64,000 nt of DNA. Origin: Candidatus Bathyarchaeota archaeon. GTDB lineage: Archaea; Thermoproteota; Bathyarchaeia; Bathyarchaeales; Bathycorpusculaceae. The notes beneath the pieces were generated by a model, which saw only the letters and a list, made by a program, of their open reading frames with translations, was not told where the DNA came from and made no database searches. The position numbers and the translations under genes are program-made. Below are positions 1 through 64,000 of the stretch, in pieces. The stretch spans positions 1 to 64,000 of the forward strand of contig JANXDU010000031.1 in the NCBI GenBank assembly GCA_025059195.1, given 5' to 3'. The first letter of the stretch is position 1. Each line of letters opens with the position of its first letter.

Positions 1-185
1 CCTGTCACGCCGGCGATAACATGTTTCAAGCCCTTATAGGTATTCTCGCAACGCTTACAATGTTCAGCTTGTTAACCGTGCGGGCGAAGTTTCAAGCCCT
101 TATAGGTATTCTCGCAACCCCCAGCTTTTTCGTGACGTCATCCCAGACAACCATGGTTTCAAGCCCTTATAGGTATTCTCGCAAC
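1..185 (-). CRISPR. CRISPR array, leader-proximal end, cut by the window edge
   Basis: Three identical 30-bp repeats lie at 23-52, 89-118 and 156-185. On the plus strand each begins GTTTCAAGCCC and ends TTCTCGCAAC. Two spacers separate them (53-88, 36 bp; 119-155, 37 bp), and a partial spacer occupies 1-22. On the minus strand the repeat ends in TTGAAAC, the usual archaeal 3' end that becomes the crRNA 5' handle, so the array is read right to left and its leader lies to the right. No cas gene is present in the window, so the subtype cannot be assigned. Confidence 0.95.
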
Positions 186-358
186 ACATGGTAAATCTTG
201 GTTATTCTCCGTTTTATAGCCTTTTTCGCGACTCTTTGAAACAACTATTTCCGTCGATGTAAGATAAAGCGTTAGCAATGTTAGATCGACAACGCAATCA
301 CAATATTATCGCACGTTGTTCTGTGGCTGATGGACGTTAACGAGAAGACCTTAAGGAT
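186..358 (-). promoter_or_regulatory. CRISPR leader with TATA-like promoter
   Basis: This gene-free stretch lies upstream of the first repeat on the minus strand. Read on that strand it contains GGCTATAAAAC (complement of about 210-220), a good archaeal TATA box. About 25 nt separate it from the first repeat at 185, which would place transcription start at or very near the repeat. This agrees with the array orientation deduced from the repeat ends. The rest of the stretch is A/T-rich with no coding signal. Confidence 0.6.
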
Positions 359-1774
359 TCACGGTCTATTTTTGATGACTGCTTTAGCCCAGTTCCCATA
401 TTTTATCCAAAATATGGCGATGACTCCGCCTATAATGTTGCTTATTGCAAAGGCCAACCATATTCCGGTGGAACTCATTCCAAGTGTGAAAGCCAAAAAG
501 TAGCCTAAACCTATTCTCAGCCCCCAAAGTCTGAAAATTCCAAGGGTTGTCGGGAAAAGTGTATGCCCAGAACCCCTCCCAGTGGATAGAGCAACTGCAA
601 AAAGGCCGAAAAACGGAAGGGTGGGCAGTAAAGTTCGGAGGAAAAATTCTGTTTCGTCGATAATTTTTACGTCATCTGCGAATACATCCGCTATGTTTCT
701 TCTAATCGGGTAGGCCGCAGCGGCTCCAACCATGATAAGAAAGAATATTAGGATCGTCGCCTTCCAAGCAACTTCCTTTGCTCTTCCCGGTTTCTCCGCC
801 CCTAAGCTTTGGCCAATCATTATAGCGGGGGCTCCGCTTAAACCCCAAAGCACCGCATCTACAACGTCTAAAACCACAAATCCAATAGAGAACGCTGTGG
901 CTGTTACCACTCCTATCATGTTTATGAGCTTCAACTGCATAAGAAAAGCGAAACCGTTCATCAAGCCAAGCGTTAAAATTGGCAGCCCTATGCGCACAAC
1001 AAGCCTAGCCCAATTGATATCAATCTCTTTAGTGAACCTTATCTTCAGTTCAGAGTAATGCTTTCTACAAACGTATGACAAGGCTGTTATTGATATTATC
1101 TTTCCCATAACATCTGTGAGTGCGGCGCCCACAACTCCCAGTCTTGGAAATGGCCCTACGCCCAGAATAAAGAAGGGGTCTAGGACAATGTTAATCAAGA
1201 CGGCTAAAACGTTAACTACGGCGGGTCTTTTTGTGTCTCCCACGCTTTGAAGAATTGTAGTGTAGGTTAAGGCCATGTAGTTGAAAAACACGTCAAAAGC
1301 TATAATGCCCGAATAGTCTATGACGTAGTCGAAGATTTCTGGCGGCGTGGACAAAATCACAGTGAAAATTGAATGTCTAAGTGTTAGAAGGGTTATGCTT
1401 AAGGCTCCGCCGAAAAAGAAAGCCAAAGTGAAGAGGCGTGAAGCAGACGAGCTAGCCTCCTTATAGGCTTTGCCTCCTATATACTGAGAAACTATACTTA
1501 GACCTGCAGAAGTTAAAGCGTTTGCCACTGCGTGAAAAAGCATGAAAATAGGCCACATCTGCCTTGGAACAGCAACAGCGAGTTCACTGTACTTACTTAG
1601 CCAATAAGTGTCCGCCACGTTATAGGCCACAACTACAAGCTGGTTCACGAGAGGTGGAGTTCCAAGCCAAAAAATTGTGCGGAAAACTGGACCATTAACA
1701 ATTTGGTCTCTATATCTGCCTATACCAATTTGTTCTGTTTCCGGCTCCAGTGAAGCTTCAGCATCTTCAACCAT
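359..1774 (-). CDS. MATE family efflux transporter
   Basis: The 471-aa protein is very hydrophobic with about 12 predicted membrane helices in two similar halves, the size and layout of the MATE family (NorM/DinF type). The opening helix region reads PPLVNQLVVVAYNVADTYW, a typical MATE N-lobe signature. Such proteins export drugs or organic cations in exchange for Na+ or H+ across the cytoplasmic membrane; the substrate cannot be read from sequence. The ATG at 1774 is preceded by AAGGAG about 5 nt upstream. It is a single gene next to a DUF362 gene in the same direction. Confidence 0.9.
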   Translation of the reverse strand: MVEDAEASLEPETEQIGIGRYRDQIVNGPVFRTIFWLGTPPLVNQLVVVAYNVADTYWLSKYSELAVAVPRQMWPIFMLFHAVANALTSAGLSIVSQYIGGKAYKEASSSASRLFTLAFFFGGALSITLLTLRHSIFTVILSTPPEIFDYVIDYSGIIAFDVFFNYMALTYTTILQSVGDTKRPAVVNVLAVLINIVLDPFFILGVGPFPRLGVVGAALTDVMGKIISITALSYVCRKHYSELKIRFTKEIDINWARLVVRIGLPILTLGLMNGFAFLMQLKLINMIGVVTATAFSIGFVVLDVVDAVLWGLSGAPAIMIGQSLGAEKPGRAKEVAWKATILIFFLIMVGAAAAYPIRRNIADVFADDVKIIDETEFFLRTLLPTLPFFGLFAVALSTGRGSGHTLFPTTLGIFRLWGLRIGLGYFLAFTLGMSSTGIWLAFAISNIIGGVIAIFWIKYGNWAKAVIKNRP

Positions 1775-1846
1775 AGGCTCCTTTAAGGCTAAAAAAGAAA
1801 CTTAAAAGCTTTTCTCAAAACCTCAAGGATTTTCAAAGATTTAGGG

Positions 1847-2674
1847 CTACATGGTTCTCCGAAATTTTCGCCTCACTTTTTCAATTGGCTCCCCAACAAC
1901 CTCTATTTTTTCCAGTCGGCATGTTCCAAGGCCCTTTTTCTCAGCTAAAACCAGATGCTTAACTTCTAATGGGGATATACCCATCACAGCTGCTCCTACA
2001 GCGTCCACAGCCACGGGGTCTGTGCCAGCAATAACCAAGCCCATCTCCACAGGGCTTCCGTTTGTTTCGTGGCCTTCTCCAGCTACCACTCCGTCAATCA
2101 CCGTTAGACTTGGCTTTAAAACAGAAGCCAAGTCTGCAATGTTTTCATGCAATTTCCCATTGTGCATAGCACCTTTTGAGGCCAGGGCCCCCATCATGTT
2201 TTTTATGCCAAGCGTGACGCGGGTCAGCCTGTGGATTTTAAGTTTTGGAACGCTTACTATGAGGCTTTCAAAAGCTGTCTTTGCCACCGTAACCTTATTG
2301 AGGGCTAGGGAGTTTGGCGGGTAAACTTCAACGAAACAGTCCTTGTTAAGGTCGATAAGCTCTACGCCCCATTTGTCAGCTACTTTGTCCACTCCCGCAA
2401 CCCTAAAAGCCTCAAACGTGTCTGCCCAACCGCTTCCTTCACCGATTATAAGCTTTTTATTTCCACGTTCTTTCAAGAATTTCACAACACCTTCGACAAC
2501 TCTGCTATCCGTTGTCATTCCAGTTGACGGATGCTTGGCAACTATATAATTTGGCTTAATTAGAATAGGCCTTTCAACCGAGAGTAAACCGCTTAAGCCG
2601 GATTCTATCATCTCAAGGGCTTTGACCGTAGATTCAACGGGATTCAACCCCTTAACTATTGCAACTTTACTCAT
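1847..2674 (-). CDS. DUF362 domain-containing protein
   Basis: The protein of about 275 aa has the DUF362 pattern. LIKPNYI lies near the N-terminus, then IGEGSGW, a central VPKLKIH followed by LGIKNMMGAL, and late TDPVAVDAVGA. DUF362 proteins are widespread in anaerobes and sometimes fused to ferredoxin domains; this one has no Cys cluster. The biochemical function is not established. I prefer ATG at 2674 because GGTGAG sits 5 nt before it; a GTG at 2680 is possible. It faces away from hypA, with 295 bp between them. Confidence 0.85.
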   Translation of the reverse strand: MSKVAIVKGLNPVESTVKALEMIESGLSGLLSVERPILIKPNYIVAKHPSTGMTTDSRVVEGVVKFLKERGNKKLIIGEGSGWADTFEAFRVAGVDKVADKWGVELIDLNKDCFVEVYPPNSLALNKVTVAKTAFESLIVSVPKLKIHRLTRVTLGIKNMMGALASKGAMHNGKLHENIADLASVLKPSLTVIDGVVAGEGHETNGSPVEMGLVIAGTDPVAVDAVGAAVMGISPLEVKHLVLAEKKGLGTCRLEKIEVVGEPIEKVRRKFRRTM

Positions 2675-2796
2675 CTGCACTCACCAATAAAACGAGATTT
2701 CGCTGTGATTTAGCACTTCCGTCCAAAATTTGAAAACAAAGAAAAATTAGATGTGAACTGGGATGGGGACCAATTAAGTCGCTGGACCAAAAGTTT

Positions 2797-2859
2797 CTAT
2801 TTCTTCTCTTCCTTCTTTTCCTCTTTCTTTTCTTCCTTCTTCTTCTTTGGCATAACCAT
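2797..2859 (-). CDS. possible 20-aa Lys/Glu-rich micro-ORF
   Basis: In the 295-bp gap before hypA, the minus strand reads ATG GTT ATG CCA, then an almost pure run of Lys and Glu codons as alternating KK/EE pairs, then TAG. The peptide would be 20 aa. Use of both AAG/AAA and GAA/GAG keeps a perfect KKEE amino-acid period, which favours coding over a plain polypurine tract. GGTGATG overlaps the start, a weak SD. It could equally be low-complexity DNA. Nothing else is recognisable between 2675 and 2969. Confidence 0.25.
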   Translation of the reverse strand: MVMPKKKKEEKKEEKKEEKK

Positions 2860-2969
2860 CACCAAAATTTGGGTGAAAAACCGGTTCTTTAAAAGTTTTT
2901 CGTTCAATAGGGGAAAACTGGAAGAACTTCTGCAATATTTTTAAATTTGGCCCCTGTGAAAACATTCCT

Positions 2970-3368
2970 ATGCATGAATGGGCTTTAGCTGAAGCTATAA
3001 TTTCCTCTGCAATCGATATAGCTGAAAAAGAGGGTTTGGCTGAAGTCAGAGAGGTTAAGATAAAGGTCGGCGAGCTTCAGCAAGTGGAAATTGAAGTTTT
3101 AAAATTCGCCTTATCTGAACTTAGGGCTGGCAAATTAAGAAACGCCAACTTTGTTATAGAGACTGTCAAGGCTGAACTGCGTTGTCAGGTATGTAAGCTA
3201 AAATGGAGTTTCAACAAAAATGGGCTTGATGAGATGTCAACGGAAGCTGTGCACTTTGTTCCAGAGGTTGTCCACGCTTATATTAGATGCCCACGGTGTG
3301 GAAGCCCTGACTTTGAAATTTTGGAAGGGCGAGGAGTGTGGCTTGAAAGCATTAAAGGAGTCAAATAA
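2970..3368 (+). CDS. hypA: hydrogenase nickel incorporation protein HypA
   Basis: The 132-aa protein starts MHEWALAEAI, the family N-terminus whose first His and Glu help bind nickel. Two CxxC pairs (CQVC near residue 73 and CPRC near residue 109) form the structural zinc site. HypA delivers Ni to [NiFe]-hydrogenase large subunits and to other Ni enzymes. A TATA-like ATTTTTAAATTT lies about 28 nt before the ATG. The next gene overlaps its 3' end and encodes the likely ATPase partner. No hydrogenase structural gene lies in the window. Confidence 0.93.
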   Translation: MHEWALAEAIISSAIDIAEKEGLAEVREVKIKVGELQQVEIEVLKFALSELRAGKLRNANFVIETVKAELRCQVCKLKWSFNKNGLDEMSTEAVHFVPEVVHAYIRCPRCGSPDFEILEGRGVWLESIKGVK

Positions 3369-4107
3369 CGCGGTAGATCCGCGGATAGAAATCATAGACA
3401 AAAGGCTTGAAAACGTAAAAAGGGTTATTGCCGTTTCAAGCGGCAAAGGCGGTGTGGGCAAAAGCCTCATTGCGTCGATGCTTGCATTAACCCTTGCAAA
3501 GAAAAACTATAAGGTTGGACTTTTCGATGCAGACTTCACGAGCCCATCAACCCATCGAATTTTGGGCGTTAAAAAACTCGAAATTAAAGAGGAAAAGGGC
3601 ATAATACCCATGCATGTTCACGGCTTAAAATATATGTCAATTATCGCTTTTTCCGGAGAAAAAACCCTACCCTTACGGGGTGCGGATGTTTCAAACGCCC
3701 TAATAGAGCTTTTCTCCACAACCTTGTGGGGCAATTTAGATTATCTACTGGTGGATATGCCGCCTGGAATAAGCGATACCCTCCTAGACGTAATTAGATT
3801 TGTGAAAAAAACAGAATTTTTAATCGTCAGCACTCCTTCTACGCTTGCTTTCGAAACTGTCAAGAAGCTTTTAACACTATTAAAAGAGTTGAAAATGCCC
3901 GTTGTGGGCGTTATAGAAAACATGAAAACGAAGAGGGGTTCCCCCACTAGAGAGAGGGTGGCCTCAGCCAATGTTTCCTTTTTAGGTGTGATACCTTTTG
4001 ACTCGGAAGTCGAGGATGCACTGGGGGATGTGGACGCGCTTTCTCAAACAATTTTCGCTAGGAAATTGGCTGAAATTGTCCCTCGAATTATTTCTCCAAG
4101 TGCTTAG
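3343..4107 (+). CDS. Mrp/MinD-type P-loop ATPase, probable archaeal HypB
   Basis: The protein of 254 aa opens its ATPase domain with SSGKGGVGKS (deviant Walker A), followed by LFDADF and DMPPG, the pattern of Mrp/NBP35/MinD ATPases. It lacks the C-terminal CxxC that Mrp Fe-S carriers use. In Thermococcus an ATPase-type HypB of this family pairs with HypA in Ni insertion. Overlap with hypA by 26 nt makes that role likely here. I place the start at TTG 3343, six nt after GAGGAG; longer versions would run deep inside hypA in another frame. Confidence 0.8.
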   Translation: MKALKESNNAVDPRIEIIDKRLENVKRVIAVSSGKGGVGKSLIASMLALTLAKKNYKVGLFDADFTSPSTHRILGVKKLEIKEEKGIIPMHVHGLKYMSIIAFSGEKTLPLRGADVSNALIELFSTTLWGNLDYLLVDMPPGISDTLLDVIRFVKKTEFLIVSTPSTLAFETVKKLLTLLKELKMPVVGVIENMKTKRGSPTRERVASANVSFLGVIPFDSEVEDALGDVDALSQTIFARKLAEIVPRIISPSA

Positions 4108-4507
4108 AAGCCTTTTTGGCCGCCGTTTTCTGCTTCCTCACTTCCTCCTTAACAGTGGCGGTTTCCCTTGATAGCAGCGCTTCCTCTATGGAGTTTGCTT
4201 TCCGTAACTCGTTCATGTACCAGCCTCTGTCTCTGGAATAGTTTATCCCAGCCACTATACCATAAACTATGAGGGTTAAGCCTCCAATTATTAGTGCCAG
4301 TCCCATCATAGCGCCCACGTGTGGTTCTGTGTAGTATGGGATGAAAATGAACCATTCTGGAACCGTTCCAACAAATTGGTATATGAATAGGGTTTCTAGT
4401 ACTCCGCCCACGAAGAAGACGGTGCCCGCCAAGAACATTAAGTAGGCTGTCGTCTCGTTATGTCTCGACTCCTCCGCCTTTTCATGCAAATAATCTCTAA
4501 ATGACAT
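4088..4507 (-). CDS. small membrane protein of unknown function
   Basis: The protein of about 139 aa starts MSFRDYLHEKAEE. It has two hydrophobic segments around residues 23-46 and 66-88, consistent with a two-helix membrane protein, and a Lys/Glu/Ala-rich cytosolic tail of about 45 residues. A longer reading frame runs upstream to 4732, but it crosses the divergent HAD gene and its extra N-terminus looks non-coding, so I use ATG 4507. Its 3' end overlaps the HypB-like gene by 20 nt in convergent orientation. I recognise no family. Confidence 0.65.
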   Translation of the reverse strand: MSFRDYLHEKAEESRHNETTAYLMFLAGTVFFVGGVLETLFIYQFVGTVPEWFIFIPYYTEPHVGAMMGLALIIGGLTLIVYGIVAGINYSRDRGWYMNELRKANSIEEALLSRETATVKEEVRKQKTAAKKASKHLEK

Positions 4508-4592
4508 GGAGGTGCACGTTTTTATCCAAAGGGCGAAGGCATACCTAAACCTTATTAAACTGGAATATGTATTGCAAAGAAGTACTCCGAAT

Positions 4593-5354
4593 ATGGAAGA
4601 GGGAGTAGACGGCTTGTCTAAAATAAAGGCTGTGTTGTTTGATTTTATTGGCACTTTGGTGAATGTTAAAGGATACAGCCTCGAAGTTTCAAAAATAAAG
4701 TTGTACAGGGCTATTGTTGACGCAGGCTTCAAAGTGAGTCAAAAAGACTTTTTAGACGCTTATGCGCAGGCTCACGAGAAATATCGGGTTGAGCGCTATC
4801 AAAAACTTGTTGAAGTTACAAACGCTGTTTGGATTTCAGAAGCCTTAAACAATCTTGGTTTTGAAACAAAACCCGATGATAGCCGTGTAAAAACCGCTGT
4901 TAATGTTTTCTTTGAAGATTATGTGGACTCGTTTAGGCTTAGGAAGTGTGCGAAAAAAGTTTTACGGATGCTTTCTGAAAGCTACAAGCTCGGTTTAGTT
5001 TCAAACTTCACCTATGCCCCAGTAATCTACGCTGGTCTAAGAAAAGTCGGGATTGACAGCTTTTTCAACGTTGTACTGGTTTCGGACGCTGTGGGTTGGC
5101 GTAAGCCTCACATGAAAATTTTTGAAGAAGCCTTGAAAAGGCTTGAAGTGAAAGCTGAAGAAACCCTTTATGTTGGAGACAGCCCAGACGAGGACATTAA
5201 AGGCGCAAAAGGGTTAGGCATGAAGACGGTTTTTGTTGCTTCTCAATTTTTCTCGCTTAAAAAATTGCTGGAGAGTGGCCAGCAGCCAGACGCAATCGCA
5301 AGAAACCTATGCGAGGCTGAAAGGAAAATCCAAGAGTTGATCGCCCTTTCTTAG
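4593..5354 (+). CDS. HAD superfamily hydrolase-like protein
   Basis: The protein is about 253 aa from ATG 4593. HAD motifs appear in order: FDFIGTL (motif I, near residue 14), LVSNF (motif II), GWRKPHMKIF (motif III Lys), and YVGDSPDEDIKGAKGLGM (motif IV). In motif I the second acidic residue of the usual DxD is Ile, so the general acid/base is missing while the nucleophile Asp remains. The substrate is unknown. An upstream in-frame ATG at 4506 exists, but translation from 4593 begins just before the motif I strand, as normal for the family. Confidence 0.8.
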   Translation: MEEGVDGLSKIKAVLFDFIGTLVNVKGYSLEVSKIKLYRAIVDAGFKVSQKDFLDAYAQAHEKYRVERYQKLVEVTNAVWISEALNNLGFETKPDDSRVKTAVNVFFEDYVDSFRLRKCAKKVLRMLSESYKLGLVSNFTYAPVIYAGLRKVGIDSFFNVVLVSDAVGWRKPHMKIFEEALKRLEVKAEETLYVGDSPDEDIKGAKGLGMKTVFVASQFFSLKKLLESGQQPDAIARNLCEAERKIQELIALS

Positions 5355-5404
5355 CAGCCTTTCCACGTAGGAACTTTTAGAAAACCACGCAGCACGTGAG
5401 CCCT

Positions 5405-5602
5405 TTAAGGTTTATCCCCAAACTTTTCTGAAGCTGGTTCGCCGCCGACACCCCAGTGGGTTTTGGGAACTTCGTGCACAACAACTTCAACAGCGTGTTC
5501 TGGGACACCTAACTCTCCAAACACTTTCGTTATCCCTCGAATCAACCTCTTTGCGCGGTCTTTTCCAAAACCTTCCCAAACATACACGTGAACTATTGGC
5601 AT
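5405..5602 (-). CDS. 4-oxalocrotonate tautomerase family protein
   Basis: At 65 aa this has the size of the small tautomerases. After Met removal it begins with the catalytic Pro (MPIVHVYVWEG), and the helix RAKRLIRGITKVF follows as in 4-OT subunits. Members ketonise enol acids, acting as hexamers with Pro1 as base. A GGGGAT sequence lies just before the ATG and a TATA-like TTTTTAAAAG further upstream. It stands alone, convergent with the HAD gene and upstream of tRNA-Gly. The native substrate is unknown. Confidence 0.85.
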   Translation of the reverse strand: MPIVHVYVWEGFGKDRAKRLIRGITKVFGELGVPEHAVEVVVHEVPKTHWGVGGEPASEKFGDKP

Positions 5603-5655
5603 CCCTATCCCCTTTTACCCTTTTAAAAATACGTTTTCCGTCGAGTTTAAAAGCT

Positions 5656-5733
5656 TGGTGCGGCCGCCGGGATTTGAACCCGGGTCGTCAGCGTGGCAGG
5701 CTGATGTCCTAGTCCAGGCTAGACTACGGCCGC
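5656..5733 (-). tRNA. tRNA-Gly (anticodon GCC)
   Basis: On the minus strand the acceptor stem GCGGCCG pairs with CGGCCGC. The anticodon arm is TCAGC-CTGCCAC-GCTGA, giving anticodon GCC, and the T arm contains GGTTCAAATCC. Discriminator base A is followed by an encoded CCA (5656-5658). No intron is present. The 75-nt body plus CCA fits tRNA-Gly reading GGC/GGU. An apparent plus-strand reading frame over this gene is an artefact. Confidence 0.96.
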
Positions 5734-5918
5734 TGTTTTCTGAGTTCTGGTATCCTCTTAACTTTATTTTCCTAAAAAGCGTTATGTCAATTTTATGCTG
5801 GTTTCTGCTGTTGTTTGGTGTTCTTTTTAAGTTTTTACGTCGGTGGGGTTGGCGGTTTGCTGTAAATGATATGTTTTTGACGCCAAGCTTTTATCTGTCT
5901 TGACTGTTCTCTGTTTTG

Positions 5919-6800
5919 ATGTTCGGCAAGGAGTTTTTTGTTAACCGTTATCGATTGCTGGGCTGGGAATTTAGAGATGTCGCACTAAAACAAGCCATTA
6001 GAATTAACACTGTAAACGTTAAGGGCGCTGACGTTGTGGGGCGGCTTAAGGGTTTAGGCGTTGAGCTTGAGAAGGTTCCGTTTCTTCATAATGGTTATTG
6101 GGTTGCCCGTTCAGATTTTTCGGTTGGAGCCACCGTTGAGTATCTTTTAGGCTATTATTCTATTCAGGAGGCAGCTGCCCAGATTCCAGCAACCCTTTTC
6201 ACAGACTTGAAGGATAAGCTTGTTTTGGATGCTTGTGCTGCTCCCGGCGGGAAAACAGTTCAATTGGCGGATTTGATGGACAACACTGGCGTTATTGTGG
6301 CTTTAGACGTTAATAAACAGAGGCTGGAGGCCTTAACTAACCAGCTGGAACGTTGTCGCGTAAAAAACACGGTTGTTTACCAGTTAGACGCGAGGCACGC
6401 TTCAAAGCTTGGATTAAAGTTTGATAGGATAATGCTTGATGTGCCTTGCTCCGGCAACTTTGCCACCGATAGGGAATGGTTCAAGCGGCGCACCCTGCGT
6501 GATGTGGAGAGGAACGCGAGACTTCAAAGGCAAATCCTCACCGAAGCCGTTAAAGTTTTGAAGGACGACGGCGAAATGGTTTATGCCACATGCTCCCTTG
6601 AACCCGAAGAAAACGAGTTAAACATAGACTGGGCTTTAAAAAACCTTGGCTTGGAAACTGTGGAAATAAACTGTTATGGCGAGGAGGCGCCCACAGAGGT
6701 TTTTGGCAAAAGGCTGGATGACTCCGTTAAACGTTGTAGGCGAATATGGCCTGGAAAAACCCAGGGGTTCTTCGTGTGCAAACTTAGAAAGCGGAGGTGA
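5919..6800 (+). CDS. NOP2/Sun-type RNA (cytosine-5) methyltransferase
   Basis: The 293-aa protein has the RsmB/NSUN layout: SAM-binding LDACAAPGGKT (near residue 107), ALDVN, then MLDVPCSGNF with the motif IV Cys, and YATCSLEPEEN with the catalytic motif VI Cys. It methylates cytosine C5 in tRNA or rRNA. Start is ATG 5919, just behind a TTG. TATA-like CTTTTATC lies about 25-30 nt upstream, suggesting a nearly leaderless mRNA. The NIP7-like gene begins 4 nt after the stop, so the two are co-expressed and may act on the same RNA. Confidence 0.9.
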   Translation: MFGKEFFVNRYRLLGWEFRDVALKQAIRINTVNVKGADVVGRLKGLGVELEKVPFLHNGYWVARSDFSVGATVEYLLGYYSIQEAAAQIPATLFTDLKDKLVLDACAAPGGKTVQLADLMDNTGVIVALDVNKQRLEALTNQLERCRVKNTVVYQLDARHASKLGLKFDRIMLDVPCSGNFATDREWFKRRTLRDVERNARLQRQILTEAVKVLKDDGEMVYATCSLEPEENELNIDWALKNLGLETVEINCYGEEAPTEVFGKRLDDSVKRCRRIWPGKTQGFFVCKLRKRR

Positions 6801-6804
6801 ATAC

Positions 6805-7302
6805 GTGGCTGAAACCAGTGTTGTTAAGAATTTTGCAAGGCTTTTCGGTGTAGAACTGCCTTTAGACAATAGGTTTGTGGTTGAGAGGGGCGGTTGCTAC
6901 TTTCTGCTCAGCGAAAAATTGAAGGATTTAACTGAAAAACGCGGGGGTTGGCGACATGCTGGAACATACTTGGGAAAGGTTAAAGGCGAAAGTTTTCAAC
7001 CAAGTTTTCCACTGCTTTTTATGATTGCGGAAAAAGCCAAAAACCGAATAGTCGTTGACGACAAGTCGGCTTGGCTTTTCGTTTGCGGGAGGGACATATT
7101 CAAAGAGGGGATTCTGAAAATAGAAGGCTCCAGTGAAAAAGGCAACTGTACTCTAATTTTTAATAGGCATGGTGAATGCTTAGGCTATGGCAAAATAGTG
7201 AAGAATTTAAACAAGCTAAAGAGCGGATTAGCCGTAAAAAACCTTCTGGACGTTGGAGACTTTTTGAGAAGGGAAAGGCACCCAGCAAATCAAGAGGCTT
7301 GA
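6805..7302 (+). CDS. NIP7-like PUA-domain ribosome biogenesis protein
   Basis: The 165-aa protein matches the two-domain NIP7 plan. The N-terminal alpha/beta domain contains GGCYFLLSEKL and AGTYLGKV. The C-terminal PUA domain runs from about residue 85 and ends with GECLGYGK and DVGDFLRRE. Eukaryotic NIP7 is needed for large-subunit and pre-rRNA maturation, and archaeal homologues bind RNA. GTG 6805 is supported by a strong GGAGGTGA at 6793-6800, inside the stop region of the methyltransferase gene. Its end overlaps hisS by 13 nt in convergent orientation. Confidence 0.82.
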   Translation: MAETSVVKNFARLFGVELPLDNRFVVERGGCYFLLSEKLKDLTEKRGGWRHAGTYLGKVKGESFQPSFPLLFMIAEKAKNRIVVDDKSAWLFVCGRDIFKEGILKIEGSSEKGNCTLIFNRHGECLGYGKIVKNLNKLKSGLAVKNLLDVGDFLRRERHPANQEA

Positions 7303-8588
7303 CGTTTCAATGTTGCGGCGAGCTCGCCGATTTTGACGCTTCTTTGCTCCTTTTTCTGCATGTCCCTTAAAACAACAGCTCCTTCTTTCAATTCCTTTTC
7401 TCCAACTATTACGACGTGGCGTACGCATCTTCTATCAGCATCCTCTAAAGCCTTTGAAACCTTCCGTCCCATAACTTCGAGCTCGACTGGTATGTTTTCC
7501 GCCCTTAACATTTCGGCGGTTTTCAAAGCTTCAGCGTTTAAGTTTTCGTTTACAGGTATAACCATAACCGGCGGTGTTTCTTTCACGTTAATTTTCGCCT
7601 TCTGCTCTTGGATGGCGAGCATTATCCGGTCTATTCCATGGGCAACTCCAACGGCGGGTGTTGGTTCTCCGCCGAACAACTCCACAAGCCTATTGTATCT
7701 TCCACCGCCAGCCAAGGCTATGTCGAGCTCTGGAACGTAAACCTCGAAAATGATTCCAGTGTAATACTCTAAGCCTCTTGCAAAGCCAGCTTCAACTTTT
7801 ACATTTAATTTTTCGCCAGCCTCAGCGGTTAGGTTGAGTATTTCGCCGAGGTTTTTTACAGCGTTAATTGCCTCAGGGTAATCCTTCACAGCTTCCGCCA
7901 TGTCCTTTAAAACTTTGGTGGTGCTCGCTCCTCTCAAGTTTATCAGTTTCTGAAGGGTTTGAACGCCTTTTTCTGAAGCGCCGCTTTCCTTGACGATTTT
8001 CAGGGTTTCATCATAAAGTTTTTTGTCCATGCGCTGCATGGCTTGGTTTTGGGTTTCCTCGGCTAGGCCTTCTTGGCTTAGTATGCCCCTTAAAACGCCC
8101 ACGTGTCCAACTTTAAACGTGAAATTCTTCAGCCCAACGTTTTTCATGAACCGGTTGGTTAGTAGTAGTATTTCCGCGTCGGCTTCGGGTTTTTCGGAGC
8201 CCATTAGCTCAAAGTTTGACTGCCAGAACTCTCTGAAACGCCCTTTCTGCGGCTCGTCGTAGCGGTAGAGACTTCCAACACAGAAAAGCCTTAACGGTTT
8301 AGGTTCGTTTCGCAGCGTGGTTGCCACAAGCCGCGCCACAGAGGCAGTGAACTCTGGGCGTAAAGCAACCTTCCGTCCGCCTAAATCTTCAAAGGCATAC
8401 ATTCTCGCGCGGACTTCTTCTCCAGCCTTTGCGGCTACAAGCTCGTAGGACTCTACGACGGGTGTAATTATCTCCCTATACCCGTAAAGCTCAGCTGTCT
8501 GTCGAGCCTGGTTTTCAATATACTTCATTATTTTAGCTTCTTCTGGGAGGAAGTCCCTCATGCCTCGGACGGTTTTGAAGGTGCTCAT
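7290..8588 (-). CDS. hisS: histidyl-tRNA synthetase
   Basis: At 432 aa it has the size and class II layout of HisRS. An N-terminal GMRDFLPEEAK precedes motif 1; motif 2 is in LRPEFTASVARLV. The histidine-binding GLEYYTGIIFE follows, then AGGGRYNRLVE, a motif 3 region with GIDR, and a C-terminal anticodon-binding domain from about residue 330. It charges tRNA-His with ATP. It is the last gene of a minus-strand run after mtnA and endA, 30 nt from endA, so translation genes are grouped. Confidence 0.95.
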   Translation of the reverse strand: MSTFKTVRGMRDFLPEEAKIMKYIENQARQTAELYGYREIITPVVESYELVAAKAGEEVRARMYAFEDLGGRKVALRPEFTASVARLVATTLRNEPKPLRLFCVGSLYRYDEPQKGRFREFWQSNFELMGSEKPEADAEILLLTNRFMKNVGLKNFTFKVGHVGVLRGILSQEGLAEETQNQAMQRMDKKLYDETLKIVKESGASEKGVQTLQKLINLRGASTTKVLKDMAEAVKDYPEAINAVKNLGEILNLTAEAGEKLNVKVEAGFARGLEYYTGIIFEVYVPELDIALAGGGRYNRLVELFGGEPTPAVGVAHGIDRIMLAIQEQKAKINVKETPPVMVIPVNENLNAEALKTAEMLRAENIPVELEVMGRKVSKALEDADRRCVRHVVIVGEKELKEGAVVLRDMQKKEQRSVKIGELAATLKRQAS

Positions 8589-8618
8589 GTTTCAACTTTC
8601 CACCGTTTACGTATCCTA

Positions 8619-9173
8619 TTATGGTAGGGTTAATTGTGAAACGGAGTAGTAAACTATTTCTCCGCGGCGGCTCATAACCGCCACTATAAGCTCCTTTTTT
8701 AGGCTTTGGCACTGTCTCACTATTTGGGTTAGCTCCTCCAAGGTTATGGGTTTACCCTCTTGAAGGGTTAGCACTAAATATTTTGCCGTGTCTTTTCCGT
8801 AATCGCCTCGGTCATAGACTCTGAAGTCGACGCCCATGCCGAAGCCTTCGCGGACGACGTAGCCCCGGCTTCGCAAGTCGCGGTAAACCATGTATTTGGC
8901 CCAAGCGTTTTCGTCGTTTTTCTCTGAAAACTGTAAAAGTTCTTGAAAACCTACTTTTTCGCCCTTCTCATTTTTAACCTCCAACAATCCTCTGTCCACG
9001 AGGTGGAGCGCTTCATAAAAGTTAAGCAGCAGTTCCCCGTTCTCGTCCATTCCGTAGCCTTTTGATTTAAGCTCGTCAATTCTGCCTTTCGCTTTGACTT
9101 TTACGCCTTTCTCCGCTAAAATGCCTTCAATTTTCACCTCTTGTCGAACTGTTTTTTCCTCGTTTTTGCTCAT
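8619..9173 (-). CDS. endA: tRNA-splicing endonuclease, single-domain type, catalytic His replaced
   Basis: The 184-aa protein has the EndA N-terminal domain (residues 1-85) and the nuclease fold (MVYRDLRSRGYVVREGFG, DFRVYDRGD, YLVLTL). Known catalytic residues in Methanocaldococcus are Tyr115, His125 and Lys156. Here Tyr of DFRVY and Lys of SLKKELIVAV align and keep the 31-residue His-Lys spacing. The His position, five residues before the V of YLV, is Thr (DTAKYLV). The protein may be the structural partner of a heteromeric enzyme or a weak nuclease. ATGA overlap with mtnA shows co-translation. Confidence 0.88.
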   Translation of the reverse strand: MSKNEEKTVRQEVKIEGILAEKGVKVKAKGRIDELKSKGYGMDENGELLLNFYEALHLVDRGLLEVKNEKGEKVGFQELLQFSEKNDENAWAKYMVYRDLRSRGYVVREGFGMGVDFRVYDRGDYGKDTAKYLVLTLQEGKPITLEELTQIVRQCQSLKKELIVAVMSRRGEIVYYSVSQLTLP

Positions 9174-10201
9174 TTCTTTTCAGCCGTTCTGCTTAAACTG
9201 GACAAATCCTCCCTATATAAAATGCCTTCCTCACAGATTATCGCTGTCACGTATTTTAGAGGCGTTATGTCGAAGGCTGGATTTAGAACAGCCACGCCTT
9301 CAGGGGCTATTCTTTCTATGCCTATGTAGAGAACTTCTTCTGGGCCTCTCTCTTCGATGGTTACCTCCGCCGATGTGTGGGTTAGGTCGAATGTGGATTT
9401 TGGAGCTGCCACGTAAAACGGTATGTCATGTTCTTTTGCCAGAACGGCGATTTGGTATGTTCCTATCTTGTTTATGACGGCGTCCTGCACGATTCTGTCG
9501 GCGCCAACGATGACCTTGTTGACCATGCGCTTATACATGACATAACCCACCATGGTGTCGCTTATCAACTTGACTGGTATGCCATCCCGTTTAAGCTCGT
9601 AGGTTGTTAGGCGGGCGCCTTGAAGTTTCGGTCTTGTTTCCGTAGCTATGACGCTTATTTTTTTCCCCTGCTCGACAGCGGCTCTGACAACGCCGAGGGC
9701 TGTTCCATATTCAACTGTTGCTAGGGCTCCAGCGTTGCAGTGGGTAAGGATAGTGTCTCCGTCTTCTAAGAGGCTGGCGCCATGTCTGCCTATCGCACGG
9801 TTCGCCGCTGCATCCTCGTCAGCTATCTTTTTTGCCTCCTCGACAATCATGGCGGCTGTTTCGCGGGCGTCCCCGTTGAACGTGTAAGCCTTACCTAATA
9901 TCCGGTTAACAGCCCAGAAGAGGTTAACCCCCGTAGGCCTTGTTTTTCGCAGTTTTTCAGCTGCGACCTCCAGCTCGCGGATCAAAGCCGCTTTATCTTT
10001 CCCTTTCGAGTGGTGGGCAGTTAGCGCCAAAGCGTAGGCCGCCGCCGCTCCAAGCAACGGTGCACCTCGGATTTTCATGGTTTTTATGGCTTCCGCCACA
10101 TCGTCGCATGTCCGCAACTCCAGAAACTCCGTTTCATTGGGAAGCTTCAATTGGTTAACGGTTATTACTGTTCCGTCTTCACGCCACTCTATTGTCCGCA
10201 T
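9170..10201 (-). CDS. mtnA: S-methyl-5-thioribose-1-phosphate isomerase / eIF2B-like sugar-phosphate isomerase
   Basis: The 343-aa protein carries MtnA signatures: KIRGAPLLGAAAAYA near residue 43, ILTHCNAGALATVEYGTALGV with the catalytic Cys, and VGADRIVQDAVINKIGTYQ with the catalytic Asp. It ends YRED as is common in the family. MtnA isomerises MTR-1-P in methionine salvage; archaeal relatives can instead use ribose-1,5-bisphosphate in nucleoside breakdown, so the substrate is not fixed. It leads the mtnA-endA-hisS run and overlaps endA by 4 nt. Confidence 0.88.
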   Translation of the reverse strand: MRTIEWREDGTVITVNQLKLPNETEFLELRTCDDVAEAIKTMKIRGAPLLGAAAAYALALTAHHSKGKDKAALIRELEVAAEKLRKTRPTGVNLFWAVNRILGKAYTFNGDARETAAMIVEEAKKIADEDAAANRAIGRHGASLLEDGDTILTHCNAGALATVEYGTALGVVRAAVEQGKKISVIATETRPKLQGARLTTYELKRDGIPVKLISDTMVGYVMYKRMVNKVIVGADRIVQDAVINKIGTYQIAVLAKEHDIPFYVAAPKSTFDLTHTSAEVTIEERGPEEVLYIGIERIAPEGVAVLNPAFDITPLKYVTAIICEEGILYREDLSSLSRTAEKK

Positions 10202-10280
10202 TGGTTTGGCTTTCCTCCGTTAACCGTTTAAGACTGTTTAAGTATAAATTTTGTCGGCTAACCGCCTATGACGCGGGGGA

Positions 10281-10997
10281 ATGGCTGCTTTGAGGAGGGA
10301 AGCTGTTCAAACCCTGGTTGAAAGGCTTGGTGGGCGCTATTCTGAAGTTTTGGGCATAAACCTTGAAAGCGGCAGAGAAGAGGAGATTTTCAAGTGGTTT
10401 TTGGCTTCCATCCTTTTCGGCGCGCCTATCACCGAAACATCCGTGATAAAGACTTACAAATGTTTTGAAAAACATCATGTTCTAACACCTAACAAGATCC
10501 TTGCTGCCGGCTGGGATGAGCTTGTTAGAATTTTGGACGAGGGAAGCTACACGCGTTATGATTTTAAAACAGCTGACAAACTTCTTGAGGTTATGCGTAA
10601 TCTCATGGAAAGGCATGGTGGCAGATTAACCAACCTCTACAAAAAAGCGGGCAGCCCCCAAGAACTAGAGGAGGAGCTGAAGAGTCTGGGCAAAGGCGTC
10701 GGCGAGGTTACGGTAAGCATTTTTCTCAGAGAGCTTCGCGTCGTCTGGGATAAAGCCAAACCAAACCCCACGAACCCCGTGGTTTTAGCGGCTAAAAACC
10801 TCGGCGTTATAGATGAAAAATCGCCCAAAAGCGTTTTACAGCAGCTTGAAGAGTTTTGGACTGAAAACCCTGTTCCAAACAAGTCCATCGTTAATTTTGA
10901 AACAGCGCTTCTCCGCCTTGGGAAAAATTACTGTAGAAAGGCGAAATGTAAAGTCTGCCCAGTCAAGGGGGAATGCTTAAACCCTAAGGCTGTTTAA
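10281..10997 (+). CDS. HhH-GPD (endonuclease III-like) Fe-S protein, atypical active site
   Basis: The 238-aa protein looks like an endonuclease III relative. It has a helical bundle, a degenerate helix-hairpin-helix (LGKGVGEVTVSIFLREL), and a C-terminal cluster C-x4-C-x2-C-x5-C (CRKAKCKVCPVKGEC) that would hold a [4Fe-4S]. The Lys that normally follows the hairpin Gly-Val-Gly, and the Asp of the usual VDxHV segment, are not where expected; here the segment reads PNPTNPVVLAA. Glycosylase/lyase activity is therefore doubtful and DNA binding is more likely. It ends 14 nt inside the convergent PRTase-regulator gene. Confidence 0.7.
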   Translation: MAALRREAVQTLVERLGGRYSEVLGINLESGREEEIFKWFLASILFGAPITETSVIKTYKCFEKHHVLTPNKILAAGWDELVRILDEGSYTRYDFKTADKLLEVMRNLMERHGGRLTNLYKKAGSPQELEEELKSLGKGVGEVTVSIFLRELRVVWDKAKPNPTNPVVLAAKNLGVIDEKSPKSVLQQLEEFWTENPVPNKSIVNFETALLRLGKNYCRKAKCKVCPVKGECLNPKAV

Positions 10998-11721
10998 TGT
11001 AGGCTACAACCTCCACGGGGCAGCCTTCTGGCAGCTTCAGCTTTTTCCTCCATTCGTCTCCAACAGCTATAAGGGAGAAAACCCCTGAAACTTCGGCTTT
11101 GGCTTTGTGCACAAGGTCCACAAGCGCCGCTTGGGTTTCGCCAGTTTTAATCATATCGTCCACTATTAGGACGCTGTCTCGTTTTTTGATAGCATCTTTT
11201 GGAACATAAAGCGTGATTGTAACGCCTGAATCTTTAAGCGCGAAGGTTTCTTCGAGGAATTCTTTTACGCCGACCTCTTTTGTTTTCTTAGCTATGACGA
11301 GGTTTACGCCTAAAGCGTTCGCCACCATAGTCGCCAATGGAATGCCGTCCACCGCCGCCGTAAACACTTTTGTCACGCGTTTTCCAGCAAAATTCGCTAA
11401 GGCGTGGTTAGCTGCCTGCTGGAGAATGTTAAAATCGCCGATAATCTCGGTGTTGTCAAAATAGCCGTCCTCGTTAAACTTTATCCTGCTCCGAATCTCA
11501 TTTTCCAAACCCACAAACTTTGACAAAACTTTCCAGAGTTGTTTGGCGCGGGCGGTGTTTGGCAAAACATGGCCCTTTGCGTATCGGCTTAGAACTGTCA
11601 CGGGTAAGCCCGTTTTCGCCGACAGTTCGCGGTATGTGATGTTCCGTTTATACTTGGCTGTGCGAAGAAGCTCTATAGTCATAAGCCTCAGCTTCAGCTC
11701 CTCTGCGTGTGTGCTCATCAA
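10984..11721 (-). CDS. HTH-phosphoribosyltransferase regulator (PyrE/GfcR-like)
   Basis: In this 245-aa protein, residues 1-75 form a helix-turn-helix (YRELSAKTGLPVTVLSRYAKG). The rest is a type I phosphoribosyltransferase domain with the PRPP-binding loop SVLIVDDMIKTGET and FTAAVDGIPLATMVANALG. HTH-PRTase fusions of this kind act in archaea as transcription regulators that sense PRPP or nucleotides; GfcR of haloarchaea is a related case. Either of two adjacent ATGs may start it. No target gene is evident; it stands alone between convergent and downstream genes. Confidence 0.82.
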   Translation of the reverse strand: MMSTHAEELKLRLMTIELLRTAKYKRNITYRELSAKTGLPVTVLSRYAKGHVLPNTARAKQLWKVLSKFVGLENEIRSRIKFNEDGYFDNTEIIGDFNILQQAANHALANFAGKRVTKVFTAAVDGIPLATMVANALGVNLVIAKKTKEVGVKEFLEETFALKDSGVTITLYVPKDAIKKRDSVLIVDDMIKTGETQAALVDLVHKAKAEVSGVFSLIAVGDEWRKKLKLPEGCPVEVVAYIKQP

Positions 11722-11839
11722 CCTCCCCCTATATACAAGGACTAGTTAAATCTGAAACGCTTACACTTAATTATTAAAATCCTAATTTATAACTTCCGCT
11801 TAAAACTTCACCGCCTCGCAAAGCTTGAGGCGAAGGATT

Positions 11840-12775
11840 TTACGGCGCTCTAGCCAAAACCACCTCGACAGAATACTTCACACCATCCCGGTAAATTATC
11901 AAGTTAACTTTTTCACCAGCTTCCCGTTTGTGGATTTCGCTTAACAACTTTTCAATTCGCGCGACGGGCGTGTTGTCCATGGCTAATATGATGTCGCCTG
12001 GGGCGATGCCAGCTTCGTCGGCGGGGCTTCCTCCCACAACCCTTGTTACGAGCACGCCTTCAGTCAGCGGTATCCCATAATAGTTGGCGAGCTCCCTTGA
12101 AAGGCTTAAACCTATTATCCCAAGCCAAGGTCTAACGTGGGTGCCTTTAGCAATTATGTCGTAGGCGCATTTCTTTGCCGAGTTTATTGGGATGGCGAAC
12201 CCTATTCCGTGGGCGAAGGGAATGATCGCCGTGTTTATAGCAACAACTTTACCATTAACATCCACCAGTGGGCCGCCGCTGTTCCCGGGGTTTATGGCGG
12301 CATCCGTTTGGACAAGGTTTTCTAAAAGCTCGTTTCTGGACTCTATTGTGCGGTTTAAAGCGCTTATGACGCCTGAAGTCACCGTGGGGCCGCCCGCCAA
12401 GCCGAACGGGTTACCTATGGCATATACGCGTTGGCCTATTCTAAGCTTGTCAGAGTCTCCAAGCTCTGCGTAGATAAGTCCCTTTTTGTCTATTTTGACG
12501 ACGGCTATGTCGTGGATTGCGCATGTGCCGAGCAACCGCCCATTTAAGACTTCGCCGTTCCAGAGGGTTACGGCGATGCGTTCTGCGCCTTGGACGACGT
12601 GGTTATTGGTTATTATGTGGCCTTCACCGTCTATTATGGTGCCTGAACCCATGCCCTTAACAGGGAAAACTTGGTAGAATATGTCTTGGACAAGCCTTAC
12701 AGTGCTAATGTTCACAACGCTTTTGCTCACTTTTTCTAAGACGTCTAAAACTTTGAATTCGTCGTTTGAAGCCAA
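11840..12775 (-). CDS. HtrA/DegP-like serine protease with PDZ domain
   Basis: The 311-aa protein shows the trypsin-fold triad: TNNHVV (His), HDIAVVKI (Asp) and GNSGGPLVDV (Ser). A PDZ domain follows from about residue 215 (GVLVTRVVGGSPADEAGIAPGDII). HtrA proteins degrade or refold damaged proteins. No signal peptide or membrane helix precedes the protease domain in this reading, so a cytosolic form is likely. The start is TTG 12775, about six nt after GAGGCG. It follows the MFS gene in the same direction with 34 nt between them. Confidence 0.92.
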   Translation of the reverse strand: MASNDEFKVLDVLEKVSKSVVNISTVRLVQDIFYQVFPVKGMGSGTIIDGEGHIITNNHVVQGAERIAVTLWNGEVLNGRLLGTCAIHDIAVVKIDKKGLIYAELGDSDKLRIGQRVYAIGNPFGLAGGPTVTSGVISALNRTIESRNELLENLVQTDAAINPGNSGGPLVDVNGKVVAINTAIIPFAHGIGFAIPINSAKKCAYDIIAKGTHVRPWLGIIGLSLSRELANYYGIPLTEGVLVTRVVGGSPADEAGIAPGDIILAMDNTPVARIEKLLSEIHKREAGEKVNLIIYRDGVKYSVEVVLARAP

Positions 12776-12809
12776 ACTTTTCGCCTCTATGCGGAGAGAA
12801 TTGAAACTT

Positions 12810-14021
12810 TCAAGTTTTAACGTTTTTCGGTTTAAGGGATATCATCGAGTAGGCTATAAGGAGCAGAAAAACCGCCGCAGCTTGTGCCGCCACAACATAG
12901 AGAACTATAACTGCATAAGGCGGGTTTATGGCGGCAATTAAGCCATAAACAAAACCGCTGGCCAGCATGCCAACCCCATAAACTGTGTTGAAGAGGCCGT
13001 AGGCTGTTCCCCGCGATGTGATAGGCGCAAACTCTGAGACAGCGGCGCGATAAATGGACTCCTGCATGCCCAAAACCAGGCCGAAGAACACTGCGGCAAC
13101 AATTAAGGCAGTTATATTCATGTTTAGCAAAGCGAACGCTGTTGGAAAGATTGAAAGAATGAAAGGCAAGACTAAAACCTTGATTTTATACTTGTCGTAG
13201 GAGTATCCAGCGACAAGGGCTGTGGGCGCATCCACTCCTTGTATCAGCGTGTATATGAGGGGAACCATCCACTGCAAGTTTGCAGGCTGCAGAATCACTG
13301 AAGCCTTAAAAAGTATGAGCTCGTATGGAATAAGCCCAACAGTATTCAGCAGGACGGCGGAAGTGTAAACGTAAAAAGCTTTTCCAAGTTTTCCTCCGCT
13401 TTTTTCCCAAGTTTTTCCCGCTTCTACTGGTTTGCTTGAACCAATTTTTCTATAAGTGAATGCCAGAAAAACCATCAACAACAGAAAAGGCACAAACAGT
13501 AAGCCAAAGGTTTGGCCATAATTATTTCCGCTGTAAAACATTAGCGCCGCAACTATCAACGGGCCTAGAACTGCGCCTATTTGATCAAACAGTTCATGGA
13601 TTCCAAAGGCCTTCCCAGTGCCAACACCCCTGCTGACGATGGATAGTATGGCGTCTCGGGCCGGCGCCCTAACAGCTTTTCCAATTCGTTCAAGTAGCAC
13701 GAGGATTAGGGCTATCCCCCATAAGTTTGTGAAGCCCAAAAGCGGAACAGCCACTATAAGCCCGTATCCCAGAAAAATGAAGGCCCAATAAGCCCTTGTG
13801 GTGTCAGCCAAAACTCCGCTAACAAGCCTTAAAGCGTAGCCTAAAAACTCTCCGAAACGCCCCACAAAAACTATGATGAAGGCTGAAGCGCCCAAAAAAG
13901 CCAAATACCCAGGCACGAGCCCCCGCGAACCTTCATAAACAACATCACCTAAAAGGCTAACAATCCCTAAGAGGAGAATAGCCATGTAAATGCTTCTTGC
14001 ACTGGTAGGCTCTGAGCTCAT
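12810..14021 (-). CDS. MFS transporter
   Basis: The 403-aa protein has about 12 membrane helices and MFS-type loops (VGRFGEFLGYALRL, RAPARDAILS with a 6-7 loop rich in charge). The RAPARDA motif resembles bacterial MFS permeases of unknown substrate. The stop of the upstream free-methionine sulfoxide reductase gene overlaps its ATG by 4 nt, so the two are translationally coupled. This hints at, but does not prove, a link to oxidative stress or amino-acid transport. Confidence 0.85.
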   Translation of the reverse strand: MSSEPTSARSIYMAILLLGIVSLLGDVVYEGSRGLVPGYLAFLGASAFIIVFVGRFGEFLGYALRLVSGVLADTTRAYWAFIFLGYGLIVAVPLLGFTNLWGIALILVLLERIGKAVRAPARDAILSIVSRGVGTGKAFGIHELFDQIGAVLGPLIVAALMFYSGNNYGQTFGLLFVPFLLLMVFLAFTYRKIGSSKPVEAGKTWEKSGGKLGKAFYVYTSAVLLNTVGLIPYELILFKASVILQPANLQWMVPLIYTLIQGVDAPTALVAGYSYDKYKIKVLVLPFILSIFPTAFALLNMNITALIVAAVFFGLVLGMQESIYRAAVSEFAPITSRGTAYGLFNTVYGVGMLASGFVYGLIAAINPPYAVIVLYVVAAQAAAVFLLLIAYSMISLKPKNVKT

Positions 14022-14536
14022 AAACCTTCTCCTTCAAAGGCAACTCCCTTATCCGTATATTCGGAAAATGTTAAAAGTTTCGCTATCCTTTCAAGCCACT
14101 CCTTGTCTCTCTCATCAAAACTTCCATACTCATCGCTGTCAACGTCAAGCACAGCCACGACGCTGCCCCCCTCATCAAAGACTGGAACCGCAATCTCAGA
14201 CTTGGACCTAGGATCACAAGCGATATGCCCGGGAAACTCGTGAACATTCGGCACGATTATCGTCTTGCCGCCGCGGGCGCATTTTCCACAAACACCCGTA
14301 TAGGCTATTTGAGCGCATGCCGGCGGCCCCTCCGACGGCCCCAGCTCTAAATGGCCTTCTCTTGGAAAGTAAAACCCAACCCAAAAGTAGTAGGGGATTT
14401 CAGCTTTCAAAACTTTGCATACAATCTTCATCCTTTCTTCCAGCGGTTTTCCTTTTATTTTGTGCTCTATGGTTTTTAGGCATTTTATGTAAAGGGTGTC
14501 CTTATCGATGGAGTCTGCGTTCACCATGTTTCTCAC
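14018..14536 (-). CDS. msrC: free methionine-R-sulfoxide reductase (GAF domain)
   Basis: The 172-aa protein is a single GAF domain with all three Cys of fRMsr enzymes: PPACAQI, GVCGKCA and GHIACD. These are surrounded by the family signatures LGPSEGPPAC, VPNVHEFPGH and SKSEIAVPV. The enzyme reduces free Met-R-sulfoxide using thioredoxin-like donors in the cytosol. The gene is the first of a two-gene unit with the MFS transporter (ATGA overlap). An internal ATG at residue 4 is an alternative start. Confidence 0.9.
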   Translation of the reverse strand: MRNMVNADSIDKDTLYIKCLKTIEHKIKGKPLEERMKIVCKVLKAEIPYYFWVGFYFPREGHLELGPSEGPPACAQIAYTGVCGKCARGGKTIIVPNVHEFPGHIACDPRSKSEIAVPVFDEGGSVVAVLDVDSDEYGSFDERDKEWLERIAKLLTFSEYTDKGVAFEGEGL

Positions 14537-14649
14537 CCGCTGGGCAGGCTAAAGCTTCAGTATGTGTGTTCAGTAGGGTTTGAAGAGATAAAGCTTTTAT
14601 TGAGGCTTTAGGCTTAGTTTGGCAAATACTCCAAAATACGGTGCCCATT

Positions 14650-15369
14650 ATGGCTTTGCAGAAAGGCGACTTCATACTTATAGACTATGTTGCAAAAGTT
14701 AAGGAGACCGGCGAGGTTTTCGATACAACAATTGAGGAAATAGCCAAAAAAGAACGCCTATACAAGGAAGGCGAAATTTACGAGCCTAAACTGGTCGTTG
14801 TAGGCGAAGGCTGGGTTTTAAAGGCTTTAGACGAAAGCCTAATGACCATGGATGTAGGAAAACCAGCAACCGTTGAAATCCCACCCGATAAAGCCTTTGG
14901 ACCAAGAGACCCGGAAAAAGTTAGGCGTGTTCCCTTGAGGCAGTTAACCGCGAAGGGAATAACGCCCAACCTTGGAATGCGCCTTGAATACGAGGGAAAA
15001 ATGGCTGTTGTAAGGGCTGTCGGCGCTGGAAGGGTTTTACTGGACTTTAACCCACCTCTGGCTGGAAAAACTCTTGTCTACGAGGTTACGGTTAAGAAAA
15101 AGCTTGAAACTCAAGAGGAGAAGATTGCGGCGCTTATCCATCGCCGGATGCCATCCGTTGAAGTTGAAAAGTTTAAGTTCGCTTTGAAGGATAAAACCCT
15201 TAGCATAGAAATGCCCGAAGACGCCTACTACCTTGAAGGGATTCAAGTGGCTAAAAGAGGCATAGCCCTAGACGTTCAAAGGTTTTTCCCAGAGATCACA
15301 ACCATCAAGTTCATAGAAACCTTCAAGACGGCATCTGCAGAAACCAAAACGGAAGAAAGTCAAACTTAA
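14650..15369 (+). CDS. FKBP-type peptidyl-prolyl isomerase (SlyD-like, long archaeal form)
   Basis: From ATG 14650 the protein is about 239 aa. The FKBP domain (GDFILIDYVAKVKETGEVFDTT, split by an IF insert at about 75-130 with ValGlyLysPro and PPDKAFGPRDPEKV) is followed by a C-terminal domain of about 90 aa found in long archaeal FKBPs. It catalyses prolyl isomerisation and acts as a folding helper. A GTG at 14641 is a possible earlier start. The 3' end overlaps the convergent G1P dehydrogenase gene by 4 nt. Confidence 0.9.
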   Translation: MALQKGDFILIDYVAKVKETGEVFDTTIEEIAKKERLYKEGEIYEPKLVVVGEGWVLKALDESLMTMDVGKPATVEIPPDKAFGPRDPEKVRRVPLRQLTAKGITPNLGMRLEYEGKMAVVRAVGAGRVLLDFNPPLAGKTLVYEVTVKKKLETQEEKIAALIHRRMPSVEVEKFKFALKDKTLSIEMPEDAYYLEGIQVAKRGIALDVQRFFPEITTIKFIETFKTASAETKTEESQT

Positions 15370-16430
15370 ATTACTTCTGTTTTCTTAGCCACCCTTCTGC
15401 ATTCTTCTAGGCTTAGTTTTAACTTGCTCAGAATTGTGTAGCGCTCCGGTCTCACAGAAGGCGCCGTAAACAAGGCTTTAACAACCTCTTCTTCGGTTAA
15501 GCCTAGCTCCTTGGCGCTTGTTGGAGCCCCAACAGTTTTGAGGGTGTCTCTAACACGTTCCCAATCTGCTCCATGTAGGTAGGCCGTCATTATCGCTCCA
15601 ACACCGCAGCGTTCCCCGTGCATGGAGCTGTTAGGCTTAATCATGTCGACGGCGTGGCTGAATAAATGTTCTGAACCACTGCATGGGCGGCTGCTACCCG
15701 CAATGCTCATGGCTACTCCACAGCTTATTAGAGCTTCCAAAAGCACGCGTAATCCTTCCTCGTTTTTAGGCTTAATCTGTTCAGCGTTTTGCATCACAAG
15801 CTCTGCGCTCATTAAGGCGAGGCTTGCAGCATATTCCCCATAATACTCGCCTACCTCTTCATGGGCGAGCCTCCAGTCTCTGACGGCGGTGACTTTTGCG
15901 ACTACATCGCCACACCCGCTTGCAATAAGCCTATCTGGGGCTTGCATTATGATGCTTGTGTCTGCTATGATGGCTATTGGCGCTTGGGCCATAACTGAGA
16001 AAGGCTTACTTAAACCTTTAATGGAAGACAGTGGACTTGCAATGCCGTCGTGGGAAGCTGTTGTTGGAACACTTATGAAAGGAACCCCTTGGTTCGCTGA
16101 GCTTATTTTTGCAATGTCTATTTTAGTTCCGCCGCCCACTCCCAAAACCACTTGGGGCTTTAAAACTTTAATTCTCTCCTCGACAGCCCTCGCATCCCAC
16201 AAAGTGGCCGACTCAACTTTTAAAGTTTCAACTTTCAAGCATTCCTTTTCCAAAATAGTCCTCACAGCTTTTCCGGCAACTTCCTCAGTCCTCGAACCAG
16301 TGACTAATAGGGCTGACTCTGTAAATCCCAGTCTGCGGGATATCTCGGCCACCCGCTCTATAACACCTTCCCCAACTATTACTTCCCGGGGAAGCTGCAT
16401 CCAATGATGTTTTAATGGCAAACCAACCAC
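15366..16430 (-). CDS. egsA: NAD(P)-dependent sn-glycerol-1-phosphate dehydrogenase
   Basis: The 354-aa iron-alcohol-dehydrogenase-like protein contains LGVGGGTKIDIAKISS (NAD binding) and FISVPTTASHDGIASP. Metal ligands lie in SGCGDVVAKVTAVRDWRLAH, SGSEHLFSHAVD and HGERCGVGAIMTAYLHG. The enzyme reduces dihydroxyacetone phosphate to glycerol-1-phosphate, the first step of archaeal ether-lipid backbone synthesis, and is a firm domain-level marker for Archaea. Translation starts at GTG 16430. It is monocistronic here. Confidence 0.95.
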   Translation of the reverse strand: MVGLPLKHHWMQLPREVIVGEGVIERVAEISRRLGFTESALLVTGSRTEEVAGKAVRTILEKECLKVETLKVESATLWDARAVEERIKVLKPQVVLGVGGGTKIDIAKISSANQGVPFISVPTTASHDGIASPLSSIKGLSKPFSVMAQAPIAIIADTSIIMQAPDRLIASGCGDVVAKVTAVRDWRLAHEEVGEYYGEYAASLALMSAELVMQNAEQIKPKNEEGLRVLLEALISCGVAMSIAGSSRPCSGSEHLFSHAVDMIKPNSSMHGERCGVGAIMTAYLHGADWERVRDTLKTVGAPTSAKELGLTEEEVVKALFTAPSVRPERYTILSKLKLSLEECRRVAKKTEVI

Positions 16431-16626
16431 TAACGTCTTTGCTCACCTTAACTCAACGGGTTATACCTTAAAACTCTTTTGAAACCCTGTTACACGCCTT
16501 CCTAAATTTAAAAATAAACCCTCGTTTTTGAAGCGTAATGTTAATAAACCCCACGTGTGTGATTACAACTGCTACTTCCTTGAGAAGTAATTTGGCGATG
16601 GCGTGTAGATTTTAGGAGAAAAGATA

Positions 16627-17265
16627 ATGGTCAACAACGATATGGTTGATAAGTTGACGTTAAAGGGGACGACAACGGTAGGGGTTGTCTGCAAAGACGG
16701 CGTAATCCTAGCCTCCGACACCCGCGTAACCATGGGATTTTATGTGGCGCATAAACATGGGAAAAAAATTTACAAGATAGACGACCACTTAGCCATGACT
16801 ATAGCTGGAACCGTGGCCGACGCCCAGAGAACCGTGGACATTTTAACCGCCAACGCCCAACTCTACAAGCTTAACATGGGACGCCCAATTCCTGTAAGTT
16901 CAGCCGCAAGGCTTGTGGCAAACCTACTGTTTTCAGCGAGATACATACCTCTGGTCACTCAAGTATTAGTTGGAGGAGTCGACGAAACCGGTCCCCACGT
17001 GTTTTCAATGGACCCCTTTGGCAGTTTAACAGAGGAAAAATGTGTTGCCACCGGTTCCGGTTCGCCCGTAGCCTACGGCGTTCTCGAAGACAAGTTTAGG
17101 GACGGCATGACTGTGGAAGAGGCGTTGCCAATAGTTGTTAGGGCCGTTGACTCTGCTATGAAAAGGGACGCCGCCAGCGGCGACAGCTTCAATGTTGCGG
17201 TTATAGACGCTAAGGGTTTTAGGGAATTGACCGAGGAGGAGAAAAAGAAGCTTTTAGCCAAGTAG
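16627..17265 (+). CDS. psmB: proteasome beta subunit
   Basis: In this 212-aa protein, a short propeptide of 14 residues ends in Gly before TTTVG, so Thr15 becomes the N-terminal nucleophile after self-cleavage. Asp31 (position 17 of the mature chain) and Lys47 (position 33) complete the active site. GSGSPVAYGVLE and SGDSFNVAVID are typical. It forms the inner rings of the 20S core. AGGAGAAAAG precedes the ATG. The aCPSF1 gene starts 9 nt downstream, a pairing of proteolysis with RNA processing. Confidence 0.96.
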   Translation: MVNNDMVDKLTLKGTTTVGVVCKDGVILASDTRVTMGFYVAHKHGKKIYKIDDHLAMTIAGTVADAQRTVDILTANAQLYKLNMGRPIPVSSAARLVANLLFSARYIPLVTQVLVGGVDETGPHVFSMDPFGSLTEEKCVATGSGSPVAYGVLEDKFRDGMTVEEALPIVVRAVDSAMKRDAASGDSFNVAVIDAKGFRELTEEEKKKLLAK

Positions 17266-17274
17266 GGAAAATAA

Positions 17275-19194
17275 TTGGCCCGCAACTCTGAAAGGGAAAA
17301 AATCGAAATAAGCCAATACATCCTTGAACACGTTCCCAAAGAGGCCGAAGTTACGAGGGTAGAGTATGAAGGCCCCATGTTGGCAGTGTACGCCAAAAAA
17401 CCCGAACTTCTTGTTGAACAAAGCAGCCTAATAGCCGACATAGTCAATGTAATAAGAAAACGCATAGTAATCCGCTCCGACCCATCCGTGAGGCTTCCCG
17501 AAAAAGAGGCTGAAAAAATAGCCCGTGAAATAATTCCGTCAGAAGCTGAGGTAACCGATGTAAACTTCGACCCAAGCCTAGGCGAAATAATAATTGAAGC
17601 CAAAAAGCCTGGAATAGTTATAGGCAAAAACGGCGCCGTTCTCCACGAAATCATAAAGAAAACAAAGTGGCGCCCCCACGTCTTGAGAAGTCCACCCCTC
17701 CGCTCGAAAATCATAGCCCACATGCGCCACTACCTCCACGCTGAAAGCAAGGAAAGGGAAAGAATTCTCCGCACCCTCGGCGAGCGAATCTTCAGACCCA
17801 AAGTCTTCGAGGTTGGCGACGTCCGCATAACCCCGCTGGGCGGAGTTCAAGAAGTTGGCAGATCTGCCTTTCTAGTCCAAACTAGAGAAAGCAACATACT
17901 ATTAGACTGCGGCATAAACCCAGGGGCTTCAAAACCTTTCGAGGCTTTTCCGAGGCTTGACCACCCCGCCTTCGAAATAGATTCCTTAGACGCCGTTGTA
18001 ATAAGCCATGCCCATTTAGACCACTGCGGCTTAGTGCCGTTTCTTTTCAAGTATGGTTACGACGGCCCCGTCTACTGTTCCGCTCCCACATCAAGTTTAA
18101 TGACCCTTCTCCAGCTTGACTACTTGGATGTTGCCAGCAAGCAGGGTATCATACCACCCTACGACCAAAAGGACGTGCGGGAATGCGTGTTACACACCCT
18201 TCCATTAAGATACGGCGTTGTGACGGACATAGCCCCTGACGTGCGGCTGACACTGCATAACGCTGGACACATTTTAGGTTCATCAATAATTCACTTGCAC
18301 ATCGGTGAGGGCCTACACAACATAGTCTACACCGGCGATTACAAATATGCCAAAACAATGCTTTTAGAGGCTGCTACAGCTGAATTTCCAAGAGTTGAAA
18401 CTTTCATAACAGAAAGCACCTACGGCGGTCCAGACGACGTAATGCCTTCAAGAGCCGAAGCCGAAGAGCGTCTAACAAGGATTGTGAACGAAACCTTAGA
18501 AAGGAAGGGTAAGGTTTTGATCCCCGTCCCCGCCGTTGGCAGAGCACAAGAAATAATGCTGATTCTTGACGGTTACATGAAGCGGGGCCTCATGAAAGAA
18601 GCACCGGTCTTCATTGAGGGCATGATTTCAGAGGCAACAGCCATTCACACCGCTTACCCGGAGTATTTGGGGCGGGAAGTCCGCAACAGCATACTTCACG
18701 AAGGAGTTAACCCCTTCGAGTCAGACTATTTCACAGTAGTTGAGCACCCGAGCGTAAGGCAAGACGTCATGGAGAGTGAGCCGTGCATCATCATGGCTAC
18801 CTCCGGGATGCTTGAGGGAGGCCCAGTGATAGAATACTTTAAAGGCTTGGCTGAAGATGAAAGAAACGTGATAGTTTTCGTGAGCTACCAGATTGAGGGC
18901 ACGTTGGGGAGACGTGTACAGAAAGGTATAAATGAAGTTACAATGATGGACAGCGAAGGCAAAATGTCCGTTGTAAAAGTGAAAATGCGCGTCGAATCCA
19001 TCGAGGGGTTTTCAGGGCACTCTGACAGGCGACAGATAGTGAATTATGTAACTCACTTAAAACCTAGACCTGAAAGAGTTATAGTTTGCCACGGTGAAAA
19101 AGCGAAGATAGCTAGCATAACGAGCTTCATTCAGAAGAAGTGTGGAATCCCTGCGATGGCGCCTTCAATCATGGAAACGTTTAGGCTGCTGTAG
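17275..19194 (+). CDS. aCPSF1 / FttA, KH-domain beta-CASP ribonuclease
   Basis: The 639-aa protein has N-terminal KH domains (about 1-145, with GIVIGKNGAVLHEI). A metallo-beta-lactamase core follows (SHAHLDHCGLVPFLF, GHILGSS, YTGDYKY), then the beta-CASP domain (PVPAVGRAQEIML, MATSGMLEGGP, FSGHSD, VCHGEK). aCPSF1 is the conserved archaeal factor that cleaves nascent RNA and terminates transcription. The frame opens at TTG 17275, directly behind psmB. It ends 14 nt inside the convergent sepF gene. Confidence 0.95.
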   Translation: MARNSEREKIEISQYILEHVPKEAEVTRVEYEGPMLAVYAKKPELLVEQSSLIADIVNVIRKRIVIRSDPSVRLPEKEAEKIAREIIPSEAEVTDVNFDPSLGEIIIEAKKPGIVIGKNGAVLHEIIKKTKWRPHVLRSPPLRSKIIAHMRHYLHAESKERERILRTLGERIFRPKVFEVGDVRITPLGGVQEVGRSAFLVQTRESNILLDCGINPGASKPFEAFPRLDHPAFEIDSLDAVVISHAHLDHCGLVPFLFKYGYDGPVYCSAPTSSLMTLLQLDYLDVASKQGIIPPYDQKDVRECVLHTLPLRYGVVTDIAPDVRLTLHNAGHILGSSIIHLHIGEGLHNIVYTGDYKYAKTMLLEAATAEFPRVETFITESTYGGPDDVMPSRAEAEERLTRIVNETLERKGKVLIPVPAVGRAQEIMLILDGYMKRGLMKEAPVFIEGMISEATAIHTAYPEYLGREVRNSILHEGVNPFESDYFTVVEHPSVRQDVMESEPCIIMATSGMLEGGPVIEYFKGLAEDERNVIVFVSYQIEGTLGRRVQKGINEVTMMDSEGKMSVVKVKMRVESIEGFSGHSDRRQIVNYVTHLKPRPERVIVCHGEKAKIASITSFIQKKCGIPAMAPSIMETFRLL

Positions 19195-19561
19195 GTATTG
19201 GCTCGCTTGCCACCTGCGGTTTCTCTCTCCAAATCTTAACGTTGGGCGGGCAAACCACAACTCTTTCCTCGCCTAGACGGGCAATGTCTCCGCCAACAGA
19301 CTCCACAAACTCACATAATTCGTTAACTGCCCGTTTCACGTCTTCAATGCTTTTGTTTGCAAGAGGCGTTATCCTTAGGATTAAAATGTTTCCCGAACGC
19401 ACCTCGTTTTTAACAGCGTCCAAGTCGGCCAAGTCTCGGAGGGGCATGGCCTTCAAAAAAGTTTTGCCAAGCGCACCCTTCGTTTCTTCAGCTTTACGTT
19501 CTGTTTCCTTTTCTTTTTCTTCTCGTTTGTATTTGCGGAAGAGCTCACTTAAACCCGGCAA
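19181..19561 (-). CDS. sepF: SepF-like cell division protein
   Basis: The 126-aa protein begins with an amphipathic stretch (MPGLSELFRKYKREE) suited to membrane binding. A charged linker follows, then the SepF core: LRDLADLDAVKNEV, GNILILRI, VGGDIARLGEERVVVCPP. Archaeal SepF anchors FtsZ to the membrane, so its presence implies FtsZ-based division. TTG 19561 is the start, with GAGGAG about 4 nt upstream and a TATA-like box in the complement of 19581-19590. Confidence 0.9.
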   Translation of the reverse strand: MPGLSELFRKYKREEKEKETERKAEETKGALGKTFLKAMPLRDLADLDAVKNEVRSGNILILRITPLANKSIEDVKRAVNELCEFVESVGGDIARLGEERVVVCPPNVKIWREKPQVASEPIPTAA

Positions 19562-19700
19562 ACCGCTCCTCTCTTTTCTCTATTTATACTCTCTTAAAGT
19601 TTAAGCATTTCTTCACTTATCTGCCTTCTAGATTTAAAGTACATATTACCTATTACCTATTAAAGAATTTATGAATCCGAAATATGGACTGGCAGTTCAT

Positions 19701-20201
19701 CTAAAACGTTCGGCTAAATTCCCTTAAGTAATTCCATATCTTATCGCTGACAAAATGCACGGTATTAACTACGACGCCTTGTCTAACGTGGGTAATTTCA
19801 TCACTATCATAGGCGATTTCGCCGACTGCGAGGGGTTTACCATATTTTTCATCTACTACGAGAACTAAGTCTCCCCTTTTGAAGGCGCCCTCAAAGCGAA
19901 CGATTCCCGGAGCCATGACGTTTGCGCCGTTGCAGATATGGCGAACCGCCCCCATGTCCACGACAACTTTGGACATTAAGGCGAAGGCTTCCTCGAAGAA
20001 CAGAGTGGGATACAACCTCTCTCCAATTTTAAATATGGCGGGTTTGCCGTTTATAAGGAAAACTTCGCCGAAGCTTGTTTCTACGTACTCCACTCTTACA
20101 TCGGAGCCGATAACTTTCTCCAAGTCTATTTTCATTTTTTCTGAGGCCTCTTTCAGTAAGTTTTTGGCCTCTTTTTCTTTAAGGAAGTGTCTTTTAGACA
20201 T
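19701..20201 (-). CDS. MCT-1/Tma20-like PUA domain RNA-binding protein
   Basis: From ATG 20201 the protein has about 166 aa. An N-terminal DUF1947-type domain (KRHFLKEKEAKNLLKE) is followed by a PUA domain from about residue 75 (PTLFFEEAF, VVDMGAVRHICNGANVMAPGIV, GDLVLVVDEKYGKPLAVG). The eukaryotic relatives MCT-1/Tma20 act in translation re-initiation and ribosome recycling; the archaeal role is not settled. The longer frame to 20318 overlaps the divergent Lsm gene and its extra part lacks protein-like sequence. It diverges from lsm-rpl37e. Confidence 0.85.
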   Translation of the reverse strand: MSKRHFLKEKEAKNLLKEASEKMKIDLEKVIGSDVRVEYVETSFGEVFLINGKPAIFKIGERLYPTLFFEEAFALMSKVVVDMGAVRHICNGANVMAPGIVRFEGAFKRGDLVLVVDEKYGKPLAVGEIAYDSDEITHVRQGVVVNTVHFVSDKIWNYLREFSRTF

Positions 20202-20285
20202 GCTTGTCGCTTCTCTTCTCTTAGATAGGTTTAAAAGGTATAAGTTTAAGTATAAAAGGGTGAATGTTAACGTGGGGTCTGCTGA

Positions 20286-20516
20286 ATGAGCGAAATGACC
20301 ACCGAAATCCTCGAACAAAACCTTGGAAAAATTGTGCTTGTAAAGTTGAAGGGTGGAAAAAGCCTTAGAGGGAGATTAAAAGGGTTTGATCAACACTTAA
20401 ACCTTGTTCTTGAGGAAACAGAAGACACAACAGAAGCTGAAAACGTTAAAAAGCTTGGCTTAATCATAATCCGTGGAGACAACGTCGTGCTGATATCTCC
20501 ACCGCCGCCGAGGTGA
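20286..20516 (+). CDS. Sm-like RNA-binding protein (Lsm/SmAP)
   Basis: The 76-aa protein carries Sm1 ([26 protein letters not shown]) and Sm2 ([13 protein letters not shown]) motifs. Archaeal SmAPs form heptameric rings that bind U-rich RNA. A TATA box (TATAAAAG, 20251-20258) lies about 28 nt before the ATG, implying a very short leader. The eL37 gene follows after 7 nt. This lsm-rpl37e pair is a conserved archaeal arrangement. Confidence 0.95.
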
Positions 20517-20523
20517 AAACACG

Positions 20524-20712
20524 TTGGGAAAGGGCACCCCGTCTTTTGGGAAACGAGCTGGCAAAACATTACACATACGTTGTAGAAGGTGTGGAAGAAG
20601 GGCCTACAACGTGTCAAAAAAACGGTGCGCTGCGTGCGGCTACGGTGAAACAACAACTATTAGAAGGTATTCGTGGCAGACTAAAAACCTTAATAGGGGA
20701 AGAATCCGCTAG
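20524..20712 (+). CDS. rpl37e: 50S ribosomal protein eL37
   Basis: The 62-aa protein begins [10 protein letters not shown] after the start, and carries the four-Cys zinc site CRRCG with CAACG, the standard eL37 pattern, ending in an Arg-rich tail. It binds 23S rRNA in the large subunit. The initiator is TTG 20524, with GAGGTG about 9 nt upstream, inside the end of the lsm gene. It is the second gene of the lsm operon. Confidence 0.95.
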
Positions 20713-20727
20713 AATCACCTATACCTT

Positions 20728-21339
20728 TTAAAAGTCGTTGTTGTAGTATCCCTTATCAATTCTGACGAAGATTAACGGCCCCTTGCTTCGGGTTAGTTCT
20801 CTAGCTCTGCGCAAAGTGTTATTTATAAGGTTTAATTTTTGTTCCTTTTCTGTAGCGTATTTTCTCTTATTTTCACCCAACTCCATTTTCAGGAGGTTTT
20901 CAGCTAGGATCGATGTGCCGCATATTTCTCCGTTTCTAATGAGGGTCGAAACTACAACTTCTTGCAGTTCCTTGCGGTTCGAAAGCCTTCTCCATAGTGG
21001 CTCTGCGTTGTTGAGGATTTTTGTCACTTTGTCCCATTTTTTAGAGTCTTCGTTGCCTATAAGCAGTTTAACTCTTTCGCTCCACTTCTTTAGCCATATC
21101 CCCGTCCATAGGTCGATGAACTCTTCCAACTCTTTTGGTTCTTTCTGGTAAAATTCTTCGAGTTTGTCTGCTAATTCCCATTCGTTTGCCTCCCTGCCTA
21201 CCATGTTCCAGTGCACCTTAAGGTAATTTGTTAAGTCTTGACATGCTATTTGGAGGACTTTGCGGTCCGCTCCAAAAACGTCCAGCATAGGGTTTTTGTT
21301 TTTAAGTTTTTCAGACAACAGTATTTCAATGAAATTCAT
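20728..21339 (-). CDS. conserved-looking helical protein, unknown function
   Basis: I do not recognise this 203-aa protein. It is soluble, largely alpha-helical, rich in Lys, Glu, Leu and Trp (NMVGREANEWELADKLEEFY, WTGIWLKKWSERV), and has no Cys motif, signal peptide or nucleotide-binding loop. Codon use looks like that of its neighbours. It is convergent with rpl37e and shares no operon; 136 bp of A/T-rich sequence separate it from the next gene. Confidence 0.7.
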   Translation of the reverse strand: MNFIEILLSEKLKNKNPMLDVFGADRKVLQIACQDLTNYLKVHWNMVGREANEWELADKLEEFYQKEPKELEEFIDLWTGIWLKKWSERVKLLIGNEDSKKWDKVTKILNNAEPLWRRLSNRKELQEVVVSTLIRNGEICGTSILAENLLKMELGENKRKYATEKEQKLNLINNTLRRARELTRSKGPLIFVRIDKGYYNNDF

Positions 21340-21475
21340 TGTTTTTCGAAGCCCTCTCCGAGATACTACTACTCTAAAGTTTTAATTAAGCTTTATTTAT
21401 GGTTGCTTCTATAAGATTTTTAAGTGTTTTTTAGCCATATTATCCGTGCTGTAATATTTTCAAACCCGTCTAAAA

Positions 21476-22123
21476 TCAGCCTAAAACTTTTAAAAGTTCA
21501 TTTATGTTCTTGAGAATTAGGTCGGGCTTTTCTTTGGCAAGTTCATCCCTTGAAAATATGCCGGATAAAACCGCCACTGTTTTGGCTCCGGCGTTTTTGC
21601 CCGCCCTTACGTCGCTGATTGAATCGCCTACAACGGCGCATTCGCTTACATTAACGCCAAGTTTTTCTGCGCATACCGTTATGGCCCTTGGCGAAGGCTT
21701 TGGAAAAGGTGTGTCTAGCGCTGTTACTATGCAGTGGAAGGATTTAGCTATTCCAAATTTTTCCAGCTCTCTTAATATTTTTTCTTTTGGAACGCGGCGC
21801 ATTGTGAGTAATGCAAGCTTCGCCCTTTTTGAAAGTTCTTCAAGGGTTTTAGAAACGTTTGGCAACGGTTTTGTTTTGTGTTCTGTTATCGTGTAGTATG
21901 TTTTTAAGTAGATCTCCAGAAACTTTTCCACGTTGCCTTCTGGTATCAAATGATTTATCGGCTGATTTTGCTCCAGTCTTCTTGGAATTTCCAAGGCTAT
22001 GGCCGGGTTAAAATTTCCAAGTCCTAAGGTTTCCCAAGCCCTTTTGAGGGCTTCAGCGTAGGCTTCTCTTGAGTCAACTATTGTTCCGTCGAGGTCTATT
22101 AAAATGCCTTTAACTTTCAACAT
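21476..22123 (-). CDS. HAD phosphatase, phosphoglycolate phosphatase-like
   Basis: From ATG 22123 the protein has about 215 aa. Motif I is complete ([11 protein letters not shown]); a helical cap follows at about residues 18-85. Motif II lies in ALLTMRR, motif III has Lys in PFPKPSP, and motif IV is [16 protein letters not shown]. This fits a class I HAD phosphatase of the phosphoglycolate/PPase type. The reading frame continues upstream to 22318, but that segment lacks homology and I exclude it. The gene is divergent from rps10. Confidence 0.88.
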
Positions 22124-22283
22124 TGTGTTTTGTGTCTCCGTTAAATCTGCGGCTTTATGGTGGACTTTTGGCGGTATTATGTGTTTATGTGGGGTTGTCT
22201 TCGATAAGTTTTTATTTGTGCTTTGTGGTCTAAAGGTATCCCACCAAGGAAAACTAAAAGAACTGAGGCGTGAATGGCTGACT

Positions 22284-22592
22284 ATGGTTAGAAAGGCGCG
22301 GATACGTTTAACAAGCACAGACTACAAGAAGCTTGAAGAGGTATGCCAAGAACTGAAAAGCATAGCTGAAAAAACAGGGGTGAAAATGGTTGGCCCAGTT
22401 CCGCTGCCGACTAAAAGGCTTAAAGTTCCAGTTTTAAAGTCGCCGTGCGGCGAGGGCACGTCAACATGGGACAAGTGGGAGCTTCGTATCCATAAGCGCC
22501 TAATAGACATTGACGCCGAAGAGCGCGTCATGAGGCGGATTATGCGAATTCGTGTTCCAGAAGAAGTCCACGTTACAATAGAACTCGTCTAG
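22284..22592 (+). CDS. rps10: 30S ribosomal protein uS10
   Basis: The 102-aa protein matches archaeal uS10 in length. Markers include [32 protein letters not shown] and [12 protein letters not shown]. Archaeal uS10 usually follows the EF-1A gene; here no EF-1A precedes it and the upstream neighbour is a divergent HAD gene. The start ATG 22284 gives the canonical N-terminus, while the open frame extends to 22104 without support. Confidence 0.96.
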
Positions 22593-22600
22593 CTAGGCTT

Positions 22601-23413
22601 TTACAAGTGCGGGAAAGCTATTATTGTTAAGGCTAGGCTTAGCGTAAACACCAGCGTCCAGAGGCCTTTTCTCCAAACGAAGATTTTGTAGCCGTCTAAA
22701 ACTCCTAATGGAATTAAGTTGAACATGGCTATCCAAGCGTTGAAGGCTGCAGCATATATCAAAACATGTTGTTTATATATAAAATACGATGTAGCCAGCC
22801 CAGCTGACAAAGCTAGATTAATGGATGGTCCGGCTGCGGATATTTTTCCAGCGCGTTTTTTATCCGTGAATCCGAAGATGACAACGGCTCCGGGGGATAT
22901 TATCTTAAATAGGGGTGAAATGATGGATATGACTGTTAGAATTAAGCCCGTAAACATGAGTCTGAACTCCGCCCATAGTCCTTCTTTTTGTGCAGCGATT
23001 TTGTGGGCTAATTCGTGGGCTAGAAACGAGGCGGCTATCGTGAGTGCGAAAAGGAACAGCATGGTTGGTCCTCCAATTTTTGTGTGGATTTCGCCGGATA
23101 ACCCCAAGGATAGCCCTATACCCAAAACGAGCAGTGTGGCAACGCTGAGATGCATAACCTCTCTGCTGCTGAAATGAAGCCTCCTCCTTTGCTCAACGGG
23201 AATATACGTCACATTATACTCATACAAGACTTGCATCTGGGGTGTTTGCGGCGTCATTAGCTCTGGCTTTTCATCCCATGAGGGGACGCGGGCGAACTTC
23301 AGTCTTGGACAGTTGTGGCTTTCTGGTAGTCGATGTTCCGCGCAGAAATATCCTCCACAGTAGGGACATTTAAAAGGTAGGAACGTTTCTTTGCCGCACC
23401 TTTGACATTCCAT
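22601..23413 (-). CDS. AN1-type zinc finger fused to M50 (site-2) membrane protease
   Basis: In this 270-aa protein, residues 1-37 form an AN1-type zinc finger (CQRCGKETF, KCPYCGGYFCAEHRLPESHNCP). A linker of about 50 residues leads to the M50 protease core with about six membrane helices, the zinc site HELAH, and the distal motif FNLIPLGVLDG that supplies the Asp ligand. M50 proteases cut substrates within the membrane and often release regulators. The cytosolic AN1 finger may recruit substrate or ubiquitin-like partners (inference). It is convergent with rps10. Confidence 0.9.
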   Translation of the reverse strand: MECQRCGKETFLPFKCPYCGGYFCAEHRLPESHNCPRLKFARVPSWDEKPELMTPQTPQMQVLYEYNVTYIPVEQRRRLHFSSREVMHLSVATLLVLGIGLSLGLSGEIHTKIGGPTMLFLFALTIAASFLAHELAHKIAAQKEGLWAEFRLMFTGLILTVISIISPLFKIISPGAVVIFGFTDKKRAGKISAAGPSINLALSAGLATSYFIYKQHVLIYAAAFNAWIAMFNLIPLGVLDGYKIFVWRKGLWTLVFTLSLALTIIAFPHL

Positions 23414-23546
23414 TTCAAAGCGCGCCTTTCCGTTGCTTAAACTACTACTTCACTCTTATACGTTTCTCTGTCTGTGTAGTTAAAATGTTAATAGGCTTGC
23501 TCTGCTATTGTAGGTGGGGATTTAGGAGCTGATGAGGTGAAGGAAG

Positions 23547-24752
23547 TTGAAGGCCTTCAGCTTCGTCCACGCCGCAGACCTGCATTTGGGCTACTCCCAA
23601 TATGGGCTTGAAGCCCGAAGAGAAGACTTTGACAAAGCTTTCTGCGAACTTGTAGACAAAACACTGGAGTTAAAACCAGCCTTCATGATCATTGCCGGAG
23701 ACCTTTTTCACAACGCTCGGCCTTCTAACGTTACGTTGGAGAACGCCATCAAAAACTTTAGTAGACTGCGGGACGCGGGCATTCCAGTGCTGGTGGTTGA
23801 CGGTTCTCACGACACGGCGCCGAACGTTGTTACGAGCACCATTTTGAACCCGTTGGACAGTGCTGGGTTGATTCGTTTTCTTCCGAGACATGAGGGGGCT
23901 TGTTGGCGGATGTCGGAGTGCTGTTACGTTTATGGAGTGCCAAACTTTAGGACTCGCCGTAAAACTGAGGAGATGCTTCCAGTTTTCATGGATAGGAATA
24001 GGCCAACGCCAGATCCGTCGCTGTTCAACATTTTCGTTTTCCACATGGCTTTAGAGGTTCCAGAGCTAAGTCCCCCATACATTGAAGCCGAAGCGCCGCC
24101 GACACTTATACCAGAAGGCTTTAACTATTACGCTGCTGGACACGTGCATGCGCCCTATCTGGGCAAGTTCAAAACCGGCTTGTTGGTTTATCCTGGCAGC
24201 ACTGAAACTATAAACTATGACGAGGCGAAAAGCGAGAAAGGCTTCTATTTTGTTGAGGTGAATGATAAGGGTGAGGCGTCACCTCAATTCATAAAACTTG
24301 AGTCTCCGCGGAAATTTGTTGTTTTAGAACAGGATTTCACAGGATTTACCGCCTCAAAAATCACCGAGCTTGCCGTGCAAATCGTGAAAAACGCCGACCA
24401 AGATGGCGCTGTCCTTATACCTGTGTTGAAGGGTGTTCTGCCAGCGGAGGCAAGCCGCGCCGATGTTGACGTCGCCCAAATTAGAAGCGCGGCTAAAAAA
24501 GCCTTACTTGTCCACCCCGTCCTTTTGCTTCGTGAAAGTGAAGTTCCAGAAGCTGTTGTTCGCTCCATATTCGAAAGCGAAATCAAAGACTTAAAAACAA
24601 AGAGCTTCGAGTATTTCATGCAAATCTTCGCCGAACGCTATAGCCCAGAACAAGCTGAAAAAATAGCCCGCGCCGCTGTTAACCTCATCGAACCTTTAAC
24701 GAAGAAGCAGGATGAGCAGGTTAAGCAGATTTTGGAGGAGCTAGTTCAATGA
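23547..24752 (+). CDS. mre11: DNA double-strand break repair nuclease Mre11
   Basis: The 401-aa protein has the calcineurin-like phosphoesterase motifs in order: HAADLHLG, AGDLFHNARPSN, DGSHD (the usual GNHD motif with Ser for Asn), and AGHVHAPY. A cap and helical C-terminus for Rad50 binding follow. It works with Rad50 to process DNA ends. The start is TTG 23547, preceded by GGTGAAGG. Its stop overlaps the rad50 start by 4 nt. The common archaeal partners herA and nurA are not in the window. Confidence 0.93.
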   Translation: MKAFSFVHAADLHLGYSQYGLEARREDFDKAFCELVDKTLELKPAFMIIAGDLFHNARPSNVTLENAIKNFSRLRDAGIPVLVVDGSHDTAPNVVTSTILNPLDSAGLIRFLPRHEGACWRMSECCYVYGVPNFRTRRKTEEMLPVFMDRNRPTPDPSLFNIFVFHMALEVPELSPPYIEAEAPPTLIPEGFNYYAAGHVHAPYLGKFKTGLLVYPGSTETINYDEAKSEKGFYFVEVNDKGEASPQFIKLESPRKFVVLEQDFTGFTASKITELAVQIVKNADQDGAVLIPVLKGVLPAEASRADVDVAQIRSAAKKALLVHPVLLLRESEVPEAVVRSIFESEIKDLKTKSFEYFMQIFAERYSPEQAEKIARAAVNLIEPLTKKQDEQVKQILEELVQ

Positions 24753-26836
24753 AAATAGAAGTTGTCCACTTGGAAAACATTCGCTCCCACGTAAAGTCAA
24801 CGGTGCCCTTTGCAAGGGGCTTCAACTGCCTTGTAGGCGGTTTAGGCTGCGGGAAATCCAGCATCCTTTACGCTATTGATTTCGCCCTTTTCGGGGATCC
24901 TTTGGGAAGAAGCTACGAATATCTGTTAAGAGAGGGAGCGGAAACAGGCAGAGTTGTTCTCCAATTTGTTCAAAACGGCAAAAGTTACACATTAACGCGG
25001 GGGTTGAAAAGGCGTGGAAAGGGCATAAGCCAAGACTTTGACGAACTGAAGCTTTTTGAAGGCGAAACCCTTATAGCCAGCGTGAAAAGCGACGCTGTGG
25101 CGGAACAGCTAAAAACTATAACGGGGCTGGATAAAGAGCTTTTCCGCGAGATAGTCTGGGTTAGACAGGAACACCTAAAAGAGCTTATAGACGCCCCGCC
25201 GAGGGATAGGCAACGACGCTTAGACGAACTTTTCGGGCTTTCAGACTACGAAACAGCTTGGAGCAACATCGCCGCCTACCAGAAAGAATACGAAACAGAA
25301 AAGAGGGTTTACGAAAGAGATCCAGATGTTGTCAGCATAGAAAAGCTTAATGCCGAATACACCCGCCTAGCTGAAGAGTTCACCCGCCTAGAAGTCGACA
25401 TTCAAAGCGCCTCAAAAAGGCTTGAAGAAGCCAAAAAAACCCTCGAAGAAGCGGATTCAAGGCTTAAAAGGCTTGAAGAGCTGCGGGCTTCTATAGAAGA
25501 ACACAAGAGGAAAGAGGTTCAAATCCAATCTCAACTAGCCAGCTTGGAAGATTCCTTGGCAACGGTTGCCGAAAAAATTGAGGGCAAAAAAGCCATAATT
25601 GAAAACTTAAGGCAGCGCCTAGCATCTTTGGAAGATCAAATCCAGTCCCACAAAGACACGCTAAAGGAGGTTGGGATCCCCGCAGACCAGCCCCTCGAAG
25701 CCTTAAGGCAGTACTTACTAGCCTTTGACAGCCAAATTGCCGACTTAAAAGCCGAACAAGAAGCCGCCCTTAAAAACATGCAGGCGGATCAGAGAAGGCT
25801 TTCATCCCTTTCAACGGAAAACCGGTGCCCACTATGTCTGCAGCCCCTCACCAGCGAATATAAGAACAGTCTAATTCATAGAATCCAAAAGGAGAACAGT
25901 GAAAGGCAGAAAACCATAAGCCAGCTTCAGAAGGAGATAGGGGAACTTCAGCAGTTAAAGGAGAAAGCTAGCGCAGCCATCACAAGCCTCCAGGGCTTAA
26001 CGCCGAGAATTGAGGATTTGAGAAGCCGCATAAACGAGGAGTCTAAGGCTTTAGATGAACTTTTAAGAGAGTTTGATGAAAAACAGAAATTGGAAACGGG
26101 GCTGCGGGTTCAGCTTGAAAAAGTCCGCTTTGAAATAGCCCGATTTGACGTTTCAGAACTTGAAAACGCTAAAAAACACAGAGAGAAAGCTTTCCAGAAC
26201 TATTACTTGCTTAGGTCTGAAGTGCAAACCATGGAAAACCGCAAGGGCGACTTGCTTAAACTTTTAGACGATGTTAAGGAGCGGATAGACCGAGCTCAGA
26301 AAAAGCTAGAAGAAATGGAGAGGCTAAACAAGATTGTCGGTGTCATTGGCAGTATCCGTGACGCCTACAGAAGCATACAGCCAAAACTCAGAAGTGAGTT
26401 TGTAAAAGTCTTAAAAAACCTTGTCCAGCAGATTCTAGACAGTTTGGTCGGCGAGGAAGGGGCTCCAATAAACATTGTGATTGACGAAACATACACGCCC
26501 TACGTGGTAAGCGAAAGCGGCGTTGAAAGGGAAGTCTCAAACCTTTCCGGCGGAGAACGCACGTTAATTGCTTTCGCCTACCGCCTCGGCTTGGGACAAC
26601 TGATAATGCAGTCTAAAACGGGACATGGCTTAAGTCTGCTGTTGTTGGACGAGCCCACTGAAAGCCTTGGAAGAGAAGACGGCTCAATAGACCGTTTAGC
26701 CGAAGCTATATCGCGGTTTAAAGCCATAGAACAGATAATTGCCGTAACCCACAGCGAAGCCTTCGCAGAGAAAGCCGAACACGTCATCCGTGTAGAAAAA
26801 GAAGCCGGTGAAAGCATAGTGACAATGGAAAAATAG
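24749..26836 (+). CDS. rad50: DNA double-strand break repair ATPase Rad50 (short form)
   Basis: The 695-aa protein is shorter than the common archaeal length near 850-900. Walker A GGLGCGKSS lies near residue 32. Coiled coils cover about 180-560 and are broken by the zinc hook NRCPLC near residue 358. The signature LSGGERTLIAFAYRLG and Walker B LLLLDEPT are near the C-terminus. The reduced length comes from shorter coiled-coil arms, so the Mre11-Rad50 complex would have a shorter reach. It is co-translated with mre11. Confidence 0.94.
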   Translation: MKIEVVHLENIRSHVKSTVPFARGFNCLVGGLGCGKSSILYAIDFALFGDPLGRSYEYLLREGAETGRVVLQFVQNGKSYTLTRGLKRRGKGISQDFDELKLFEGETLIASVKSDAVAEQLKTITGLDKELFREIVWVRQEHLKELIDAPPRDRQRRLDELFGLSDYETAWSNIAAYQKEYETEKRVYERDPDVVSIEKLNAEYTRLAEEFTRLEVDIQSASKRLEEAKKTLEEADSRLKRLEELRASIEEHKRKEVQIQSQLASLEDSLATVAEKIEGKKAIIENLRQRLASLEDQIQSHKDTLKEVGIPADQPLEALRQYLLAFDSQIADLKAEQEAALKNMQADQRRLSSLSTENRCPLCLQPLTSEYKNSLIHRIQKENSERQKTISQLQKEIGELQQLKEKASAAITSLQGLTPRIEDLRSRINEESKALDELLREFDEKQKLETGLRVQLEKVRFEIARFDVSELENAKKHREKAFQNYYLLRSEVQTMENRKGDLLKLLDDVKERIDRAQKKLEEMERLNKIVGVIGSIRDAYRSIQPKLRSEFVKVLKNLVQQILDSLVGEEGAPINIVIDETYTPYVVSESGVEREVSNLSGGERTLIAFAYRLGLGQLIMQSKTGHGLSLLLLDEPTESLGREDGSIDRLAEAISRFKAIEQIIAVTHSEAFAEKAEHVIRVEKEAGESIVTMEK

Positions 26837-26911
26837 CGAAACAACACAGCGTCTTTTCTGCTTAAAACTGCGAGGAAGGTTTTTCAATTTGAATGTCAAA
26901 ATAAAAGGCTT

Positions 26912-27862
26912 ATGTCTTTAAAAGCGCGGGCTAGGAAGCTAACCCTAATAGAAGGTGTAACAGCCGGAATCCTTTTCGGAACGGCAGCGATTTTTATACG
27001 CTTTCTTCAAGGTTTAGGCGTGTTTTCTATAGCTTTTTGGCGTTTGATAATCGCATGCTGTATTCTATCCGTCATACTGCTGTTTTCTGGCAAGCTTTCT
27101 GCTCTGAAAAGCCATGGACTTGGAGGTTTGAAAGACTTTTTCATTCTGGGGTTTTTACTAGGGCTCCATTTCATTTTCTTTATATCGGCTGTCAAAGACA
27201 CAACGGTTCTAAATGCCACTGTTCTCGTTAACACGACACCAATTTTTTCAGTTTTCATTTCAACCTTCCTTTTCAACTTAAAACCTTCCCGCTTAGCGGT
27301 TGTGGGAATCGCTACATCCGTTTCTGGTGCATTTATCATCGCGTATGCAGAATTTATGGTCACCGCTTCAAACGTTTCCATCACTGGGGTGGCTTCAAGT
27401 TTTAAAGGAGACCTTGAAGCCGTTTTAGCAGCCTTTGTGGAGGCTATTTACCTAAACTATGGCAAGAAAATAAGAGGCGAGAAGGCTATACTGCCCATAA
27501 TGTTGCCTATCTACTCGTTTGCAGCGGTCACCGTTAGCCTTTTAAGCCCCTTAGGCGCTGGTGTAGCGCCGGAATTGCCCACGGAGCTTGGTATAATTCT
27601 TCCCTTGCTTGGTTTGGGAGCGTTTCCAACAGCCGCGGCTCACACGCTTTACTTTTCATCTCTTTCAAACTTAAAATCTTTCGAAACCGCCACCATGGCT
27701 CTGCTCGAACCCATAGGCGCCACAATTCTTGCTGCGGTTTTGTTCAGTGAATTGCCAGCTCCCCTTTTCATATTTGGAACGGCGTTAGTGCTTTTAGGAA
27801 TAGTTTTTATTGCGAAAGGCGAGAAAGAGCCAGCTTTAAAGAAAATAAATAGAAAAAGTTGA
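26912..27862 (+). CDS. EamA/DMT superfamily transporter
   Basis: The 316-aa protein has ten hydrophobic helices in two EamA repeats (FGTAAIFIRFLQGLG and a second half from about residue 165). The short cytosolic tail is basic. DMT transporters export metabolites or amino acids; the substrate is unknown. Directly downstream lies a decayed copy of the 3' part of this gene (27889-28060), so the locus once held a tandem pair. Confidence 0.88.
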   Translation: MSLKARARKLTLIEGVTAGILFGTAAIFIRFLQGLGVFSIAFWRLIIACCILSVILLFSGKLSALKSHGLGGLKDFFILGFLLGLHFIFFISAVKDTTVLNATVLVNTTPIFSVFISTFLFNLKPSRLAVVGIATSVSGAFIIAYAEFMVTASNVSITGVASSFKGDLEAVLAAFVEAIYLNYGKKIRGEKAILPIMLPIYSFAAVTVSLLSPLGAGVAPELPTELGIILPLLGLGAFPTAAAHTLYFSSLSNLKSFETATMALLEPIGATILAAVLFSELPAPLFIFGTALVLLGIVFIAKGEKEPALKKINRKS

Positions 27863-27888
27863 AACAAGATACTGCAATAAGCTGACCC

Positions 27889-28060
27889 CCTCCCTTGTTT
27901 GGTTTAGGTGCGCTTCCAAAGGTAGCAACTTATACGCTTTATCTCTGCTCTTTCCAAACTTGAGCCTTTTGAAACAGCCTTTACAGCGTTGCTCGAACCT
28001 GTCAGCGTAAAAATTTTCGGCACCCTATTGGGACATTTTTCGCAGCGAAAGAGAGCAACC
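27889..28060 (+). pseudogene. decayed 3' fragment of a second EamA transporter gene
   Basis: 27892-28006 aligns at the DNA level with 27602-27716 of the intact gene: CCCTTG-TTGGTTT-GG, then ACGCTTTA, CTTTCAAACTT, TTGAAAC and GCTCGAACC. It carries many substitutions, lost frame and an apparent deletion; the last part (ATTTTTCGCAGCGAAAG) resembles the end of the gene. No start or intact frame remains. The 329-bp region 27863-28191 contains only this remnant and the upstream region of korD. Confidence 0.7.
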
Positions 28061-28191
28061 ACGTTTAGAAGCAAACAATGATTCTGATTTTATGTGAGTT
28101 CTCCTCATGGCTTTTGTGAATTCAAATTTTGCATGATAAACTTCATTAATGAACGTGCGGAAGTAGTAAGCAACGCAAAGGAGGCTGTTCA

Positions 28192-28416
28192 TTGAAAAAA
28201 GTGAGGATCCACATAAACGAGGATTTGTGCAAGGGATGTGGTATATGCATAAGCCTTTGTCCCAACAAGGTTTTCGCTAAAAGTGAGGAGATATCCTCAA
28301 AAGGCGTTTTCCTCCCGGTGATAATTCACGGTGACAAGTGCATCGCCTGCCGCATTTGTGAGGAACATTGCCCAGATTTAGCCATTTTCATAGAAGCTCA
28401 GGATGTGGAAAAATGA
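28192..28416 (+). CDS. korD: 2-oxoacid:ferredoxin oxidoreductase delta subunit (2[4Fe-4S])
   Basis: The 74-aa ferredoxin domain has two complete Cys clusters, CKGCGICISLCP and CIACRICEEHCP, each binding a [4Fe-4S]. It passes electrons from the TPP centre of the beta subunit to ferredoxin. TTG 28192 is the start, with AAAGGAGG about 8 nt upstream. Its stop overlaps korA by 4 nt. It is the first gene of the korDABC-sucCD operon. Confidence 0.93.
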   Translation: MKKVRIHINEDLCKGCGICISLCPNKVFAKSEEISSKGVFLPVIIHGDKCIACRICEEHCPDLAIFIEAQDVEK

Positions 28417-29570
28417 GTAGTGGGGCGAACAAAATAATCGAACCTGGAACCCATTTCTTAATGGGCAACGAAGCATGTGCTCTGGGTGCGGTTGTGGCCG
28501 GATGTAAGTTCTTTGCTTTCTATCCAATAACCCCTGCAAACGAAATCGCTGAGTACATGTCGGTTCTGCTTCCCAAAGTCAAGGGCATATACATCCAAAT
28601 GGAGGATGAAATAAGCTCCATCGCGTCGGTTATAGGTGCCTCATGGGCTGGAAGGAAAGCCATGACTGCAACGTCTGGTCCAGGGTTCACTTTGATGCAA
28701 GAAAACATTGGGTATGCAGTAGCTACAGAAACACCATGTGTTATAGTCGATGTCCAAAGATGTGGGCCAAGCACTGGAACACCACCCCTTCCAATGCAAG
28801 GTGACGTGTATCAAGCAAAGTATGGAAGCCACTCTGAGTATCCAATAATAGCTTTGGCCCCTTCTTCGGTTAAAGAAATGTTCACTCTTACCATTGAATC
28901 CTTTAATTTGGCTGAAAAATATCGCACACCGGTGATTTTGCTTTCTGACGCGCTGGTGGGTCATCTCATGGAAACATTTGAAATACCAGACCTCTCGCAG
29001 ATAGAGATCGTTGAAAGGAAAAAACCCGATAAAGAAACCAGCGACGCTAAGTATTTCCTTGATGAAGACGTCGCGCCAATGCCGGTCTTTGGCTGCGGAT
29101 ACAAGGCGCATGTCACCGGCTCAACCCATGACGAGAAGGGATTAAGAAACGTTGAAGACCCCGTTTACGTTGATAAGGTAGTGAGAGCCCTCCATCGAAA
29201 GATCGAAAAGCATAAGGAGAACATAGTGAAAGTTGAAACGAAATTTTTAGACGATGCGGAAATCGCGCTTCTAACATACGGCAGCGTAGCTAGAACCGCA
29301 ATCCATGTGGTTAATCAGGCAAGAAAGACCGGGATTAAAGTGGGCATCATTCGGCTAATAACCTTGTGGCCGTTCCCTGACGTGCAAGTTCAGAGTGCGG
29401 CTAGAAAAACTGGCAGAATTGTGGTTATGGAGAACAATTTGGGACAAGTTGTCAACAAGGTTAGTGAAGTTGCCGCAAAATATGCGGATGTCAAGTTTTT
29501 GCCGCCGAGAATTATAGGATCTCTCCATGAACCTGAATACGTTATCAACTTCTTGAAGGAGGTTTACTGA
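28413..29570 (+). CDS. korA: 2-oxoglutarate:ferredoxin oxidoreductase alpha subunit
   Basis: The 385-aa protein has the pyrimidine-binding domain of TPP oxidoreductases (GNEACALGAVVAGCKFFAFYPITPANEIAEYM, QMEDEISSIASVIGASWAG, TSGPGFTLM). Domain II follows from about residue 255 (LLTYGSVARTA). VQRCGPSTG, with GlyThrPro following, is typical for KorA. Succinyl-CoA ligase genes downstream support 2-oxoglutarate as substrate rather than pyruvate. The ATG at 28413 overlaps the korD stop; frames opening earlier lie inside korD. Confidence 0.92.
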   Translation: MSSGANKIIEPGTHFLMGNEACALGAVVAGCKFFAFYPITPANEIAEYMSVLLPKVKGIYIQMEDEISSIASVIGASWAGRKAMTATSGPGFTLMQENIGYAVATETPCVIVDVQRCGPSTGTPPLPMQGDVYQAKYGSHSEYPIIALAPSSVKEMFTLTIESFNLAEKYRTPVILLSDALVGHLMETFEIPDLSQIEIVERKKPDKETSDAKYFLDEDVAPMPVFGCGYKAHVTGSTHDEKGLRNVEDPVYVDKVVRALHRKIEKHKENIVKVETKFLDDAEIALLTYGSVARTAIHVVNQARKTGIKVGIIRLITLWPFPDVQVQSAARKTGRIVVMENNLGQVVNKVSEVAAKYADVKFLPPRIIGSLHEPEYVINFLKEVY

Positions 29571-30400
29571 TGGATCAAAAACACGTTCATCCCCTTCTGG
29601 TTAAGTATGCACGGATAGGCGCCTACAAACAACCACATTGTCCGGGATGTGGAAATGGCATAGTAGCTCAGTGCATGTTGAGAGCTATTGACGAGTTAAA
29701 ATTGGATATGGACAAAATTGTTTTCGCCTCTGGCATCGGATGCAGCAGTTGGATTCCAAGTCCGCTTTTCAACGCTGATGTATTACATACAACTCATGGC
29801 AGATCATTAGCTTTTGCGACGGGTGTTAAACTAAGTAACCCTGAACTTCGCGTTGTTGTCTTCACCGGCGACGGGGATAGCGCTGCCATAGGGGGAAACC
29901 ACCTTATACAAGCTGCTAGAAAAAACATTGAAATTCTAACGGTATTAGTTAATAACCGCATTTACGGAATGACCGGTGGACAGGTTGCACCGACAACTCC
30001 TCATGGAGTGAAGACCAAAACAACCCCTTACGGAAACTTAGAGTATCCCTTCGACCTATGCAAGCTCGTCGAGGCTGCTGGTGCGTCCTATGTGGCTAGG
30101 TGGACGACCTTCCATACGAGGCAGTTGGTTTCATCGATGAAAAAAGGACTTCTGAAAAAAGGTTTTTCCTTCATAGAAGTCATATCTCAATGTCCAGTCC
30201 AATATGGAACATTTGTCGGCATAAGAGATCCAGCGGAAATGCTGCATATTTTTAGAAAGATTTCTGTTCCATTTGAAAAGGCGAAAAACATGAGTCGAGA
30301 AGAACTTGAAGGCAAAATCGTTATTGGAGAGTTCGTTGATATAGAGCGAACCGGATTGGCCGAAGCTTATCAACGACTGTTAGAGATGATGAACCTATGA
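29570..30400 (+). CDS. korB: 2-oxoglutarate:ferredoxin oxidoreductase beta subunit
   Basis: The 276-aa protein binds TPP and one [4Fe-4S]. The cluster Cys are in HCPGCGNG, SGIGCSSW and SQCPVQYG; the Mg-TPP motif is GDGDSAAIGGNH followed by NNRIYGMTGGQ. It decarboxylates the 2-oxoacid and, with KorA, forms succinyl-CoA and reduced ferredoxin. It begins one base before the end of the korA stop codon. Confidence 0.94.
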   Translation: MDQKHVHPLLVKYARIGAYKQPHCPGCGNGIVAQCMLRAIDELKLDMDKIVFASGIGCSSWIPSPLFNADVLHTTHGRSLAFATGVKLSNPELRVVVFTGDGDSAAIGGNHLIQAARKNIEILTVLVNNRIYGMTGGQVAPTTPHGVKTKTTPYGNLEYPFDLCKLVEAAGASYVARWTTFHTRQLVSSMKKGLLKKGFSFIEVISQCPVQYGTFVGIRDPAEMLHIFRKISVPFEKAKNMSREELEGKIVIGEFVDIERTGLAEAYQRLLEMMNL

Positions 30401-30963
30401 CGAGAACAGAGATCATAATAGGCGGATTCGGTGGACAAGGAAGCGTATTAGCCGGAGTTATCCTTGGAAGGGCCGCGGCTTACGACGGGAAAAAAGTTGC
30501 CCAGTCGAGATCCTACGGTGCTGAGGCTAGAGGTGGAGCTGCCCGGTCGGAAGTAGTCATTGCTGATGAGGAGATTGATTATCCTCTGGTCATAACCGCT
30601 GATTATTTGGTTGCAATGTCACAACCAGCCTTTGAGAGATATGTCTCGAAAGTGAAGGCATCCGGTCTAGTAGTCATTGAAGAGGATTTGGTAAGACCGG
30701 AAAGAAAACTTCCCGAAAACTTAAAGCTTGTGAAGGTGCCAGCAACTAAAATAGCTTCACGAGAGTTTGGAAGACCAATGGTGGCGAACATGGTTATGCT
30801 GGGCGCGCTCGCCGCTTTAACAGGCGTTGTTACAATTGATTCGTTAATAAAGTCCATAAGGGCAAGTGTTTCAAAAGGAATGGAAGAGATCAACGTCGCT
30901 GCCTTAAAGAAAGGTCAAGAATACACCAGTGCGATGGTAGGCGGTGTTCATGAGACTTCTTGA
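30397..30963 (+). CDS. korC: 2-oxoglutarate:ferredoxin oxidoreductase gamma subunit
   Basis: The 188-aa protein has the CoA-binding gamma domain: GFGGQGSVLAGVILGRAA at residues 9-26 and SYGAEARGGAARSEVVI. It completes a four-subunit KorDABC enzyme. It overlaps korB by 4 nt and sucC by about 14 nt, so the whole set is translated as a unit. Confidence 0.94.
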   Translation: MTRTEIIIGGFGGQGSVLAGVILGRAAAYDGKKVAQSRSYGAEARGGAARSEVVIADEEIDYPLVITADYLVAMSQPAFERYVSKVKASGLVVIEEDLVRPERKLPENLKLVKVPATKIASREFGRPMVANMVMLGALAALTGVVTIDSLIKSIRASVSKGMEEINVAALKKGQEYTSAMVGGVHETS

Positions 30964-32092
30964 GTATGAAGCAAAGGAACTTTTTAGGAACTTTGGTATA
31001 CCAGTGCCCAATGGCGCTGTTGTCAAGTCGCCCGCGGAAATAGCTTTGGCGATTGAGAGGGTGGGTTTACCACTTGTTGTTAAAGCGCAAGTGCCCGTCG
31101 GTGGAAGGGGAAAAGCGGGGGGCATCAAGTTAGCTTACAGTTTTGAAGAGGCTGTTAGAGAAGCAGAAAACTTGCTATACAGCAGTTTGAAAGGACACAC
31201 CGTAAGGTATGTGCTGTTAGAGAAACAACTGAAAATAGCAAAGGAGTATTACCTCGGAGTCACCATTGACCAGTCTGCTGGAAAACCGGTGGTAATGCTT
31301 TCAACGGAGGGCGGAATGGACGTCGAGGAGATAGCCAAAAAGAAGCCGGAGAGCCTCATATCTAAGAGAGTGGAGATGAGTAGGGGTTTCTATGAGTTTG
31401 AGGCGCGTGGAATGTGCAAACAGCTTGGCTTAGAGGGCTCCCTCTTAGTAAAGGTAAGCGAAACCCTTCGCAAACTCTATGAAGTCTTCATCAAATACGA
31501 CGCAATAATAGCCGAGATAAACCCATTGGCTATAACCGAAAACGGTGAAGTTTTCGCTGCAGACGCAAAAATCGAGATAGATGATGACGCGCTTTTCCGC
31601 CAAACAAGCCTAAACATTAAGCCAGAAGAGCGCGTTGAAGACCCATTGAAGGCTGAAGCCATTAAAATTGGAGTTACCTATGTAAGGCTTGATGGAGATA
31701 TAGGAGTAATCGGCTCGGGAGCCGGGCTGACGATGGCTACTATAGACATAATTAACGACTTCGGAGGTAAAGCATCAAACTTCCTTGAAACTGGAGGCGG
31801 TATAACCGAGCAATTAATGTATAACGCCGTAAAACTTCTCGTCAAAGATGAGAGACTAAAAGCCCTTTTCATAAACCTTTACGGTGGAATAAACCCGATG
31901 GTTCAAGCTGCAAACGGCATAGCCAAAGCATATAGAGAACTAAAAGTCACAATACCCATACTAGTAAAGCTTGTTGGAAACGAGCAAGAAAAAGCTTGGG
32001 AGATCCTTGAAAATGCGGGCATACCCGTTATAAAAAGCATACGGACAGAGGACGCTGTCGAAAGATTAATGAAAATTATAGAGGGATTCTAG
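30950..32092 (+). CDS. sucC: succinate-CoA ligase (ADP-forming) beta subunit
   Basis: The protein of about 380 aa has an ATP-grasp domain ([47 protein letters not shown]). The C-terminal CoA-ligase domain reads [10 protein letters not shown] and [18 protein letters not shown]. With SucD it turns succinyl-CoA into succinate while making ATP. I prefer ATG 30950 (GGCGGTG upstream) over GTG 30944. It overlaps korC and is 4 nt from sucD. Confidence 0.94.
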
Positions 32093-32096
32093 CAAC

Positions 32097-32966
32097 ATGG
32101 GTATCCTTGTCGATGAAAACACGAAAGTAGTTGTTCAAGGAATAACTGGACGCGTTGGAAGCATCCAAGCAAAACTCATGCTAGATTATGGGACGAAAAT
32201 CGTTGCAGGGGTTACACCCGGCAAAGGTGGTACGTTCATCCACAATGTGCCCGTGTATGACACCGTCGAGGAAGCCGTGGCTAAAACAGGTGCAGATACA
32301 TCAATCCTATTTGTTCCCGCGGCTTTCGCAAAGGACGCAGTTATTGAGGCGGTGGACGCTGGCATAAAACTAATTGTTGCGATACCTGAACATGTTCCGG
32401 TGCATGACACCATGCGAATGATCGAATACGCCAAAAGGAGAAATGTGAAGATAATAGGCCCAACAACTCCGGGCGTAATAAGTCCAGGAAAAACAAAAAT
32501 TGGAATAATGCCTGCAAGTGTTTTCTCGGAAGGCAGCGTAGGAATAGTTTCTAGGAGCGGAACGCTGCTTTACGAGATCGCAGGAAACCTAAGCCTTGCA
32601 GGAATCGGACAAAGTACATGTCTCGGAATAGGCGGAGACCCGGTGGTTGGAACCAGTTTAACAGAAGTGCTGCAGATGTTTCAAGAGGATGACCAAACAA
32701 AAGCTGTTGTAATTGTGGGGGAAATCGGAGGTGTACAAGAGGAGGAAGCGGCCCACTTCATAAAGCAAATGAACAAGCCGGTTGTCGCCTACATAGCAGG
32801 AAGATCAGCTCCTCCAGGGCAAAGAATGGGACATGCAGGCGCTATAATTCTCGGCGAAAGGGGAACTGTTGAAAGCAAAATAAACGCTCTCAGAGAGGCC
32901 GGAGTTAAAGTAGCTAATAGACCCGCAGACATTGTGGGGATTGTTGAAGATATAATAAAGAAGTAA
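32097..32966 (+). CDS. sucD: succinate-CoA ligase (ADP-forming) alpha subunit
   Basis: The 289-aa protein carries the CoA-binding Rossmann fold ([21 protein letters not shown]), [16 protein letters not shown], and the active-site His that is phosphorylated in MGHAGAII near residue 245. It pairs with SucC. It is the last gene of the operon; the next gene is convergent, 23 nt away. Confidence 0.95.
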
Positions 32967-32989
32967 AATTAAGAGAAAATTGGTGGGGG

Positions 32990-34030
32990 CTAGATTTTAA
33001 CCCCCGTTTCTTTGCACAGTTTCTCTATTATCCGCCATGTTTCACTGCCCATTGGAATGCCTTCTTTTAGGCGTTTTTGCTCCGTTCTGTATTCAATTTC
33101 ACCGGGGACCAACACCTCTGGCACATTTGGTGCTGTTGGGCAAGCCTTAATTTCTTGAACAGCCTTTGCAACAGCTGTTTTAAACTCTTTAACTCCAATG
33201 AAAGTTTCCGGGTTTATGGCCAAAATGAAATGCCCTAAAGTGCCATTCTTGTCCTCTGGATATAAAGAGATCACATGTTGGCCAAATGCTGCGCCAGTTA
33301 AACATCCGGACAGAATGTCAATTATAAAGGATAGACCATATCCTTTTGGTCCACCGAAAGGTAATAACGCGCCCTTTAATGCAGCTACTGGATCGGTCGT
33401 CGGTTTTCCTTCCTCGTCAACAGCCCAATCCGCCGGAATTTTTGCCCCCTCCTTTGCCGCTTTTTCTATCTTGCCACGGGCAGCAGCACTTGTAGCCATG
33501 TCAAGAATTATCGGAATTTCTTGATTAGACGGAATACCTATGCATATCGGGTTGGTGCCAAGCATTGGGACACGTCCACCCCATGGAACTACAAATGGGC
33601 TTCCATTAGTGGTTATCAAACTGATCATGTCTTCTTGTAGAGCAATCAAAGCATAATACGCGAGCATGCCAAAATGGTTAGTGTTAAAGACGCCTACGGC
33701 GCCAACACCCGTCTTCTTAGCTTTTTCAATGGCAATTTTCATAGCTTTAACGGCAATAACTTGCCCAAAACCATGGCTGCCGTCAACGAGCGCAGTGGAA
33801 CTGGTTTCTCGAACGATCTTAATCGGCGCCCCCGGGATTATGGTTTTGTACTTAACCCTGTTTACGTAAACCTCCAGGCGAATTACTCCATGGGAGTCTA
33901 CGCCACGAAGGTTTGCCTTTACTAGGCTGTCGGCAACGATGTCGGCCTCTTCATTATTTGCCCCTACGCTCTTTAAAATCTCAACACATACATGTTTAAG
34001 CTGCTCAGCGCTTATGGTTTTCATTTCCAT
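32990..34030 (-). CDS. Ldh2/malate dehydrogenase family NAD(P)-dependent oxidoreductase
   Basis: The protein of about 346 aa belongs to the Ldh2/YlbC/malate-lactate dehydrogenase family, with LRGVDSHGVIRLEVYV (substrate-binding His), VFNTNHFGMLAYYA, LGTNPICIGIP, and PFGGPKGYGLSFIIDILSG. Members reduce 2-oxoacids such as oxaloacetate, pyruvate or ureidoglycolate-type compounds with NAD(P)H. ATG 34030 is preceded by GGTGGA about 4 nt upstream. It sits first in an accessory run of acid-metabolism genes; its precise substrate is not evident. Confidence 0.88.
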   Translation of the reverse strand: MEMKTISAEQLKHVCVEILKSVGANNEEADIVADSLVKANLRGVDSHGVIRLEVYVNRVKYKTIIPGAPIKIVRETSSTALVDGSHGFGQVIAVKAMKIAIEKAKKTGVGAVGVFNTNHFGMLAYYALIALQEDMISLITTNGSPFVVPWGGRVPMLGTNPICIGIPSNQEIPIILDMATSAAARGKIEKAAKEGAKIPADWAVDEEGKPTTDPVAALKGALLPFGGPKGYGLSFIIDILSGCLTGAAFGQHVISLYPEDKNGTLGHFILAINPETFIGVKEFKTAVAKAVQEIKACPTAPNVPEVLVPGEIEYRTEQKRLKEGIPMGSETWRIIEKLCKETGVKI

Positions 34031-34095
34031 CGCTTCCACCGACCACACTTAAGCGGTAGTTGTAATAACTTTTTCGTTCTATAAGAACAAAGTTC

Positions 34096-34608
34096 TCACT
34101 TCTCTGAAGTTTTTTCTTTAAACAGGGTTTTACGTACAAGAAAAATCTCCTTTGGAAACTGTTGAGCTTCCAACTTTCTGCTCCAAGAAAAGTCGTTGAC
34201 AAAAGAGGCAAACATCTTATTATTACTCTTATTCTTGAAAATTACCAGAAGAGGTCTGCAACGTTTGACCTCCTCATAAACTTCATTATGAATGTAAGCT
34301 GTGTATATTATGGCAACCCTTTTTTTATCGTCAACTGCCAAGACCATGAAGAATTTTTGTTCACCCTTTGAAAAGCCGAAAATGTTTCCTAGCGTAAAGT
34401 TGCCCTTGTCGAAATAATCTGAAAGTTTATTCCAGTGTTGTGCCTCAAGCTCCACCATTAAACCTTTCATCTTTCTTAAAAGGCCTACACGTCTTTTCCA
34501 CAGACAAGCCTTGTAAGGCCCTGTTGCAACAACGTCATATCCATCCTTGGTAAAAATCGTCACTAACTCGCGCATTTTGTTTACAAGTTCATTTTCTTCC
34601 TCAGTCAT
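34096..34608 (-). CDS. unknown protein coupled to the ene-reductase gene
   Basis: I do not recognise this 170-aa soluble protein. It is rich in Lys and aromatic residues (KACLWKRRVGLLRKMKG, KFFMVLAVDDKKRVAIIYTAYIH) with no metal or nucleotide motif. Its ATG overlaps the stop of the FMN/Fe-S/FAD enzyme gene by 4 nt, so it is co-translated with that gene and may serve it as a partner (inference). Confidence 0.7.
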   Translation of the reverse strand: MTEEENELVNKMRELVTIFTKDGYDVVATGPYKACLWKRRVGLLRKMKGLMVELEAQHWNKLSDYFDKGNFTLGNIFGFSKGEQKFFMVLAVDDKKRVAIIYTAYIHNEVYEEVKRCRPLLVIFKNKSNNKMFASFVNDFSWSRKLEAQQFPKEIFLVRKTLFKEKTSEK

Positions 34609-36524
34609 ATTTGCAAGCCCACTTGGAAACCTTCCTCTACGGCCTCGAGGATTTTTCTTGGGCTTACACAGTCCCCGATGAGATGTAGATGCTTAACAGT
34701 TCCCTTTAAGCTTTCGTAGAGTTGTCTCTCTGGTTTGGCGCCTATTGCTAAAACAAACGTGTCCCCTGTTATGGTTACTTTCTTTCCGTCTTGATTTGCC
34801 ACGATTTCTGTTGGTGTTATTTCCTCAACTTTGGTTTTTGTCAATATCTTTACACCTTTTTCTTCTAGTCTCTTAAGCAAAAAGACTCTGGCTCGGAAGT
34901 CCACGTCTATGGCGACTTTTTCTAGCATCTCAACTATAGTTACAGATTTCCCCATGTCAGCGATGGTCTCTGCCGTTTCACAACCTACCATTCCACCTCC
35001 TATCACAACAACACGGTCGCCTAGTTTTGCCTTACCCAGTAGAACGTCCCAAGCTGTTACAACATTCGGTAGACCCACACCTGGAAATCTCGGAATTATC
35101 GGAGATGCACCAGTTGCCAATATCACGACGTCGGGAGCTTCATCTTTTATAGTTTCTGGAGACGCCTCAACACATGTTTTGATTTTGACATTTGCTTCAT
35201 TAACCTTTGAAATGAGGTATTCCATAAAGATCTTAAGCGTTTCCTTGTAGGGTGGTACGCTGGCCATCAAAAGCTGGCCTCCAAGTTTGTCCCTTTTTTC
35301 GTATAATGTAACGTTGTGACCTCGGAGGGACGCTATGTAGGCTGCTTCAAGTCCAGCTGGGCCTCCGCCAACGATCACAACTCGTTTTGGCTTGTCTGTT
35401 GGGGTTATCTTAACCTCTTTTTCAATTGTTGGGTTTACTGAGCATTTTACGCGAAGCATATCGCCAAATCTTGTGAGACATCGATTACAGCCTATGCACC
35501 TTCTTATTTCGTTCAGTTTTCCGTCCATAGCCTTTTTGGGCAAGAACGGATCAGCAATTAGCGCCCTACCCATAGCAACAAGGTCAGCTTTCCCTTCGGC
35601 TATTATTTTGTTTGCAAGTTCCGGCTCGGTTATCCTCCCAACAGCAATGACTGGCAAACCAACAGCCTTTTTTATTTCAGCAGCCAATGGGACTAAATGT
35701 CCGTTAGGTATTGAAGGCGGGGCGGAAGTCCAATGTCTAGATTCGTAGGCTCCGGCAGAAACATGAAGGGCGTCTGCTCCAGCGTCTTCAAGCATTGCCG
35801 AGACAATTTTCGTTTCACTTATAGTTAAGCCTCCTTCAATGAATTCCTCAGCGCTTATTCTGAAAATCACGGGATAGCCGCTGCCCACTTTCTCTTTAAT
35901 TTGCTTCACCACCTCAACTGCGAATCTGCTGCGTCCTTTTAAATCTCCTCCATACTCATCGGTGCGTTTGTTAGTGTACGGCGACAAAAACTGAGCTATC
36001 AAATAGCCGTGAGCGCCGTGAACTTCGACGGCGTCAAAACCAGCGGCCTTGGCTCTTCTAGCGCCTTCCGCAAAACAGTTAATCAAAAAGGAAATTTCTT
36101 CTTTCGATAATGCCTTAGGGGTGATGCCTACCGGAGATGGAAGGTGGTCAGATGGAGCTAGCGGGCGTTCTCCTTCAATCCATTGAGCCCTTCTCCCAGC
36201 ATGGTGAAGTTGAGCGGCAATTTTTGCGCCGTGTCGTTTCACCTCTTCGACAAGTTCGTTTAACCCAGCTAAGTACTTATCGTGATCTATACATGGCTGG
36301 ATTGGTGACAGTTTGCCAAACCGGCTTTCGACACAGACGGCTTCAGTTATTATCAATCCAACGCCGCCTCTGGCTCTTTCTGAATAGTATTTGATTTGAC
36401 GTTGGCTGACGGATCCATCCACATTTGCAAAGTTCGTAGACATGGCAGGCATTACAATTCTGTTGCGGATTTCAACGGGTCCTATTTTTATCGGCTCAAA
36501 GAGCTTATCAAATGATGATGGCAT
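34605..36524 (-). CDS. FMN/[4Fe-4S]/FAD ene-reductase, 2,4-dienoyl-CoA reductase-like
   Basis: At about 639 aa this has the full FadH-like layout. An old-yellow-enzyme TIM barrel spans 1-330 (NRIVMPAMSTN, QLHHAGRRA, EVHGAHGYLIAQFLSPYTN, RISAEE, VGRI, MGRALIADP). A Fe-S cluster follows (RRCIGCNRCLTR and a later Cys). The FAD/NAD(P) part has GGGPAGLEAAYIASLRGH and GGGMVGCETAETIA. Such enzymes reduce activated C=C bonds of enoyl-CoA, aromatic or steroid-like substrates. The start is placed at MPSSFDKLFEP; upstream frame is promoter sequence. Confidence 0.9.
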   Translation of the reverse strand: MPSSFDKLFEPIKIGPVEIRNRIVMPAMSTNFANVDGSVSQRQIKYYSERARGGVGLIITEAVCVESRFGKLSPIQPCIDHDKYLAGLNELVEEVKRHGAKIAAQLHHAGRRAQWIEGERPLAPSDHLPSPVGITPKALSKEEISFLINCFAEGARRAKAAGFDAVEVHGAHGYLIAQFLSPYTNKRTDEYGGDLKGRSRFAVEVVKQIKEKVGSGYPVIFRISAEEFIEGGLTISETKIVSAMLEDAGADALHVSAGAYESRHWTSAPPSIPNGHLVPLAAEIKKAVGLPVIAVGRITEPELANKIIAEGKADLVAMGRALIADPFLPKKAMDGKLNEIRRCIGCNRCLTRFGDMLRVKCSVNPTIEKEVKITPTDKPKRVVIVGGGPAGLEAAYIASLRGHNVTLYEKRDKLGGQLLMASVPPYKETLKIFMEYLISKVNEANVKIKTCVEASPETIKDEAPDVVILATGASPIIPRFPGVGLPNVVTAWDVLLGKAKLGDRVVVIGGGMVGCETAETIADMGKSVTIVEMLEKVAIDVDFRARVFLLKRLEEKGVKILTKTKVEEITPTEIVANQDGKKVTITGDTFVLAIGAKPERQLYESLKGTVKHLHLIGDCVSPRKILEAVEEGFQVGLQI

Positions 36525-36548
36525 ACAATTAATGCCCGAAATCTTGCT

Positions 36549-36590
36549 TAAAAACTTTATATAGCCATATAGCCAAAAGTGGGTATACAC
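36549..36590. promoter_or_regulatory. overlapping divergent TATA boxes
   Basis: Between the ene-reductase gene (minus, start 36524) and the isomerase-like gene (plus, start 36605) lies one A/T segment containing CTTTATATAGCCATATAGCC. On the plus strand ACTTTATATAG is about 45 nt before TTG 36605. On the minus strand GGCTATATAAAG is about 30 nt before ATG 36524. The direct repeat ATATAGCC-ATATAGCC sits within it and could be an operator (inference). Confidence 0.5.
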
Positions 36591-36604
36591 AGTGGGGAAT
36601 CAAT

Positions 36605-37390
36605 TTGAAGATACCTGAACTTGAAGAAGTCCCGTACGGTTCCCGCGGAACCATTGGTCTGATTGTGGTTGCAAACAACCCAACACCCCTACCCGACTTC
36701 TACCGTATGGTCCCAGCAGGAGTTTTAGTGTTAGAGCAAAGAATTCACTTTGACCCTGTTGTCACCGTGGAAAGCACAAGCAAACTTGCAGAAAGGCTGG
36801 CTGATGCCGCAAGGATACTTGCGGAATACCCAAGGATGGGCGTGATTTCATTCACTTGTACCGCTGGAAGCCTTATAAGAGGACCGGGCTCTGATAAAGA
36901 AGAAATTAAACTAATGGAGCAAGCTTCTAATGGTATTCCAAGCACCACAACAACCACTTCGAGTCTCAACGCTATGCGTTTCCTTGGATGGAAGAAAATA
37001 GCTATTGGGACACCTTACATCGAAGAAATTAACCAACAATTCAAGAGGTTTTATGAGGGCGAAGGTTTTGAAGTTACGGTTGTTAAGGGCACAGGCACCC
37101 TTTACATGGCCGATTTAGCTATGATGCCTCCCTCGGAGGCTTACCGTGTTGGAAAACTAGCCTTTAACGTTGATCCGACGGTTGATGGTGTGTTTATTGC
37201 ATGCACAACTTTCAGAGCTATAGACGCCATAGAAAGGCTTGAGAAAGACTTAGGGGTGCCTGTTATAACGGCTAATCAAGCCACAGCTTGGGAGTGTCTA
37301 AGGCTTCTGGGAATAAATGAACCAATAGAAGGGTTTGGAGAGCTTATGCGGAGGCTCCATCGAACTAAGTTCAAGGGGCAGCCACGCTGA
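36605..37390 (+). CDS. maleate isomerase / Asp-Glu racemase superfamily protein
   Basis: The 261-aa protein has the two-domain racemase fold with a Cys in each half: VISFTCTAGS near residue 83 and FIACTTFRA near residue 200. These are the positions used by maleate isomerase and arylmalonate decarboxylase relatives. It opens PYGSRGTIGLIVVANNPTPLPDFYRM, close to maleate isomerases. Start is TTG 36605. It is divergent from the ene-reductase and overlaps the downstream convergent hydrolase gene by 20 nt. The exact acid substrate is unknown. Confidence 0.82.
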   Translation: MKIPELEEVPYGSRGTIGLIVVANNPTPLPDFYRMVPAGVLVLEQRIHFDPVVTVESTSKLAERLADAARILAEYPRMGVISFTCTAGSLIRGPGSDKEEIKLMEQASNGIPSTTTTTSSLNAMRFLGWKKIAIGTPYIEEINQQFKRFYEGEGFEVTVVKGTGTLYMADLAMMPPSEAYRVGKLAFNVDPTVDGVFIACTTFRAIDAIERLEKDLGVPVITANQATAWECLRLLGINEPIEGFGELMRRLHRTKFKGQPR

Positions 37391-38123
37391 TAGTAAAAAC
37401 AGTCCACTGGTCAATGTGGGGATGTAGGCGCGCATACAACTGCAAGTCTAAATTGCCGTAGAAAGTCAATTCCCCACTTTTTCTATCATAGAAAAAGGAG
37501 CGGTCGTGTCCAGGAATGACGAAATCCGCCAGATTTTTTATCTTGTTGATGCTCTTTGCAACGTCTGATTTTTCACCATAAAACATCTCGGCAACCCCAT
37601 TCTTGAATTCCCAAGCGTTTTTAACAGCGTCTCCTGTGATAACCGTCTTTTTTTCTCCGTCAACTACGAGGGAAATGCTTCCAGGAGTGTGCCCCGGAGT
37701 TTCTATTACTTTTGTGTTTGCGCTTAGCTTCAATCCTTCCACAGCCTCAAGCACTCTTCCGGTTTTAATGAGCCTTGCAGTGTGTTCTGAAACATAGAGA
37801 TCCCCTGCCTTTTTCGGTTCATCTGAAAGGGCATATTCCAACTCTCTTTTGCTGACAATTACTGTTGCTTTTTTGAATAATTCGACATTGATGCAATGAT
37901 CATAGTGAAGGTGGCTTAAAACAACAATTTCTACATCTTCTGGACGTATTTTCTCCTGTTCTAATTTCTGTGTTAATAGATGCCTATCTGAGAAAAATCC
38001 CGTGTCAAAAAGTATGGTTACGTCGCTTTTTATCAATGTGATGTTGCAAAAGCCCAAAAGTCCACGGCTTGTTTTGCCTGGAAACCCTTGTAATAACACT
38101 TTAACTTCTGTCAATAGCATCAA
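37371..38123 (-). CDS. metallo-beta-lactamase fold hydrolase (lactonase/glyoxalase II-like)
   Basis: The 250-aa protein carries the metal site SHLHYDHC (HxHxDH), ETPGHTPGS, TGDA and VIPGHD, the layout of AHL-lactonase/glyoxalase II type enzymes. It binds two metal ions, likely Zn, and could open lactones or thioesters. The cupin gene lies 4 nt upstream in the same direction. Together with the isomerase-like gene and ene-reductase it forms an organic-acid gene group. Confidence 0.85.
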   Translation of the reverse strand: MMLLTEVKVLLQGFPGKTSRGLLGFCNITLIKSDVTILFDTGFFSDRHLLTQKLEQEKIRPEDVEIVVLSHLHYDHCINVELFKKATVIVSKRELEYALSDEPKKAGDLYVSEHTARLIKTGRVLEAVEGLKLSANTKVIETPGHTPGSISLVVDGEKKTVITGDAVKNAWEFKNGVAEMFYGEKSDVAKSINKIKNLADFVIPGHDRSFFYDRKSGELTFYGNLDLQLYARLHPHIDQWTVFTISVAAP

Positions 38124-38127
38124 CCAA

Positions 38128-38514
38128 CTACTTTACCCTTTTCATCCCGCGAATTTGGTCTGCAACGCTGCCCGGCGGAGCCATAACCCATAGCCAGCGC
38201 AACGGCGTATTTCCAGTGTTTATTATTTGATGCATGGTTTTAGGTGGGACGAAGATGGACATTTCTGGCTCCACTTCGAATTTTTCTTCGCCTATTATAG
38301 CTACACCTTTGCCGCTTAAAATCCAATAGGCTTCTTCTTCAACTTCGTGAACATGGGGTTTTATCTGTTTACCCGGCTCCATTTCCCCCAACCCCATTAT
38401 GAGGTTTTGAGCGTTCATCGTTTTTTTGTCGATCAATATCGCAATGGTCCTTTTATATGGTTCAGCAGCTTCATACGCTTCTGCGTCTCGTGCTTTAATT
38501 CCGTATTTTAGCAC
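38128..38514 (-). CDS. single-domain cupin protein
   Basis: The 128-aa protein is a single cupin barrel. Metal-binding motif 1 is KPHVHEVEEEAYWILSGKG, motif 2 EMSIFVPPKTMHQIINTG. Small cupins bind Mn, Fe or Zn and act as isomerases or dioxygenases, or as sensors. It begins the two-gene unit with the metallo-hydrolase. No specific substrate can be named. Confidence 0.85.
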   Translation of the reverse strand: MLKYGIKARDAEAYEAAEPYKRTIAILIDKKTMNAQNLIMGLGEMEPGKQIKPHVHEVEEEAYWILSGKGVAIIGEEKFEVEPEMSIFVPPKTMHQIINTGNTPLRWLWVMAPPGSVADQIRGMKRVK

Positions 38515-38663
38515 TTTTTCACCCCAAAGGTTTCCCGTTTAAAAGTTTTAGTGTCAAAGAGATATAACTGTTTAGAAACGCCTTTCAGTCTCGTGCACCA
38601 GTTTCAATTGGAAAGTTTTTTATACAGATTGATGGTAACTCAAGTAAAGGCACTAACGGGGAA

Positions 38664-40109
38664 ATGCGTATGGGTAGCAAAAATTCTGTAGCCATGGGAA
38701 GCGTCAAACCACCATTGCCAGTAAAAGAAATGCCTGAACCACCGGTAACGTTCAGAGGTTGGCTTAAATGGGTTGGACCAGCGCTTATTGTCAGTTCGCT
38801 TTCCATCTCTGGATATGAGGCTATGACAGCACCGCTCTTAGGAGTTAGGGCGTGGCACCAAGCCCTATGGATATTCATGATAGGCTGCATTATGGCGGTG
38901 ATCCTCGCAAGAGAAATTGCCAGGTGGACGATTTCTACGGGCGAGGATGTGTTCCAAGCATTTTCAAGAGTTCGACCGAAACACTTTTGGATGATTATTT
39001 GGTTTTTGATAAACACTTTGATGTGGATGTGGCCACCGTGGATGTTAGGGTTTGCAGCGGGCTTCGACAAGTTAACTGGCGGAGCCATAGGACCTATATG
39101 GTGGGCAACCATAGGGCTGACAATAGTGCCAGTTCTATACGTGTTTTCAAAATATGTCTACCGTGTGATGGAGTACTTCTTTGACCTCGTAATAATTATC
39201 ACAACAATAGCCACTATAATTTGCTTCTTTGCTCTGCTTGTACAATATCCAGCAGAGGCCTTTGAGGTTGCGAAGGGATTGTTCTCGTTCGGCGTAATTC
39301 CAGCGGGCTTTGGCATTTCAATGATTGTTAGCACCATAGTCCAACCTGGTGGTGGTACAATCAACCTATTCTACAGCATGTACCTCAAAGAGAAAGGTGT
39401 GGGGATGGCGAAGTATGCTGGTAAAGTTACTGGGCTTATATACGCAGCTGAGGAAATATCGCCTGTGGGATCCACCTTTGATACAAGTGATTCTGCGCAG
39501 ATAAACCGATTCAAAAGATGGCTAAACTATGCAACTTGGGAAAACATAATAGTCTTGTTTATTCTGTGTATCTTCTTTGTGTACGTCTATGCTTATGCCG
39601 CCTACACGGTTTTGAGAGGGCAGGCCGTCAGCGGTTGGCAAATACCAACGCTAATTGCCGAGTCTCTAGGAAGGGTTATCCCAATATTCTACGGCTTCTT
39701 CCTGTTCTCAGTGGCGTTCGCTCTTTTTGACACGCAATTCGGCTTCTTTGACGCGATTGCACGGGTAGCCGCTAACACATTCCACCTAGAGCTCGGGATA
39801 CGAAAACTCTCCTACAGAGGATGGTACTTCGCCTTCATATTTATAACGTGGCTTATAGGCATAACCGTAACATGGACCCTCGGGCCTGGAGCCTCACCTT
39901 TCATCATGTGGCTTATGTTGCAAGTGTTCCTAGCCGCTTCAGCAGCCATATACATACCCCTAATAGTGTACGTGAACAACAAGTACTTGGCGAAAGAGAT
40001 AAGGCCACATCCTGTAATGTCAGCAATACTATTGATCTGGGGAATAGTTAACCTAGTGGCAACAATAGCTTGGATTTTGGCATACTTCCGAATAATTCCG
40101 GGATGGTAA
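38664..40109 (+). CDS. Nramp-like (LeuT-fold) transporter lacking the metal-binding motifs
   Basis: The 481-aa protein has about 11-12 membrane helices and the general Nramp order, opening WLKWVGPALIVSS. Canonical Nramp metal transporters have DPGN in helix 1 and MPH in helix 6. Here the matching places read SISGYEAM and IVSTIVQPGGGT, so divalent metal transport is unlikely. Context of acid-metabolising enzymes suggests uptake of an organic substrate (inference). Long Trp/Tyr-rich helices (MWMWPPWMLGF) stand out. Two ATGs (38664, 38670) are possible. Confidence 0.65.
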   Translation: MRMGSKNSVAMGSVKPPLPVKEMPEPPVTFRGWLKWVGPALIVSSLSISGYEAMTAPLLGVRAWHQALWIFMIGCIMAVILAREIARWTISTGEDVFQAFSRVRPKHFWMIIWFLINTLMWMWPPWMLGFAAGFDKLTGGAIGPIWWATIGLTIVPVLYVFSKYVYRVMEYFFDLVIIITTIATIICFFALLVQYPAEAFEVAKGLFSFGVIPAGFGISMIVSTIVQPGGGTINLFYSMYLKEKGVGMAKYAGKVTGLIYAAEEISPVGSTFDTSDSAQINRFKRWLNYATWENIIVLFILCIFFVYVYAYAAYTVLRGQAVSGWQIPTLIAESLGRVIPIFYGFFLFSVAFALFDTQFGFFDAIARVAANTFHLELGIRKLSYRGWYFAFIFITWLIGITVTWTLGPGASPFIMWLMLQVFLAASAAIYIPLIVYVNNKYLAKEIRPHPVMSAILLIWGIVNLVATIAWILAYFRIIPGW

Positions 40110-40264
40110 AACCTAACCTCTTCCCCTCATCTCACCTTTTTTCCTCAGTTATTTTTAGTTAATCTGATGTATTTATGGGATGAGTTAAATACGTAAAAGA
40201 ACAGAGCCGTCCGAGAAAAGATTAAAAATTCTGATTCAAAACTTTGCCAACGGCAAGTGGGAAT

Positions 40265-40660
40265 ATGGCTCTTGCTGAGAGAATATCGAGGGCGCTACTG
40301 TCTGTGTTAGACTATCTAAATAAGTCTATTTCAAACTTTAAAAATGAAGACGAAAAGGCATTCTTTAGTGATGTTTGGCATGTTGCTGCAGAGCTTGAAT
40401 ACACGTTATTCCTACTTTCTTTAATTGTTGGAAATGAAAACAACACGTCCCAAACTAAACTCAACCATGAACTCAAGAGCCTCCCAACGGACCAAGTTAT
40501 GTTGAAAGTTAAAGATTTGGTCAGCGAGGCGCAGGAGTCCATTAGAAATGGAGATTTCATGAAGGCTTACAAAAGTGCTTATTTGGCGAGACACTATGTT
40601 TTTCGAGTTCAGGAAAGCCTAACTGAAAAGAAACGTGAAACAGACAGAGGGAAAAAGTAG
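40265..40660 (+). CDS. small helical protein of unknown function
   Basis: I do not recognise this protein of about 131 aa. It seems all-helical, with two long amphipathic segments (ALAERISRALLSVLDYLNKS and AELEYTLFLLSLIVG) and a Lys/Arg-rich tail. ATG 40265 has GTGGGA upstream; a TTG 21 nt earlier is possible. It ends 5 nt before the convergent eL22-like gene. No metal or nucleotide motif is present. Confidence 0.65.
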   Translation: MALAERISRALLSVLDYLNKSISNFKNEDEKAFFSDVWHVAAELEYTLFLLSLIVGNENNTSQTKLNHELKSLPTDQVMLKVKDLVSEAQESIRNGDFMKAYKSAYLARHYVFRVQESLTEKKRETDRGKK

Positions 40661-40665
40661 CGATT

Positions 40666-40950
40666 TCACTCTTCTACTTCAGAGATTTTTCTTTCTTTGA
40701 TTATCAAGGTGTTTTCTTTGCTGCCTATAACTCTGAAATAGTTTTTAAGCTCAACTTTGTGGAGGTGTTTCCGCAAAAGCACCCGCAAGTGCTTTTTTGA
40801 AATAGCGGTTTCTCCAGCTTTTACGACTATCTCGTTTGCTCTTGTTTCGACCTCTGCGCTCGTTTTTTCGCGTAGGAATTCTGCTAGTTCCCTTATCACT
40901 TCGTCACCTTCTGCCTTTAATTCGGATATGTCAATTCGAATTTCAACCAT
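40666..40950 (-). CDS. probable ribosomal protein eL22
   Basis: The 94-aa protein has the eL22 plan. An N-terminal strand-helix (EIRIDISE, then ELAEFLREK aligning with FEQFLQER of human eL22) leads to EIVVKAGETAISKKHLRVLLRKHLHKVELKNYFRVIGS. This aligns with the human segment [30 protein letters not shown]. A short acidic tail (SEVEE) follows, as in eukaryotes. eL22 was long seen as eukaryotic and has been reported in Asgard archaea. ATG 40950 has GAGGTGAG upstream. No other family fits better. Confidence 0.75.
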   Translation of the reverse strand: MVEIRIDISELKAEGDEVIRELAEFLREKTSAEVETRANEIVVKAGETAISKKHLRVLLRKHLHKVELKNYFRVIGSKENTLIIKERKISEVEE

Positions 40951-40984
40951 TCCACTCACCTCTTTTCCTCTAATTTCCCTAACC

Positions 40985-40994
40985 GTTATATAAC
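40985..40994 (-). promoter_or_regulatory. TATA box of the eL22-like gene
   Basis: The palindromic GTTATATAAC lies 35 nt before the ATG at 40950, giving a start of transcription near 40962 and a short leader that still contains the GAGGTGAG ribosome site. The remaining gap up to 41284 (40960-41284, 325 bp) holds no credible gene. A 62-codon open frame on the plus strand at 41093 has no ribosome site or protein-like character. Confidence 0.6.
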
Positions 40995-41284
40995 TCTCAC
41001 TGGGGTTGCACGTGTTCTCAAAAGCTGTCCAACAAAACGGCTACTCCCGCTTTCGACAATTCTTTCAATAGCGTCTGCAAAATTTAATTTTAATGACCTT
41101 TTATGTCAGTTCGCCCGTCGAGTTATATCACAGCCCTAAAGGCTCTTTTGACTCTCTGGATCATCATCCAAAAATAACTAGTGATTACATCCTTTTAGGG
41201 TTTTCCTCTCTGTTCTTCTTCCTTCCCAAAAGGATTTCTGTGAATTATTGTTCTTTCGTGGCAATGGAAAATGTAAAGTAGCCT

Positions 41285-42106
41285 TTACCCCTCTATCACG
41301 CCAATTTTGGTTACATGCATCCCTCTTTTTTCTAGTTCGCGGATGAATGGGTTTATTCCTAACGAGTCGCTGGCGATGTGTCCCGTGACTATGAGGTTGC
41401 CTATTCCATCAGCTCTCAATTTTTCTAAATCTACTGGGCTTATGTGAATGTATATTAGTGTGTCTATGCCATGTTGGAAGTATGTTTTGGCAATTTCGTA
41501 GCCGCCATTAGTGCCTGCCCCGTGTGAAACAACAACTTTTCCAGCTTTGTTTTCTGGTTTTCCAAGGCAGATTCTAATTTTTGTGGAGGCGTTTTTGAAT
41601 TCTGGAAGTTCCATCAATGCGGAAACAACGTCTTCAACTTTAGAATCTTTCCTTAGTTTGTTGTTCAGCTGTTCAATCATTCTACGTCTTCCAATTTCAT
41701 CGAGGGGAGCATGAATATTCATATAGGGCATCTTTAAAAGTCTGGCAAACTCGATTGTGTGCAAGTAATTTCGTGTGTGCGCCTCTACCTCCAACTGTTC
41801 AAGTTTTCTACTCACAGCTTTTTCTGCGACTTCTCTTGGAACACCCGCCTCAACCATTTGTTGGACATGCCTCTTAAACACTTGGGGAAAATTAAGGGCG
41901 GCTGTTCCCCCCGTTGGGTGATGGGCAATAACGACGTCAAAGCCTAACTGTTTTGCGAGCAAAAGCTCCGCCGTTCCCGCGTCGATGCAAAACAAGACTT
42001 TTTGAATGTTCTCTCCCCTAACATATATGGCGCTGTCCTCCGGGATATCCTTAAAACCAGCCAGTTTTAAGGCCAACTTCATGATATCTTCGGTATTCAA
42101 CACCAT
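41285..42106 (-). CDS. Nif3-like dinuclear metal centre protein
   Basis: The 273-aa protein has the Nif3/YbgI markers: VLFCIDAGTAELLLAKQLGFDVVIAHHP near residue 37-64 and, near the C-terminus, LIVTGHIASDSLGINPFI. The two ends supply His/Asp/Glu ligands for a dimetal site. These proteins form hexameric toroids; a GTP cyclohydrolase-like activity has been suggested for some, but function remains unclear. It stands alone with a 199-bp upstream gap shared with the divergent MFS gene. Confidence 0.88.
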   Translation of the reverse strand: MVLNTEDIMKLALKLAGFKDIPEDSAIYVRGENIQKVLFCIDAGTAELLLAKQLGFDVVIAHHPTGGTAALNFPQVFKRHVQQMVEAGVPREVAEKAVSRKLEQLEVEAHTRNYLHTIEFARLLKMPYMNIHAPLDEIGRRRMIEQLNNKLRKDSKVEDVVSALMELPEFKNASTKIRICLGKPENKAGKVVVSHGAGTNGGYEIAKTYFQHGIDTLIYIHISPVDLEKLRADGIGNLIVTGHIASDSLGINPFIRELEKRGMHVTKIGVIEG

Positions 42107-42305
42107 TCCCTCGTGATGACTTTGAAACTTATCAACGTGTTGCTAATAAAATTTTTCAAGGCCAATCTTTATCTGGCAGTGCGATGAATGGCAAGTTAAT
42201 TTGTTTCTTCTAAAAGTTTAGGTATGCTCCCATGATTAGGGGCTTTTCCTCCTAAAGGTTTTTCTTCTTCCATTTTAAAAAGTGTATCCTTCAAACAACT
42301 AGCTG

Positions 42306-43562
42306 ATGGTGGCGTTGATGTTTACCATCTTCAAGAACGACTTAAAACTGCTTTTGAGATACACTCAACTGTTTCCGTTATGTTTCGCCGTTTTTGTCAG
42401 CATGCTTGGTTTCGGCTTAGTTATGCCCCTTTTGCCCATATACGCCAGAAGTTTTGGAGCCACCGGGATACAACTTGGCCTTTTAACAACCTCTTTCGCA
42501 ATAACCCGTGCTGTTACCACCTATCCTGGAGGCTGGCTTGCAGACAAAAGCGGCAGAAAAAAGCCTGTCACAGCTGGTTTACTCATGTATTCGGTTGTTA
42601 TGGTTTTGTATGGTTTCACGGAGGACGTGAACCAGCTTATACTTTTAAGGGCCCTTCAAGGAGTTGCCTCTGGAATTGTTTGGCCCATCATAAACACCAT
42701 GGTGGTTGATATTGTTCCACCGGAGGATAGAGGTAAAGCTTTAGGTTTGTATGAGATGATGTGGTTTTTAGGAATGGCTGTAGGCCCAGGCTTAGGGGGG
42801 GTGCTTGCAGGCCTTTACACGATTGCTTTTCCGTTTTTTGTCTGCGGAGCACTAGCCTTTTTAAGCATGGTTTTAGTGGTTTTAACAGTAAAAGAAACGA
42901 TAACCCTTACTAAAGCCCAAGATAGCTTGGCAACCTCCAAAGATGCTTTTGCCACGGTTTCCGTTAAAGGGTTAAAACAATTTACGCCCTTCCCCCTCAT
43001 GTTCTTGAGCTTATGTGTAGCTCGATTCACCACAGCCTTCTCTAACTCGTTAATTCAACCCGTCTTATCCGTTTATGCAAACGAGATCTTAGGCATACCA
43101 ACTGCGGAAGTGGGTGTGCTTTTCACAGTTATGGGAATGGTGACGCTCATCGCAACCCTGCCGATGGGAACTGTTGCAGATAATATTGGAAGAAAACCGA
43201 CATTCCTTTTCGGTGGCTTCTTATACGCGTTCTCTGCACTTTTAATAATATTTTCTGGAGGTTTTTGGCCGTTGCTTGTCATTATGATGTTGCAAGGTTT
43301 CGCGCGGGCAATAATCAACCCTTCCCTCATAGCCATGTTCTCCGGTGTAGCCTCGCCTTTCCAAAGGGGAAAAGCCATGGGAATTTTCAACGCGTTTCAA
43401 AACGTGGGGCTAGTTGTTGGTTCTTCGGTGGGCGGTTTTCTCTACGAGTTTTCGTCTTCAGAAACTCCCTTCATCGCTTGCTTCATTGTGGGTTTAATCG
43501 GTGTGCTTGTCGTTTTATTTGCAGTTTCAGAACCTAAAAATCATCAATCCCTTAATGCATAA
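42306..43562 (+). CDS. MFS efflux transporter, drug-exporter type
   Basis: The 418-aa protein has 12 helices with the drug-exporter motif A in loop 2-3 (GGWLADKSGRKKP) and again in loop 8-9 (GTVADNIGRKP). Helix 5 carries motif C (GPGLGGVLAG). These match H+-coupled export proteins (DHA1 type). The substrate is unknown. It is followed after 56 nt by a nitroreductase gene in the same direction, a possible detoxification pair (inference). Confidence 0.9.
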   Translation: MVALMFTIFKNDLKLLLRYTQLFPLCFAVFVSMLGFGLVMPLLPIYARSFGATGIQLGLLTTSFAITRAVTTYPGGWLADKSGRKKPVTAGLLMYSVVMVLYGFTEDVNQLILLRALQGVASGIVWPIINTMVVDIVPPEDRGKALGLYEMMWFLGMAVGPGLGGVLAGLYTIAFPFFVCGALAFLSMVLVVLTVKETITLTKAQDSLATSKDAFATVSVKGLKQFTPFPLMFLSLCVARFTTAFSNSLIQPVLSVYANEILGIPTAEVGVLFTVMGMVTLIATLPMGTVADNIGRKPTFLFGGFLYAFSALLIIFSGGFWPLLVIMMLQGFARAIINPSLIAMFSGVASPFQRGKAMGIFNAFQNVGLVVGSSVGGFLYEFSSSETPFIACFIVGLIGVLVVLFAVSEPKNHQSLNA

Positions 43563-43618
43563 GTTTTATCTAGCAACGCCCCCTCTTAATAGCTTGTTCA
43601 AATCGGAGTTGAATAGAA

Positions 43619-44140
43619 ATGGATGTTTTCGAAGCTATTAAAGGAAGACGAAGCATCCGCGCTTTTCGGGAAGCTGACGTTCTCTCAGACGTTATTGAAA
43701 GGCTTATTGAAGCAGCGAGCTGGGCGCCTTCCGCTGGAAACATTCAGCCATGGGAGTTCATAATTGTCCGAAACCCTGAAACAAAAAGGAGGTTGGCGGA
43801 AGCCGCCCTTGGGCAATCTTTTGTAGAAGAGGCCCCCGTCGTTATCGTTGTATGTGCAGACGAGGAGCGGTCTGCAAGAGGGTATGGTCCGCGTGGAAGG
43901 ACCCTCTATTGCATACAAGATACAGCGGCAGCCATACAAAACATTCACTTAGCGGCTTACGCCCTAGGTTTGGGCACCTGTTGGGTCGGGGCTTTCAGGG
44001 AAGATGAGGCGAGAAAAATCCTAAACATTCCAGAAGGTATAAGACCCATAGCCATAATACCAGTAGGCTACCCAGCTGAGGCCCCCTTGCCGAGGAGTAG
44101 GCGACCCTTAAAGCAGATAGTCCATTATGAAAAGTTTTAG
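43619..44140 (+). CDS. nitroreductase family protein
   Basis: The 173-aa FMN enzyme starts MDVFEAIKGRRSIRAF, the family opening that contacts the FMN phosphate. SWAPSAGNIQPWEFIIV follows, then DTAAAIQNIHLAAYALGLGTCWVGAF and IIPVGYPAE. It reduces nitroaromatics, quinones or flavins with NAD(P)H and probably works as a dimer. It is downstream of the MFS exporter. Confidence 0.92.
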   Translation: MDVFEAIKGRRSIRAFREADVLSDVIERLIEAASWAPSAGNIQPWEFIIVRNPETKRRLAEAALGQSFVEEAPVVIVVCADEERSARGYGPRGRTLYCIQDTAAAIQNIHLAAYALGLGTCWVGAFREDEARKILNIPEGIRPIAIIPVGYPAEAPLPRSRRPLKQIVHYEKF

Positions 44141-44190
44141 GAGAAGCGTCGAACCTTGAAAATGCGAAGCTACTACTTGGGTAAATTAAC

Positions 44191-44400
44191 AGGTTGAAGT
44201 GGTCGAGTTATAAACTGTGATTGTGCCCGTTGGAAGCTGCGAACAATCGGTTCCCACTTACACTGGATACGACACCTAATGCTTTTGAGAACGGCCACGG
44301 TGGAAACACTCCAGCTTTAGAAGTTGCCGCCCAGAGAAAAGCGAAAAAAGCATGGGAACTCGCCGTTGAAAGGCTTGTAGAATTGCTAAAGGAAACTTGA
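44191..44400 (+). pseudogene. decayed creatininase-family gene
   Basis: The frame at 44218 reads VIVPVGSCEQ, the creatininase N-terminal motif (usually PVGSxEQHG). A frameshift follows, after which the next frame reads FPLTLDTTPNAF (usual HLPLxTD). Directly after comes ENGHGGN, the central metal-site motif, then a tail like the C-terminal helix (KKAWELAVERLVELLKET). The parts between these motifs in a family member of about 240 aa are gone, so frameshift plus internal deletions have inactivated it. This accounts for the 325-bp gap 44141-44465. Confidence 0.75.
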
Positions 44401-44465
44401 AGATGTATAACGCCCACCATTAAACCTTAATATTGAGGTTGCTCCTAACAACTTGAGGAGTTGTT

Positions 44466-46229
44466 TTGCGCTATTCCGAAATCGCTGACGTCTATGAAAA
44501 AATCGAGGCTACTACTAAAAGGCTTGAAATGACCGGCCTCCTAGTGGGCTTACTGAAAAAGACCCCCAAAGAAATTATCGACAAAGTTGTTTATTTAACG
44601 CAGGGGAAAATATACCCAGACTTTGTCAAGCTTGAAATCGGCGTGGCTGAAAGACTTGCCATAAAAGCTTTAGCCTACGCTTCTGGGCGAAGGGAAAGCG
44701 AAATCGAGGAGAACATGAAGAAAACTGGCGATATCGGCGAAACAGCCCAAAATTTTGTTGAGCGGAAAAGGCAGATGACGTTTTTCCAAAAGCCGTTAAC
44801 CGTTCAAAAAGTCTACGAAACCTTCGACAAAATGGCGAGGGCCTCGGGCTCCGGAGCCATCGACACAAAAATAACGCTTTTAGCTGGCCTTTTGGCAGAC
44901 GCCACACCCAAAGAAGCCAAATATATTATGCGAACGGTCACTGGAAACCTCCGTTTAGGCATTGCGGACATGACGGTTCTGGATGCCTTGGCAATAGCGT
45001 ATGGTGGCGGTAAGGAAACCCGTGAACTTGTGGAACGCGCCTACAATATTTCGTCGGATCTTGGGCTGGTTGCCAAAACCCTCGCCGAAGAAGGCCTCGA
45101 AGGCATCAAAAAGTTCAAAGTTATAGTTGGTAAACCTATAAGGCCCATGCTGGCGGAAAGGCTTTCCTTACCGGAAGAAATCCTTGAAAAGTTAGGTGGG
45201 AAATGCGTAGCCGAATATAAATATGACGGCGAACGCATCCAAGCCCACAAAAAAGGAGACGAAATAACCCTATTCTCACGGCGTCTAGAAGACATTTCTG
45301 ACCAATATCCAGACGCCATAGACCTTCTGAGGAGGCACGTCCTAGCCGAAGAAGCCATTGTTGAGGCTGAATGTGTAGCCATAGACCCAGACACTGGCGA
45401 AATGAGGCCTTTCCAAGAGCTTATGCACCGTAGACGCAAATACGGCATAGAAAAAGCCATGGAAGAATATCCCGTGTCCCTTTTCATGTTTGACGCCCTA
45501 TATGTTGACGGAAAAGACTTAACGCTTGAACCCTACCCAGTTCGAAGAAAAACCCTTGAAAGCATAATTCGTGAAGGCGACAGGATGAAAATTGCCAAGT
45601 CCATAATTACCGGCGATGTTAAAGAGCTTGAAAAATTCTTTTTAGAAGCCATAGAGGATGGATGTGAAGGCCTAATGTGCAAATCGATAAATGAAGACTC
45701 TGTCTATCAAGCGGGTGCACGGGGCTGGCTATGGATAAAATATAAACGCGACTACAAAAGCGAAATGACAGACACTGTCGATTTAGTGGTGGTTGGCGCT
45801 TTTCACGGGCGTGGAAAACGCGCAGGAACCTACGGCGCACTCTTGTTGGCCGCATATAACCCGGAAAACGACATCTTCGAAACAGTATGTAAGTGTGGAA
45901 CGGGTTTCACCGACGAAGATTTAGCAAAGCTGCCAGAAATGATGAAAAAACATGTAATACCTCATAAACATCCAAGAGTGAACTCGCAGATCGAAGCAGA
46001 CGTTTGGTTTGAACCAAAAGTAGTCGTAGAAGTGTTGGGCGCAGAAATAACCCTAAGCCCCATCCACACATGCGCCATGAACACCATACGCCAAGGAAAC
46101 GGCCTCGCCATACGCTTTCCAAGGTTCACGGGAAACTACCGCCTTGACAAGGCGGCGGAAGATGCAACGACCACAACTGAAATAGTTGAAATGTACCAGA
46201 AACAATTAAAGAAGATCGCTGAAAGCTAG
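44466..46229 (+). CDS. lig: ATP-dependent DNA ligase
   Basis: The 587-aa protein has the archaeal replicative ligase layout. The N-terminal DNA-binding domain spans 1-220 (DATPKEAKYIMRTVTGNLRLGI). The adenylation domain has the AMP-binding Lys in AEYKYDGERIQAH near residue 250, plus SRRLEDIS, and VEAECVAID. The OB domain contains LWIKYKRDY and ends with PRFTGNYR. It seals nicks in DNA. The start is TTG 44466, with TGAGGAG upstream. Confidence 0.96.
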   Translation: MRYSEIADVYEKIEATTKRLEMTGLLVGLLKKTPKEIIDKVVYLTQGKIYPDFVKLEIGVAERLAIKALAYASGRRESEIEENMKKTGDIGETAQNFVERKRQMTFFQKPLTVQKVYETFDKMARASGSGAIDTKITLLAGLLADATPKEAKYIMRTVTGNLRLGIADMTVLDALAIAYGGGKETRELVERAYNISSDLGLVAKTLAEEGLEGIKKFKVIVGKPIRPMLAERLSLPEEILEKLGGKCVAEYKYDGERIQAHKKGDEITLFSRRLEDISDQYPDAIDLLRRHVLAEEAIVEAECVAIDPDTGEMRPFQELMHRRRKYGIEKAMEEYPVSLFMFDALYVDGKDLTLEPYPVRRKTLESIIREGDRMKIAKSIITGDVKELEKFFLEAIEDGCEGLMCKSINEDSVYQAGARGWLWIKYKRDYKSEMTDTVDLVVVGAFHGRGKRAGTYGALLLAAYNPENDIFETVCKCGTGFTDEDLAKLPEMMKKHVIPHKHPRVNSQIEADVWFEPKVVVEVLGAEITLSPIHTCAMNTIRQGNGLAIRFPRFTGNYRLDKAAEDATTTTEIVEMYQKQLKKIAES

Positions 46230-46336
46230 TTTGCTTTTAACGATATCTGCAAGAGAGGTTTGATGATAAGAAATTTAAAGGTCCCCTCTAATTAATTGAT
46301 GAAAACTCTCACTGTTCACGAGATAGGGGATGTCCA

Positions 46337-46984
46337 TTGAAAAAAAAGCTTGTGGTCTTTGGCATAATCCTAATTTTTGTAGGGGTTATCTTTCTATCCC
46401 TTTCTAACACCTACGAACTTGTACATAGAGCTTCCGAGGTGGCTTCTAAACAAAATGCGGATGAAGTATCTGCGATTTTTTCTGCTGGAGAAAACATCTC
46501 AATAGGGTTTTCCCCAGGGGATGACTGGTCGCCAAAAGGAGGTCTCATTGAGGACGGCGGCGTTCTTCTAACTTTAAACGTTACATTGATTTCTCCGGAT
46601 AATGGTAAGACTATATTTATGCTTTACTTTAATGCGAGTCAAGAGCCTCCTCCGTCTCCTGATTTGCCTTGGCCAATTTATTTGTCGAGGGTGGATGTTC
46701 TGCTTGTCGATGAGGATTCTTTTAGGGTTAATCAACCATTAACCCCTGAATGGATAGGTGGAGTAGTTAAACAAGATGGAACCTTCACTGTAAAGAGTGA
46801 TCGCCACCCGTTGCTAAACACTCCTCCTCGTTACCTTGCCCTCCGTCGGGTAGTGGTTGAAAAGAGATACCCCTTCTCCAACCTCCTTCCAATCGGTTTT
46901 CTGCTTGGCATTTTCGGCATCGTTTCGTCTTTATGGAGCTTAAAATTCGGAAAAAGGAGAACGAAACGAAAATTAAGGGTGTAA
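46337..46984 (+). CDS. two-helix membrane protein with extracytoplasmic domain
   Basis: The 215-aa protein has an N-terminal helix (residues 3-24, VVFGIILIFVGVIFLSLS), an outside domain of about 150 aa that looks beta-rich, and a C-terminal helix (near 185-205) with a basic tail. I do not recognise the family. TTG 46337 follows AGGGGATG. It ends 11 nt before the convergent cohesin-like gene and may belong to the same surface cluster, but this is only positional. Confidence 0.7.
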   Translation: MKKKLVVFGIILIFVGVIFLSLSNTYELVHRASEVASKQNADEVSAIFSAGENISIGFSPGDDWSPKGGLIEDGGVLLTLNVTLISPDNGKTIFMLYFNASQEPPPSPDLPWPIYLSRVDVLLVDEDSFRVNQPLTPEWIGGVVKQDGTFTVKSDRHPLLNTPPRYLALRRVVVEKRYPFSNLLPIGFLLGIFGIVSSLWSLKFGKRRTKRKLRV

Positions 46985-46995
46985 CTGGGGGTTGT

Positions 46996-49038
46996 TTATT
47001 TTTTGGCTTTTCTCCGCAACAGCGTTACTGCAACAATGATGATGACGATAACGATTACAGCTGCCAACGCATATAGATGATATGGCGGGCTTGGCGGCGT
47101 TAAAACTTGTATTAGTATTTCGCGTTGGTAAGCTGCTGTAGTTGGGCGACTTGCGTCATAAGTAATTCCCCAATTGTCCGCGACCCTTAGCCTTACCGTC
47201 CAGTTTCCAGGGGTTTCAAACTTATAGGTTGCGGTGACCCCTGTCTTCCTATCTCTGTATCTCTCTACTCCCTCTCCCGCCCTTTTCCTTTCCCACGTGT
47301 AGGTGCTTATAATGCCACTGGGGTGGTTGCTTCCTGTTGCGTCTAGGGTTACTTCTTCGTTTGCGTATATCGTTTCTGGCCTGTAGGTGATTAGAAGAAC
47401 TGGTGGGGCTACTATTTTCATTCGGTAAGATGCAAAGTTGTCTTCTGGGTACTTGTCGTATGCTGGTGTAACTTTTATTGTAACATTTAAGTCATCCACT
47501 AAATTTGATGTGAAATTAAACTCAAATGTTTTTGTGCGAAATCTCATTATTGTTTCATTAGCCCATTTCTGTGTTTTCCATAGGGTACCATTTGACAAGA
47601 ACACTTGGAGAGTTGCATCAAACAGCTCATCATAGGTGCCAACGGCTTTAACTGTGAAAAAGACTTTCACAGTTTCTCCAAGGATCGCTGGCAACTCGAA
47701 TTCTTGGCCTGCTACGTATGCTACTCTTTTTACGCTGAGAATTTTTATGTCATGGAATGGTTCTAATAAAAGTTCTAATGGGTCGCTTATTTTTTCATTG
47801 TTCGTGGTGCTGTGTTCATGCGGAACCGTTGTTGTGTTAGCTAAAATTTTATAGTACGCATTTTCGCGTGGTAGGAGGCTCGTGTTCCAATGAAAGACCA
47901 CCGACATTGATTGGCCAGGCTCCACTGTTACATTTTTTCCTCCAATATACTTCCAGCCACCTTTATCCGTTGAATTGTAGTAAGTTGTCACCGTGATGTT
48001 TTCCTTTGCTTCCCCATCGTTTCTTACAGTTACATTAAACATTAAAATGTCTCCCCAAACTAGTCTCGGCGTTAAGAAGGTTATGAAAAGTAATGCTACA
48101 TCTCTCTTGTTAACAACTGTTATTTTCTTGGCTTCCGTCCAACTGCTAGTTCTTCCAGAGTCGTCTTTCACTTGTAACTTTGCATAATACACTCCCACTT
48201 TTTTGTACTTGTAATACGCGATTGGAGAGCTCAGCCAATCTGTGACGTTGCCATCTCCAAAATCCCATTTAAATCCAACAACTGACCTGCCATATGGCCC
48301 CGGCCGACTTTCTGACGCATTGAAAACTGCTGTTTTGTTCACTACTATGTAGCCGTCAGTTGGCCATACAGTAAAACTAGGTTTGGGGCTTCCTGCAACT
48401 TCAAAAAGAGCACCCCTGTAGGAGTAGACTATGCGGTTAGCTTGATTGTCCGCGAGTTTTGCAGGCTGCTGAGGTGTGGACCCTGGATCCACAGGAACTA
48501 ATTCCACCAATGTTGATCCTTCTGTCTTAACTCTGAACTTCAAAATGACAATGTTGTTGGATCGTCCTGGGTTGTTAAATGGAGGCCCTCCTTGTGAGCT
48601 GTATGCAATCCTACAGGTTCCCTCAGCGTTGTTTAAAACATCTCTAACCTTCAATACTGGTTCGTGTAGCACCCCATTCGGGTATGTTTCAACGGGAACT
48701 GTTACTGTGCGGTTTATGCATTCGAGTATTTGTGGATCCCACTTTACTTTTAAGTCAAATCCGTAGAGGTTGCCAATGGGACGTTGGACCGTTGGGTATT
48801 GTGGATCTGGAATCCAGTTGTTGGTAAGGTTGAATATCTTTATGCTAAATGTTATTTCGTCTCCCACGTTTGCCACAATTTTCTCTGGGTCGATATACAA
48901 AAATGGTAAAACCGTCGGAAATCCCGAATCTGTTGCATTTGAAATGTCGAACGGCTCTATGGTAAACAAGCTGATCAACAATAGCATCACAACCAAATAA
49001 GTAGCTGTTCTGGAAGCTTTTTCCATCTCCTCCACCAT
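46996..49038 (-). CDS. membrane-anchored cohesin-like/PKD surface protein
   Basis: In this 680-aa protein a signal helix covers about 13-35. A cohesin-like domain (about 45-215) contains NLYGFDLKVKWDPQIL, VPVETYPNGVLHEPVLKVRD and AEGTCRIAYSS. A PKD domain follows (220-312, GFKWDFGDGN), then CARDB-like beta domains (313-540), a second PKD-like domain (545-650, ATYKFETPGNWTVRLRVAD), and a C-terminal helix (655-675) with a basic tail. Cohesin domains bind dockerins in cellulosomes and in Archaeoglobus. This protein would anchor dockerin partners to the membrane. It is preceded by a duplicated promoter. Confidence 0.75.
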   Translation of the reverse strand: MVEEMEKASRTATYLVVMLLLISLFTIEPFDISNATDSGFPTVLPFLYIDPEKIVANVGDEITFSIKIFNLTNNWIPDPQYPTVQRPIGNLYGFDLKVKWDPQILECINRTVTVPVETYPNGVLHEPVLKVRDVLNNAEGTCRIAYSSQGGPPFNNPGRSNNIVILKFRVKTEGSTLVELVPVDPGSTPQQPAKLADNQANRIVYSYRGALFEVAGSPKPSFTVWPTDGYIVVNKTAVFNASESRPGPYGRSVVGFKWDFGDGNVTDWLSSPIAYYKYKKVGVYYAKLQVKDDSGRTSSWTEAKKITVVNKRDVALLFITFLTPRLVWGDILMFNVTVRNDGEAKENITVTTYYNSTDKGGWKYIGGKNVTVEPGQSMSVVFHWNTSLLPRENAYYKILANTTTVPHEHSTTNNEKISDPLELLLEPFHDIKILSVKRVAYVAGQEFELPAILGETVKVFFTVKAVGTYDELFDATLQVFLSNGTLWKTQKWANETIMRFRTKTFEFNFTSNLVDDLNVTIKVTPAYDKYPEDNFASYRMKIVAPPVLLITYRPETIYANEEVTLDATGSNHPSGIISTYTWERKRAGEGVERYRDRKTGVTATYKFETPGNWTVRLRVADNWGITYDASRPTTAAYQREILIQVLTPPSPPYHLYALAAVIVIVIIIVAVTLLRRKAKK

Positions 49039-49065
49039 TTTGGGAAACTTTATCCCTAATACTTA

Positions 49066-49119
49066 TAAAGCATTTCTTATATACTTTACCGGTAAAGCAT
49101 TTCTTATATACTTTATCGG
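49066..49119 (-). repeat. tandem 27-bp repeat carrying two TATA boxes
   Basis: The unit starting TAAAGCATTTCTTATATAC occurs at 49066-49092 and 49093-49119 with one mismatch. On the minus strand each copy holds GGTAAAGTATATAAG or GATAAAGTATATAAG, a BRE-like/TATA pair. The copy near the gene lies about 40-47 nt before ATG 49038. This is a recent duplication that gives the membrane cohesin-like gene two promoters 27 bp apart. Confidence 0.75.
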
Positions 49120-49149
49120 CTTGCTAACGGATGATAAAAAGAGGGGCTT

Positions 49150-50652
49150 TTAAAGTCTTCTTTTGCTTAGTTTGAAAGCTGAAACGATGGCCAGTCCTAG
49201 GAAAAGCATTGTGATGAACATCATCGTTGTCGAGAATTCCGGTATTACATGTGAGCTTATGATTGTTATTTGACGGGTGCTTTGGAAATTGTATGTGAAG
49301 TATATGTAGGTGTTTGTTGAATCTTCGGTTATTCTGGGTGTCACCTGCTGGCCGTCCACCATTACTATCCACGTTCCCCACATAAGCATCTTTGGAATAG
49401 TCACGTTGCAATAGCCTTTAAATCCTGATAACCCGGTTGCGTTGAAACGTATCATTTCGTGAGAGATTAAATACCGGTAATCTATTGGTGAAATGGTGGA
49501 GTTGCTTTGGGTTACGATCTGTGTTTGCAAGCTATCCACTATTATCGGGTGAACTTTTCTATGGATTATGGTGAGCGTGCCGTTCTCTACTTGGTGGGGG
49601 ATCGGCACGGACCATGGTTTTCCGCTCCACGGTGGCTCTGGGCGCTCCGGATGTGGAAATGAAGCAAGTTTACTCATGACTATCTTAAACATTGTTTCGG
49701 AAATTGGAGCTGTTGCGTTTATACCAATGGTAAACAGAACTCCCGTTCCCTCCGGTGTAGGCCGCTGATCTGGTGGTAATATCTGGCTGTAGGCAAGACG
49801 AACGTATCCCTCTGCGTTGTTTATTACTTTCATGACTTCAAATGTCATGTTGAAGCGTTCCAAGAATGGGCCCACAGAAACCGTTGTGACCTTTATAAAC
49901 CTTGTGTCATAGGCTATTTTCACGTCAAGACCAGAGAGATCCCAGTATGGATGTAGATTGATTATGCTTAGGTTTAATTTGGCAGTGGTGGGAATTTCTC
50001 CAGCATGTTGATAGAGCTTTGGAACTATTCTCAGCGTCGGTTTTTCTGGGTATGGGAACGGTATTCCATGCATTATGAAGGTTCCCTTCACTCTTACATG
50101 GGGTATTGGCTTGGCCTTTGTGTCTGAAAGCTTCACCTCGATGAAGTCGAAGAAGAATGTTACGTCGCCCTGCCAATCCCACTGCTGGTATTTTATTTCA
50201 AAGGTCATAGTGAAGAATGTTCCACTACCGTTGAATGCGGGTGCAGGAGCTAATGCTGAATAGGCCACATGATATGTTCCAGCGGTAGCATTCACTAAAT
50301 CTTTCACTTTTATTGGGTCTCCAGCGGTTCCAGTGTGGAGAATACCTCCGTACGGGGATGGGGGTTGCGGAGCCGGATAGCTCTCAACGGGCACCGTCAC
50401 CTTCCTGCTAATGTATTTCAGGAATGTTGTGTTCCACTTGAACTTAATGTCGAAGCCGAAGAGGTCCCGAATATTTTCAGCTACGACCGCCACGGTTATT
50501 CTCTGACCGGTAACGTTTTCTGGTCCCTTTTCAATGAGTGTCGGTAAAACTTTAACAACCGTTTCAGGTTCTTGGGCAGACGTGTATAGAGGTACTTGTA
50601 CAAGGACTAGAATTAAAGCTACCACCATTATGCCGCTGTATTTTTTCATCAC
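49150..50652 (-). CDS. secreted cohesin-like protein with PEF-CTERM-like tail
   Basis: In this 500-aa protein a signal peptide (1-27, ending TSAQ) is followed by a cohesin-like domain (30-205) with DLFGFDIKFKWNTTFL, VPVESYPAP and AGTYHVAYSALAP. A second related domain (210-380) has DLSGLDVKIAYDT and AEGYVRLAYSQI. A beta-rich region of about 85 aa comes next. The tail reads VIPEFS, a helix, then KLSKRR, which resembles PEF-CTERM sorting signals handled by archaeosortases. It is a close paralogue of the gene at 53823-55724. Confidence 0.72.
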   Translation of the reverse strand: MMKKYSGIMVVALILVLVQVPLYTSAQEPETVVKVLPTLIEKGPENVTGQRITVAVVAENIRDLFGFDIKFKWNTTFLKYISRKVTVPVESYPAPQPPSPYGGILHTGTAGDPIKVKDLVNATAGTYHVAYSALAPAPAFNGSGTFFTMTFEIKYQQWDWQGDVTFFFDFIEVKLSDTKAKPIPHVRVKGTFIMHGIPFPYPEKPTLRIVPKLYQHAGEIPTTAKLNLSIINLHPYWDLSGLDVKIAYDTRFIKVTTVSVGPFLERFNMTFEVMKVINNAEGYVRLAYSQILPPDQRPTPEGTGVLFTIGINATAPISETMFKIVMSKLASFPHPERPEPPWSGKPWSVPIPHQVENGTLTIIHRKVHPIIVDSLQTQIVTQSNSTISPIDYRYLISHEMIRFNATGLSGFKGYCNVTIPKMLMWGTWIVMVDGQQVTPRITEDSTNTYIYFTYNFQSTRQITIISSHVIPEFSTTMMFITMLFLGLAIVSAFKLSKRRL

Positions 50653-50768
50653 CCAACAACACCGCCTACTGGTTATGCTATGTTACGTATTTGAATTTTA
50701 CTGTAATAAAATACACTGTTCCGCTGAGTTTAAGAATAAATAACCAAAGAAAAGGTTGTTACAGAGTT

Positions 50769-52637
50769 TTAATATGAAAAGTTGTACATTGCAGCTATGG
50801 AAACAACGTCAAATATGTCGATGAGCCCAAATGGAAATGCAACGTCTGCCTCTGGGTTCCAATTTGGGTCTCCGGGGCGGGAGTCGTAGGCTGCTGTGGC
50901 TGCCGCGATGTCGAATATGTCAATTATACGGTCGCCATTAATGTCTCCCAACATCTTAATAAAGACATAGCCATCTACATATACGTTATTTATAATGTTG
51001 ATTTCGAATGGAACCCGCGATGCTTCCGCCTTTATCGTAACATTTGCCCCGTATGGCAAACCCGAAGTGTTCCAGTAAAATGTTATGTTTAGCCCCTGTT
51101 TTGCAGCCAAATTATAAACAGTTTTAGTTTCTATTGCGATATCGTTGTAGTGTAGGGTGACGTTGAATGTTTCCATGAGATCTCCGAGATTGAAAACCTC
51201 TACAGTGATTTCCACGATTTTTCCGGAATAGACTTTATTATTGAGTATTCTAATGGATTTAACAGCTACATCTCTTATTACTGTGGCAAAGAATCCATCT
51301 TCAACCTCATGGGCTATTAGTTTTCCACCTCTGTCAACGATTCTCGTGTCAAAAAGGTCTAAGTCTGTGACTCCATAACTTTTTATTTGAAAGGTAATTA
51401 TCGCAACAGACTTCGGAAGAAGTATAGTTGCGGGTTCGGCTGGCGGATGAAAGGTAAAGTTAATTTTGACTCTTCCTATCATGTTGTTGATGATTATTAC
51501 CGGGATGAAGTTTGTTTCGTTGTTTGGCGGAAGTATTGCCACTCCCAAACAGTTCACGATATTCTTGTTGTATCCCAGCGTAAGTTCGTAGCTATAAAAG
51601 TCGATAACATTCTGCATTCTAATCTCAAAATTAACAAAGTCGCCTGGTTTAAGCGCAGGGTTTATGTATTCTTTCGGATAAACAAAAATTTTTGCAGTCA
51701 ACATGTTGTTGAAGTAGCCATCTTTAGGTTCATTGAATGGTATTGGGTCGTTCCAATCGTCCATCAATTTTACGCCGTATAAATCGATGATGCTTTCACC
51801 AATTTTCACTACATGAAAATCTATCGTCGCCAACACGATGTCGCCCGTAAACGGCGGGGCCGCTGGCAGAAGCCATGCTGCTGCTTTCAGCTTTCCCTCT
51901 CCCTCATTTAAGATTATTTCTGATTGGGTGGGGGGGAACGTTGAGTTTATCTTCACTCCCTTTATGTCTAGTATTGTAGTGTTGTAGGCAAGCCAGAACT
52001 CAAACTTGTTCAGATATTTGACGTTTTCAAGTTTAACGTTGACTGTGAAGTGTTCACATGGCGTTAATTCAGGGCTAACTATGCGACTCGGTGTGACGTA
52101 TATCTCAGCCGGTGAAGGTATATAATTCTTAAAGTATCCATTCTGCACAGTATGCCGTATGGGCATTGCGTTGTTGTCTGACAACTTTGAAGAGTAAATT
52201 TCCAATAAACATTTCCCCTGTCCCCTAACTGTAAAAGTGATTTCAAAAACTATTCCGCTACCCCGGAACGGCGATGCCGGAGACATGGACGCGTAGGCCA
52301 CATGGTATGTTCCGGCGTTCTGGTCCACTGTATCTTTAACTCTCATGATGGGCTCGTGAAGTATGCCGTCTGGATAGTTTTCTACTGGTATCTTGACGAC
52401 GCGTCTAACGTAGCCTAAAATGCTGGGATCCCATCGCAACTTTATGTCTAAACCATAGAGGTTGACAACGTTTTCCACTTTGACCTTTATGACAAAGTTG
52501 CTGCCCGGCGGCAAATTAATTGTTGAAGGTTCCACGCGCACTACTGTTTCCTCGGCAGAAGACCAAACGGTGCTTAGTGGAATAGCGCTTACAAGCATGG
52601 CGAGGATTAAGGCTGTAGCTGTTTTTCTTTTAAACAA
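50769..52637 (-). CDS. adaptor-type protein: three cohesin-like domains, CARDB and dockerin
   Basis: Of about 622 aa, the first 30 form a signal peptide. Three cohesin-like domains follow, opening near residues 32, 175 and 315 (NLYGLDIKLRWDPSIL; YLNKFEFWLAYNTTIL; DFYSYELTLGYNKNIV). A CARDB-like domain spans about 460-560. A dockerin-like module ends the protein (GDINGDRIIDIFD and LIDIFDVVSIAAMY, about 563-620). Carrying both partners suggests a chain-forming adaptor. I place the start at TTG 52637: AAGGAGG lies 9 nt before it, and the longer frame would include the TATA box. Confidence 0.75.
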   Translation of the reverse strand: MFKRKTATALILAMLVSAIPLSTVWSSAEETVVRVEPSTINLPPGSNFVIKVKVENVVNLYGLDIKLRWDPSILGYVRRVVKIPVENYPDGILHEPIMRVKDTVDQNAGTYHVAYASMSPASPFRGSGIVFEITFTVRGQGKCLLEIYSSKLSDNNAMPIRHTVQNGYFKNYIPSPAEIYVTPSRIVSPELTPCEHFTVNVKLENVKYLNKFEFWLAYNTTILDIKGVKINSTFPPTQSEIILNEGEGKLKAAAWLLPAAPPFTGDIVLATIDFHVVKIGESIIDLYGVKLMDDWNDPIPFNEPKDGYFNNMLTAKIFVYPKEYINPALKPGDFVNFEIRMQNVIDFYSYELTLGYNKNIVNCLGVAILPPNNETNFIPVIIINNMIGRVKINFTFHPPAEPATILLPKSVAIITFQIKSYGVTDLDLFDTRIVDRGGKLIAHEVEDGFFATVIRDVAVKSIRILNNKVYSGKIVEITVEVFNLGDLMETFNVTLHYNDIAIETKTVYNLAAKQGLNITFYWNTSGLPYGANVTIKAEASRVPFEINIINNVYVDGYVFIKMLGDINGDRIIDIFDIAAATAAYDSRPGDPNWNPEADVAFPFGLIDIFDVVSIAAMYNFSY

Positions 52638-52658
52638 GCCTCCCTTCCTCCTTCTTGA

Positions 52659-52671
52659 TTTATATATATAG
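52659..52671 (-). promoter_or_regulatory. TATA box of the adaptor cohesin/dockerin gene
   Basis: The minus strand reads CTATATATATAAA about 25-30 nt before TTG 52637. It lies within the open reading frame if that is read from 52676, which argues that the first 13 codons of that longer frame are not translated. Confidence 0.55.
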
Positions 52672-52722
52672 AGCAAGGGAAAACTAATTAATATTTCGGG
52701 ATTTTCGATGAATCAGTACACA

Positions 52723-53727
52723 TTAATAGCTTTTATCATATTGGGATGTAACTTTGGTAACGTCGAAGATGTCGATTTTTCCGCTAAGTATTACGTCTGC
52801 CTGCGGGTTCCAGTAGGGGCTGCCACTTTCCGATTCATAGGCGGCTGTTATGGTAACAACGTCAAATATATCTATTCGCCGATCATATACAACGTCGCCT
52901 GACAGTTGAAGTGGCATAGCGAATCCTCCAGCTCCTATTGCCGTTATGCCGCTGTAGAAGGCGCAGACTCGAATTTCATAATTGCCGATGGGCTCTAAAG
53001 GATTCAATCGAAAAGCCGCGTGATAAGAGCATCCGCCTATGTCGGGTATCGGTGTTGGTGTAATTAATTTTACAATGTTGAAACTGGTGTAGCGTTCTGG
53101 ACAGTATGGCTTTCCCAGCATGTGTAGCCAGTCGCTCCAAACACACGCGTAAGCCGTCGCTTCGCCGGCTGAAACCCATGAATCAATGTAAACATCGGTT
53201 AGAAAGCTGACGACTCCCATTGCTGGAATGGTTGTGGAGAGGGCTGCAATATCTATCATCGTATAGTCAAAATCGTATACCGTGATTATTATCAGAATTT
53301 CTCTTTGATAATGCACGTTGTTTTTTACCGTTACGTTAAGATAGGCCATTCCAGGTTTTCTAAAAGTGTTTTTGGGCTTTCCATGCATATCACAGGAATA
53401 GAAAGAAACTATTTCAACTTCCCATGTTGCTTTAGGGGTTTGCTTTGCAGGAACCGTTCTTGCAAATATTATTTTTCCCTCTGGATTCTTTATCTGTATG
53501 GCCACGAGACCTTCGTTGACTGGGTTGTTGTTGTATGTTAAGTTTCCATAAACGTGAACGACATCTCTGTATAGATAGTAGGGTTTGTCCGTTGTAACGT
53601 TAACACTTAGTTGCGGCAGCGCATTTGCTTTTATGTTGAAAAGCGTGGTTAGTAAAAGCAATGCTGAAGTAACCAGTGCTAACGCCTTTTTTGTTGGTAT
53701 GGGTCCTTTTAGCAGAATCTTGTCCAA
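52723..53727 (-). CDS. secreted dockerin-bearing protein, unknown middle domain
   Basis: In the protein of about 334 aa, a signal peptide (1-36, ALALVTSALLLLTTLF) is followed by a beta-rich domain (40-150: LSVNVTTDKPYYLYRDVVHVYG, like bacterial MG2/Ig-type). A second domain of about 120 aa has paired Cys (YACVWSD, YCPERY, IGGCSYH). The end is a complete two-repeat dockerin (GDVVYDRRIDIFDVV, ADVILSGKIDIFDVTKV). No enzyme motif is seen. TTG 53727 has GAGGGGG six nt upstream; TTG 53754 is the longer alternative. It would dock to one of the neighbouring cohesin-like proteins. Confidence 0.72.
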   Translation of the reverse strand: MDKILLKGPIPTKKALALVTSALLLLTTLFNIKANALPQLSVNVTTDKPYYLYRDVVHVYGNLTYNNNPVNEGLVAIQIKNPEGKIIFARTVPAKQTPKATWEVEIVSFYSCDMHGKPKNTFRKPGMAYLNVTVKNNVHYQREILIIITVYDFDYTMIDIAALSTTIPAMGVVSFLTDVYIDSWVSAGEATAYACVWSDWLHMLGKPYCPERYTSFNIVKLITPTPIPDIGGCSYHAAFRLNPLEPIGNYEIRVCAFYSGITAIGAGGFAMPLQLSGDVVYDRRIDIFDVVTITAAYESESGSPYWNPQADVILSGKIDIFDVTKVTSQYDKSY

Positions 53728-53822
53728 ATAGTTCCCCCTCAAATATTCCACCAACCATTTAGTTATTAAAGGGTTATTTCCTTTTTGGTTTAGACTGAAA
53801 AATAAAAAGGGGGTTTGGGCTA

Positions 53823-55724
53823 TTATGCCCTAAGGATGCCAAATGTTGCACTAACTTCTGGACAGTAGGCTGTTCCACCTTGAGATGGCAACTTTGTTAG
53901 AGCGTTTGCGTAAACCGTGCCCATTCCGACAAACGCCCACTTTTTCAGCTCCATGCAGCCAATTTCCACGGTGTATGTGCCTTTCGTTACACCTTTAACT
54001 GGTACGTAGTTGTACGCTATTGTTACGCCGAGGTCGTCGTAGACAACCACCCAGAAGACCACGTCGAGGGGTTGCTCCGATATGCATTTGTAGGTTATCT
54101 TGAACGTCATGTGTTCTCCTTTCTTGAAGGCTGGTGCTCCCGGCTCCACGCTGAGGATTTTGATTAAATAGCCTACTTCAAAGGTGAGCGTGTCAAACAC
54201 GTATTTTTCGGCAATTTCCACCGTGGCGTTAACATACCAAGTTCCGAAGACTCTAGCCTCTGGATTTTCGCATGGCCATGGTAATCTGAAGGATATGGTG
54301 GCGATTCCGTTTTCATTTGTTCTTGCTGTTCTTATGTAGTGGAATTCTCCGTGCCATATCTCAAAGGTGACCAGTTTCTGTTGCACTGGATCAAAATTGT
54401 ATGTTACTAACGCGTATAGGGTTACCTCCGATTGAGGACCGAAGGCGTCGCTTGGTTCCCTGGGGCCTTGTCCACCGTAGGGTTCCGGATATTCTGTGTA
54501 AACATCTATAAATCTGCCCGGTGGTTTGAAGGGTGCTTTGTATGTGGCTGTGGAAACCACATGTGGTATTGCAGGTGACCATGGCAGTCCATCCCATGGG
54601 TGATACGGCCTCTCCGGATGCGGGAACCCAGCAATTTTCACTAGGAAGAAGGCTGCGTTCCAAGGCCATTCAGGCTTAGGTGTTGGCCTTTTGTCCAGCG
54701 GGTTCAGCAAAGTGAAGGTGAATGTTGGCGGCGGATATACTTCAGACTCGTATATGACTTTGAATTTAATGGTTGCTAATTTGATTGTGCCATAAGGCGC
54801 TGTATGGGCGCCGCCTGTTCCCGGTAATCCAAGGAAGACTAAGCGGACGTATCCTCCAGTGTTGTTTATAAGGTTTGAGACTATGTATATGCCGTCTGGC
54901 CAGAAGCTGGCAAACCTTCCTTCAGGGTCTATTACAGATGTTACAGCGTTTACTAATGTTTTATTAAAGTTTAAGTACATGTCAAAGCCTTGTATGTCCC
55001 AGAATGAGTCAAGTGCTCTACCGTCAGCTCCCAGCAAGTATATATCAACGTTAAATTCTTCGTTTAAGGAATCTGCAACGTAAGTTTTTCCTTCAGGTGT
55101 TCTGATGTCGAGGAGTGGCAGTGGCGGGTATTCAAACCTTCTTCCATGCATTAGAAATGTTCCCTTTACTTTCTCGTGAGATATTGGCCTAGCTGCAGAA
55201 TCTGAAAGCTTCACGTCAATAAAGTCGAAGAAGAATGTTATGTCCCCTTCATAATCCCACTGCTGGTATTTGATCATAAAGGTCATAGTGAAGAATGTTC
55301 CATTACCGTTAAACGCTGAAGCTGGTGCTAATGTTGATTTGGCAAGGTGATAGGTTCCAGCAATGGTGTCCACGGTGTCTTTCACAGTTATTGGGGGTCC
55401 ACTAGGTCCTGTGTGGAGGACACCTCCATATGGGGATGGAGGCTGCGGGGCTGGGTAATCCTCAACGGGCACCGTCACCTTCCTGCTGACATAGTCCAAG
55501 AATGTTGTGTCCCACTTGAACTTGATATCAAAACCCCAGAGGTCCCGAACGTTTTCAACCACAACGGCCACGGTCACCGTCTGGCCGATGACGTTTTCCG
55601 GGCCTTTCTCGATGAACGTCGGTATAACCTTAACAACAGTTCTTGCTTGGGCGGAGGCTGGAGCGAGCGTCGCCAGGATACTTACTAACAGGATTGAGAT
55701 CAATAGCGAACAAAGATTCTTCAT
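53823..55724 (-). CDS. secreted two-cohesin-like protein
   Basis: In this 633-aa protein a signal peptide (1-26, ASAQA) is followed by a cohesin-like domain (28-205: DLWGFDIKFKWDTTFL, VPVEDYPAP, AGTYHLAKSTL) nearly matching the paralogue at 49150-50652. A second domain (210-400: DIQGFDMYLNFNKTLV, GGYVRLVFLGLPG) comes next, then Ig-like domains (VTLYALVTYNFDP, MTFKITYKC). There is no membrane tail, dockerin or sorting signal, so it may be free or held by partners. AGGAGG precedes the ATG; a TATA-like ACTTAAAAT lies near 55768-55779. Confidence 0.72.
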   Translation of the reverse strand: MKNLCSLLISILLVSILATLAPASAQARTVVKVIPTFIEKGPENVIGQTVTVAVVVENVRDLWGFDIKFKWDTTFLDYVSRKVTVPVEDYPAPQPPSPYGGVLHTGPSGPPITVKDTVDTIAGTYHLAKSTLAPASAFNGNGTFFTMTFMIKYQQWDYEGDITFFFDFIDVKLSDSAARPISHEKVKGTFLMHGRRFEYPPLPLLDIRTPEGKTYVADSLNEEFNVDIYLLGADGRALDSFWDIQGFDMYLNFNKTLVNAVTSVIDPEGRFASFWPDGIYIVSNLINNTGGYVRLVFLGLPGTGGAHTAPYGTIKLATIKFKVIYESEVYPPPTFTFTLLNPLDKRPTPKPEWPWNAAFFLVKIAGFPHPERPYHPWDGLPWSPAIPHVVSTATYKAPFKPPGRFIDVYTEYPEPYGGQGPREPSDAFGPQSEVTLYALVTYNFDPVQQKLVTFEIWHGEFHYIRTARTNENGIATISFRLPWPCENPEARVFGTWYVNATVEIAEKYVFDTLTFEVGYLIKILSVEPGAPAFKKGEHMTFKITYKCISEQPLDVVFWVVVYDDLGVTIAYNYVPVKGVTKGTYTVEIGCMELKKWAFVGMGTVYANALTKLPSQGGTAYCPEVSATFGILRA

Positions 55725-55885
55725 TTATTTTTCCTCCTTTCTCCGCGATTTATTTTGTAACGCCTGCATTTTAAGTTTTCTGGAATTTTCCTCTATTACT
55801 TAGGGTATAGAAGAAATTTCAGAAAACTTTAAATCTTGATTGCCAGTTCTATTTAATCGGAAAACTCTGAAAGGGAGAAAGGGAA

Positions 55886-58231
55886 ATGAAGTCCAAAATT
55901 TCGTGGTTAGCTTTACTGTTGGCTTCAATTATGGTTCTATGTTTGGCTTCAGCTTTCATATGCGAAGAACCAGCCTATGCGCAGACAGTTCAATATGGCC
56001 CCCGATCTGATTATCAGCTATTCTATTATGCGGATGAGAGCTTGTTGTATTCTGCTCTGGTTGCCGGTGAAATCGACTCAATGATGTGGGAGCTTTCACG
56101 TGCCCAGTATGAAGACGCTATCAAACGGCCTGAGCTCATATTGGTCCCCGTTGCTAGGCTTGACATGCGGGCATGGAGCCTGAACAACAACTACACGATA
56201 GGTGAGTATCCTGGAGTTAGGAACCCGCTGCATGATTTGAACTTCCGTACAGCCCTATTCCACCTAACAGATGTATACTACTACACCGAGGTGGTTTGTG
56301 GTGGCTTTGCTACGGCGCTCCATGTTCCGGTAGCCGGGCCTTCTTCTGGCTGGTGGAACATGTCTGTGGTTAACTGGGCGAAGGCGAACCTTGACTTCAG
56401 CCTCTCTAAGGCTAGGGCTGCCCTTGCTGCCGGAGGGTTTGTCGACAGAGATGGAAACGGCATAATTAACTATCCAATCGGCTGGGATGGGGCTGCAGAT
56501 GGACGCGATCTAGACCCGATTGTAGTATGTAGAAGGGTTGACGACGCCCTTAGAAAGGGTGCTATGGACCACTTAATAGCGCAAATGCAAGCCGTTGGAA
56601 TTCCAATTAAGATATACGACTTCGCGTCTGCTGCAGCTGCAAACCAGCGGGTCATGATTGACCGCAACTATCACATCTACGCTGCCGGCTGGAGCGTTGG
56701 AAGATACCCAACATACCTCTACGGCTGGTTCCACTCCAGCAGGTGGTTCCCAGGCGGAAGCAACTATCACACTGGAGTGGACAAGTTCGGCAACCCCAAC
56801 TATCCGGATGTGGATGCAGAAGTTGACAAAGTATGGTATCCACCAGACATTCCATCTGCCATGGTTGCAGCCAAAAACGCCCAATACCTAGTAGTTCAGA
56901 AGTACAGGATTTTCATAGCGTTATGGTCCTCTCAATCATATTACGCTTACCGCAACCTATTGGGCATGACCATGGAACAGGGAGCAGGCCCAGAATACAC
57001 CAATCCATACATTCCAATAAACGCTAAAAGAGTGGATGACCCGACAAAGCCAATTAGGGTGGGCATAAAGAACCCGCCAGTCGCGCTGAACCACATTACA
57101 TCAAGGTGGGTTTGGGATGTTTCAACATTCCGCTTCATGGACAGCTTCATGGACCTAGCCCCCTACAACATAATGGTCGAAGTTCCATGGAGCGCCCAAG
57201 ACTGGCACATCGCAACATGGGTTGACCCAGAAGACGGCAAAACAAAGTCAAAGGTGACCTACTGGATCAGGCCAGGCCAAGAATGGATTGAACCGGTAAC
57301 CGGCAACGTTCTGAAGGAAAGGGATGCCACGGATCATCCGTTTAGCTGCTGGTACCACGACGCCTGCCCAGCAGGCTGGATATACACGGGCTTCAGAGAC
57401 ATCAAATACATAATTGTAGAAGGAAGATGGAAGATTGACATCTACTTCGACGTCTACAGTTACTGGGCCTTCCTATGGCCATTTGGCAGAGACATGTACC
57501 CGCCAGCATGGAAACGATCTCCACTAGCAACTCTCGAAACAAAATTATTTGTTGAAGGAGTCAACATGACAACGCCAGGCGAACTCGCCACTCCAACCAG
57601 AACCATAGGGACACCCGTAGAAGTTGTGGAGATAAAAGCGTTGTTCCCCAATGGCACCGAGAAAACACTCGTCCCGGACACAACCCCATACTTGACGACG
57701 CACACCGGCCACTACGTGCTTAGAGGCAGCACAGCTAGAGGACCAAAAATAATGATCTTCACAGACCTCCCAGACGGCACGAAACTGACAGCTAAATACT
57801 GGGCTAGAGGCGATTATGAAGGCTTCACCCCCGGAGGCCTTCCATGGAGGGAAATCCTCATAGGCTCTGGACCCCACTACCTAGTAGACCTTAACCCCAC
57901 CCTCGGAGGGTGGGCAACCTTCAAGGCAAACCGCAAACACTGGATGGAAACACCGCCAGATGGCGAAGTAGACTTCTGGTACTACTTCATTGAAGGACCC
58001 AAACCACGCGACGGCTACTACATGGTCGACATCTTCGACGTAGTCAAAATCTGCGCAGCATATGACGCCACTGGCAACGGCGCACCCGGAGGCAGACCGC
58101 CAAGCGCAAACTGGGACTCAGGTGCTGATCTGGCGGAGCCCGCAGGCCTAATCGACATCTTCGACGTGGTTTCAGCGACTGTAAACTACGAAAAGATTTT
58201 TGGAAGTCCTCCGCCTAATCCGCCTCCATAA
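55886..58231 (+). CDS. family 5 ABC substrate-binding protein with C-terminal dockerin
   Basis: In this 781-aa protein a signal peptide (about 1-32, ending AYAQ) is followed by a family 5 extracellular binding domain (35-700: FYYADESLLYSALVAGEIDSMMWE, PVARLDMRAWSLNNN, DLNFRTALFHLTD, AGPSSGWW). A dockerin-like module follows (about 705-770: VDIFDVVKICAAYDA, LIDIFDVVSATVNYE), then a Pro-rich end. No clear lipobox and no C-terminal helix are seen, so docking may replace the usual anchor. The Asp pattern of the first loop is degenerate. GGGAGAAAGGG precedes the ATG. Confidence 0.85.
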   Translation: MKSKISWLALLLASIMVLCLASAFICEEPAYAQTVQYGPRSDYQLFYYADESLLYSALVAGEIDSMMWELSRAQYEDAIKRPELILVPVARLDMRAWSLNNNYTIGEYPGVRNPLHDLNFRTALFHLTDVYYYTEVVCGGFATALHVPVAGPSSGWWNMSVVNWAKANLDFSLSKARAALAAGGFVDRDGNGIINYPIGWDGAADGRDLDPIVVCRRVDDALRKGAMDHLIAQMQAVGIPIKIYDFASAAAANQRVMIDRNYHIYAAGWSVGRYPTYLYGWFHSSRWFPGGSNYHTGVDKFGNPNYPDVDAEVDKVWYPPDIPSAMVAAKNAQYLVVQKYRIFIALWSSQSYYAYRNLLGMTMEQGAGPEYTNPYIPINAKRVDDPTKPIRVGIKNPPVALNHITSRWVWDVSTFRFMDSFMDLAPYNIMVEVPWSAQDWHIATWVDPEDGKTKSKVTYWIRPGQEWIEPVTGNVLKERDATDHPFSCWYHDACPAGWIYTGFRDIKYIIVEGRWKIDIYFDVYSYWAFLWPFGRDMYPPAWKRSPLATLETKLFVEGVNMTTPGELATPTRTIGTPVEVVEIKALFPNGTEKTLVPDTTPYLTTHTGHYVLRGSTARGPKIMIFTDLPDGTKLTAKYWARGDYEGFTPGGLPWREILIGSGPHYLVDLNPTLGGWATFKANRKHWMETPPDGEVDFWYYFIEGPKPRDGYYMVDIFDVVKICAAYDATGNGAPGGRPPSANWDSGADLAEPAGLIDIFDVVSATVNYEKIFGSPPPNPPP

Positions 58232-58285
58232 ACCCCGCATATTCCACCCTTTTTTATGGCCCTTCCTCTAAATGTTATCAAACTA

Positions 58286-58297
58286 AACCTTAAATAT
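58286..58297 (+). promoter_or_regulatory. TATA-like promoter of the permease operon
   Basis: AACCTTAAATAT lies 41-52 nt before ATG 58338. The same core, CTTAAATA, recurs before the cohesin-like gene at 60980 (60950-60961) and before the ATPase gene at 62019 (61960-61970). The cluster therefore seems to have several promoters of one type instead of a single long transcript. Confidence 0.5.
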
Positions 58298-58337
58298 CCC
58301 TAGAATTACTTCTGGTAATGGGCCGCAGGCTGATAAA

Positions 58338-59330
58338 ATGGGATTGAAAGGATACATCCTCAAGAGAACCATGTATAGCGTAGTTTTAGTCTTCTGTGTG
58401 TTAACCGTTAACTTTATAATTTTCAATCTCATGCCCGGTGATCCCATAGCTCAGTACATTCTTAGCCCCGAGTCACGCTTGACACCAGAAGATGTAGAAA
58501 CGCTGAGAAAAATTTACGGCATCGACCTCCCTTACCATGAAAGATACTTCGTATACCTTAGAAACATGTTGACTTTCAACCTTGGCAAGACCCAGGTGAC
58601 TCGGGTACCAGTAGTTGAGGAAATATCAAAAAGGTTGGGCAACACAGTCTTATTAATGACCACAGCAATTGTAACATCGATAACTCTAGGCACATTGATA
58701 GGGACATTCGCCGCATACAAAAGAGCGACGAAAACGGACACGGCAATAGTGACCAGCTCCTTGATCCTTGGAAGTCTGCCAGTATTCTGGATTGGAATCC
58801 TTATGCTTTTCATTTTTGCAGTCTACCTTAAATGGTTCCCGTTTGGAGGCTCGGTTCCCAAATGGTGGGCTTACACTCCGCCAACCAGCCCTCTTGAAAT
58901 CATAGCTGGGCGACTTTACTGTGTAACTTTGCCAGCCCTTACTCTCGTGATTTTTTCAGTTGACAACTGGACATTATTAACAAGGGCATGTGTGCTTCAA
59001 ACCATCACGGAAGACTACGTTGTCACCGCAAGGGCAAAAGGGCTACCTGAAAGAAGGGTTCTTCTAAAACATGTTTTGAAACCAGCATCTCTGCCCCTTG
59101 TCACAGCCATGGCTTTAAGCTTCGCCGGGATATTTACGGGCGCAATGATAACTGAGACAGTGTTCAGCTATGAAGGAATGGGCCACTGGATCTATATGGC
59201 CATTATGGAGAAAAACCTCCCGGTAATGTATGCGGTATTCTACATTTCTGGGTTACTTGTAGTAATAGCCAATTTTATAGTTGACCTAGTATACGGAATG
59301 ATTGATCCACGTATAAAAGTTGGGAGATAA
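58338..59330 (+). CDS. ABC transporter permease, DppB/OppB type
   Basis: The 330-aa protein has six helices. It carries family marks: NFIIFNLMPGDPIAQY near residue 24, RKIYGIDLPYHERYF, and the EAA loop for ATPase contact, EDYVVTARAKGLPERRVLLKHVLKPASLPLV. It forms the channel of a peptide/oligosaccharide importer together with the next gene, which starts 4 nt after its stop. It follows the dockerin-bearing binding protein by 106 nt. Confidence 0.94.
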   Translation: MGLKGYILKRTMYSVVLVFCVLTVNFIIFNLMPGDPIAQYILSPESRLTPEDVETLRKIYGIDLPYHERYFVYLRNMLTFNLGKTQVTRVPVVEEISKRLGNTVLLMTTAIVTSITLGTLIGTFAAYKRATKTDTAIVTSSLILGSLPVFWIGILMLFIFAVYLKWFPFGGSVPKWWAYTPPTSPLEIIAGRLYCVTLPALTLVIFSVDNWTLLTRACVLQTITEDYVVTARAKGLPERRVLLKHVLKPASLPLVTAMALSFAGIFTGAMITETVFSYEGMGHWIYMAIMEKNLPVMYAVFYISGLLVVIANFIVDLVYGMIDPRIKVGR

Positions 59331-59334
59331 AACC

Positions 59335-60939
59335 ATGGCTGAACGCAGAGTTAAAACGTCGACATTAGCGGCGGGACTTAAGGGGTTCTGGTTCCAATTC
59401 AGAAAAAGTAAAAGAGGCATGGCTGGCCTATTCATTCTCTGCATACATGTCATAGTGGCCCTCATGGCGCCGTTCATAGCGCCAAACGACCCAATAAGAC
59501 CGACTTGGCCAGGCTATTTCCCAGCAGGTGAAGCCCCCTTAGCCTTTATGATGTGTGTCCCATCATGGTACAAATATTTGGGTAGGGAGGTTTCCGAAAA
59601 CATGGAAGTAATCGACGGCTATACATTTGCCTCTGAACAAGCCCTACAAAAATGGAACGTTGCAATCAGTCAGCCGACCCGTGTAAGCCTCTCATACAAC
59701 CCAACCGGGGGAACCCTAAATGACGGATGCATAGAAATAACCTATAGCCGTCAAGCCAATGAAGCAGCGGGAACAAGCAGCATACGTCTAAGCTACCGCT
59801 TCACGTATCCCTACAAGGCGCATCCTCAGCGTTTTTGGATACACGCTTCCTATCTGATTAACGGAACCGTGTCCCCTTCCACTAGTGTACATGTATCCTT
59901 CTCCTTCTTTAGAGAAGACGCAGAACCTTTGGCAAACTACACCTATCGCGGGCCAACCTACCAAAAGGATTCATTATTGGTATATGAGTATCCCCTAATC
60001 ACTTATGACTTCTACTCCCCAGTAAGCCCTTGGAGGCATATGTGGACAAGGTCAACTAAAAGAGAAATCTTTGAAAAACCATGGTGGTACAGAGCCCCGG
60101 AGGCCAAAATTTTCCCGACAAGCGGAAACTACACATTCACAGTTGACGTAACCTTTAATGATCAAGGAGGAGCCCGGACGCAGCAGGTAAAAGTTTACCT
60201 TGACAATCTTCAAGTACTGTTATATGGCAACGCGTATGGACTACTAGGAACAGACGCTGATCCAGCAGCCCCTAGGGACCTTTTCTCTTCGTTAATATAC
60301 GGTTCAAGGGTGTCAATTTTCGTTGGGCTCCTCGTCGCGTTGATTTCAGTCACCATAGGGCTGACAATAGGTTTAACTGCAGGATACATCGGCGGAGTAG
60401 TTGACGAGGGGTTGATGAGATTCGCCGACCTTTTAATGGTTCTGCCTACACTGCCACTGTTAATAGTTTTAGCATACATACTTTCCCCATCAATATGGAA
60501 CATTGTGATGGTCCTATCATTTCTAGGCTGGATGGGTTTTTCCAGAAACATACGATCCGTAACGCTTTCTCTACGTGAAAGATCCTTTGTAGAAGCCGCA
60601 AAAGTTGTAGGTGCGGGAAGATTTTACATAATACGCAAACACATCTTTCCAAACGTAGTTCCGTTGGTGTATTTGGCGCTATCTCTATCCGTTCCAGGAG
60701 CTATAATTTCAGAAGCCTCCCTGAGCTTTCTGGGACTATTTGACCCGAATGTGATGTCCTGGGGAAGAATGATTAACGAATTCAACGGTTCCGGAGTTGC
60801 TGTGACAAAGGGATTCAGCGATTACTGGTTCTGGGTGATACCTCCAGGAATAGCCATCTCATCGTTGGCGATATCCTTTATCCTAATAGGATACGCGTTG
60901 GACGAAATACTAAACCCGAAACTTAGAATGCGACGTTAA
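59335..60939 (+). CDS. ABC transporter permease, DppC/OppC type, with large external insertion
   Basis: The protein has about 534 aa; DppC proteins are usually near 300. After helix 1 (GLFILCIHVIVALMAPFIAP) the short outside loop is expanded by about 220 residues (75-295) of beta-rich, Thr/Tyr/Ser-rich sequence (CIEITYSRQAN, RLSYRFTYPY, YTFTVDVTFNDQGG, VKVYLDNLQVLLYG). The normal DppC resumes at LLGTDADPAAPRDLFSSLIYGSRVS, with the EAA loop RSFVEAAKVVGAGRFYIIRKHIFP. The insert would sit outside, near the binding protein. ATG 59335 has GGGAG upstream. Confidence 0.92.
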   Translation: MAERRVKTSTLAAGLKGFWFQFRKSKRGMAGLFILCIHVIVALMAPFIAPNDPIRPTWPGYFPAGEAPLAFMMCVPSWYKYLGREVSENMEVIDGYTFASEQALQKWNVAISQPTRVSLSYNPTGGTLNDGCIEITYSRQANEAAGTSSIRLSYRFTYPYKAHPQRFWIHASYLINGTVSPSTSVHVSFSFFREDAEPLANYTYRGPTYQKDSLLVYEYPLITYDFYSPVSPWRHMWTRSTKREIFEKPWWYRAPEAKIFPTSGNYTFTVDVTFNDQGGARTQQVKVYLDNLQVLLYGNAYGLLGTDADPAAPRDLFSSLIYGSRVSIFVGLLVALISVTIGLTIGLTAGYIGGVVDEGLMRFADLLMVLPTLPLLIVLAYILSPSIWNIVMVLSFLGWMGFSRNIRSVTLSLRERSFVEAAKVVGAGRFYIIRKHIFPNVVPLVYLALSLSVPGAIISEASLSFLGLFDPNVMSWGRMINEFNGSGVAVTKGFSDYWFWVIPPGIAISSLAISFILIGYALDEILNPKLRMRR

Positions 60940-60949
60940 AAGTCAACAA

Positions 60950-60961
60950 AACCTTAAATAC
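60950..60961 (+). promoter_or_regulatory. TATA-like promoter of the small cohesin-like anchor gene
   Basis: AACCTTAAATAC lies about 19-30 nt before ATG 60980 and 37-48 nt before the alternative ATG 60998. It shares its core with the promoters at 58286 and 61960, so the anchor gene can be transcribed independently of the permeases. Confidence 0.5.
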
Positions 60962-60979
60962 TCTCCATTACCTCAATAT

Positions 60980-61903
60980 ATGTTGAGGTTGTTAAGAATG
61001 AGATATCCAGTAGTATTACTGACAGTAATCTCTTTGATGTTTATGCTTACCCTAACGTTGCCCATAACACACGGCTCGGAAGAAAACATAAAGGCTGAAA
61101 TAATCTTCGATAACGTTTTTGGGCTCTACGGTTTCGAGTTGAAAGTGGCGTACGACCCTAACACCTTGGACTTAGTTGCTGTCACTCCACAACTTCCATG
61201 GACCTTTTATCACATAGTCAAAAATGAGTTAGACGAACAAAAAGGAGTTTACCGTCTCGTTGCCGTTGCATTGCCACCAAGTTCACCATACAGCGGAACA
61301 ACCAAAGTAGCTGAATTGGTCTTCCTGCCTTTCGCCGGTGCTGCCGACATCCACATTGCCGAAGCAAAACTTGTAGATAAAAATGGAAACAGCATACCCT
61401 TCAAAGTGGACGGCCTTATCCTTCGGGGTATCCCCGTCCATGATGTAGCTGCTAAAAAAGTTTTAGCCTGTCCAAGAAGCGCTTATCAAGGCGACCCGAT
61501 AACCGTTAGTGTTGAGGTAGAAAATCAAGGAGATTTTGAGGAAACATTTGATGTGGCCGTTTACGCCGATCAAGATGGAAGTGTCATAGGCGATGAAATC
61601 GTTGTTGGGGAAAAAACTGTTAGTATGCTACCTAAATCGACTATGTGGTTAACCTTCATTTGGGACACCACATGGGCACCATACGGTGGGTATTACATCA
61701 GCGTGAAACTCAGCATTGTTTCAGGAGAAAATGACGTGTCAGATAACTTCCTTGATAAAGCAGACTATGTAGGCGGAATATACCCCAGACCCCACGTTAG
61801 ACGAAATGCAGAGATTTTAGCTCAAGTCTTTTTGACGAGCATTTTGGGTTTAGCAATCTTTGCCGGAGCGTTCTGTGTGAAGAACTACTGGTTTAGCTGC
61901 TAA
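60980..61903 (+). CDS. small membrane-anchored cohesin-like protein in the ABC gene set
   Basis: In this 307-aa protein a signal helix (9-31, VVLLTVISLMFMLTLTLP) is followed by a cohesin-like domain (35-150: GLYGFELKVAYDPNTLDLV, KGVYRLVAVALPPSSPYSG, GNSIPFKVDG). A CARDB-like domain covers 152-265 (YQGDPITVSVEVENQGDFEETF, DNFLDKADYV). A C-terminal helix comes last (280-300, ILAQVFLTSILGLAIFAGAF). It lies between permease and ATPase genes on the same strand. A cohesin held in the membrane here is well placed to dock the dockerin-tailed binding protein (inference). ATG 60998 is an alternative start. Confidence 0.75.
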   Translation: MLRLLRMRYPVVLLTVISLMFMLTLTLPITHGSEENIKAEIIFDNVFGLYGFELKVAYDPNTLDLVAVTPQLPWTFYHIVKNELDEQKGVYRLVAVALPPSSPYSGTTKVAELVFLPFAGAADIHIAEAKLVDKNGNSIPFKVDGLILRGIPVHDVAAKKVLACPRSAYQGDPITVSVEVENQGDFEETFDVAVYADQDGSVIGDEIVVGEKTVSMLPKSTMWLTFIWDTTWAPYGGYYISVKLSIVSGENDVSDNFLDKADYVGGIYPRPHVRRNAEILAQVFLTSILGLAIFAGAFCVKNYWFSC

Positions 61904-61959
61904 AACATACTCCCTCATTTTTAAAAGTCCCGTGAAATCGTGGGAAAGACTCATACGAA

Positions 61960-61970
61960 AACTTAAATAA
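61960..61970 (+). promoter_or_regulatory. TATA-like promoter of the ATPase genes
   Basis: AACTTAAATAA lies about 49-59 nt before ATG 62019, and GGTGA lies about 6 nt before that ATG. The core matches the two other promoters in this cluster. Confidence 0.45.
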
Positions 61971-62018
61971 TTGACTCTAAGAATACATTTTGGCTCAGTG
62001 TGCTAAAACGGTGACGAA

Positions 62019-62990
62019 ATGCCAACTTTGCTTGATGTTAAAAACCTTAAGACCTACTATACTACTCTTAGAGGATACGTGAAAGCCGTTGACGGTGTAA
62101 GCTTTGCCATAGAAAAAGGCGAAGCTATGGGGTTAGTGGGTGAATCAGGTTGTGGCAAAACGACAGTAATCCTCTCAATTTTGAAAATTCTGCCGCCTGA
62201 GGGAAGAATATTAGACGGAAACGTCTTTTTCAAGGGCGTTGACCTTGTTAAGCTTTCAGAAAAGGAGATGCGCGATAAAATAAGGTGGAAAGGAATATCC
62301 CTAGTATTTCAAGGCGCAATGAACGCCCTAAACCCCGTCTACAAGGTTGGAGATCAGATTGCTGAAGCTATTCGCACACATGAACCTAACGTGTCTAAAA
62401 AGGAAGCCTTAGAAAGGGGACGAAAGCTATTTGAATTAGTGGGCTTAGATCCTGATAGAATTAATAGTTATCCTCACGAGTTTAGCGGTGGAATGAAACA
62501 GCGTGCTGTAATAGCCATGGCTTTAGCCTGCAACCCTGACCTTTTGATAGCAGATGAACCCGCCACAGCCTTGGACGTGATTATTCAAGCACAAGTTTTG
62601 CAGCTTATCAAGCAGCTTAGAAAGACTCTCCATCTGTCTATGATTCTTATAACCCACGATCTATCAATCGTTGCCGAGTCATGTGATAAATTAGCCGTCA
62701 TGTATGCCGGTAAAATTGTCGAATATGGAGATCTCGCCACCATATTTAAAGAGCCTCTTCACCCCTATACCCAAGCCTTGATTAAGGCTTTTCCAGATGT
62801 CCGCGCTGAAAGAAGCCCGCTGGTTTCAATACCTGGTTCTCCACCTGACTTGTTGTTCCCCCCAAGCGGGTGCCGCTTCAATCCCAGATGCCCCTATTCC
62901 ATGGATATTTGTTCAAAGAAAGAGCCAGTCCCAATAGAGGTCAAAAGCAAGATGCATCAAGTAGCGTGTCATCTAATTGGAAAACGGTAG
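62019..62990 (+). CDS. ABC transporter ATPase, DppD/OppD type
   Basis: The 323-aa protein carries Walker A GESGCGKTT, Q-loop VFQGAMNALNPVY, signature FSGGMKQR, Walker B LLIADEPATALD and the switch His in LITHDLS. The C-terminal oligopeptide extension has the Cys motif CRFNPRCPYSMDIC typical of the OppD/DppD group and linked to Fe-S binding in some members. It powers the importer together with the next gene. It lies 115 nt after the cohesin-like anchor gene. Confidence 0.95.
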   Translation: MPTLLDVKNLKTYYTTLRGYVKAVDGVSFAIEKGEAMGLVGESGCGKTTVILSILKILPPEGRILDGNVFFKGVDLVKLSEKEMRDKIRWKGISLVFQGAMNALNPVYKVGDQIAEAIRTHEPNVSKKEALERGRKLFELVGLDPDRINSYPHEFSGGMKQRAVIAMALACNPDLLIADEPATALDVIIQAQVLQLIKQLRKTLHLSMILITHDLSIVAESCDKLAVMYAGKIVEYGDLATIFKEPLHPYTQALIKAFPDVRAERSPLVSIPGSPPDLLFPPSGCRFNPRCPYSMDICSKKEPVPIEVKSKMHQVACHLIGKR

Positions 62991-62998
62991 GGGATACG

Positions 62999-63988
62999 AT
63001 GACAGAAACCATTTTAAAAGTTGAAAAACTGAAAAAATGGTTCCCCATAACTCGTGGATTGCTGAGAAGCCTGTTTTCGAGACGTGAACTATATGTTCGA
63101 GCGGTCGATGAAATAGACTTTGAAATTAAGGAACGTGAAATCTTTGGACTTGTAGGGGAAAGCGGCAGCGGAAAAACAACCACTGGAAGAATGCTTGTCC
63201 GACTCATTGAGCCTACATCTGGAAAAATTCTTTACCGTGGAAAGGATATAGTGTCTATGTCTGATGAAGAGTTTAAACCTTTAAGAAAAAAACTACAAAT
63301 GATCTTCCAAGATCCCTATGAATCTCTTAACCCAAAAATGACTGTTTTTGATATCCTAGCTGAACCTTTAAGGGTGCAAAATGTTGCGCATGGAGATGAG
63401 ATCTACGAAAGGGTTTGCAAAATTTTAGAGGATGTTGAGTTGACGCCGCCCCAAGAGTTTCTACAGCGTTATCCCCACGAATTAAGCGGAGGGCAAAGGC
63501 AACGTGTGGCCACTGGAAGAGCGCTTATCCTCAACCCAGAGTTTATAGTTGCCGACGAACCTGTATCCATGCTTGACGTTTCAATAAGAGCGGAAGTACT
63601 AAACCTAATGTTGCAGTTAAGTGAAACCCATGGAATAGCCTTCTTGTATATCACGCATGACTTGGCTTTAGCGCGCCATTTATGCGATACAATTGCTGTT
63701 ATGTACCTTGGAAAGATAATGGAATTGGCATCTGCAGATAGCCTTATAAAAGAACCGTTACATCCGTACACAAAGGCGTTACTTGCCGCTGTCCCAGTGC
63801 CTGACCCGACTTCTAAGCGGGCAGAAGTTACGATAAAGGGAGAAATTCCAAGTCCGGTTAACCCGCCATCTGGCTGCAGGTTTCACACGAGATGTCCACA
63901 GTTCATTGGAGAAATCTGTAAAAAGGAGACACCTTCATTAGTAGAGATTGGTTCTCACCATTACGTTGCTTGTCACTTGTACCGTTAA
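62999..63988 (+). CDS. ABC transporter ATPase, DppF/OppF type
   Basis: The 329-aa protein has Walker A GESGSGKTT, Q-loop IFQDPYESLNPKM, signature LSGGQRQRVA, Walker B FIVADEPVSMLD and the switch His in YITHDL. The Cys-containing C-terminal motif reads CRFHTRCPQFIGEIC. It pairs with the previous ATPase. I use ATG 62999, which is 8 nt after the dppD stop and has GGGGAT upstream; the open frame to 62870 lies inside dppD. The operon ends 12 nt before the window edge. Confidence 0.95.
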   Translation: MTETILKVEKLKKWFPITRGLLRSLFSRRELYVRAVDEIDFEIKEREIFGLVGESGSGKTTTGRMLVRLIEPTSGKILYRGKDIVSMSDEEFKPLRKKLQMIFQDPYESLNPKMTVFDILAEPLRVQNVAHGDEIYERVCKILEDVELTPPQEFLQRYPHELSGGQRQRVATGRALILNPEFIVADEPVSMLDVSIRAEVLNLMLQLSETHGIAFLYITHDLALARHLCDTIAVMYLGKIMELASADSLIKEPLHPYTKALLAAVPVPDPTSKRAEVTIKGEIPSPVNPPSGCRFHTRCPQFIGEICKKETPSLVEIGSHHYVACHLYR

Positions 63989-64000
63989 TAAGTTAACTGC

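Follow-up and report, generated by a model that had tools for sequence, protein, structure and literature searches.

Cohesin and dockerin domains around an ABC importer in Bathyarchaeota and their possible role in tethering its binding protein

The role of cohesin and dockerin domains outside cellulosomes has been called unknown (PMC5244752, citing a 2009 survey). Archaeal, non-cellulosomal examples occur in Archaeoglobus fulgidus, for which binding has been shown by others (cited in PMC9012536). In ANME archaea, according to that paper, dockerins are found on NikA/OppA-type and TroA-type solute-binding proteins (SBPs), and scaffoldin-like proteins contain up to five cohesins; the abundance of such proteins in ANME is also described in PMC5244752. 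For the specificity of these modules, the Cel48 dockerin of B. cellulosolvens is informative: its specificity is determined by positions 10 and 11, binding is lost when Met17/50 (position 10) or Phe27/60 (position 20) is mutated, and Met21 (position 14) contacts the cohesin, the binding face of which is formed by strands 8-3-6-5 (PMC8063739; positions 10, 14 and 20 are our own conversion from its residue numbering). A circularly permuted binding protein of cluster B is also known, and its authors proposed a link with tethering (PMC4990184).

Here, we analyzed a window of 64 kb (the whole stretch of DNA under study) from a 156-kb contig (C33) of a Candidatus Bathyarchaeota archaeon, whose genome (1.37 Mb) is 92% complete. 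The first-pass annotation had placed an Opp/Dpp importer among genes for cohesin- and dockerin-bearing proteins, and this arrangement was borne out. Each cluster gene is an open frame exactly where it had been placed, with its motifs in position, and the parts of an Opp/Dpp/Nik importer are all present: SBP_bac_5 and two BPD_transp_1 permeases by Pfam, and two ATPases by sequence. The oppABCDF set is flanked or interrupted by g1-g5, which lie on the minus strand (46996-55724), and by g9, which lies on the plus strand (60980-61903) between oppC and oppD. The g5 and SBP genes are divergent and separated by a 161 bp gap. The features are as follows.

46996-49038, minus strand: g1, membrane-anchored cohesin protein with signal peptide, one cohesin (about 48388-48906), PKD, CARDB-like and PKD domains and a C-terminal transmembrane segment
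49150-50652, minus strand: g2, membrane-anchored cohesin protein with cohesins at 50065-50562 and 49537-50040 and a PEF motif followed by a C-terminal transmembrane segment
50769-52676, minus strand: g3, scaffoldin with cohesins at 52095-52547, 51681-52103 and 51261-51692, a CARDB-like domain and a C-terminal dockerin at 50772-50957 (code DIFD/DIFD)
52723-53754, minus strand: g4, secreted protein with a C-terminal dockerin at 52726-52908 (code DIFD/DIFD)
53823-55724, minus strand: g5, cohesins at 55140-55640 and about 54711-55085, no C-terminal transmembrane segment
55886-58231, plus strand: SBP, OppA-like, with signal peptide and a circularly permuted SBP_bac_5 fold (residues 39-370 then 387-522), no transmembrane anchor
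57989-58201, plus strand: C-terminal dockerin of the SBP (code DIFD/DIFD), first calcium loop degenerate
58338-59330, plus strand: OppB-type permease (Pfam BPD_transp_1, 9.7e-34)
59320-60939, plus strand: OppC-type permease (Pfam BPD_transp_1, 8e-26) with a big extracellular insert between TM1 and TM2
59563-60252, plus strand: the OppC insert, with a predicted beta-sandwich fold similar to carbohydrate-binding modules, without Pfam family
60980-61903, plus strand: g9, one cohesin (61064-61450), a CARDB-like domain and a C-terminal transmembrane segment
62019-62990, plus strand: OppD-type ATPase, assigned by sequence motifs in the translation
62996-63988, plus strand: OppF-type ATPase, assigned by sequence motifs in the translation, with the start taken at the ATG of MTETILK

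Just beyond the end of the window (L012, 6236-10099), a surface protein of 984 aa is encoded that has PKD and InlB-type repeats. It is followed by a membrane-anchored protein of 283 aa, which has no confident family and in which a GCHS motif is possibly cysteine-protease-like.

The domains of the cluster are true cohesins and dockerins, whose closest solved structures are of type II. The core motif reported for the cohesins was located in g1, g2, g3, g5 and g9, which together contain nine cohesins. The Pfam Cohesin family (PF00963) was found above its cut-off in g3 (three copies, E 8.5e-24) and g5 (7.6e-7); g9 fell just short (23.1 bits against a cut-off of 24.1) and g1 and g2 gave no match. 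A hidden Markov model seeded only with the Pfam-positive cohesins recovered g3, g5, g2, g1 and g9 with E-values from 1e-124 to 1e-13, the best match among 750 shuffled proteins being 0.06. On the dockerin side, the C-termini of g3, g4 and the SBP each contain two copies of IDIFD or VDIFD, and the alignment reveals two duplicated F-hand-like repeats of ∼22 residues each. Pfam Dockerin_1 (PF00404) scored g4 at 12.5 bits and missed g3 and the SBP, so that none of the three window dockerins passed the cut-off; three of the four dockerins on another contig of the genome, C28, did so. A model seeded with only the three dockerins of the C28 cluster detected g3 and g4 (both at E 1e-10) and, only marginally, the SBP (0.02), against 0.64 for the best of 750 shuffled proteins. 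The assignment of the SBP dockerin is secured by its 49% identity to the g3 dockerin and by conservation of the dockerin-bearing tail in ten full-length homologs. Thus, the Pfam check that had been proposed succeeded for the cohesins of g3 and g5 and failed for g1, g2, narrowly for g9, and for all three dockerins. Pfam as the sole test was set aside, since it misses g1, g2 and every window dockerin, in favor of held-out profiles with shuffled controls. The profile of the local cohesins matched the solved type II cohesin 3l8q (E 6e-15) and that of the dockerins the solved dockerin 2y3n_B (E 7e-8). The original count of five cohesin genes and three dockerin-ending proteins was confirmed. The C-terminus of g2 and that of a protein on C28 (L013, 4383-5051) each have PEF, then a transmembrane segment and then basic residues, an order reminiscent of PEF-CTERM sorting signals; an NCBIfam search of these tails found no sorting-signal match.

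The SBP itself departs from the canonical fold order. When it is aligned with normal SBPs, residues 39-370 correspond to their C-terminal part and residues 387-522 to their N-terminal part, and the halves are swapped against the solved protein 4pfu as well. The predicted model (pLDDT 72) matched chitooligosaccharide-, nickel- and peptide-binding proteins over ∼335 residues, as expected when a permuted fold is aligned sequentially. This SBP and its relatives are naturally permuted (circularly) versions of the binding-protein fold of family 5. A second unusual feature, the extracellular insert of OppC (200-300 residues), was present in nearly all homologs, including each of the 12 that were aligned. 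Its sequence had no match in Pfam or PDB, and the lead came from the predicted fold only: the AF2 model (pLDDT 77) is a beta-sandwich for which Foldseek returned CBM27 and CBM16 (E about 1e-5 to 1e-4, TM 0.4-0.6), so that carbohydrate-binding modules are its closest predicted structural relatives.

Such an insert, together with an architecture of anchored cohesins (g1, g2 and g9), a three-cohesin scaffoldin (g3) and dockerin-bearing cargo, as in cellulosomes, would suit a degradative complex in which hydrolases (peptidases or glycosidases) are collected by the scaffold and their products are imported. We consider this very unlikely on the basis of what the dockerins are attached to. Profile searches of the genome found 16 cohesins and 7 dockerins, each of which lies in this cluster or on contig C28, and none of the seven dockerins was borne by a glycoside hydrolase or protease. 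Four dockerins have the I-F/Y type of code (those of the SBP, g3, g4 and one cohesin protein on C28), and no enzyme was found among these four proteins in the 92%-complete genome. The earlier suggestion that enzymes may dock from elsewhere was thus not upheld. Pfam detected no catalytic domain within the cluster itself. Among related clusters that had been annotated, dockerins were borne mainly by SBPs, g4-like proteins and scaffoldins, the enzyme scan having covered only some of the large dockerin proteins. Contig C28 harbors a second cohesin/dockerin cluster (L013, 2443-12139), in which three dockerins are of another kind (mostly N-I-L-D) and one has the code of the window locus. One of the three dockerins of the other kind belongs to an unusual secreted amidotransferase-like protein of 974 aa, which combines DUF2341, GATase_4 (Ntn-type), LamG, cohesin, CARDB and dockerin domains.

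To place the SBP dockerin in a wider context, we examined the ends of all SBP_bac_5 (family-5) proteins from 91 genomes of the same family, with transmembrane segments and anchors called by hydropathy. A dockerin without a C-terminal transmembrane segment was found in 37 proteins and the reverse in 17, whereas no protein had both (Fisher 6e-8); nearly all of the remaining 14 start with an apparently uncleaved N-terminal transmembrane segment. In addition, a relative of the SBP in Methanomethylicota (L087, 4213-8902), encoded beside OppB/OppC, has a C-terminal transmembrane segment in place of the dockerin. On the basis of this exclusivity and this relative, the dockerin occupies the position of the membrane anchor. 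Its presence was also accompanied by cohesins: at least two were found in all 22 genomes with a dockerin-SBP vs 2 of the 17 with only transmembrane-anchored SBPs (p=5e-9), and the same trend was observed at the level of genera (14 of 14 vs 2 of 10; p=6e-5).

It is therefore probable, in our opinion, that the dockerin replaces the membrane anchor and gathers the receptors of the importer on a cohesin scaffold, as an anchored array beside the permease. According to this model, the SBP of an oligopeptide- or oligosaccharide-type ABC importer would be held at the surface by its dockerin, without a membrane anchor of its own. The proteins with a C-terminal transmembrane segment (g1, g2 and g9) would serve as anchored cohesin sockets, the three cohesins and single dockerin of g3 would make it an adaptor scaffoldin able to multiply docking sites, and g5 would offer two further free cohesins. 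The dockerin of g3 itself may engage either the transmembrane cohesins or further g3 molecules, one code being common to all dockerins of the locus. The SBP and g4 would be the docked cargo, bound through their dockerins to the cohesins of the transmembrane proteins and of g3 and g5, and loaded binding proteins may thereby be densely arrayed, and exchangeable, near the permease. The data establish the identities of the domains, the order of the genes, the inventory of the genome, the exclusivity of the anchors, the co-occurrence with cohesins and the concordance of the code; from these we infer the binding, the stoichiometry and the cohesin-dockerin pairing in such an array, as well as its benefit for transport and its substrate. 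A cell-surface assembly had been proposed for this locus before, and the comparative data suggest one that involves the binding protein of the importer.

Another possibility is that the dockerin is an anchor only, which keeps the SBP one-to-one on a transmembrane cohesin, with g3 and g5 having an unrelated surface role (S-layer or adhesion). The strict exclusivity of dockerin and transmembrane segment would fit this view, and single-cohesin proteins with a C-terminal transmembrane segment are numerous. What makes us regard this alternative as rather unlikely is the composition of related clusters. SBP-dockerin and cohesin genes were clustered in 10 genera, and the homology-found named relatives were for the most part Bathyarchaeota metagenome-assembled genomes. 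The recurrent neighbors, in varying combinations, were the SBP-dockerin, OppB/OppC, a g5-like two-cohesin protein, a g4-like dockerin protein, a g3-like scaffoldin and a small cohesin-transmembrane protein. Relatives of g3, with three cohesins and a dockerin, were present in most related clusters, and those encoded beside dockerin-SBPs carried the same dockerin code. Orthologs of g4 adjoin those of g5, which is itself conserved in related clusters, and a g1 ortholog lies next to the SBP in one locus (L031). The distribution of the locus is patchy, since the SBP of the window is missing from three genomes of the same genus.

The code to which these clusters conform was examined with a set of 108 dockerins taken from related loci, in which the residues of the first repeat at positions 10 and 11 agreed with those of the second (0.66 vs 0.18 when shuffled). 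In 21 loci, SBP dockerins could be compared with those of other proteins from the same locus, and the match at these positions was 0.734 vs 0.216 in permuted data, with a maximum of 0.486 in 10,000 permutations. All dockerins of the window locus have one common code, I-F, and A-K, G-K, M-K, M-S, V-L and L-F/Y were observed in other loci. Column by column, the dockerins of a locus agreed well at positions 10, 11, 14, 17, 18 and 20, as well as at 9 and 13, with concordance close to zero at 15, 16 and 19. Sharing of the code within a locus could partly be due to duplication of dockerin modules, although adjoining non-contact positions differ; common descent would not single out one face of a helix. 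The closest solved match of these dockerins is the crystal chain of the B. cellulosolvens Cel48 dockerin. On the cohesin side, the Ala column of GTYHVAY covaried with the dockerin code at the contig level (familywise p<0.002): Ala occurred mainly with I/L-F/Y codes, Gly with most M-codes and Ser mainly with A-K and V-L. A single cohesin had no match among PDB sequences, so that columns could not be mapped to numbered contact residues and their strand placement rests on homology. At the level of pairs, four cohesin columns had seemed to covary; at the contig level, only one survived correction.

These data also bear on whether the modules are vestigial or generic, that is, whether dockerins simply mark surface proteins that have lost specific pairing. 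Among the calcium ligands at positions 1, 3, 5, 9 and 12, the full set is found only in repeat 1 of g3, and 9 and 12 are kept elsewhere; the first loop of the SBP dockerin is without the standard ligands, and that of g4 is degenerate too. Degenerate loops in the SBP dockerin and low Pfam scores would fit such decay. Nevertheless, locus-specific codes at contact positions, common to both repeats and covarying with cohesins, are hard to reconcile with lost pairing, and we regard it as highly improbable. Instead, the tethering and clustering of receptors proposed above may extend to insulated, locus-specific codes that provide plug-in anchoring for importer receptors, the anchor having been replaced many times, each cluster with its own code and co-evolving cohesin faces, and several importers coexisting in a cell without cross-talk; we see this broader proposal as evenly balanced. 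In one genome (G066, 6% contamination), dockerin-SBPs with the codes DIFD, DMSD and DMKD are encoded on three contigs (L135, L136 and L137). Two of the three have neighbors with the same code and could represent insulated systems.

Compared with known systems, the Bathyarchaeota locus resembles that of ANME (PMC9012536): a dockerin is present on an OppA/NikA-type SBP, and cohesin scaffoldins are encoded in the genome of an archaeon without a cellulosome. Bathyarchaeota are another lineage, and a conserved cluster around one importer, the exclusivity of transmembrane segment and dockerin, the locus code, its covariation with cohesins and the permuted SBP are absent from the parts of the ANME account that were consulted. 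The clostridial and B. cellulosolvens cellulosomes (2y3n, 3l8q) share homologous type II cohesins and dockerins, the logic of scaffoldin plus anchoring, and symmetric dockerin repeats with contact residues at positions 10/11/14/20, whereas the Bathyarchaeota locus has no glycoside hydrolases, its cargo is a transporter receptor, and the first calcium loop is degenerate in the SBP and g4 dockerins. Treponema MglB-2 is likewise an ABC binding protein with a natural circular permutation (PMC4990184), but it is a cluster B sugar protein and the Bathyarchaeota SBP belongs to family 5 (Opp/Dpp). Dockerin-tailed receptors and multi-cohesin scaffoldins are already known from ANME archaea (PMC9012536), and the literature searched contained no account of a dockerin-tailed SBP/scaffoldin system in Bathyarchaeota. 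The conserved cluster, the replacement of the anchor, the permuted receptor and a locus-specific code with which cohesins covary appear to be new.

Tethering and clustering of importer receptors would give non-cellulosomal cohesins and dockerins a specific and testable role. The statistical signature, which comprises anchor exclusivity, co-occurrence and the contact-residue code, predicts both pairs and mutants, and for protein assembly, these loci would be a large natural source of cohesin-dockerin pairs that are candidates for orthogonality.
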